In this document: one piece after another, positions 1 to 36,879 of the stretch
How the letters are laid out: each line of letters starts with the position of its first letter
Position numbering within the stretch: position 1 is the first letter of the stretch
Source of the DNA: Treponema sp.
GTDB taxonomy: Bacteria; Spirochaetota; Spirochaetia; Treponematales; Breznakiellaceae
NCBI GenBank assembly: GCA_031254615.1
Contig: JAIRUC010000284.1
Location: 1 to 36,879, forward strand
Reading direction: 5' to 3'
Length of the DNA: 36,879 nucleotides
The notes under the pieces: model-generated
Databases searched by the model: none
What the model was told of the DNA's origin: nothing
Seen by the model: the letters and a program-made list of their open reading frames with translations, nothing else
Position numbers and translations under genes: made by a program

Positions 1-1
1 G

Positions 2-2887
2 TTTCTTGCCGCCGTAGAAGTCGACCTTAACCGGGAAAAGCCCATCGGCCTTTTCTATTTATTCAACGCATGGCTGGAATTTGGCAATAAATACTGGCTT
101 AACCCCATGGACAAAGAAAACGGACTGGGGGTACTGGCTGAAATCCTCTTTAAATACCAGGGCGGCATTCAGGAACTGTCCCCTTTTATACAACTCTTAA
201 TCCAGGTAGCCCGAAACGGGGTTTCCCCGCGGTCTTTTGTAGAATACGTCGTCCTGCCCCGGATGCGCGACGACTATAACTGGAGAAAGTGGCAGGAAAA
301 TCATTTGGAAGCCCTGCAGATAATCGCCGATTTAATTTATTCGGTAAAAGACCGACCGCCTTTTAATCAGGGACATTTAGGCTCCGGAAAAACACGCCTT
401 GCAAGGGATATAGTGTTAGTCAAATATATCGGCAGGCCGTTGGCGCAGTTTCAACTCCTCCAGTTACGCGACAAATCAATGCTGGAAAATTATATCAGCG
501 CGTGGCAGAAAATTACGCTGAAAGAGCCGCTGATTCTTTACTACATCAGAAGCAACGCCCTGCATTTCATTTATGCGATGTCGGGCAAAATTGATTTAAT
601 TCAATTGATTGCGATAATAGAGCAGTTACCCGCAATTGAACAATCAATGGGCGTTATCGCGCAAAAAGGCCTTCTGAAATTTGAAAACATCGAGCCGATT
701 TGTCTGTATGATTATGATATTGAAAAAGCCATGTACATAAGAAAACAGCGCGGTTTTCACAGCATGGATTTTGTTACCGAAATAAAAGCATATTTTGGAA
801 CCGTACAGGCGCTGCTCAAAAAAGCATCCGGTGTGTCTCTATGTATATATTATTCAGGGCTTTTCAAGCGATACAAGGATTCATCTCTTGCGGAAATAAT
901 TTTCCGGCTTATTCAGGTTATTCATAACCGAAGCGGAATGCATGTTTACAAGTGGCACACAAAAAAACTTTTAACAATTCCCAAGAACAAAATGCAGGCG
1001 TATGTCGATTTTGTTAATGCGCATCACGGCTGCGACCCCGAATATCCGCAGATACATATTCTGTTCCGCGATGAAGAACAAGCCCGTCAATCTTTTGAAA
1101 TGGAAAACATTTTGACTAATTTGGGATTACAGCAGTATTTTGCCGCAGAAGGAACGGACAAAGCCTCGTTTAAGCAGGCGCTTAACGCATATATTAAGGA
1201 ACATTCCGGAATTGAAAAAATTGTAGCCGATTATCAGCAGCAACTCCTTGAAGGCTCGGAATATCAATGGGCGCCTGAGTTTATCCGACAGTTAGATGAC
1301 ATAAGCGATTCCGAAAAAAGATTGTATCTGCACCTGCTTCTTCTGCGTTCCGTTATCAGAGGAATAGGAACGGGTTACAGCTTGTCCAGAAAATCTTCCA
1401 GCTTTACTGAGTTGTTTACAAAATACGGCGGTGTAAAATCGCAGGCGAAAATAAACGTAAAAACCTCATTTTTGATGCCCGTTAAACAATCATTTAACAG
1501 TTCGGCGGATCATGACGCCCTGGCAAGAAAGGAAGTGAACCTTGCGGCAATAGAAAAACTCTGGAATGTGTTGTGTAACACCGAGCCACTCAGTACCGGC
1601 AATGTTTTGACGTTTGTAAATAAGTGGAGCATGGAGCTGGACAAACCTCTGGAAAACGCATTTAACGAAAAACTTGAACTGGAAAATACGCTCAATGAAA
1701 CGCCGGATGAAGATATTGATGATGATGTTTTAAAAAAGGCAAAAAAGGATATAGCAAAGCAGGAAAAAATTATAGATACTTTGCAGGAGAAAAAGCAGAA
1801 TTTTACAGCCATTATGGACGAATTCGATATGTTAAATGAAAACCAACAATTTGTCCTTGCGCTCATTCTTGCCGGAATAGCGGGCAAATCGGATGACGAG
1901 TACACTTCTTATGTGACCGGATTGCTGCTGCAGCGGTACAAAGATTTAGACAGTATAACTTCCCGGTTAAGTTTTTTGCAGGACGACATCAGTGTTGATG
2001 TTTTGTCATATCAGCAGTTTGATTATCTGTTAAACTTTCTGGAGACATTGTTTTTCAATTTAAGGGAAGACAATGAAATTATTGAGCTAATAGAAGAAAC
2101 TGGCGTCTTACAGGAGATACTCAGCCCGTATTTGATCACAAAAAAGAAAGATGTAACGCTTGACGCACTGGACGCCGCAGCAAAAAAAATGACCGGTTAC
2201 GCGAATATGCAGGCTGAACGTGCAAAATGGCAAAGCATACTGAACAAAATGGAGCAGAAAGACGAAAAATATTTTCACAGCATGGAAATATACACTTCTA
2301 AAACTTTTATGGATTCTTTTTACGGGGACATGGGAGGAATTTGTCTGTCCCGTCTTCCAGAACAAATATTACAGCCCGGCTTTTTTGTACAGCGTCTGAC
2401 AGATAATGTTGAAAAGCAAATCGTAGGCATGTCGATTCTTTGTTTGTCAAGCGGCGGCTTTTCTTCGCCGGAAGTAACAGCTGTAAATTATTTTCAAGCC
2501 TTTGGATTTAATCCGTTATCATCCCTGCTCAAACATTTTTCCGCTGAACAACAGTTGTATTTATACCTTCAATTCAGGTTGAATATGGAAAAAGCCGCAT
2601 GGATGACGAATCTGCCTGTTGCGCTGTCCGGCGTTGACACTCCATGGGGATTGATTTCAAATAACGCTTATTTCGGCGATCTAATCCGCAAATATGAGTA
2701 CAGCAAACCAACCGCAAAAAAAGTATTTAACGCAAAAGGACTGTCTATTTATTACAAAAAAGAAAATTTTGCCGTCGCATTAGTAATAATCGATCCGCGC
2801 GGTTATGAGAAAATTGCAGACCCTGCCCAGATACCGACTTTTTACGCGCATCGGGAACTGCAAAATACAGAAAACTTTGGGTTTTAA
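2..2887 (+). CDS. Large protein of unknown function, 5' end cut by the window edge
   Basis: The 107..2887 ORF frame stays open upstream to position 2 (FLAAVEVDLNREKPIGLFYLFNAWLEFGNKYWLNPMDKENG...), so the ATG at 107 is probably internal. Mostly helical sequence with a charged coiled-coil-like stretch (KLELENTLNETPDEDIDDDVLKKAKKDIAKQEKIIDTLQEKKQ). No family recognised. Confidence 0.75.
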   Translation, partial: FLAAVEVDLNREKPIGLFYLFNAWLEFGNKYWLNPMDKENGLGVLAEILFKYQGGIQELSPFIQLLIQVARNGVSPRSFVEYVVLPRMRDDYNWRKWQENHLEALQIIADLIYSVKDRPPFNQGHLGSGKTRLARDIVLVKYIGRPLAQFQLLQLRDKSMLENYISAWQKITLKEPLILYYIRSNALHFIYAMSGKIDLIQLIAIIEQLPAIEQSMGVIAQKGLLKFENIEPICLYDYDIEKAMYIRKQRGFHSMDFVTEIKAYFGTVQALLKKASGVSLCIYYSGLFKRYKDSSLAEIIFRLIQVIHNRSGMHVYKWHTKKLLTIPKNKMQAYVDFVNAHHGCDPEYPQIHILFRDEEQARQSFEMENILTNLGLQQYFAAEGTDKASFKQALNAYIKEHSGIEKIVADYQQQLLEGSEYQWAPEFIRQLDDISDSEKRLYLHLLLLRSVIRGIGTGYSLSRKSSSFTELFTKYGGVKSQAKINVKTSFLMPVKQSFNSSADHDALARKEVNLAAIEKLWNVLCNTEPLSTGNVLTFVNKWSMELDKPLENAFNEKLELENTLNETPDEDIDDDVLKKAKKDIAKQEKIIDTLQEKKQNFTAIMDEFDMLNENQQFVLALILAGIAGKSDDEYTSYVTGLLLQRYKDLDSITSRLSFLQDDISVDVLSYQQFDYLLNFLETLFFNLREDNEIIELIEETGVLQEILSPYLITKKKDVTLDALDAAAKKMTGYANMQAERAKWQSILNKMEQKDEKYFHSMEIYTSKTFMDSFYGDMGGICLSRLPEQILQPGFFVQRLTDNVEKQIVGMSILCLSSGGFSSPEVTAVNYFQAFGFNPLSSLLKHFSAEQQLYLYLQFRLNMEKAAWMTNLPVALSGVDTPWGLISNNAYFGDLIRKYEYSKPTAKKVFNAKGLSIYYKKENFAVALVIIDPRGYEKIADPAQIPTFYAHRELQNTENFGF

Positions 2888-2897
2888 TTCTATTTGC

Positions 2898-2927
2898 TTG
2901 ACAGTATGTATGCTTGTGATATATGAT
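2898..2927 (+). promoter_or_regulatory. Sigma70-type promoter for purH: TTGACA (2898-2903), 18-nt spacer, TATGAT (2922-2927)
   Basis: Direct match to consensus -35 and near-consensus -10 in the intergenic region upstream of purH. Confidence 0.6.
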
Positions 2928-2979
2928 GATAAAAGTAAAAACAATAATTCTTTATATCATAAGGAATTATAACAGAAGC

Positions 2980-3035
2980 GGAGGCCTCAAGCCTTCCAAA
3001 CCGTAATTTTTTTTGAGGGAGGGAAAAACGGTTTG
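2980..3035 (+). promoter_or_regulatory. Structured purH leader: two hairpins and an internal T8 tract
   Basis: GGAGGC-ctcaa-GCCTtCC (2980-2997), T8 at 3007-3014, and CAAACCGT (2997-3004) pairing with ACGGTTTG (3028-3035). Confidence 0.4.
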
Positions 3036-3086
3036 TCGTTGTTTGTGGTATTTTTTTGAACAGCGCCGGGCCTTTTCAATTTACAA

Positions 3087-4697
3087 ATGAAAAAAAGAGC
3101 TCTTGTCAGTGTATTTTACAAGGACGGCATCCTTGAATTGGCTTCGTTTTTGAGCGGTTCAGGGTGGGAGATTCTTTCAACCGGAGGCACTTCAAAGTAC
3201 CTGCAGGAGAATAAAATCCCTGTTACAGACGTTTCTTCGGTTACCGGTTTTCCCGAATGTCTTGACGGGCGGGTAAAAACCCTGCACCCTGCGATTCACG
3301 CCGGTATTTTGGCGCGCAGAGATGTCCAGACTCATGTTGATACTCTGAAAAATCTGAACCTTAGCACAATAGACCTTGTCTGCTGTAACCTGTATCCCTT
3401 TTTTGAAAAAGTGCAGGAAGGTCTTTCTCTTGAGGCGACAATTGAGTTTATCGACATCGGCGGGCCTTCGATGCTTCGTTCCGCGGCAAAAAATTTCCGC
3501 GATGTAATTGTTCTTACAGACCCCGCCGATTATCCGCAGGTAGTTGAAGGCTTAAAAGCCGGAGATGTCCCTGTGGAATTTAAAAAACAGCTTGCCGGCA
3601 AAGTTTTCGATTTAACTTCCGCCTACGACGCCGCAATAGCGCGTTACATACTGGACGACGAGTATCCGCGCTATCTGCCGCTTTCACTTGAAAAAGGTCA
3701 GCACCTGCGCTACGGAGAAAACGGCCACCAGTCCGCCGCGCTCTATCTGCACACTGACAGCCACGGCGTCCTTAAAGGAATGGAGCAGTTGCACGGCAAA
3801 GAGCTTGGCTACAATAATATCAAAGACCTTGATTTAGCATGGAAAGCAGTCTGCGCCTTTGGCCTTTCTGCCGACGGAACTCTTCCGGCAGGCAGTAAAG
3901 ACGTTAACCAATTATTTTCAGAGGTTAACGACGCTGTGAAACCATGTTGTGCCGCTATAAAACACAATACTCCGTGCGGAATTGCGCTTGGAAACACACT
4001 AATTGAAGCGTACGACAAAACATTCGCCTGTGATCCTGTTTCGATCTATGGCGGCATAATCGCCTGTAACACCGTCGTTGACGCCGGTGTCGCGGCAAAA
4101 CTTGGCGAGTTGTTTTTGGAAATTGTAGCCGCCCCCGGTTTTGACGAAGACGCGCTAGAGATTCTGAAAAAGAAAAAAAATCTGCGTATTTTAAAACTGA
4201 AAAAATCTCCACAGGAAACCCATGAATATGTCGCAGTTGACGGCGGTCTTTTGGTTCAGCAAAGCGACCGTCGCCTTCTTGAAAAGTGGGATGTGGTAAC
4301 AAAAACCGCGCCTGAGACTTGCGACATCCCTGACATGATTTTCGGAATGAGGGCAGTAACCTTTGCCAAATCCAACGCAATTATGATAGTGAAAGAGCAG
4401 GCGGCGACAGGCATCGGCTGCGGGCAAGTAAACCGCATCTGGCCGACATTGCAGTCCCTGGAAAGAAGCGCGGATGTCTTAAAAGCCGAAAACCCGTGGA
4501 AGAACAGCGAGCCCGCAAGAGTTCTGGCATCCGACGCATTTTTCCCGAAGACCGACATTGTTGAAGCCGCCGCCGCCGCGGGAATCAAAGCCATTATCCA
4601 GCCCGGCGGCTCGATCAACGACAAGCTTTCAATTGAGGCCTGCGATAAGTACGGGATAGCAATGGTGTTTACAGGGACGCGGCATTTTAAACATTAA
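3087..4697 (+). CDS. purH: Bifunctional AICAR formyltransferase / IMP cyclohydrolase
   Basis: N-terminal MGS-like domain (RALVSVFYKDGILELASFL...LSTGGTSKYL...DGRVKTLHPAIHAGILARR) and transformylase region (KHNTPCGIALG...). Confidence 0.95.
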   Translation: MKKRALVSVFYKDGILELASFLSGSGWEILSTGGTSKYLQENKIPVTDVSSVTGFPECLDGRVKTLHPAIHAGILARRDVQTHVDTLKNLNLSTIDLVCCNLYPFFEKVQEGLSLEATIEFIDIGGPSMLRSAAKNFRDVIVLTDPADYPQVVEGLKAGDVPVEFKKQLAGKVFDLTSAYDAAIARYILDDEYPRYLPLSLEKGQHLRYGENGHQSAALYLHTDSHGVLKGMEQLHGKELGYNNIKDLDLAWKAVCAFGLSADGTLPAGSKDVNQLFSEVNDAVKPCCAAIKHNTPCGIALGNTLIEAYDKTFACDPVSIYGGIIACNTVVDAGVAAKLGELFLEIVAAPGFDEDALEILKKKKNLRILKLKKSPQETHEYVAVDGGLLVQQSDRRLLEKWDVVTKTAPETCDIPDMIFGMRAVTFAKSNAIMIVKEQAATGIGCGQVNRIWPTLQSLERSADVLKAENPWKNSEPARVLASDAFFPKTDIVEAAAAAGIKAIIQPGGSINDKLSIEACDKYGIAMVFTGTRHFKH

Positions 4698-4757
4698 GTG
4701 GGCTGGTTCTATTAATTGATAAAGCAGTTAGAATAGTTTTGATTCTACCTGCAACCG

Positions 4758-7700
4758 TTATCTGAAATACCCCACAGCCCCCGCGAATATATCCATCTTC
4801 CTTATCCCAGGTATATTTCTAAAAAGCCCGTCGTCAAAACGCTCGTTATGCGCCATTCTGCCAAAGATGCGGCCGTCAGGCGAAGTTATGCCTTCAATCG
4901 CAAAATTGGAATTGTTCGGATTAAAGCTGATATCCTGTGAAGGACTGCCGTCGAAATCGACATATTGAGTAGCTATCTGGCCGTTAGCCGCAAGTTCTCG
5001 GATTTGCTCTTCGCCGTCGATAAAACGCCCTTCGCCGTGAGATACCGGGACAATGTATGAGGCGCCAAGTTCAAGATGAGAAAGCCACGGCGATTTATTC
5101 GATGTTACTTTTGTCCTTACAAGTGTCGACTGATGCCGTCCGATTGTATTGAAGGTTAGGGTGGGGGAGTCCTGCGTCATTGCGCGTATTTCGCCGTAAG
5201 GGACAAGCCCAAGTTTGACAAGAGCCTGAAATCCGTTACAGATACCGCATACAAGACCGTCGCGCTCACGCAAAAGTTCCATAACGGCGTCGGAAACGAC
5301 GGGATTTCTGATAAATGCCGTTATAAATTTGCCCGAACCGTCCGGCTCATCGCCGCCGGAAAATCCTCCGGGGAGAACCAGACCTTGAGCGGTGCGAATG
5401 GCTTTTTCAAAAGCACGGACGCTTTCTGCGATGTATGAGGGGGTAAGGTTGCGTATAACAAATATTTCCGCCGCTCCTCCGGCTTTTTCAATTGCTCTTG
5501 CCGTGTCGTATTCGCTGTTTGTTCCCGGAAAAACGGGAATGACAAATTTTGGTTTTGCGTAACGCTCTTTCGTTTTGATTGTTACGCCCTTGTCATAAAA
5601 GAACGCTTCTGTTTTTCCTTCCTGTTTTGTATTGTACGGATAAACCGGCTCAAGCGTTTTTTCCCATGCGTTCTGCAGTTTTTCAAGCGGAATGATAAAA
5701 GTTTTTACTTTAAGAGTGTATTCGTCCGTTGTGCGTCCCAGCAAAACGCCAATTTGCAACGGCGCGTCTGTTTCAAATATAAAGCCGCCAAAGCCGGGCT
5801 CAATTAAAAGCGGCTCTTGCGCTTCAAAACCAATCCTGTTACCAATGCACATTTTTACAACAGCCTCAAGTGTTCCTCCGCTGTCGACCGCCCACGCGGA
5901 AAGTATTTTTCGCTCGGCAATTAATTTTTCGGCAGTGTCAAAATATTCGCGTAACGCGGCAAAATCCGCTTTTTCAAAAACTGAGTACGGCGGTTTATAA
6001 AGATAAACATAACTTGCGGTGCGCTTGAATTCGGGCGTTACTATGTTGTCAATTTCTGCGGTGGAAACGGCGAATGAAACGAGCGTCGGCGGCACGTCGA
6101 TATTTTCGCCGTTTTTAAGCGAGAAGGAGCCGGACATTGAATCCTTACCGCCGATTGCCGCTATTTCCAGTCCAAGTTGAGCGTCAAGCGCGCCAAGGAG
6201 CGCAGACACGGGCTTTCCCCACCTTAAAGGAGTATTGCGTAACCTTTCAAAATATTCCTGAAACGAAAGCCAGCACCGCTTTCTGCTGGCGCCGGCGGCG
6301 ATTATTTTCGCCAGCGACAGAATAACGGCGAAAACCGCCCCGTGGTACGGGCTTGCCGACGATATTTCCGGATCGAATCCCCATGACATAAGAGAGCAGG
6401 TTTTTGTTTCGCCGTTAAGTACGGGAATTTTTGCCGCCATTGCCTGTGCCGGCGTTAGCTGATATTTCCCGCCGAAAGGAGCTATAACGGTTGCCGCTCC
6501 GATGTTTGAATCAAAACGGTCTACAAGCCCTTTTTGCGAACATATATTTAAACCGCCGATAAATTTTTCAAGTTGTTGCGCGTCAGGCTCGTTTTTTGTG
6601 AATGTAATTTGAGGGGAAGCGATATGCGCTTTCGCTTGCTTTTTCGCTCCGTTGCTGTTAAGAAATTCCCTTGAAAGGTTTACGATTATTTTCCCGTTCC
6701 AACTCATTACAAGACGTTTTTCACGCGTGACTTCGGCTATTACAACAGCTTCAAGATTTTCCGCAGACGCAAGCTCAATAAAAGTTTTTGCGTCTTTTTC
6801 AGATGTTACTACGGACATCCGCTCCTGACTTTCGCTGATCGCGAGTTCCGTGCCGTCAAGACCTTCGTATTTTTTTGTTACTTTATCAAGGTTGATTAAA
6901 AGACCGTCCGCGAGTTCTCCCACGGAAACGCTGACCCCGCCCGCGCCGAAATCATTACAGCGTTTTATCAGGCGCGTCGCCTGTGGGTTGCGGAAGAGCC
7001 TTTGAAGTTTCCGCTCTTCCGGCGCGTTGCCTTTTTGAACATCAGCGCCGCAGGTTTCAAGAGAGCTGGAAGTGTGCGACTTTGAAGAGCCGGTCGCCCC
7101 TCCGATCCCGTCGCGCCCGGTACGTCCGCCAAGAAGTATAACAACGTCTCCCGGTTCGGGAGTTTTGCGTATAACATTTTCGGCAGGGGCGGCTCCTATT
7201 ACCGCTCCGATTTCCATGCGTTTCGCCGCATAGCCCGGGTGGTAAATTTCGTGGACGTGCCCTGTCGCAAGCCCTATCTGATTGCCGTAAGAGCTGTAAC
7301 CTGCCGCCGCGGTACGGCAAATCTTGCGCTGGGGCAGTTTGCCATCAAGAGCGCCGGATGCGCCCTGAAGCGGATCCGCCGCGCCCGTTACGCGCATAGC
7401 CTGATAAACAAATGCGCGTCCTGAAAGCGGGTCGCGTATCGCCCCTCCAAGACAGGTAGCCGCTCCGCCGAACGGTTCAATTTCGGTAGGGTGATTGTGC
7501 GTTTCATTTTTGAACATCAAAAGCCAGTCTTGCGGCTCTCCGTCTACATCCACTTTTATCTTTACGGAACAGGCGTTAATTTCCTCGGATTCGTCCAAAT
7601 CCGGCAATAATCCGCGTTGTTTTAACGCTTTTGCGCCTATTGTCGCGATATCCATCAATGTTACGGGCTTGCCGCTTCGGCCAAGGGACGCCCTTACTTC

Positions 7701-8453
7701 AAGATAATTCTTATAACTTTCGCGTAACGCCTCGTCGTCGATTTCAATTTCATCAAGCTCCGTTAGAAATGTTGTGTGGCGGCAGTGGTCCGACCAATAT
7801 GTGTCAAGTACGCGAAGTTCCGTAACAGAAGGGTCGCGTTTTTCATGATCACGAAAATAAGCCTGACAAAAAAGAAGGTCTTCTGTATCCATAGCCAGAT
7901 TCATTGTTACGCGCAATTCATCAAGAGCGGATTTTGAAAGAGAGATAAATCCTTCAATATTTGCGACATCTTCCGGCTTACTGTAATTTTGAACAAGCGT
8001 CTGCGGCTTTTCCATGGCAGCCTGCCGGCTTTCGACAGGATTTATCAGCCATGATTTTATCCGGCTGTACTCGTCATCTGTAATTTTTCCGTACAGAACA
8101 TATATTTTTGACGAATGAATATTCGGCCTTTCTTTTCCGGTTGCAAGCGAAATACACTGGGCGCACGAATCGGCGCGCTGATCAAACTGTCCCGGCAGGA
8201 ATTCAACCGCAAAAACACGCGCATCTTCAAAAGCAGGCAGTTTATCATAAGTAACATCGACAGGCGGCTCCGAAAAAATTGTGTTTTTTGCCGCTTCAAA
8301 ATCCCGCTCTGAAAGACCATCTGCGAAATAGCGGTTAATAATCCTTACGTTCTCAATCTGTATCTGAAGCGCAAGCCGTAAATCGGCGGCAACAGCAGCC
8401 GCCTCTTCTGCAAATTCCGCCTTTTTTTCAACATAAATCTCGTAAACATTCAT
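4758..8453 (-). CDS. purL: Phosphoribosylformylglycinamidine synthase, synthetase and glutaminase domains fused
   Basis: Synthetase motifs (FKNETHNHPTEIEPFGGAATCLGGAIRD) and a C-terminal class I glutamine amidotransferase (VLPGGFSGGDEPDG, GICNGFQALVKLG, VSHGEGRF). Confidence 0.95.
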   Translation of the reverse strand: MNVYEIYVEKKAEFAEEAAAVAADLRLALQIQIENVRIINRYFADGLSERDFEAAKNTIFSEPPVDVTYDKLPAFEDARVFAVEFLPGQFDQRADSCAQCISLATGKERPNIHSSKIYVLYGKITDDEYSRIKSWLINPVESRQAAMEKPQTLVQNYSKPEDVANIEGFISLSKSALDELRVTMNLAMDTEDLLFCQAYFRDHEKRDPSVTELRVLDTYWSDHCRHTTFLTELDEIEIDDEALRESYKNYLEVRASLGRSGKPVTLMDIATIGAKALKQRGLLPDLDESEEINACSVKIKVDVDGEPQDWLLMFKNETHNHPTEIEPFGGAATCLGGAIRDPLSGRAFVYQAMRVTGAADPLQGASGALDGKLPQRKICRTAAAGYSSYGNQIGLATGHVHEIYHPGYAAKRMEIGAVIGAAPAENVIRKTPEPGDVVILLGGRTGRDGIGGATGSSKSHTSSSLETCGADVQKGNAPEERKLQRLFRNPQATRLIKRCNDFGAGGVSVSVGELADGLLINLDKVTKKYEGLDGTELAISESQERMSVVTSEKDAKTFIELASAENLEAVVIAEVTREKRLVMSWNGKIIVNLSREFLNSNGAKKQAKAHIASPQITFTKNEPDAQQLEKFIGGLNICSQKGLVDRFDSNIGAATVIAPFGGKYQLTPAQAMAAKIPVLNGETKTCSLMSWGFDPEISSASPYHGAVFAVILSLAKIIAAGASRKRCWLSFQEYFERLRNTPLRWGKPVSALLGALDAQLGLEIAAIGGKDSMSGSFSLKNGENIDVPPTLVSFAVSTAEIDNIVTPEFKRTASYVYLYKPPYSVFEKADFAALREYFDTAEKLIAERKILSAWAVDSGGTLEAVVKMCIGNRIGFEAQEPLLIEPGFGGFIFETDAPLQIGVLLGRTTDEYTLKVKTFIIPLEKLQNAWEKTLEPVYPYNTKQEGKTEAFFYDKGVTIKTKERYAKPKFVIPVFPGTNSEYDTARAIEKAGGAAEIFVIRNLTPSYIAESVRAFEKAIRTAQGLVLPGGFSGGDEPDGSGKFITAFIRNPVVSDAVMELLRERDGLVCGICNGFQALVKLGLVPYGEIRAMTQDSPTLTFNTIGRHQSTLVRTKVTSNKSPWLSHLELGASYIVPVSHGEGRFIDGEEQIRELAANGQIATQYVDFDGSPSQDISFNPNNSNFAIEGITSPDGRIFGRMAHNERFDDGLFRNIPGIRKMDIFAGAVGYFR

Positions 8454-8460
8454 TTATTGA

Positions 8461-8466
8461 ATTATA
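8461..8466 (-). promoter_or_regulatory. Candidate -10 (TATAAT on minus strand) 7 nt upstream of the purL ATG
   Basis: Minus strand reads TATAAT-TCAATAA-ATG. No convincing -35 at 17 nt. Confidence 0.4.
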
Positions 8467-8532
8467 GTAGTTTAGTAAAAAGTATTAAAGCCTGTGAGGG
8501 GAGAAGGTCGCTATTAATCCTTTTTGAAAATG

Positions 8533-9342
8533 CTACAAATACCTTTTCTCCGCCTCATCCCTAACCTTCGCGTAAAGTTCAATATAGCTCGTCGCCGTAC
8601 TTCCGGCGATTTTGGTCATAAGCACTTCTTCAACCTGAAAAAGGCCGACTTCACTTGACATATTAACATCAATGCGGATGGGTTTTTCCTTTCCCGCGAT
8701 GATGTTTACCTCTTCGATTGAATTTGCCGAATACTGATGTATATGCCCCGTTTTGGAATTTGTGTACATGGCAATTCTTGCGCGGCCTTTTGTCATGTCG
8801 CAGCCGTCGGCGACCTGCACAATTCCCGCTTCAATAGAGCTGACGCTTATAGTTCCCATATGTCCCCTGATTCCTTCAAGAGAAAGAGCGCGCAGCATTG
8901 TCTTTTTATGTAAATCGTCCCCGTAAACTTCATTTAAAAGATTGTCTATATACGGCAGAGCAAGAATCATGCTGTGCAATTCGTGATCCTGCCTGCCCAT
9001 GCCCATTCCAAGATCATGAAACATACCCGAAATAATGACCGCTAACACGCTGTCTTCAAAATTGCCGCATTCGTCTGCTTCAAGGCTGGTTTTTATTCCC
9101 GCTTTTTTTAAAAGGTCCAGCATTATTACACTGTTAAGCGCAACTGTCCGCATATGCACAGGGCCGTGATCGTTAAAACCAAGCCTTACAATGGAAACTT
9201 TATTTGCGTAATCCTGCGCCGCCTGAAGTTCCTCATTCGCAAGCAAAAGTTTAAGGCCTTTCATTACATTTCTGGAAAGATTCATCGAATCTACTATGTC
9301 AATTAGTTTAATATCAACACTTACTTCTCTTGGCGATTTCAT
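8533..9342 (-). CDS. HD-domain metal-dependent phosphohydrolase
   Basis: DHGPVHMRTV followed by ISGMFHDLGMGMGRQDHELHS (HD signature). AGGAGG Shine-Dalgarno immediately upstream. Confidence 0.8.
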   Translation of the reverse strand: MKSPREVSVDIKLIDIVDSMNLSRNVMKGLKLLLANEELQAAQDYANKVSIVRLGFNDHGPVHMRTVALNSVIMLDLLKKAGIKTSLEADECGNFEDSVLAVIISGMFHDLGMGMGRQDHELHSMILALPYIDNLLNEVYGDDLHKKTMLRALSLEGIRGHMGTISVSSIEAGIVQVADGCDMTKGRARIAMYTNSKTGHIHQYSANSIEEVNIIAGKEKPIRIDVNMSSEVGLFQVEEVLMTKIAGSTATSYIELYAKVRDEAEKRYL

Positions 9343-9351
9343 TATCTCCTC

Positions 9352-11166
9352 CTAACGGATAAATATATAGCTTGTTTCCGCTCCGTTTAAATTATCAAAA
9401 TAAACATTTGTAAAATCCCAGCGGTTGTTCAGCGCCCAAAAACCGCGTGAACGCATAAGGTGTATCATTGAGCATTGTTCCAGCAGTACTGACTGAAATT
9501 CATCCCAAATTATCTGCGCCTTGCTGCTGTCAATGGTAAACTTTCCCTCGTTGTAAAGATAATCAACACGCGCTTCCCAGTCTGTTGCGGGCGTTAGCTG
9601 ATTTGGATTCCAAAGATGAAGGTTTCCCGATGTCGGCCAGACATTGCTTCCCTGACTTGGAAAAATATTTGAGCCGGAAAGTGCTATTAACGTTGAATCC
9701 CAGTCAAAAGTGCTGAACAACTGTTCCACCTGTTTTTGAAAATCCACAATACGGATATTTACTTTAATTCCCATTTTGGAAAGCTCGTCCCTGATTATCG
9801 ATGCCGTATCCTGATACACCGTACTTTCCGATCTTATGATAAGGTTGAATTCGATGCTGCGGTTTTTGCTGTCGCGCATAACGCCCCTTTTATCTTTTTT
9901 AATTCCAATAGAGGAGAGCAGTTCCTGCGCGCGCTGTGTGTCATAAATATACTGCAAAGTAATATTCGGATTGTAATACGGATTCGGTTCGGGGAACAGA
10001 TCGAGTTTAGGCTCGGCAAGCCCGCGGTACACTTGCGCGTTTATCCTGTCGCGGTTAAGAAGACAGCTCATTGCCTGACGGAATTCTTTTTGAATAAACC
10101 ACTCATATTGAGGCTTGTCCTTGTTTACCGGATTTTGGTTGAATGTCCAAAAAGCGGAGCCCAGAGAGCCTTCGGAATTAAAAACCGTGTAACTGTTATC
10201 CCCTTTGTTGACCAGTCCGTCTAAATCTTCGGGACGCAGAGTGTAAGATTCGGTTTGTCCGTTTTTGAAAAGAAGCTGTTTTGTGTTTTCATCGGGAATG
10301 ATGCGGACAATATTTTCTTCGACATACGGAAGCGAAACGCCGTTTGCGTCCTTCCTCCAGAAATCGGGATTTCGTTTGTAAACAAGCCTCTGCCCGGGAG
10401 TATATTCAACCAGGAACCATTCCCCCATCGAAGGAATTGTTTTTGGATCATCCGCTACGCTGAAAACATTTCTTACTTTCTCAACTCCGCCCTGTTCCTT
10501 GGCAGGCTGATAAATGTGGCGCGGACCAAAATCCATATTTGTCATTAACAGCGGGTCCGCAATTATCCGCGGAAAATGAAATGAAAAACGCCTGTCGTCA
10601 ATTTTATGAATAGTAACGCGCGCGTCACTTCCGTCCGGCATGGTTAAAAACTGGCCGTAGTAGCCGGAACTTTGAAAATCGGGATCGCCGGCAATTTCAT
10701 CGTACCAGAAAATCACATCGTCGCTTGTTACTTTTTCTTTTCTGTAGGAATTATAATAACTCCAGTAGACATCATCACGCAGGGTGAAAATAACAGTCAG
10801 CGTATCAGCCTTTTCATCGATTATAATTTCAGGCGAAGCAACTCTTGGTTTCCATTCGCGGCTTATCACGTCATAATCAAGCAGATAGTCGGTCATGCTG
10901 TTCACGACGGAAGAAGTCGAGCTGTCCTGTTCGGCGATAAGATGATTAAAACTTTTCGGGTCTTCCGCCATCACCGAATTCCACGTTCCGCCCAAAACGC
11001 CCGGCAAAAATTCTTCCCCGCGCCACGGCTTGCTTACCGTTTTAGCAAGTATCTCCGCAAGCCCCTCGGCATTAAGCGCGTTAAGCTCCTCAAGAGAAAG
11101 TTCTTCGCTCTTGGTACAGGAAAAGAAAAGTGTAAAAATCGCGATAGTCAGTAGTATTTGTTTCAT
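9352..11166 (-). CDS. Extracellular solute-binding lipoprotein, family 5 (peptide ABC transporter type)
   Basis: Lipoprotein signal MKQILLTIAIFTLFFSC; family-5 SBP features (LTVIFTLRDDVYWSYYNSYRKEKVTSDDVIFWYDEI, QKEFRQAMSCLLNRDRINAQVYRGLAEP). Confidence 0.85.
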   Translation of the reverse strand: MKQILLTIAIFTLFFSCTKSEELSLEELNALNAEGLAEILAKTVSKPWRGEEFLPGVLGGTWNSVMAEDPKSFNHLIAEQDSSTSSVVNSMTDYLLDYDVISREWKPRVASPEIIIDEKADTLTVIFTLRDDVYWSYYNSYRKEKVTSDDVIFWYDEIAGDPDFQSSGYYGQFLTMPDGSDARVTIHKIDDRRFSFHFPRIIADPLLMTNMDFGPRHIYQPAKEQGGVEKVRNVFSVADDPKTIPSMGEWFLVEYTPGQRLVYKRNPDFWRKDANGVSLPYVEENIVRIIPDENTKQLLFKNGQTESYTLRPEDLDGLVNKGDNSYTVFNSEGSLGSAFWTFNQNPVNKDKPQYEWFIQKEFRQAMSCLLNRDRINAQVYRGLAEPKLDLFPEPNPYYNPNITLQYIYDTQRAQELLSSIGIKKDKRGVMRDSKNRSIEFNLIIRSESTVYQDTASIIRDELSKMGIKVNIRIVDFQKQVEQLFSTFDWDSTLIALSGSNIFPSQGSNVWPTSGNLHLWNPNQLTPATDWEARVDYLYNEGKFTIDSSKAQIIWDEFQSVLLEQCSMIHLMRSRGFWALNNRWDFTNVYFDNLNGAETSYIFIR

Positions 11167-11172
11167 TAATTT

Positions 11173-11201
11173 ATAATAAAGAGGAGATACCTCAAAGACA
11201 A
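11173..11201 (-). promoter_or_regulatory. Promoter of the solute-binding protein gene: TTGTCT, 17 nt, TATTAT, 6 nt, ATG
   Basis: Read on the minus strand: TTGTCT-ttgaggtatctcctctt-TATTAT-aaatta-ATG. Confidence 0.5.
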
Positions 11202-11237
11202 GCCCTGTGGTACTGTCTTCATTTTCCCAAAAAGGTG

Positions 11238-11243
11238 TATAAT
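11238..11243 (+). promoter_or_regulatory. Candidate -10 TATAAT 5 nt upstream of the ligA ATG
   Basis: TATAAT-agtgt-ATG; -35 not convincing. Confidence 0.4.
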
Positions 11244-11248
11244 AGTGT

Positions 11249-13261
11249 ATGGGTTCAAAAGAACAGCGAATTCAAAAACTGGAAAAATTAATCGAAAAAT
11301 ATCAGGCCTCTTATTACAACGGGGAAGCGGAAATTTCTGACAGCGAATTTGACCTGCTTTGGGACGAATTAAAAACCCTGTCCCCCGGCAGTGCGGTTTT
11401 GAAAAAAGTTGGGACAGGGCCGGATGTTGACGGTTTCCCCAAGGCGCGCCATTTGATTCCAATGGGCAGTCAGGAAAAAGCCTCCAATCCGCAGGAATTT
11501 CTTGTCTGGGCAAAAAAAATGGGAATAGATGGCTCAAATTCGCCGCAGGAAAGTAAAAACAAAGATAATGTATTAACCGCAAAAAAATCAGGGTTAACGA
11601 AAAATTTTATTGTTCAGTATAAACTGGACGGAGCAAGTCTGGAGTTACAGTACAAAAAAGGAAAACTTGAGCGCGCCGTAACACGCGGAGACGGCGTCAC
11701 AGGCGATGATATTACCGAAAACGCAAAGCGCATGAAGGGGACGGTTTTAAAGCTGGACATTCCCTTTTCCGGCGGCATCAGGGGCGAGGTGATTATGACC
11801 CACGATGTCTGGCAGAACAAATATCCGACCAAGGCAAACTGCCGCAATGCCGCCAACGGGATCATGCGCCGCAAGGACGGGCAGGGTTGTGAGGACTTGC
11901 AGCTTATTGTTTATGACGCGGCAGACCCTCAAAACAGCGAATATTTTACGGACGAAACTTTAAAAATAGAGTGGCTGAAAAAACGCGGATTTAAAACAGC
12001 GGAAACAAAGGTATTTTCAAATGCAAAAAAAATAATTGATTACCGGCAGGAAGTAACGGACAAGAGAGAGGCGCTTCCCTTCGACATTGACGGTCTTGTA
12101 GTAAAGGACGTTATAACCGACACTGACGATTTAAAACGCGCCCGTCCCGAAAAGCAGATTGCTTTTAAGTTTGAGCTGGAAACGGCATACAGTATTTTAC
12201 GCGAAGTACAGTGGAGCGAGTCGGGCGCAACATATACGCCTATAGGAATCATAGACCCCGTCCGTCTTGCCGGGACTACTGTTAAAAGAGCAAACCTGAA
12301 CAACCCCGGTATGATCCGTTCAAGAGAATTGAAAATCGGCTCCGCTGTGTCTGTGGTCAAACGCGGAGAAATAATCCCTAAAATTGAAGGGCTTGCTCCC
12401 ACAGAACAGCCTTCGCAGACAAAGGAAATTGAATTCCCGGACACCTGCCTTACCTGCAACAGCGCGTTAGTTGACGCGGGGACAAGGCTCTACTGCCCGA
12501 ATCCGCAGTGTTCAAAGCGTCTTTTGCACCGGCTGGAAAAGTGGATTTCCGTACTGGACATCCGTGAGTTAGGTGAAAAACTTTTAACACAGCTATTTGA
12601 AAAAAAGCGCGTTACCTACATTCACGAACTTTACACGCTTCAAACAGAAGAACTTGCCGGCTTTGACAGAATGGGCGATCTTTCCGCTGCAAAAGTAATC
12701 CGCCACATAAGACTTAAACGCAATCTAACGCTTGCCGCCTTTGTCGCCGGTTTTGACTTTGAAGGAGTCGCGGAAACCACAATGGAAAAAATTACCGATG
12801 CCGGTTTTGACACTTTGGAAGAATTGCGCCGCGCCACAATCGCAGACCTTGCGCAAGTTTACGGTCTTGGCGAAATTACCGCTGAGGTTATTGTTGAGGG
12901 GCTTAAAGAATGCGCGGACGAAATGGACGCGGTTCTGCAGACAGGAGTAATCTCAATCGCGCCGCCTGCCGCGCAGGAGACTCTGACAATGCGCGGACTT
13001 TCTTTCTGCTTTACAGGCGAGTTAAAGTCAATGAAGCGCGGCGAGGCGGAAGAGAAAATAAAAGCCCTTGGCGCTCAGGCAAAATCCTCGGTAGTGAAGG
13101 GACTTTCCTATCTTGTTACAAATGACGCCGCTTCCGGTTCGTCAAAAAATAAAAAAGCGCAGGAGTTGGGAGTACGCGTCATCAGTGAAGATGAATTTTT
13201 GGCTTTACTTTCGGAAAAAATCGCAGAAAACGGCGTGGCGGTACAGGGAGAATTGTTCTAA
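11249..13261 (+). CDS. ligA: NAD-dependent DNA ligase
   Basis: KxDG nucleotidylation motif (VQYKLDGASLEL), TRGDGVTGDDIT, four-Cys zinc finger (CLTCNSALVDAGTRLYCPNPQC), HhH region and C-terminal BRCT domain. Confidence 0.93.
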   Translation: MGSKEQRIQKLEKLIEKYQASYYNGEAEISDSEFDLLWDELKTLSPGSAVLKKVGTGPDVDGFPKARHLIPMGSQEKASNPQEFLVWAKKMGIDGSNSPQESKNKDNVLTAKKSGLTKNFIVQYKLDGASLELQYKKGKLERAVTRGDGVTGDDITENAKRMKGTVLKLDIPFSGGIRGEVIMTHDVWQNKYPTKANCRNAANGIMRRKDGQGCEDLQLIVYDAADPQNSEYFTDETLKIEWLKKRGFKTAETKVFSNAKKIIDYRQEVTDKREALPFDIDGLVVKDVITDTDDLKRARPEKQIAFKFELETAYSILREVQWSESGATYTPIGIIDPVRLAGTTVKRANLNNPGMIRSRELKIGSAVSVVKRGEIIPKIEGLAPTEQPSQTKEIEFPDTCLTCNSALVDAGTRLYCPNPQCSKRLLHRLEKWISVLDIRELGEKLLTQLFEKKRVTYIHELYTLQTEELAGFDRMGDLSAAKVIRHIRLKRNLTLAAFVAGFDFEGVAETTMEKITDAGFDTLEELRRATIADLAQVYGLGEITAEVIVEGLKECADEMDAVLQTGVISIAPPAAQETLTMRGLSFCFTGELKSMKRGEAEEKIKALGAQAKSSVVKGLSYLVTNDAASGSSKNKKAQELGVRVISEDEFLALLSEKIAENGVAVQGELF

Positions 13262-13866
13262 TACCAGTTTTCCATCGCCTGAAATTTTTCGCGTACTTTT
13301 TGCAGCAGGGCAAGTTCGCGCCTTATGGTTTTGCCGTAATCGAGAGAACCGTTTTCAATTCTAAAGGCCTCATCCTCCCAGAATTGAATCTTTTGCAGGT
13401 TGATCCACCGGAAGCGTCTTTCGGTGGCTTTTTCCTGCCATTTTAACGCTTCGTCCCAGTAGTATAGCGCAGTACGGTAACAGGTTTCCGCTGTTTCAAG
13501 GCTTTCGAGATTCTGCTCTTTCCATGGGGCGTTGTAAAAATAGGCGTTGCGTTTGTTCCATTTGTTGCCTAAAAAAAGATATTGCTCGATAAGTTTTAGA
13601 TTTACGTGCATATTAAAAAGATTGCGGTATTTCTCCCACTGAATTTCATCTTCGATAAGTGTAAGCGCGTAAAGCGGATTTGCAAAATCTGCCTTCATAG
13701 CCTGTTCCAGCCAGTAGATATTTTCCATGGAGTCGTCCGGGTACTGAATGTAGTGGATGTGAAAGAGCCTGTAGTACTGTTCTTTGTAGGTAACAAAGTA
13801 ACTGTTTACAGGCAATGAAATCGTGATAAAAATAAAGAGAAAAGCTGTTTTAAAAAAAGTTTTCAC
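13258..13866 (-). CDS. Hypothetical protein with N-terminal signal/anchor
   Basis: Hydrophobic N-terminus (MKTFFKTAFLFIFITISLPVNS). GTG start overlaps the tmk stop (TAGTG), implying translational coupling. Confidence 0.65.
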   Translation of the reverse strand: MKTFFKTAFLFIFITISLPVNSYFVTYKEQYYRLFHIHYIQYPDDSMENIYWLEQAMKADFANPLYALTLIEDEIQWEKYRNLFNMHVNLKLIEQYLFLGNKWNKRNAYFYNAPWKEQNLESLETAETCYRTALYYWDEALKWQEKATERRFRWINLQKIQFWEDEAFRIENGSLDYGKTIRRELALLQKVREKFQAMENWY

Positions 13867-14492
13867 TATGCTTTAAATATCGGCATTTGTGAGATTATGC
13901 TCCATACCCTGCCTGCGACTTCTTGCGCGGTTTTTGATGCGTCTATCGTTTCAACTCTGACCCCTGTATCCGTGTACATTCCCAGCAGGGATTTGTACTT
14001 TTCACAGGCCTTAGCCTGAAATTCGCGGTATTCGTATATTTCAAGGGAAGAGCGGTTTTTCAAGCGTTCAACGGCGATTTCCGGCTCAATGTCAAAGAAA
14101 ATCAACACTTCGGGGGCAGGGAAGCGGGAATTCAGGCTTGCAGGCAGTTCATCACCACACTCAATACCCTGATAAACCAAAGAGGACAGAACATATCTGT
14201 CACTTACGACCAATTCGCCGCGGTTTACATGTTCAAAAATGCCGTCAGGTCCGTAAATATGCTCGTTTCTGTCTGCCGCGAAAAGCATTGCAAGGGTTTG
14301 CGGAGTAATAGGCGCTTCTTTTTTCAGCGCAGCACGGATTATTTTACCGATTTGCCCGTTAGTAGGCTCAAAAGTGGGGAAAAAACAGAGTTTGCCGGAT
14401 TGTTTCAGGCGTTCTGACAAAATTAGCAACTGAGTAGTAGTTCCGGTTCCGTCGCCGCCTTCAAATACCGCAAAATTTGGGATAATTTCCAT
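13866..14492 (-). CDS. tmk: Thymidylate kinase with atypical P-loop
   Basis: FAVFEGGDGTGTTTQ N-terminus, LVVSDRYVLSSLVYQG (DRY), PEVLIFFDIEPEIAVERL. Confidence 0.85.
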   Translation of the reverse strand: MEIIPNFAVFEGGDGTGTTTQLLILSERLKQSGKLCFFPTFEPTNGQIGKIIRAALKKEAPITPQTLAMLFAADRNEHIYGPDGIFEHVNRGELVVSDRYVLSSLVYQGIECGDELPASLNSRFPAPEVLIFFDIEPEIAVERLKNRSSLEIYEYREFQAKACEKYKSLLGMYTDTGVRVETIDASKTAQEVAGRVWSIISQMPIFKA

Positions 14493-14504
14493 TTTCAGAT
14501 AAAG

Positions 14505-14533
14505 ATTTTAACATAAAATTACATAAAACACAA
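14505..14533 (-). promoter_or_regulatory. Candidate tmk promoter: TTGTGT, 17 nt, TAAAAT
   Basis: Minus-strand reading; the -10 ends 12 nt upstream of the ATG. Confidence 0.35.
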
Positions 14534-14542
14534 TAAAAAAGC

Positions 14543-14571
14543 GTAAAATACGATACTTTTACCTGGTAAAA
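14543..14571. promoter_or_regulatory. Candidate operator: alternating GTAAAA / TTTTAC / GTAAAA half-sites, including the palindrome TTTTACCTGGTAAAA
   Basis: GTAAAA 14543-14548, TTTTAC 14557-14562, GTAAAA 14566-14571, in the tmk/tamB divergent intergenic region. Confidence 0.3.
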
Positions 14572-14621
14572 ATGTTATAATTATTGATATAACACTATAG
14601 AAAGTAATATAAGGGTATACC

Positions 14622-14642
14622 GCCTGACCATTGTAGTCAGGC
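14622..14642 (+). promoter_or_regulatory. Perfect 7-bp hairpin in the tamB leader
   Basis: GCCTGAC (14622-14628), 7-nt loop CATTGTA, GTCAGGC (14636-14642). Confidence 0.45.
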
Positions 14643-14694
14643 ACCCGGCGCCTTGTGCGGCAAGCCGCGAGGTAAAAAACGTTAGGACAGACCA

Positions 14695-17600
14695 TTGTTA
14701 AAGACACAGACTCGTGTAATTTATATAAAAATTCTCGTCTTTACAGGTTTGATTGCCGTTTCTGTTCTTGCCGTGCGCCCTGTACATTCCGCGTTGACCG
14801 CGGCAATGAGTCATATTCGCACAAATTTCATAGAAAAAATAGAATCCCTTACCGGTATTGAAATACGGTATTCATCGATCCGTCCGACATTTTTTGGATC
14901 CTTTGATGTTAGGAATCTGTCTCTAATAAAAAACGAAAAACCATTTCTTTCCGTATCCAGAGTCAGAATTTCTTTTTCCCTGCCGGAATTGTTAAAAGGC
15001 AATAAAGCCGCCTTTCACAGCATTCAGCTTGAGCATCCTTCGATTACGCTTGATTTGCAGGAAGACAAGGATACGTTTGAGTTTTTGTCGTCATTGATGA
15101 ACGATGAAAAGAAAAGTAACAAAGAGGTGCTTGAGCAGATAGCCCAATTTTTCCCCGGGAAAACAGATCTGCAGATACGGAATTGTTTTGTCGGTTTAAC
15201 CGACAGCGCCAGAAAATACCAAATTCAAAATATGGATATTGACATTACAGGAGACGGAGTACAACTTTTGTTTAACGGAAAACTCAACGCGGAATTTATT
15301 TACACGGATTTATTAAGCAAGACTTTCAGCATAAACGGTGAAATTGGCATGAACGGCGTATGCTCGGTTAATCTGGACGAGGGCAGTGCGAACCTTTTTA
15401 TTTCGTCTATCTCCGGCAGCGAGCAGGAAGCCGGTAAACAAAAGGCGTCGTTTTTCAAGCCGTTTGCGGACGAAAATTTAAGTACAAAAGAATATTTTAA
15501 TGTGCAGCCGTTAAATTTTATTCTTGATTTTAAAGACGGGATTCTAAATCTGAACACCGGAGGTGACACGTCAGGTGAAAATATGTCCTTCAGCGGATTT
15601 ATTTATTATAATACCGGAACAAACAGCATTACAACAGAAATGAATTTCGATGATTTTCTGCTTGCAGATTTTGTAACATTTTCACATCCACGAGGCGATA
15701 TTAACCGCATATTTTTTACTCCTGTAACAGGCGATGCTTCATTTTATTCCGACGGCAGCGCGATGAGGTATTGGGCGGATTTTCATGACAGTAATTCATC
15801 AGATAATTCTTTTGTAGTTAAAATTCACGGTAATGATAAATATATTACATTTGATAAACTGCGTTTATTTTCACCTTACAACAAAAAGTCAGACAGTTTT
15901 TTCAGCGGAGAACTTGATGTTACCGGCAGGATTGGATTCAGCCCGCTTACGTCGTCCGGAACAATATCTTTTAACAAATTCAGTTTTGGTACGGATGAAT
16001 TTATTAATGCTGTTTTTACGGTTTCCACACAAAAGAACGAGATACAGATAACAAGTGAAAATATTGCCGCAGGTCAATTGGTGCTTAACAATTTTGGCAT
16101 TTATCTTATACCCACAGACAGGGATTTGGGCATTGTAGTATCAATCACAGGCAAAGAAGAAAAAACCGTCGATGTGTTCGCTGCGCTTAATTATTCGCCA
16201 AGGCATCTTGAAGTTTCAACGACAATAGATTCATTTTCCGTTATGGACTTGATGCAGGCAGCGCAGCCGTTTTCAAAGGCAGTAAAAAATCCGCCTGTAG
16301 GAAAAAATTATCTTGTCAATTCTTCAATATCAGCGGAAATCTTTTTAACAACCGATTTTAATCAAGTTGTGTATAACGTGCCAAATATGGTTTTTGAAAC
16401 GCAGGATGTTACCGGCCGGTTTTCTTTTTCGGGCACCGATCGAATCTTTACTTTAAGTGAAAGTGTTATCACCAGAGATGAAACAGAGTTGGTTGTTTCG
16501 GCTCAATATAATTTTGCAAACCCGGTGGAAATTGGTTTTTTATTAGCCGCAAAATATCAGGATTTGTCATGGAATGTAGAAGGCCAGATTCTAGATAAAA
16601 CGACATTAATTATCCGGGACGCAGGCGGTCTTTATGTCTATGGCAGCCGCTCTGGTTCCGGCGGCGTTTCCGGCTACATGGAAGGCGTTGATTTTCCGTT
16701 TTTGGTAGATAACAAGACGATTTATTTAAATTTTTACCTTACTTTGCGCTATACATCAAATGATTTTTGGTATGTAGATGTCGCTCATTTCAACGCCCGC
16801 GATTATAATTCATTGCAGGGAATCGAGTTTATCAGCGTTTCCGGAGCTGTTGATAATGACGGGGCCAGCTTCAGGAATTTGCTGTTACGGGACAATATCG
16901 GAGAACTTGCCGGCAGCGTAGATTTTGCATGGGATACCGATTTTTCATATCTTCAATTCCTTGTAAATTTAACTGACGGGCGCGAAAAAGGAGAAAATTA
17001 TTCTGCCGAAGGAATTGTTAAAAAAAACCATTTTAATATACTCGCTTCGGTCTCCGATATGCGCCTTGATCGTTTGTTGGGGAAAAGTAAAGGCGGCAGA
17101 GAAATCCTATTGAGCGGGAGCGCGGAAGTTTTAGGTGATTCTATTAATTCGTTCACTGCCAAATGCGATCTGGAATCTCTTTACATAAAGAACAGCGCGC
17201 TTAAAGCATCTGCCTCAGTTGTATTTACAAATGACGAACTTACCGCTACTGATATAAAATTTGATTACAATGATGTAAATGTCGTAATGCCTTTGTTACA
17301 GTTGAACCGGATTGAAAGTTATGCGATGGCAAAAGGCGATATTCAGGGAGTTGTATTTAAAAAATGGCTTGAAAGCAGTTTTGAGCTTAATGCGAATTTT
17401 ATAAATATTGATTCATGGTTAGAGATAAAGCAGGCGCTTGCCTCAATTGACGGTTCTTTTAAAGCGGATAAAATACAGTACAGATATGAAGATTATGATT
17501 CATTTTCATTTGTATTTGCAAGTAACGATGGGGCCGTTTCTGTTTCCGGCGGCCCAAAAAATATGCTGCGTCTTGAAATGGACACGGGAGGTAATTTTTT

Positions 17601-19137
17601 TGCAGGTCTTTCCAGCCCCTTCCCGATACGAAGTACTGTTGTCGGAATTTATAAAGACGGTATTATCAATGCCCACTGCGGCGACTTATATATAGATTTA
17701 TCCGCGTTATGGGATTTAACGGGAGATTCGCCCGACTTTGCAATCGCCGGAGGATATGTTACGGGAAAAGTTGATATTCGAGGGTCCATTCTGGAGCCGG
17801 AATTTTTTGGAACCGCAAGAGGAACAAGTATCCGCTTTCTTGTGCCGGAATACATCAGCCATGATATAAAAGCTGTTCCTTTTGACGCTGTCCTTGAAGG
17901 AAATGAATTGGTTTTTGACCGTGTACCGGTTACAGTTGGAAGCGGCGGCGGGACAGTAAGCGGCTGGCTTCGTTTTGAAAACTGGGTTCCGGAAAATGTC
18001 GGTCTGGAAATTACTGTTCCAAGAAGCACGCCGATACCGTATATGTTTAACATAACAGGTTTTCTTGCAGATGGGGATGTTTCCGGAAAACTTAATATAA
18101 TCCGCGAAAACGAAATGATGGAAGTGTCAGGTGATCTTTTTGCAAATAATACCGAAATGGGTCTTATATTTGATGAAGTCAGACAAGACCGTTATAACAC
18201 AGAGAAAAAAATCCCCACTGTTGTAGAGTTGACTGTTACAACCGGGCCTGTGGTAGAATTTATCTGGCCAAATAAAAGCGCTCCCATTTTAAGGGCAACC
18301 CCGGAAATAGGGACCGTAGTTATGGTTTTTGCCGACACAATGACCGGACAATATACACTTAACAGTGATATAACGATTCGTTCCGGTGAGTTGTACTATT
18401 TTGACCGCAGTTTTTATATTCGGCAGGGAAATCTGGTTTTCAGGGAGAATGATCAGCAATTTGACCCGCGTATAAGCGCGCGAGCCGAAATTCGGGAACG
18501 CACAGATTCAGGACCTGTAACTATTTCGATGGTTATAGAAAATCAACCGCTTTTAACTTTTATTCCCCGTTTTGAGGCAAGCCCCTCACTTACACAACTG
18601 GAGATTTATTCGCTTTTAGGCCATAATATGTATGCTATGAGCGGAGACGAAAGCGGCGATACGGCAACGCGTGTTCTTTTGAGCTCCGGTACGGACATTT
18701 TATCCCAATATCTTTTAAGCGATGATTTATTGGGACAAATTGTCAATGTACGGCAATTTGAGCGTACGGTAAGAAATCTGCTGTATTTGGATATGTTCAG
18801 TGTCAGGACAAAGTTTGCTCAAAATTTTGTAGTTTCAAACGCATCCAGCTTTGGGCAGGACCCTGTTGACAGAAACAGCCGTGTAGGTAACTATTTTGAT
18901 AACACAAGTGTTTATTTAGGTAAATATATAGGTCAGGATTTGTTTATTCAGGGCATGATTACCGCGCGCTATGATGAAAACAGACTAACTATGGGTGGAT
19001 TAAGGATTGAGCCGGATATTGGTATAGAGTTTAATACTCCGTTATTTAATATACGCTGGGATTTCATTCCATCAAGCCCGGAAAACTGGTGGGTTAACGA
19101 TAATTCTATTACTCTGATATGGAGTAGGTCATTTTAG
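14695..19137 (+). CDS. tamB: TamB-like (DUF490) translocation and assembly module protein
   Basis: N-terminal TM anchor, long beta-repeat body, characteristic C-terminal TamB region (YTLNSDITIRSGELYYFDRSFYIRQGNLVFRENDQQFDPRISARAEIRERTDSGPVTISMVIENQPL). Directly upstream of bamA. TTG start is uncertain. Confidence 0.85.
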   Translation: MLKTQTRVIYIKILVFTGLIAVSVLAVRPVHSALTAAMSHIRTNFIEKIESLTGIEIRYSSIRPTFFGSFDVRNLSLIKNEKPFLSVSRVRISFSLPELLKGNKAAFHSIQLEHPSITLDLQEDKDTFEFLSSLMNDEKKSNKEVLEQIAQFFPGKTDLQIRNCFVGLTDSARKYQIQNMDIDITGDGVQLLFNGKLNAEFIYTDLLSKTFSINGEIGMNGVCSVNLDEGSANLFISSISGSEQEAGKQKASFFKPFADENLSTKEYFNVQPLNFILDFKDGILNLNTGGDTSGENMSFSGFIYYNTGTNSITTEMNFDDFLLADFVTFSHPRGDINRIFFTPVTGDASFYSDGSAMRYWADFHDSNSSDNSFVVKIHGNDKYITFDKLRLFSPYNKKSDSFFSGELDVTGRIGFSPLTSSGTISFNKFSFGTDEFINAVFTVSTQKNEIQITSENIAAGQLVLNNFGIYLIPTDRDLGIVVSITGKEEKTVDVFAALNYSPRHLEVSTTIDSFSVMDLMQAAQPFSKAVKNPPVGKNYLVNSSISAEIFLTTDFNQVVYNVPNMVFETQDVTGRFSFSGTDRIFTLSESVITRDETELVVSAQYNFANPVEIGFLLAAKYQDLSWNVEGQILDKTTLIIRDAGGLYVYGSRSGSGGVSGYMEGVDFPFLVDNKTIYLNFYLTLRYTSNDFWYVDVAHFNARDYNSLQGIEFISVSGAVDNDGASFRNLLLRDNIGELAGSVDFAWDTDFSYLQFLVNLTDGREKGENYSAEGIVKKNHFNILASVSDMRLDRLLGKSKGGREILLSGSAEVLGDSINSFTAKCDLESLYIKNSALKASASVVFTNDELTATDIKFDYNDVNVVMPLLQLNRIESYAMAKGDIQGVVFKKWLESSFELNANFINIDSWLEIKQALASIDGSFKADKIQYRYEDYDSFSFVFASNDGAVSVSGGPKNMLRLEMDTGGNFFAGLSSPFPIRSTVVGIYKDGIINAHCGDLYIDLSALWDLTGDSPDFAIAGGYVTGKVDIRGSILEPEFFGTARGTSIRFLVPEYISHDIKAVPFDAVLEGNELVFDRVPVTVGSGGGTVSGWLRFENWVPENVGLEITVPRSTPIPYMFNITGFLADGDVSGKLNIIRENEMMEVSGDLFANNTEMGLIFDEVRQDRYNTEKKIPTVVELTVTTGPVVEFIWPNKSAPILRATPEIGTVVMVFADTMTGQYTLNSDITIRSGELYYFDRSFYIRQGNLVFRENDQQFDPRISARAEIRERTDSGPVTISMVIENQPLLTFIPRFEASPSLTQLEIYSLLGHNMYAMSGDESGDTATRVLLSSGTDILSQYLLSDDLLGQIVNVRQFERTVRNLLYLDMFSVRTKFAQNFVVSNASSFGQDPVDRNSRVGNYFDNTSVYLGKYIGQDLFIQGMITARYDENRLTMGGLRIEPDIGIEFNTPLFNIRWDFIPSSPENWWVNDNSITLIWSRSF

Positions 19138-19145
19138 GAGTTTTA

Positions 19146-21686
19146 ATGCGAATTAAATTCTTTTTCGTTTTGCTTTTTTTTATTACAGCGGTTTGCGTCT
19201 TTTCGCAGCAACAGCAGTCAGAGCAAGACTGGTTTACCGGAAAACCAATCAGTGATATTCTTTTTTCCGGGATAAAAAACACATCGCAGTCGGAACTGGA
19301 AGCCTTAATGTTTCCGTACAAAGGGCGCATTTACGATGAAGATTTATACATCGAAATTTTAACAAAGTTATTTGCGCTTAATTATTTTATAAATATTGAT
19401 GTCAGTACCCAACGCGCGGACGGCGGCAGTAAAGTAATATTGATGTTTACAGTTACTGAATTTCCGGTTATCGGCCGTATCAATTATTCGGGGAATTCGG
19501 CTCTGCGGCGAAGCGAACTTTCGGATGTAATAAGTACCAAGATAACCGATATTCATAATCCGGTAAAAATTCGGGCCGATGTTGAGGCGATAAAAAATAA
19601 ATATACAGAAAAAGGTTTTCCAAACGCAACTGTAAGCGTAACGGAAACGCCAAGCGGGGATTCTTCCATAAATCTTACCTTTGTTATCAACGAAGGCAAT
19701 AAAATTACGATAAAGAATATTGAATTTCAGGGAAATACAAAATTTTCCCAAAAGGTATTAAAGGGCCAGCTTTCTTTAAAAGCAAAGACGCTGTTAAACG
19801 ACGGCGCGTTTCAGGAAGCAAAACTTATTGCGGACATTGAAGCTGTTACCAAATACTATCAGGATCGCGGCTATATTGACGCCGCTGTCAAGGATGTTAC
19901 GCGCACTTATGATACTGACGACAAAGGGACGAATATGACTATTACCTTCATGATAGAAGAGGGAAGCAGTTTTACCTTTGGCGGAGTAACATTCGACGGC
20001 AATATTATTTTTTCTACCGAGCAGCTTGATAAACTTATTTATTCAAAAATCGGCGATACTGTAAATTTTACCAGATTAATGACGGATTTACAGCGGGTTT
20101 CTGATTTGTATTATGAAAACGGATATATTTTTAATACCATAGAGCGGATAACGCATAAAGATGAGCAGACAAATGTAATTTCTTATACAGTTTTTATTGT
20201 TGAACGAGGCCGCGCCTACATAGAAGATATAGTAATTGTTGGAAACGAAAAAACAAAAACCGAAGTAATCCTGCGAGAAATTCCGCTGGAACCCGGAGAT
20301 GTTTTTTCTAAAACAAAAGTCATGGATGCGATGAGGAATCTGTACAACCTGCAATTTTTCTCTATGGTCATGCCGGATACGCTTCCCGGAAGCGCCGAGA
20401 ACCTTATGGTATTGGTCTTTACAGTGGAGGAACAGCCGACAACTGACGTTCAATTTGGTTTTACTTTTTCAGGAAGCTCAGACCCTGAAAGTTTCCCTAT
20501 ATCCGGAATGATAAAATGGAATGATCGCAACCTTGCAGGTACGGGAAATCAAATCGGTGCTGAGGTAAACTCTTCGGTAGTAGATACAACTTCAATGTCG
20601 CTTAACTATCTGCATCGCTGGATTATGGGGCTGCCGCTTTCCGGAGGAGTTGATTTATCGGCTGATTTTTCAAGGCGTTTTGCCACCATGAACAATACAG
20701 CTCCGTTTTTTAACGGCGATGAAACTAATTTTGCTTTCCCGGACGGTTTCCAGTCTTATGAAGAATACAGAGCGCATGACAGGCTTCCTCCAAAAGATTA
20801 TCTTATGGAGTTCAGACAATGGTATCTTTCCCTTGGATTTAGCACCGGCTACCGCTGGAATACATTCTTGGGAATTGCCGGTATTAGCGGCGGGACGCGT
20901 TTCGGTATTATCAAAAATATTTACGATGCATCGTTATTCAGGCCGTTTGATCCGGCCCTCCGCTCCGGAAATAACGAATGGATGCCGAAGAACTCTTTTT
21001 GGCTGTCCCTTTCTCTTGATCAACGTGATATTTTTTATGATCCTTCAAAGGGTTATTATTTTTATAACCGTACCGGTTTTTTCGGAATCCTGAACAGTGA
21101 ACGCGAACATTATATCCGTGACGATCTGAAAATACAATATTATTATCCCTTGGTGAATCTTCCGGTAACCGAAAAATGGAATTTCAGGATCATTTTCGCG
21201 GCACAGGCTGGCTTGTCTACAATTTGGAAACAGCCGGGACGCACGCCGGATTCCCGCGTTCCCATGGTTGAAGACGTAAATAAACTTTCTGTTGACGGAA
21301 TGTTTGTCGGAAGGGGATGGAAAAATGAATACCGTAACAAAGGTTTATTGCTTTTTGATAACTGGATGGAACTGCGTTTTCCGCTTGTAAACGGAATCTT
21401 GGCATTTGATATATTTTTTGATGCTGCGGGTATTGAAACAACACAAGGCTATTATTTGGGCAGGAACGAAAACGGAGATCCCAATTTTACCATTGACAAT
21501 TGGCGATTTAGTTTGGGCGGGGGTTTAAGGTTTACCATACCGCAGTTTCCTTTCCGTCTCGGCCTTGCAAAACGTTTCAGATTTATAGACGGAGAATTTA
21601 ATTGGGAGCCGGGAGAACTTTTCGGAGATCCTAACAACCCTGCTAAGGGTCTCGATCTTGTAATCTCGTTTGTGTTATCATATTAG
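19146..21686 (+). CDS. bamA: Outer membrane protein assembly factor BamA
   Basis: Signal peptide, repeated POTRA domains (INYSGNSALRRSEL, IEFQGNTKFSQKVLKGQ, VTFDGNIIFSTEQL, IVIVGNEKTKTEVILREIPLEPGDVFSKTKV) and a C-terminal beta-barrel. AGGAG Shine-Dalgarno. Confidence 0.93.
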   Translation: MRIKFFFVLLFFITAVCVFSQQQQSEQDWFTGKPISDILFSGIKNTSQSELEALMFPYKGRIYDEDLYIEILTKLFALNYFINIDVSTQRADGGSKVILMFTVTEFPVIGRINYSGNSALRRSELSDVISTKITDIHNPVKIRADVEAIKNKYTEKGFPNATVSVTETPSGDSSINLTFVINEGNKITIKNIEFQGNTKFSQKVLKGQLSLKAKTLLNDGAFQEAKLIADIEAVTKYYQDRGYIDAAVKDVTRTYDTDDKGTNMTITFMIEEGSSFTFGGVTFDGNIIFSTEQLDKLIYSKIGDTVNFTRLMTDLQRVSDLYYENGYIFNTIERITHKDEQTNVISYTVFIVERGRAYIEDIVIVGNEKTKTEVILREIPLEPGDVFSKTKVMDAMRNLYNLQFFSMVMPDTLPGSAENLMVLVFTVEEQPTTDVQFGFTFSGSSDPESFPISGMIKWNDRNLAGTGNQIGAEVNSSVVDTTSMSLNYLHRWIMGLPLSGGVDLSADFSRRFATMNNTAPFFNGDETNFAFPDGFQSYEEYRAHDRLPPKDYLMEFRQWYLSLGFSTGYRWNTFLGIAGISGGTRFGIIKNIYDASLFRPFDPALRSGNNEWMPKNSFWLSLSLDQRDIFYDPSKGYYFYNRTGFFGILNSEREHYIRDDLKIQYYYPLVNLPVTEKWNFRIIFAAQAGLSTIWKQPGRTPDSRVPMVEDVNKLSVDGMFVGRGWKNEYRNKGLLLFDNWMELRFPLVNGILAFDIFFDAAGIETTQGYYLGRNENGDPNFTIDNWRFSLGGGLRFTIPQFPFRLGLAKRFRFIDGEFNWEPGELFGDPNNPAKGLDLVISFVLSY

Positions 21687-21694
21687 GGGTAGTT

Positions 21695-22225
21695 ATGAAA
21701 AAAAGAATACTAATTTTTATATTATTTAATCTTTCCTGTTTTTTATTTGCCCAGCAGCAGATTACAAGATTTGCTGTAGTAGACATGCCAAAGGTATATA
21801 CCGCGTTTTTCCGGGATTCGCGGGCGGTAAGGCAGTTTGAAGAAAAAAGCGCTAAAGTACAGAGTGATATTGACAGATTGACAAAAGAAATACAGGAGCT
21901 GCGCTCAAGGCACGCCGACGCGGTGTTACGTGACGATCAGAACGAGGTTTTAAGGCTGGAAAATCTAATTTACAGAAGGTCTGAATATTTAAGGGATTTT
22001 TACCAGACAAGGACAACGGAACTTGAAAATGAAAAAAGAAAGTTAATGCAGTCCGGTTCTTTTTTAAATCAGGTGCATGATGAAATACGTTATATTGCCG
22101 AAAGCGAAGGCTACAGTATGGTGATAGACTTAAAGCAGAATAACGGCATCATTTGGTACAGCACTACAGTAGATATTACCGATAAGTTAATCGCAAATCT
22201 GCTGGCAAAATCAAATAAAAATTAA
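21695..22225 (+). CDS. OmpH/Skp-family periplasmic chaperone
   Basis: Signal peptide, FAVVDMPKVYTAF, long central coiled coil, C-terminal YIAESEGYSMVIDL; position after bamA. Confidence 0.85.
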   Translation: MKKRILIFILFNLSCFLFAQQQITRFAVVDMPKVYTAFFRDSRAVRQFEEKSAKVQSDIDRLTKEIQELRSRHADAVLRDDQNEVLRLENLIYRRSEYLRDFYQTRTTELENEKRKLMQSGSFLNQVHDEIRYIAESEGYSMVIDLKQNNGIIWYSTTVDITDKLIANLLAKSNKN

Positions 22226-24811
22226 ATGGACACATCCCGCTCCAGCCCAATGTTAGAACAGTACAGGCGCATAAAGAGGGAGCAGAAGGGGAATGTTCTT
22301 TTTTTTCGTCTTGGTGATTTTTATGAAATGTTTGCGGATGATGCAATCGAAATTTCCGCCCTTCTTAACCTTACCCTTACAAGCCGAAACGGTCTGCCGA
22401 TGTGCGGCATTCCGTATCATGCGGCAAGAACGTATATTGCGAGGCTGTTAAAAACAGGAAAAAAAATAGCCATATGTGAGCAGCTAACACAGCCTGGAAA
22501 AGGGCAGAAAGTACTTGAAAGGGACGTCGTAGAAATAATCACTCCGGGCACGACGGTTGACGAAGATTTCCTTGACAAGGGAAGTTCCAATTATCTTTGC
22601 TGCCTTGCCAGCGCAGGACAAGCGCTTTCATTTTCATATATCGATCTTTCTACAGGCGAGTTTTTTACAAGCAGTTTTCCGGCGGATTCACCTGAAATTC
22701 TGCGTCAGGAACTGGAGCGGCTTCAGATTAAAGAAATGCTCATACAGGAATCGCTTTTGAAAGAGGATAAACAGGTCGCCGCGGCAATTTATGATCGAAG
22801 CGGCATTGTTCTTAACCGCTGGGCAGACTGGCTTTTTGATCCGGTACAGGCGAAGATGCGCCTTGAAAAACAATTTGGGCTTGCAAACCTTAAAAGTTTC
22901 GGCCTTGACACTCAAAGCGCGGAAATACTTTCCGCCGGAACGTTACTCGAATATCTTGATACAACTTCGCGAAGTCTTTTGCCCCATATCAGAACATTGA
23001 AAGTTTACCGCGACAGTGAATACCTAGGTATTGACGAATCCAGCCAGCGCAATCTTGAACTTTTGTGCAACCTGCGTGATGGCGACGTGCGTTTTTCGCT
23101 TTTGGAAGTTATGGACGAAACGCGCTGCGCGATGGGGCGAAGGCTTTTGAAACGGCGTATTCTTCATCCGCTTCGCGATTTAAAAAAGATACAGGCGCGC
23201 CTTAACATGGTAGAAGGCCTGTACCGAGATCAGGGGCGGCTTAGTGCATTACGCGAACTTTTAGGAAAAACTCCCGATCTTGAAAGGCTCTGTTCAAGGT
23301 TCGCAATGGACAAGGCGCACGGCAGGGATATGCTTTCGATTAAAAACGCGATTGTTTCATTTTTTTCTGTTTCAGAACTTGGTTTTACGCGGGATGTACA
23401 CTTTGAAAGTGATGCGCGTTTTGAAAGCTCAGGACCCCAGGAAGGAGATAATTTTGAATCTCTTTCGCAGATTCATGAATTGCTTGAAAAGGGAATATGC
23501 GAAGACCCTGCTGTAGTGATTAACGAAGGTAATTTAATAAAAGACGGCTTTAACGCCGAATTGGATCAATTCCGCGCTTTGCGTGACAAGGGCAGGCAGT
23601 TCCTTGAAGACTACCTTAACGAAGAACGCGAAGCTACGGGAATTCAAAGTTTAAAAATCCGGTACAACAGATTAATCGGGTATTTTTTTGAAGTAACCAA
23701 AACCCATCTTACAAAAGTGCCCAAACATTTTATACGCAGGCAGGGCATAACGGGCGGCGAAAGATATTCAACAGAACGGCTTGCCGCTTTGGAATCCGAA
23801 ATTAACGGCGCCTCGGACAAGGTTGTGGAGCTTGAAAAAAAACTCTTTCTGGAAATCCGCGAGCAGGTAAAAAAAGCTCTTGCCCAGCTTGCCGCCGCCG
23901 CCCGAAGACTGGCGGAGATTGACGCCGCACAGTCTCTTGCAAAGGCCGCAGGCATCAGGGGATGGACGCGCCCTGTGTTAAATGAAACCGGTAACCTAGA
24001 GATTTACGAAGGCCGCCATCCTGTTGTGGAAGCGCACCTTGGACGCGGCGAATATATACCCAACGATATATTGTTAAGTACGGACAAAGACGGTATTTCC
24101 TTTGCGATGATAACAGGCCCTAATATGGCAGGAAAATCTACCTATTTGCGCTCTGCAGCGCTTATTACAATTATGGCTCAGGCAGGCAGTTTTGTACCGG
24201 CAAGAGAGGCGCGCATCGGAATATGCGACCGTATCTATTGCAGGGTAGGGGCTTCTGACAATCTTGCGCGGGGGGAATCAACCTTCCTTGTGGAAATGAA
24301 TGAGACCGCTTTTATTCTGAACACCGCTACGGAAAAAAGTCTTGTCATCATGGACGAAGTAGGCAGGGGAACAGGCACAAATGACGGTCTTTCAATAGCG
24401 TGGGCGGTCAGCGAAGAACTGTTAAACCGCATAGGCTGCAGGACGCTTTTTGCCACTCACTTTCATGAACTTTCGATTTTATCTCACCCCCGTCTTGCCA
24501 ACCGTTCAATGGAAGTGCTTGATAAGGACGGAAAAATTATCTTTCTGCGAAAACTGAAAGAGGGCCCTGCCGCCGAATCCTACGGTATCCATGTAGCGCG
24601 CCTTGCCGGTCTTTCGGAAAACGTGCTTGGCAGAGCGGAGCAAATTATGGAACTTCTGAAAGCGCGGGATGCTGATACGGTTAACCACCTTGAAAATAAG
24701 GTTAATGCAGTAAAAAATACGGGTACAAGCGATAAAAAAGCAGTTTCCAGCCCCTCGAAAAGACAATCCACTCCCAAACCTGTGATAGAAGAACCTAGTC
24801 TTTTTGATTAA
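22226..24811 (+). CDS. mutS: DNA mismatch repair protein MutS
   Basis: MLEQYRRIKREQKGNVLFFRLGDFYEMF; Walker A (ITGPNMAGKSTYLRS); LVIMDEVGRGTGTNDGLSIAWAVSEEL; LFATHFHEL. Confidence 0.97.
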   Translation: MDTSRSSPMLEQYRRIKREQKGNVLFFRLGDFYEMFADDAIEISALLNLTLTSRNGLPMCGIPYHAARTYIARLLKTGKKIAICEQLTQPGKGQKVLERDVVEIITPGTTVDEDFLDKGSSNYLCCLASAGQALSFSYIDLSTGEFFTSSFPADSPEILRQELERLQIKEMLIQESLLKEDKQVAAAIYDRSGIVLNRWADWLFDPVQAKMRLEKQFGLANLKSFGLDTQSAEILSAGTLLEYLDTTSRSLLPHIRTLKVYRDSEYLGIDESSQRNLELLCNLRDGDVRFSLLEVMDETRCAMGRRLLKRRILHPLRDLKKIQARLNMVEGLYRDQGRLSALRELLGKTPDLERLCSRFAMDKAHGRDMLSIKNAIVSFFSVSELGFTRDVHFESDARFESSGPQEGDNFESLSQIHELLEKGICEDPAVVINEGNLIKDGFNAELDQFRALRDKGRQFLEDYLNEEREATGIQSLKIRYNRLIGYFFEVTKTHLTKVPKHFIRRQGITGGERYSTERLAALESEINGASDKVVELEKKLFLEIREQVKKALAQLAAAARRLAEIDAAQSLAKAAGIRGWTRPVLNETGNLEIYEGRHPVVEAHLGRGEYIPNDILLSTDKDGISFAMITGPNMAGKSTYLRSAALITIMAQAGSFVPAREARIGICDRIYCRVGASDNLARGESTFLVEMNETAFILNTATEKSLVIMDEVGRGTGTNDGLSIAWAVSEELLNRIGCRTLFATHFHELSILSHPRLANRSMEVLDKDGKIIFLRKLKEGPAAESYGIHVARLAGLSENVLGRAEQIMELLKARDADTVNHLENKVNAVKNTGTSDKKAVSSPSKRQSTPKPVIEEPSLFD

Positions 24812-24872
24812 ATATTACTGCGAAAAAAACTTTTCGGTAAAGCGCCATCCATCTGCAAACACATATATATGT

Positions 24873-25586
24873 ATGAACTATTTTAATAAAATTCTTCTTT
24901 GGGCAAAAAATCTTCTTTTTCCATCCTACTGTGCTTTGTGCGAAACCGCTCTTACAGAAACTGAAGAAATCAGGTACGGCCTTTGTGAAAAGTGCCGGAC
25001 ATCGGTTAAAAGTATGCAAGGTAAATTGTGTAATTTATGCGGCAAACCGTTGATCTCTGAAATGGATGTTTGTCTTTCCTGCCGGAATGGAGCCGATAAA
25101 TCCTACGATCGTCTGTGGGTAATTTTCCCTTACACAGGAATGTACTGTAAATTGCTCAAGTCTTATAAATTCGGGAAAAATCTTGCGCTCGCTTTCTTTT
25201 TTGCACAAAAGGTATTGGAAGTTATTGCGGCAAATCCCGTTTTGCAAAGCGCTGTTATTGTTCCCGTTCCGCCAAGGCCGGGGAAAATAAAGGAAACAGG
25301 ATGGGATCAGGTCGACTATCTTGCAAAGCAAATCTTAAAACAAGGGCAGGGGAGCATTGTCTCCCGATGCCTTAAACGGCGAAGATCAAAAATACAGAAA
25401 CGCCTTGACCGCAAAGAGCGTATGGAAAACATGAAGGGCAGGGTATACGTGTACCAAGCGCCGCCTAAAACCGCGCTTGTTATTGATGATGTAATAACGA
25501 CAGGCTCTACCATGGAAGTTTGTTCAGAGACGCTCAAAGAAGGCGGAGCGGAAAAAGTGTATGGGTTATGCCTTTTTTATGATTAA
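24873..25586 (+). CDS. comF: ComF-family protein (zinc ribbons plus phosphoribosyltransferase domain)
   Basis: Paired Cys motifs (CALCETAL...CEKC...CNLCGKPL...CLSC) and PRPP-binding motif ALVIDDVITTGSTM. Start moved to the internal ATG at 24873 because residues upstream of MNYFNK look non-coding. Confidence 0.85.
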   Translation: MNYFNKILLWAKNLLFPSYCALCETALTETEEIRYGLCEKCRTSVKSMQGKLCNLCGKPLISEMDVCLSCRNGADKSYDRLWVIFPYTGMYCKLLKSYKFGKNLALAFFFAQKVLEVIAANPVLQSAVIVPVPPRPGKIKETGWDQVDYLAKQILKQGQGSIVSRCLKRRRSKIQKRLDRKERMENMKGRVYVYQAPPKTALVIDDVITTGSTMEVCSETLKEGGAEKVYGLCLFYD

Positions 25587-25591
25587 GATTA

Positions 25592-25600
25592 TGATATAAT
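25592..25600 (+). promoter_or_regulatory. Extended -10 promoter TGaTATAAT 5 nt upstream of the amidohydrolase ATG
   Basis: TG-a-TATAAT-taact-ATG. Confidence 0.45.
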
Positions 25601-25605
25601 TAACT

Positions 25606-26943
25606 ATGCACTACGACCTGATACTGGAAGACGGAATTGTTGTTACTCCCGAAAAATCCTTTAATGCCGATATTGCGGTAAAGGACGAAAAGATTGCCTT
25701 TATAGGAAAACTGAATTCAAATGATACCGCACACGAAATCTATGACGCGCGGGGCAAGCACATTCTGCCGGGGATAATCGACGCGCACGTGCATTTTCGC
25801 GATCCCGGCCTTACGGGAAAAGAAGATTTTGAATCCGGCAGTATCGCGGCCGCTTTTGGGGGCATTACATCTGCGGCGGATATGCCGAACGTACTGCCGC
25901 CGACTTCGACAACAGAACGTTTTTTGGAAAAGATACGTATTGCGCAAGAAAAGTCTTATGTCGATTTTGGCCTTTTTGCTTTGCTTGTAAATGACAATAC
26001 CTGTGAAATGGAAGGGCTTAAAAAAGCAGGCGCGCTTGGATACAAGGTTTTTCTTGGAACATCAACCGGGGATATCGCGTCTCCTAACATGGGAACGTTA
26101 TTTGAACAAATGACAAAAAGCGCCGCTTTGGGTATGAGGCTTGGCTTTCATGCGGAAAACAGTGAAATAAACGCGCACTTTACTTCCAAGTTTAAAAAAG
26201 TAACCGATGAAAAACCTGGGATTTTATTTGCTAACGCAAGGCCGGTAATTTCCGAAGCTCTGGCAATTCAAACTGTAATTTGTTATGCGCAATATACGGG
26301 GGCGCATGTGCATATTCACCATGTTACTTCAAAAGACGGCTGTCTTTTAATAGCCGATGCAAAACAAAAAGGCGTTAATGTAACTGCGGAAACCTGCCCA
26401 CATTATCTTTTGCTGGATTCAAGTATGGAAAAAGCGCACAGAGTATATCCGCCGATAAGGGAAGAACTCCACCGAAAAAGTCTTTGGGAAGCCATCGGTA
26501 ACAAAACAATAGATATGCTGGCAAGCGATCACGCCCCACATCGGGCCTGTGAAAAATCTTTGCCAATCTGGGAGTTGCCGGCAGGGTTAAGCGGCGTGGA
26601 GACAACGGTTCCTCTCTTTCTAAACGAAGTAAACAAAGGGCGGCTTTCCATTAACGATTTTGTCCGTATTGCAAGCGAAGCCCCGGCAAAAATTTGGAGT
26701 CTTTATCCTAAAAAAGGAAATCTAGCTGCCGGCGCAGACGCCGATTTTACCGTTGTCGACATGAATAAAAAAAAGAAAATCTCCGCTGCCGAAAGCCACT
26801 CAAAGAGCAAAACATCCGCCTATGACGGCATGGAAGTGCAGGGTGTGCCGATAGCGACAATAATCAGGGGCAGATTTGTGATGAAAGACGGAGAACTTAC
26901 CGGTACAAAGGGTTTCGGAAAACTTGTCAGCCCGGCACTTTAA
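25606..26943 (+). CDS. Cyclic amidohydrolase, dihydroorotase/allantoinase type
   Basis: GIIDAHVHFRDPGLTGKEDF metal motif, GYKVFLG (carbamylated Lys position), ETCPHYL, SDHAPH. Substrate cannot be assigned from sequence. Confidence 0.85.
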   Translation: MHYDLILEDGIVVTPEKSFNADIAVKDEKIAFIGKLNSNDTAHEIYDARGKHILPGIIDAHVHFRDPGLTGKEDFESGSIAAAFGGITSAADMPNVLPPTSTTERFLEKIRIAQEKSYVDFGLFALLVNDNTCEMEGLKKAGALGYKVFLGTSTGDIASPNMGTLFEQMTKSAALGMRLGFHAENSEINAHFTSKFKKVTDEKPGILFANARPVISEALAIQTVICYAQYTGAHVHIHHVTSKDGCLLIADAKQKGVNVTAETCPHYLLLDSSMEKAHRVYPPIREELHRKSLWEAIGNKTIDMLASDHAPHRACEKSLPIWELPAGLSGVETTVPLFLNEVNKGRLSINDFVRIASEAPAKIWSLYPKKGNLAAGADADFTVVDMNKKKKISAAESHSKSKTSAYDGMEVQGVPIATIIRGRFVMKDGELTGTKGFGKLVSPAL

Positions 26944-28546
26944 TGGAGTGGAGTACCCGGTTCAACGCTGTTAGCGGATCTTCGTACATTACAAAACTAA
27001 ACCACATCTCATAGTTTTTGTCGGAAACAATACGAATCCTTTTATTGATGCAGTCCCTTACTTCATTTGAACCAATATCCGGAAAATACTTTGGCTTGCG
27101 CGGAATAAATGTAAGCTGGCTTCCTTTTCTGCGTATCTCTCCAAGGTGTGACGGCATCGGAACAAGGAAAATCATGAAATCATCTGATTTGCCGCCGCCG
27201 ACTGACAAGCTGTAACCGGATTTTAAAGAGTGAATATTACGTTTGCCGATTGAAGTGTTTTGATCTTCAACAAACAAATTAAGAAGAAGCGGGCCTGCGG
27301 GATTTATCTCGGGCTGTTTTACGGACTGCTCTTTTACAGGCCTGTCCGAATAAGGTGTAACACGCTGCCTATTTTGTTTTGCCGCATAACTTGCAAGGTC
27401 TTTGCTGTGATCTGCAAACCTTTTTTCTTCTTTTTCCTGACCTAATGTAGAAACAGAAGCCATTACGCGATTAGGGCTTGAGCCCAGCCTGCGGGAAACA
27501 AAGATTATCAACAGGATGAGAAGCAGCAGGGCAGCGATAATTCCGATTATCAATAGCAATGATGGATTAAATGAATCGCCTGTATCTTTTAGTTTTTTGG
27601 GAGAAGTTTGCGTTACAGCAGAAGACTGATCAAAAGAGTCAGAGCTTTGTTCTGAAGTTTGCGGTTTATCGCCGCCTGACGAAGATGCTCCCTGCGCGGA
27701 AGAACCTGTACCAGCCGCATCAGAGCCGCTTACAGGAGATTTAGTTGAATCCGAAGATGTGACAGGCTGCTGTGTCTGCGTAGTTGTTGATTGTGTTCCT
27801 GTTTGTGAAGTACCTTGCTGTGTCGTCTGACTTGTACCTTGCGTTGTTTGAGAGGTTGACGTACCTTGTGTTGCGGTTGACGGAGTAGTTGCTCCGGCAG
27901 ACGGCGTTGTACCCGCTGTCTCAGGTAATGTTGTTCCTGAACCGGTTGTCCCGGAAGCAGCTGTCCCTGATGAAGACGGACTCTGCTGAGAAGGAGTTTG
28001 CCTTGAAGGCGGCGCAGAACGCCCCGAACTTGGAAGGTTTGCAAGAGACTGGCCGCTTGTAACAGAAACTAAGTCCAGTGTGGTGTTTCTTGAACTAAGC
28101 CTCTGTCTTGCCGCGCTGACAATGTTATTTATGTCGGAGTTGCCGGAACTGAGCATGACAATTTTTTTTGGGCGCAAGGGCAGGGAAGAGACATACTCTT
28201 CCGCGTAGCCGACAGCCGCCCTTGCGTTATATCCGGTTTCTACAGGGTATTGGATCAGCATACGGCCGATGATAGTCTCAACATCACCTCTCGAAGAAAT
28301 ACGGCGCGCAATATCCAGCCTTGGGCTGGCGGAAAAAGTAATTAAATGGAAAGTGTCGCCTGTCCGCAGGAATTCGGAAAGAAACGCCCCTGTAATGTAA
28401 TCATTCACCTTTTCGTATGATGAACCCATACCTGATGAAGTATCCAGTAACAGTACAAGATCAATAGGACCGGAGTTCTGCCCAAACGCACAAAAGACCG
28501 CGCCGATTATCAGTATTACCGCCAGAATACTTTTTTTCATAACCAC
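26927..28546 (-). CDS. vWA-domain protein: signal peptide, vWA, Ser/Thr/Gln-rich linker, TM helix, FHA-like C-terminal domain
   Basis: IDLVLLLDTSSGMGSSYEKV; low-complexity linker; TM LLLIIGIIAALLLLILLIIFVSRRL; C-terminal SLSVGGGKSDDFMIFLVP...GEIRRKGSQLTFIPR. ATG at 28540 preceded by GAGGTGG is the likely start. Confidence 0.75.
   Translation of the reverse strand: MVMKKSILAVILIIGAVFCAFGQNSGPIDLVLLLDTSSGMGSSYEKVNDYITGAFLSEFLRTGDTFHLITFSASPRLDIARRISSRGDVETIIGRMLIQYPVETGYNARAAVGYAEEYVSSLPLRPKKIVMLSSGNSDINNIVSAARQRLSSRNTTLDLVSVTSGQSLANLPSSGRSAPPSRQTPSQQSPSSSGTAASGTTGSGTTLPETAGTTPSAGATTPSTATQGTSTSQTTQGTSQTTQQGTSQTGTQSTTTQTQQPVTSSDSTKSPVSGSDAAGTGSSAQGASSSGGDKPQTSEQSSDSFDQSSAVTQTSPKKLKDTGDSFNPSLLLIIGIIAALLLLILLIIFVSRRLGSSPNRVMASVSTLGQEKEEKRFADHSKDLASYAAKQNRQRVTPYSDRPVKEQSVKQPEINPAGPLLLNLFVEDQNTSIGKRNIHSLKSGYSLSVGGGKSDDFMIFLVPMPSHLGEIRRKGSQLTFIPRKPKYFPDIGSNEVRDCINKRIRIVSDKNYEMWFSFVMYEDPLTALNRVLHSIKVPG
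27600..28030 (-). repeat. Low-complexity coding region (Ser/Thr/Gln/Gly-rich linker) with degenerate QGTS repeats
   Basis: TQGTSTSQTTQGTSQTTQQGTSQTGTQSTTTQTQQ; the DNA unit gtaccttg recurs at 27810, 27834 and 27861. Confidence 0.7.
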
Positions 28547-28550
28547 CTCA

Positions 28551-31277
28551 TCAGAGAACAGCCGGCGCTACCTTTTCAACAAGGTATGAAATCCGTTCAT
28601 TATTAATAACAAACTCAAACCTTTCGCCGTCTACCTTATTAAGTATAGCACCTCCAAAGGGAGAAAGATAGGAAATTATATTGTTTTCCGGATTTGATTC
28701 CCACGGACCCAGAATGGTGTATTCTTCCTTTTCGCCGGTAGTTTCGTTGAGAAGCAGAACTTTTGTACCAAAGGATACCTTGGATGTGTTAATGGAATTG
28801 GGATCAAACAACTGCGCCCTTTCCAAATCTTCCTTGAGTTTGGCAATCTGTGAATTGAGTTGTTCCTGTTTTTCTTTTGCTGCCTTGTATTCGGCATTTT
28901 CCCTCAAGTCGCCAAGGGACAGAGCATATTCGATTTCTTTGGAGTTTGCCGGAACTTCCTCGTCCATGATATGGGCAAGCTGTTTCTTTTTTTCCTCATA
29001 CATGGACTGGGTAACCATAAGTCCTCTGGAAACTTTCTTTTCCGCATCGCCAAAGAATTTAAAATCGGGATGTTTGTCAAGAATCTTTGAACGCAGGTTA
29101 AGTTTGTCCTGCGGGTCCAAATCCTTAACATCATTTATAAAAGTGAAAAGCCTGATTATCGTGTCTTCATCGGCGGCGTCAATAAAGGATGTCAGTTCTC
29201 CGTCCTTTAATAATATGTTGTATACACGTTTGTTTATTTTACGATTTTCTATCGTATCTTTGTGGTTTTCAATGTCACGATATGTAATGTCCAGAATGTG
29301 AATAAGGGTGATAAGCTGTTTTTCAAGGCCGATATTAGCCGCTTTAAACCAGCCGGTATCCTTTGAATTTTCATAAAGCCAGACCACAGCTTCGCGGTTG
29401 TCGCGGAAATTTTCAAAACATTCATTGCACATAACTGTAAGCTTGTCTTCATACCCTTCTTTTTCAAGGTGGACAATAATAGACGGCAAAAGTGCGCAGG
29501 GAAAGAGTTTTATGTAAACTTCAGGCCAGCTTCCTATATGAAGTTTTATATTTTGCAGCAGCTCTTCTTTAAGTTTAGTATCTTTAAGATTTTTAAACAG
29601 AGCAGGAACATCGTCTATTTTTGCGAAAATATCCTCAAAGTTAGCTGAAACTGCGGGTATTTGCGCTTCTTTTGAGGAAATCTCTTTCAGTAAAAGGTAT
29701 GATGCGATTTGTTCCGTGGTATTTGTGGAACGCAGGAAAGCTGTAAAGTACGAAAGCATCTCCGAAAAATACTCGGAATCGGTATCGGCATCGCTGTTAT
29801 TTACAAAGTCGCGTATGATTGACACGCGGTCCAAGAAATTCTTTTGAGCATTAAATTCGTTGTAGTATTTTTCCGTTACGCTTATCGGCCTGTCCCTTAC
29901 CGTAAAAATGTCGATGTTATCCGGGCTTACTCCAAATTCTGGATTCGATTTTAAAATTCCGCGTGCTTTGGTGTTCCACGTTGACCATTCACCTGCGGAA
30001 AGCAGGGAAGGGGAGAGCTCGGCTTTGATTTTTTTCATGTCACAGGAATTTTCAAAACTTTTTATAATAGTTTTAAGCGTCCAGATATAATCGTTTTTGA
30101 CCTTGTCCCGTAACTCTTCTTTTTTTCTGGTTGCTTTTAACACCCAGATATGGTTTTTGGAAAGAGTCTGCAGCGCGTCAACCGCCATTTTAAGTGACAT
30201 TGAATGTCCGCGCTTTTTGGCGAAATCTATGCAGATTTCATCGCCCTGAATTGAAGCGATACGGCCCACGCCCCATGTACGGTGATAAACATAATTTCCC
30301 TTGTCAAAAGCTATGTGCTTTTCAAAATCGGAAATCGCCTGATGAACATCGCGGTAATTTTGAGAAAGATTTGAAATGCGGATGTATTCTTCAAGCTGGC
30401 TGTGGTCGGCGTACTTTTTCCTGAAACACTCGATTATTTCCCTGCGTCCCTGTACGTCTTTTTCATCGTATTCAAGGACAATTTTTAAAATGTTAATTGC
30501 TATATCAATATCAATGTTCTTATATTTGGCGTATAAATCGTTAAGCAAAACAACAGCTTTGTCCTCGCTGATTGTCTTGGCGATTTTTTTCTGAATATGC
30601 AGGAAGAAATCAATATCTTCCACATTGGAAACAAGCAGTTTGTCCCAAATTTCGCGCACATTCGCAAAGTGGGATTTGTTAATATAGCGGTGTAATGCCT
30701 TTTTGTAAAAATCGATCGCCTCTTCTTTTTTATCCAGTTTTTCATAATGTTCGGCAAGAGATTTTGCAATATCCGCTTCCTCAAAATCGACTTTTACAAG
30801 CCTTTCCCAAACGCCGTAAACAAGCTCCTCTTCGTTGTCATTTTTATAACAATCGGCAAGGGTACGAAGCGCGAATTTTGATTCTCCGTAATCAAGTATT
30901 CTTTCGCAAAGATATTTTACAATGCCCCATTTGTGGTTGTCCAAAAAAATGGAAACAAGATTGATCATCGCCGAATCGTCGATAATCTGCCGGGACAGGG
31001 CGACCATGCCGGAAAGATAAAGCGCAATAATGCTGTTTCTTGTATGAGTCAGGTGAGTGTCACAGTTCTTTTTCAGTTCATTTATAACTTTCTCGTCACG
31101 CGCGTTTTTTAAAATAACATCAAATTCCTTAAATTGGCTGGTCGAATAATTACCGAGGGTAGCCCTTGTCCACTTTTCCTCATTCAGCATTTCCTGCAGG
31201 TTTTTTAAAAGCGCCTGAGCGCCGGGGGAAAATTCTGGGCCAGCGGCCGAGGCTGCAGTAACTTCAGCATTACTCAT
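28551..31277 (-). CDS. greA: Transcription elongation factor GreA fused to a long N-terminal helical-repeat region
   Basis: C-terminal about 160 residues are GreA/GreB (EIEYALSLGDLRENAEYKAAKEKQEQLNSQIAKLKEDL...VSFGTKVLLL...PFGGAILNK); N-terminal about 740 residues are TPR-like helical sequence. GAGGAG Shine-Dalgarno. Confidence 0.9.
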   Translation of the reverse strand: MSNAEVTAASAAGPEFSPGAQALLKNLQEMLNEEKWTRATLGNYSTSQFKEFDVILKNARDEKVINELKKNCDTHLTHTRNSIIALYLSGMVALSRQIIDDSAMINLVSIFLDNHKWGIVKYLCERILDYGESKFALRTLADCYKNDNEEELVYGVWERLVKVDFEEADIAKSLAEHYEKLDKKEEAIDFYKKALHRYINKSHFANVREIWDKLLVSNVEDIDFFLHIQKKIAKTISEDKAVVLLNDLYAKYKNIDIDIAINILKIVLEYDEKDVQGRREIIECFRKKYADHSQLEEYIRISNLSQNYRDVHQAISDFEKHIAFDKGNYVYHRTWGVGRIASIQGDEICIDFAKKRGHSMSLKMAVDALQTLSKNHIWVLKATRKKEELRDKVKNDYIWTLKTIIKSFENSCDMKKIKAELSPSLLSAGEWSTWNTKARGILKSNPEFGVSPDNIDIFTVRDRPISVTEKYYNEFNAQKNFLDRVSIIRDFVNNSDADTDSEYFSEMLSYFTAFLRSTNTTEQIASYLLLKEISSKEAQIPAVSANFEDIFAKIDDVPALFKNLKDTKLKEELLQNIKLHIGSWPEVYIKLFPCALLPSIIVHLEKEGYEDKLTVMCNECFENFRDNREAVVWLYENSKDTGWFKAANIGLEKQLITLIHILDITYRDIENHKDTIENRKINKRVYNILLKDGELTSFIDAADEDTIIRLFTFINDVKDLDPQDKLNLRSKILDKHPDFKFFGDAEKKVSRGLMVTQSMYEEKKKQLAHIMDEEVPANSKEIEYALSLGDLRENAEYKAAKEKQEQLNSQIAKLKEDLERAQLFDPNSINTSKVSFGTKVLLLNETTGEKEEYTILGPWESNPENNIISYLSPFGGAILNKVDGERFEFVINNERISYLVEKVAPAVL

Positions 31278-31294
31278 ATTATCTTACTCCTCAT

Positions 31295-32254
31295 TTAGCC
31301 GGTATATTTCTGATAAATATCCGGGTCAGTGTATTTAATTTTTAACAAGGTCTCGTCAATTAAAGAAGAGTCCTCGTGGCTGTTTTCGTAATGATCAATC
31401 AGCCAGAAATAACGGTTTAAAAGGCGCGGCTTTATAAACTCACTCCTTGCGGGATTTGTCTTAGATTCGGCTTCCAGCGAAAAAATCGACTGTTTTAACC
31501 TGCTTACCTCCATTTGTTTTAACTCGCGCTTTACGGAAAATACCCTCCAAAGATTGGCGTAAACCGGTATCCATTCGCAAACCGCTTCGTCTCTGTAGCC
31601 CATTTCGTAAACCTTATCCCACAATTGCAGGATAAGCGCAGATTCCAAAGAATTAATATCAATTTTTGAAGGGTCTATAAAAAACGCTTCGCGGAATAAT
31701 GCCTTGGCAACCTTGGTTTCAGCTAACAGCGCGTTAATATCCGCAACTTCGGCAAGCGTCTGTGCGTCTTCCCTTTTAAAACGTACCGCCTGATCAAGGT
31801 AGTGGAGCGCTTCGTCATAATTGCCAAGGCCTTTGTAGCAGCGTCCTACCAATAACAACAAACCGGGATCATACTGATTCGCATGGTTTCCAAGCAGCCC
31901 CTCAAAACAAAACAACGCCTTTGAATATACATAATAACGTATTGCGTAACGGCACTGATCAAAAACATTGTCAAATTGTTCCAGAAAGACATAGTATTGA
32001 TTTAGCAGGGAGATGATATAACCTCCCTTTTCGTAAGGGTCTTCTATTTCATCAATTTTCCCTGACTGATCGAGCCACCAATGAACGCATTTTAACGCAT
32101 ATTTGATTTCTTCGTTTTGGCAATCGAAGTTCATAGCTTGTTCCAAAAGCAAATAAGCTGCCATTGCATCAGAGGCTTTTAGTTTTTCATAGGCTTCCTT
32201 TAGCAACTGTGCTGCCTGCTCACTTTTTTTTTCTTCCTGATTTTTATCCACCAT
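31295..32254 (-). CDS. TPR-containing protein
   Basis: GLGNYDEALHYLDQAVRFKREDAQTLAEVADINALL is TPR-like. The start is uncertain: ATG 32254 or GTG 32251 fit the promoter better than the ORF-track TTG at 32296. Confidence 0.7.
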   Translation of the reverse strand: MVDKNQEEKKSEQAAQLLKEAYEKLKASDAMAAYLLLEQAMNFDCQNEEIKYALKCVHWWLDQSGKIDEIEDPYEKGGYIISLLNQYYVFLEQFDNVFDQCRYAIRYYVYSKALFCFEGLLGNHANQYDPGLLLLVGRCYKGLGNYDEALHYLDQAVRFKREDAQTLAEVADINALLAETKVAKALFREAFFIDPSKIDINSLESALILQLWDKVYEMGYRDEAVCEWIPVYANLWRVFSVKRELKQMEVSRLKQSIFSLEAESKTNPARSEFIKPRLLNRYFWLIDHYENSHEDSSLIDETLLKIKYTDPDIYQKYTG

Positions 32255-32256
32255 TA

Positions 32257-32284
32257 AGTATAGCATTTTATCATGGTTTGACAA
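32257..32284 (-). promoter_or_regulatory. Promoter for the TPR gene: TTGTCA, 16 nt, TATACT (minus strand)
   Basis: -35 at 32279-32284 and -10 at 32257-32262; overlaps the rpe -35. Confidence 0.5.
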
Positions 32285-32306
32285 TAGTGTAATCAAAGGC
32301 TATATT
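32278..32306 (+). promoter_or_regulatory. rpe promoter: TTGACA, 17 nt, TATATT, 7 nt, ATG
   Basis: Consensus -35, ideal spacer and a good -10 ending 7 nt before the start codon. Confidence 0.65.
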
Positions 32307-32313
32307 TAAAAAA

Positions 32314-32964
32314 ATGAGCAAAACAATTGTTTCGCCTTCAATTTTGTCCGCGGATTTTTCGGATTTTGGCAAAGCGGCCGCCGATATTGACGCTTCCGGA
32401 GCCAAATGGCTTCACATGGACGTTATGGACGGCTCTTTTGTGCCAAATCTGACATTCGGTGCCCCTCTTGTCAGCGCTATGAGAAAAAAAACAGGCGCTT
32501 TTCTGGATGTCCACCTGATGATTGTAAACCCCGGCAGGTATATCGGGGATTTTGCCAAAGCTGGGGCGGACGGCATAACCTTTCACTATGAAGCGGAAAC
32601 CCATACCCAGAAATATTTGGCGGAAATCCGCGCCCTTGGGTTAAAAGCCGGTATAGCGATTGTTCCGTCAACGCCGATATCCGTTCTGGAAGAGACTCTG
32701 CCTTTTATTGATTTGGCGTTAATTATGAGCGTAAATCCCGGCTTTGGAGGGCAAAAACTGATCCCCGAATGTTTAAAAAAAGTAGAAAAACTTGTAAAAA
32801 TGAGGGAAAGCTCCGGTTTCGATTTTAAAATCTCCGTTGACGGTGGTGTAAACGAGGAGACTGCCGAAAGCGTAAAACAAGCCGGAGCCGATATTTTGGT
32901 TATCGGGTCGGCTTTTTTCAAAAATCCCGATAAAAGCGGCCTTGTAAACAAACTGCAAGGGTAA
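32314..32964 (+). CDS. rpe: Ribulose-phosphate 3-epimerase
   Basis: SPSILSADFSDF, WLHMDVMDGSFVPNLTFG, DVHLMIVNPGRY, MSVNPGFGGQKLI, ISVDGGVNEETA. Confidence 0.96.
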   Translation: MSKTIVSPSILSADFSDFGKAAADIDASGAKWLHMDVMDGSFVPNLTFGAPLVSAMRKKTGAFLDVHLMIVNPGRYIGDFAKAGADGITFHYEAETHTQKYLAEIRALGLKAGIAIVPSTPISVLEETLPFIDLALIMSVNPGFGGQKLIPECLKKVEKLVKMRESSGFDFKISVDGGVNEETAESVKQAGADILVIGSAFFKNPDKSGLVNKLQG

Positions 32965-32993
32965 TAAACATGGCATTTTTTACCGAAAAATAA

Positions 32994-32999
32994 TATAAT
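32994..32999 (+). promoter_or_regulatory. Candidate -10 TATAAT 6 nt upstream of the ATG at 33006
   Basis: TATAAT-taaggt-ATG; best -35 is the weak ATGGCA with an 18-nt spacer. Confidence 0.4.
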
Positions 33000-33005
33000 T
33001 AAGGT

Positions 33006-33872
33006 ATGGAAATGAAGTTGTATTCATTCATTCTGGGTTTGCTGTTACTGGCGCAAGGCCTTGGGGCTCAGCAAAACGATAATTCTCAATATTTACTCAA
33101 ATTTGAGGAAGGAAGCCGATCTTACGGCGAATTGCGAATGTACGAGGCTGCAGCTCTTTTCCGCAATGCGCAGGAAATCTCTAAAAACGCCGACGATTGG
33201 GCGCAGGCGACTTACTGGGTGATACTGACGGAACTTGCCCTTGGTGATTACGGCTCTGCGCTTTTGGATATGGACGAGCTTGACAGGACAGCCCCAAAAT
33301 CAAGTTTTGCCAGGGACATGGCTTACCACCGCGCAAGGACATATTACAACCAGGGTTATTTTGAAGACGCTCTTGTTTTTTTTAAGCATTACAATGACAG
33401 CGTTAACTCCGATGATGTTGAAACTGCCGATCGTAAAGCGGCGGCTTTTTTCTGGATGGGCGAGTGTCTTTATTCCATGGGACAGCTTAACGAAGCGGAA
33501 AAATTTTATTCATGGGTTATCGCGGAATATCCAGAAAGCCCTAAAATTGAGATTTCAGGCTACCGTATAGATCTTATTAAACAAAAGAAAATTGAAGCGG
33601 AGCTTTTGTCGCTGCTACGCTGGAGTCACGAGGAATCACTTAGAACTAATGAAGATTATCAGCGCAGAATCAGAACTTACGAAAACACTCTGAATGCCTA
33701 TCAACGGCGCATTGCCGAATTAACTCATGGACATCCGGCAGACGGCGAAGAAATGCCAGTAATAGAACCTGATGATAATGATTCGCCTCTCAGAAGGCGC
33801 GCAATACAGCTTGAAAGTGAAGTGCAGAATATGCTTGAGTATTATGATCAAAAATCCGGGGGGCTCAATTGA
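33006..33872 (+). CDS. Exported TPR-repeat protein
   Basis: Signal-like N-terminus (MKLYSFILGLLLLAQGLGAQQ), TPR units (FFWMGECLYSMGQLNEAEKFYSWVIAEYPESPKIE). Confidence 0.75.
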   Translation: MEMKLYSFILGLLLLAQGLGAQQNDNSQYLLKFEEGSRSYGELRMYEAAALFRNAQEISKNADDWAQATYWVILTELALGDYGSALLDMDELDRTAPKSSFARDMAYHRARTYYNQGYFEDALVFFKHYNDSVNSDDVETADRKAAAFFWMGECLYSMGQLNEAEKFYSWVIAEYPESPKIEISGYRIDLIKQKKIEAELLSLLRWSHEESLRTNEDYQRRIRTYENTLNAYQRRIAELTHGHPADGEEMPVIEPDDNDSPLRRRAIQLESEVQNMLEYYDQKSGGLN

Positions 33873-34987
33873 TTTTACGAAAGCGTCCGGTATTTTTACT
33901 TTTATTTATCTTTTTAGCTTCGGTTTTAAATCTTGGCGCGGATGAAACCAAGGACAGTTATATACGGATGCTAATAAAAGACAGAACCGGCAGATATTCA
34001 CTTTATTTCCTTACCGATCCGGAAAATATGAAGTACAAGCCGCTATTTTACAGTAACGCCAATACTAGCTTTTTGGATATTAACGTAAACGGCACTTCTT
34101 ACCGGCTTGGCAGTTCCGGTGTTTTTAAAACAAGGGTAGACAGAGAGAACACAGAGCCTGTTGTTATCTATGAATCGTCTTTTTTAACTGTAAAAGAGAT
34201 TTTTACTCCGGTAAAAACTTTAAGTTCACTTACCGCGAACGGAATCCGTATAACCATACAAATACAAAATAAAAGCGAGAATGATCTGTCTGTAGGATTG
34301 CGAATGCTGCTTGATGCAAATTTGGGCGAAGGACGCAAAAACATTCCCTTTATTACGGAAAATCATAATATCATTAAAGAAAAAATTATCGAAGGTTCAT
34401 CGGAAGAAAGATACTGGATATCGCGCGGAAAAGATGTTTCTCTGATGGGAAGTATTGCCGATCCGTTAGATGAAAACGCAAGAAAGCCCGATTATTTACA
34501 TTTTGCCAACTGGAAAAAGTTAAGCGACGTTCCATGGAAGGCGTCTTATCATGAAGGCCGTTCATTTAACAAACTACCGTATTCAGTCGGTGATTCTGCG
34601 GTATGTTATTACTGGGAACCGCGCTCTCTGGAAAGAGGCGGAACTTTTACATATACTGTCTATCTTACAACCGAAGATATTACATGGTATTATCCTGAGC
34701 TGTATGTAGAGCCTGTAAGGCCAGCTCCTGTGGAGCCAGTTGTTGAAATACCTGAAATAGTTGTTGAGCCGGAAGAAATCTTTGATCAATCCGCCTATAA
34801 TCTGGCGTTTATCGAAGATCAGGCAAGAAAATTGTCGCTTTTAACAAACGAGGATTATAATGTTATTGTTTTAAGGATGTTGAAGGATATTCTTAATCAA
34901 TTTATTGCAGGCGAAATATCCTTAAACGAGCTTGACTTGCTGCAAATAGACCTTGCCATTGAAAGGCACGGATCCAGACAAGAATAG
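33869..34987 (+). CDS. Exported protein of unknown function with beta-rich N-terminal domain and Pro/Glu/Val linker
   Basis: Signal peptide (RPVFLLLFIFLASVLNLGAD); linker EPVRPAPVEPVVEIPEIVVEPEEI; TTG start overlaps the upstream stop (TTGA). Confidence 0.65.
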   Translation: MILRKRPVFLLLFIFLASVLNLGADETKDSYIRMLIKDRTGRYSLYFLTDPENMKYKPLFYSNANTSFLDINVNGTSYRLGSSGVFKTRVDRENTEPVVIYESSFLTVKEIFTPVKTLSSLTANGIRITIQIQNKSENDLSVGLRMLLDANLGEGRKNIPFITENHNIIKEKIIEGSSEERYWISRGKDVSLMGSIADPLDENARKPDYLHFANWKKLSDVPWKASYHEGRSFNKLPYSVGDSAVCYYWEPRSLERGGTFTYTVYLTTEDITWYYPELYVEPVRPAPVEPVVEIPEIVVEPEEIFDQSAYNLAFIEDQARKLSLLTNEDYNVIVLRMLKDILNQFIAGEISLNELDLLQIDLAIERHGSRQE

Positions 34988-34993
34988 TTATCC

Positions 34994-36097
34994 ATGAAAC
35001 TAGACCCTTTATTAAGCAAAGCTGCCCGTCTTGCAAGATCAAAAAATTATGAAGGTGCGCTAAAAATATTAAAAGACGAAGAAGACCGCTATTATGGATC
35101 GTTCAAATATTATTATCTATACGGTGTAATATGCCTTTATTCGGGCGCTTTTGTAGACGCTTTGAACAGTTTTCGCCAGGCGCGTAACATAAAGATGAAA
35201 GACCCGAATACAATGCTTGGTCTTGCCTTCCTTTATCTAAAACGCATGAATACTGTTCAGGCGGTGGATTATTATCTTGATGTTCAGGAGATAGACCCAA
35301 AAAATAAAATTGCAACAAAAGCGCTGTCCGTTATCCGCAAATATTCAGACCCGGAAGCGTTATCCGAATGGCTGACTCCCGAAAGAATAGTCAAATTATT
35401 TCCGCCGATTCCTTTTCCGGGAATAAGCGTAAAAACGGTTATTTCTTCGGCAGTAATTCTCGCGGTGCTTATTGCTTTATTTTTCGGCATATCTTCAAAA
35501 ATCCGTTCAATGCCGTCTCCGCGGCCTTCCGCTCAATTTACCCTTTCCGCTCAGGAAAGGAACGCGCCTGTTGAAACTGGCGGCTCATACAAGTACATTC
35601 TTACGCAGAAACAGGTGACAGATGAATACGACAGGGCTCATTCTTTATTTAGAGCGCACCGGGATGAAGCCGCGAAAATTCACCTTAACCGTATTTTAGA
35701 ATCCAACGCGCCCAAAATTGTTATAAACAATGCCCGCCAGATGATGTTATCCACGGATGTCCCCGGCTTTGACAGTTTTAAACAGAGCGACAATCCGTCT
35801 TATTCGGATGTGCAAAGCGAGCCTGCTCTTTACAGGGACGTTCATGTAATCTGGAGAGGCATGGCGACTAACCTTGAAGTTACGGACGAAGCTGTCTGTT
35901 TTGATTTTCTTGTCGGCTACGACACCCGCAGAACCCTCGAAGGCATAGTCCCCGTTGTATTTAAGACGCCGGTTTCAGTTAACACAGAACGCCCGCTTGA
36001 AGTGCTGGGAAAAATCAATCTGTCAGGCGCAAACATGAGCGTAACGCTGGAAGGCGTGGCGATACATCAATCGGGAAGGCTGAACAGTGAACAGTGA
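34994..36097 (+). CDS. TPR protein with a single TM helix and C-terminal domain
   Basis: N-terminal TPR repeats; TM VKTVISSAVILAVLIALFFGI; the C-terminus NSEQ-stop is encoded within the palindromic element. Confidence 0.75.
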   Translation: MKLDPLLSKAARLARSKNYEGALKILKDEEDRYYGSFKYYYLYGVICLYSGAFVDALNSFRQARNIKMKDPNTMLGLAFLYLKRMNTVQAVDYYLDVQEIDPKNKIATKALSVIRKYSDPEALSEWLTPERIVKLFPPIPFPGISVKTVISSAVILAVLIALFFGISSKIRSMPSPRPSAQFTLSAQERNAPVETGGSYKYILTQKQVTDEYDRAHSLFRAHRDEAAKIHLNRILESNAPKIVINNARQMMLSTDVPGFDSFKQSDNPSYSDVQSEPALYRDVHVIWRGMATNLEVTDEAVCFDFLVGYDTRRTLEGIVPVVFKTPVSVNTERPLEVLGKINLSGANMSVTLEGVAIHQSGRLNSEQ

Positions 36098-36189
36098 ACA
36101 GTTAACAGTGTCGCTGTCCGTGAGCGCAGAGTGATGGTATACATTGCGCCTGCAGACGACAACACTGTTAACTGTTCACTGTTCACTGT
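36084..36189. repeat. 106-bp palindromic element: 28-bp perfect inverted arms of ACAGTGA-type heptamers, 50-nt centre
   Basis: Left arm 36084-36111 ACAGTGAACAGTGAACAGTTAACAGTGT; right arm 36162-36189 is its exact reverse complement; nested GCGCA (36124-36128) / TGCGC (36145-36149). Confidence 0.9.
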
Positions 36190-36634
36190 CTAATATAATT
36201 GTTACAGGTCCGTCATTCGTATAGCTGACTTTCATTTCTGTTTGGAATTCTCCGGTTTCGCAGATTAAGCCTTGTTCGCGTATTTTTTTGATAAAGTATA
36301 AGTAAATAGTTTTTGCCTTTTCAGGCGGGGCGGCTCCGTTCCATGATGGTCTGCGTCCCTTTCTGGCATCCGCAAGGAGGGTAAATTGAGAGACGGCAAG
36401 AACGCCGGCATCCGGATTATTTGCGGCTATGTCTTTTAGGGACAGATTCATTGTGCCGTTATCATCGTCAAAGATACGTAAATTTGTGATTTTTTCCGCA
36501 AGCCAGTCCGCGTCGGATTCGCTGTCGTTATGCGCTACGCCAAGATAAACCAGAAGCCCGGATTTTATACTGCCTTTGACAATATTATTAACTGTCACCG
36601 AAGCGCCGGTTACACGCTGAATCACAGTTTTCAT
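36176..36634 (-). CDS. dtd: D-aminoacyl-tRNA deacylase
   Basis: MKTVIQRVTGASVTV, AVSQFTLLADARKGRRPSW, TNDGPVTIIL signature. Confidence 0.95.
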   Translation of the reverse strand: MKTVIQRVTGASVTVNNIVKGSIKSGLLVYLGVAHNDSESDADWLAEKITNLRIFDDDNGTMNLSLKDIAANNPDAGVLAVSQFTLLADARKGRRPSWNGAAPPEKAKTIYLYFIKKIREQGLICETGEFQTEMKVSYTNDGPVTIILDSEQ

Positions 36635-36879
36635 TTCTCTTGTTGATTTTTGGAGTTCAAATAAATGCCGGCGTTAAACGCGCGCAGTAATTTGCTCATA
36701 GATTCATGGTTGACAATTGACTTGATTATTTTCGCGGCAAGCTCTGCGGAATGAACAACCTCAAGATTGGGGATGCTCTTTAAAAGAACGTCGGAACAGG
36801 ACACGGTATCTGTTACAATCAGGTGATTCAAAAGGCCCTCCCGCGAAAGGGACGCAAGCCGCTCTTGCGCCGGCGGAGA
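36631..36879 (-). CDS. prs: Ribose-phosphate pyrophosphokinase, C-terminal part (gene continues past the window edge)
   Basis: The frame is open to the edge: SPPAQERLASLSREGLLNHLIVTDTVSCSDVLLKSIPNLEVVHSAELAAKIIKSIVNHESMSKLL resembles the Prs C-terminus. Stop overlaps the dtd start by 4 nt. Confidence 0.7.
   Translation of the reverse strand, partial: SPPAQERLASLSREGLLNHLIVTDTVSCSDVLLKSIPNLEVVHSAELAAKIIKSIVNHESMSKLLRAFNAGIYLNSKNQQEK

Follow-up and report, generated by a model that had tools for sequence, protein, structure and literature searches.

Arrays of heptamers have been noted for years in scattered bacteria, with no explanation of the 7-nt unit or of its spread. MacGregor (2015) described direct repeats of TAACTGA in Beggiatoaceae, Cyanobacteria and Bacteroidetes; the study noted that these carry stops in every frame of one direction and overlap the ends of genes, and it found no mechanism (PMC4679880). 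A 2015 study of Xanthomonas and Nostoc reported heptamers of sequence GGGAATC, with 70 and 75 convergent inverted pairs in two Xanthomonas species and a bias of the inverted pairs towards the neighbourhood of stop codons (PMC4692102). Both heptamer arrays and inverted pairs near stops are on record from other bacteria.

Here we compare with these systems a heptamer-built element lying between two convergent genes of a Treponema sp. The window (the whole stretch of DNA analysed, 36,879 nt) is contig 14 of a 2.59 Mb genome assembly comprising 315 contigs and 78% complete, referred to below as the host genome.

Anatomy of the window element

The original prediction described two mirrored arms 50 nt apart, a nested central stem, and stop codons in two frames from either side. 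All of these were borne out in the window, at the following positions:

34994 to 36097, plus strand: TPR gene, ending ...RLNSEQ*, the NSEQ codons and TGA lying wholly or partly in the left arm
36084 to 36111, plus strand: left arm, four heptamers (ACAGTGA/ACAGTGA/ACAGTTA/ACAGTGT), reading inward
36104 to 36169, minus strand: match to the core query (88% identity), covering the dispersed core and the innermost heptamers
36124 to 36149, no strand: nested stem at the centre of the core (GCGCA at 36124-36128, TGCGC at 36145-36149)
36162 to 36189, minus strand: right arm, exact 28-bp reverse complement of the left arm, reading inward
36176 to 36634, minus strand: dtd, D-Tyr-tRNA deacylase (PF02580), ending ...ILDSEQ*, the last codons and TGA lying in the right arm

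The whole unit measures 106 bp, with 50 nt between the 28-bp arms. Read inward, the window arm carries stops in two of the three frames (TGA at position 5, TGA at 12 and TAA at 20). The heptamer pattern was matched 7 times in the window against 0.42 expected, and the RNA fold of the element was calculated at -65.8 kcal/mol, compared with -31.9 +/- 3.4 in shuffles (z -10). The element had no Rfam match at the gathering score, and no target-site duplication was visible by eye at this one locus. Elsewhere in the window, a lone heptamer pair (ACACTTA ACAGTGA, 18355-18368) lies one mismatch from the pattern and is probably a chance occurrence or a remnant.

The exact mirroring of the arms is peculiar to the window copy (1 of 30 paired arrays) and is no property of the family. 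Based on pooled unit frequencies, two independent arms are expected to agree at a given unit in ~8% of cases, so that an exact mirror is unusual as a chance event. It is possible that recent hairpin-templated correction of this copy produced it.

Copy number and dispersal

The host genome was searched with ACAGTGAACAGTTAACAGTG, allowing up to 3 mismatches. This returned 210 matches, while the reversed control returned 0; the element is multicopy, and the uniqueness that had been named as grounds for refuting the original prediction is ruled out. A stricter 21-nt pattern was matched 127 times in the host genome compared with 0-17 times in each of 36 same-genus genomes, indicating that the expansion of heptamer elements is lineage-specific. 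Further analysis used the window and 38 contig pieces (368 kb in total), which yielded 57 clusters while shuffled sequence yielded none. The statistics given for the family below rest on the window and these pieces, which were picked for containing heptamer hits, and the E-values and permutation tests count related copies as independent.

The TPR and dtd genes are also convergent in three same-genus genomes that lack the element, with gaps of 1 (L092), 31 (L087) and 10 nt (L097) between them. The element is not fixed at this locus, and the other ground named for refutation, base-by-base conservation of the site in distant species, does not apply either. The host genome is a MAG of 315 contigs, which might raise the suspicion of an assembly artefact or of chance; this explanation is refuted, since dozens of differing copies lie within contigs in different flanking sequence, and since the same inward rule recurs in other phyla, in isolates as well as closed genomes (see below).

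Paired arrays point inward and meet gene ends

Array pairs up to 200 nt apart were without exception directed towards one another (30 inward, 0 outward, in the 38 pieces and the window). Paired elements were found between convergent genes in 10 of 23 cases, compared with 43 among 272 pairs of neighbouring genes (p = 0.003); a preference for convergent gene ends was one of the points that had been proposed for checking. Inward pairing was also observed between tandem and divergent genes. When a gene 3' end faced an inward arm, it lay inside the arm in 26 cases and within 10 nt of it in 12, or 38 of 41 in all; for gene 5' ends facing an inward arm, the median distance was 51 nt.

Gene calling relied on a simple longest-ORF method, under which a gene interrupted by an insertion would likewise show up as a gene end within an arm. 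We compared the C-termini of selected genes with those of relatives. The TPR protein ends RLNSEQ* in the window, and RLETN*, RLEN* and RLE* in the same-genus relatives without the element (L092, L087 and L097, respectively). Similarly, dtd ends LDSEQ* in the window, and LDSKD*, LDTKE and similar in relatives. At a second element (L039), the gene on the left ends FEDV*, as it does in G024 and G036, and at a third (L061) the gene on the right ends LLKQ* compared with LLK* in relatives. At the tested genes, the element thus starts at most a few codons from the native stop and supplies a new one. For the genes compared with relatives, these alignments show that the predicted ends inside arms are not due to insertion within the gene.

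The TPR gene and dtd do stop at the same TGA (arm positions 12-14), as originally described; this coincidence needs only that both genes enter their arms in the same one of three frames. The elements also create false C-terminal similarity (NSEQ*, VNS*) among unrelated proteins. The G013 orthologue of the L061 gene (L293) ends LLKSANSL*, followed by decayed heptamer-like sequence (GCAATTA..., TTCACTG...), and that locus may once, or in another species, have carried an element.

The position of the arms on stop codons, the very stable fold of the window element and the enrichment between convergent genes (p = 0.003 here, p = 0.01 in other phyla) would suit elements selected as 3'-end devices, namely bidirectional hairpins that block read-through or protect mRNA 3' ends, with arms guaranteeing stops to genes that enter from either side. 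However, there is no T-run or terminator-like site, the inward orientation of paired arms extends to tandem and divergent genes, and the element is missing from the same gene pair in relatives. Furthermore, the GGGAATC pairs of Xanthomonas likewise lie near stops (PMC4692102), and yet this unit, as read off directly, contains no stop in any frame; stop supply is therefore not the general reason. It accounts for the tolerance of such elements at gene ends but leaves the orientation rule unexplained, and stop-codon selection was rejected as the general cause of orientation given the inward pairs between divergent and tandem genes and the stop-free Xanthomonas unit. A bidirectional terminator in the ordinary sense, as had been offered in the original prediction, was likewise rejected as there is no compact GC-rich stem followed by a T-run. 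We regard selected 3'-end devices as an unlikely explanation, while from the sequence some role for the elements at 3' ends is conceivable.

A dispersed core between the arrays

When the 100 nt adjoining each array were compared across the genome, 35 of 81 arrays had an inner flank resembling that of another array at a different place (68 pairs). The corresponding figure for the outer 100 nt was 3 of 81 (2 pairs). An inner flank that is repeated and an outer flank that almost never is indicate that the arrays cap a dispersed core of ~57 bp. This core is imperfectly palindromic, is close to TGTTGTTGTTTGYAGGCGCAGTGTATTACCATCACGATGCGCTCACGGACAGCGACA, and was matched 14 times in the host genome, with copies at unrelated loci. 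Searching with an internal core motif, independently of the arms, retrieved 19 copies, nearly all of which were judged by eye to have flanks of 7-nt period; some were flanked by other units (GGGAGTA, GTAGTTA, GCAGGGA). Many arrays stand alone, with no core recognised beside them.

In relatives, the internal core motif (2-3 mismatches) was about as frequent as its reversed control, and the core itself gave only weak matches, in G008, G024 and G027. The core end in G027 has units of the GGGGATA type on both sides. Within the host genome, two elements ~2 kb apart (L054:8847-9005 and L054:10795-10936) have a near-identical core with arms of different length and units, and the core of the L059 element (4876-5007) is partly the same as theirs.

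Arm units and their turnover

The main units in the host genome are ACAGTTA, ACAGTGA, ATAGTTA, GCAATGA, ATAGTGA and GCAATTA, none of which is of the G-rich, quadruplex-forming kind. Heptamer number varies among copies, with 4 or 5 units per array commonest. Unit by unit, the two arms of one element were no more alike (identity 0.710) than different or shuffled arms (0.721 +/- 0.015). Fold-back copying of one arm from the other was accordingly rejected as a general process, since the arms are not mirrored unit by unit. In 4-mer content the arms of one element were more alike (0.427) than arms of different elements (0.326 +/- 0.038), the higher value being reached in 30 of 5000 shuffles.

Neighbouring units differ at position 6 beyond chance (z -3.2 at lag 1, z +2.8 at lag 2). 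This alternation suggests change in 14-nt steps, or the loss of identical neighbours. The pattern bears on the idea that the arrays are simple-sequence repeats that polymerase slippage generated at the site itself, starting from heptamer-like seeds at stops and with no transposition. Varying unit number would be expected of slippage, similar arrays in many phyla suggest easy independent origin, and in an element-free relative (L092) dtd ends with GACAGCGAA, a possible seed. Yet slippage by single units predicts like neighbours, the reverse of what is seen at position 6, and was rejected as the sole process on that account. Slippage also sits poorly with an inner flank that is a dispersed repeat beside an outer flank that is not, and leaves the always-inward pairs unexplained. 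We consider origin in place by slippage improbable.

Candidate mobilizers

The palindromic, intergenic and multicopy nature of the element, together with the Y1_Tnp proteins encoded by several same-genus genomes, invites comparison with REP/REPIN elements moved by a RAYT (TnpA-REP, a Y1 transposase). No Y1 transposase was found in the host genome (78% complete, 315 contigs), and in relatives the surroundings of the RAYT-like genes contain no heptamer palindromes; two of these genes lie near a GGGGACAGAGC palindrome instead. We therefore view RAYT-driven movement as very unlikely, and membership of a REP/RAYT system was not supported. The RAYT-like genes of G024 and G006 lie near GGGGACAGAGC / GCTCTGTCCCC palindromes (L121:2829-2874; L122:551-625 and 3091-3253), probably a REP of their own.

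Five DDE_Tnp_1 loci and one reverse transcriptase locus of the same genome (78% complete) contained neither the core end nor heptamers, and a connection with the reverse transcriptase or the IS transposases of the genome was rejected, no linkage being seen at the loci examined. An integron attC reading was dropped because the core seems to lack the end motifs expected of such sites. Separately, a putative diversity-generating retroelement was observed at L314:1231-3532 (G000:C221), with a 337-aa reverse transcriptase adjoining a 199-aa HRDC-like protein, and a formylglycine-generating-sulfatase-like protein ending RGGSW...GFRLVRP.

Inward pairs and repeated inner flanks in other phyla

A scan of one genome per species with four exact units returned at least 120 stretches. 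The matches listed include Cyanobacteria, Bacteroidetes, Gammaproteobacteria, Chloroflexi, Acidobacteria, Clostridia, Spirochaetes, Nitrospirae, Planctomycetes and others. Among these matches, 31 array pairs point inward and 0 outward, and 8 of 19 paired elements lie between convergent genes compared with 69 of 414 gene pairs (p = 0.01). Flanks repeated within a taxon (ten taxa examined, among the matches listed) were found on the inner side of 17 arrays and the outer side of 2. The inner sequence common to Alcanivorax arrays is unlike that of the host genome. In an Oscillospiraceae MAG, inner sequences appeared alike by eye but went unscored by BLAST.

Kamptonema sp. UHCC 0994 (L199) has single arrays between consecutive genes of an apparent ribosomal protein operon. 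Some arrays in this genome end directly at a start codon. As the simplest common rule, an array points from the edge of a gene or element into intergenic space.

A model for the element

We consider it probable that the 106-bp unit is a copy of a lineage-specific, non-autonomous dispersed palindromic repeat of MITE/REPIN-like character, the mechanistic steps set out below being included in that judgement. Multicopy dispersal, empty loci in relatives, a core common to unrelated loci, inward orientation, variable arms and arms lying on stops are all observed. In its broad form, the original prediction of a dispersed REP/MITE-like repeat at gene ends was thus supported by multiplicity, the empty locus in relatives, convergent enrichment and varying heptamer number. 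We infer dispersal from the distribution of copies and the empty loci, rather than from mobility seen directly.

As modelled, a core of ~57 bp capped on both sides by inward 7-nt arrays (mainly AYAGTKA, also GCAATKA and others) would be spread to further sites by a trans-acting machinery. The arms would change fast by gain or loss of units, in steps of 7 and 14 nt, and either with time or at insertion would fill the space up to the functional limits of neighbouring genes. At a 3' end this limit would be the stop codon, for which the arm would substitute its own TGA or TAA; at a 5' end it would lie ~50 nt upstream of the start. At the window locus, the element would have filled the TPR-dtd gap at the cost of a few C-terminal codons per gene, leaving both proteins essentially full length, and the TPR and dtd transcripts would both gain a long 3' hairpin.

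More tentatively, a so far undescribed process common to many phyla may build inward 7-nt caps at the borders of small dispersed cores, with the core varying from species to species. Unit type tends to match within an element and to differ between elements; on the same reading, each core would have its caps built or rebuilt around it, rather than passing them on as a constant terminal repeat. We hold this to be possible but doubtful. The rules observed here (inward orientation, core-capping, position on stop codons and a unit type common to both arms) hold in the host genome and, in part, across phyla, and they allow heptamer arrays to be tested as a repeat, mobile or self-expanding, by which gene ends are rewritten.

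Comparison with known systems

Like MITEs, the elements are short, non-coding, multicopy and bounded by terminal inverted repeats, and they have occupied and empty sites, L087, L092 and L097 lacking the element between the same convergent genes. No parent transposon was found at the loci examined and no target-site duplication was visible at the window locus; unlike the conserved terminal inverted repeat of MITEs, the arms are mutable 7-nt arrays. A MITE/REPIN-like reading also has to accommodate the arrays published for Cyanobacteria and Beggiatoaceae, most of which are single direct repeats. REP/REPIN elements with a RAYT are likewise intergenic, multicopy, non-autonomous palindromes; here no RAYT link was found in the genomes searched, and the RAYTs of relatives go with another palindrome.

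In the open-access papers searched, we found no description of a dispersed core, of a unit type common to both arms or of a cross-phylum inward rule. What is new here is the setting, which looks spirochaete-like by gene content, the core, the changeable arm units and the inward rule across phyla, although priority is uncertain.

As tandem 7-nt units dispersed in intergenic space, the arrays belong with the interspersed heptamer arrays of the TAACTGA/ACAGTKA type. The TAACTGA repeats have a near-identical unit on the other strand (TCAGTTA, compared with ACAGTTA), likewise carry stops in every frame of one direction, are patchy across phyla and have no known mechanism (PMC4679880). They differ in that nearly all are single direct arrays, with 1 inverted case among 170 in the main genome, and in lying mostly just upstream of start codons; a core is not mentioned in the sections of that report drawn on.

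Close convergent arrays near stops (30:0 for orientation; 38 of 41 for 3' ends) also place the elements with the inverted heptamer pairs of Xanthomonas. In Xanthomonas (PMC4692102) the unit is G-rich and quadruplex-forming, whereas here it is AYAGTKA; 83% of arrays occupy the same place in two species, whereas here the tested locus differs between species; and the dispersed core present here is not mentioned for GGGAATC in the sections of that report drawn on. In both systems, however, heptamer arrays of variable length form many convergent inverted pairs, occupy intergenic space near or overlapping stops, and have no association with known mobile elements.
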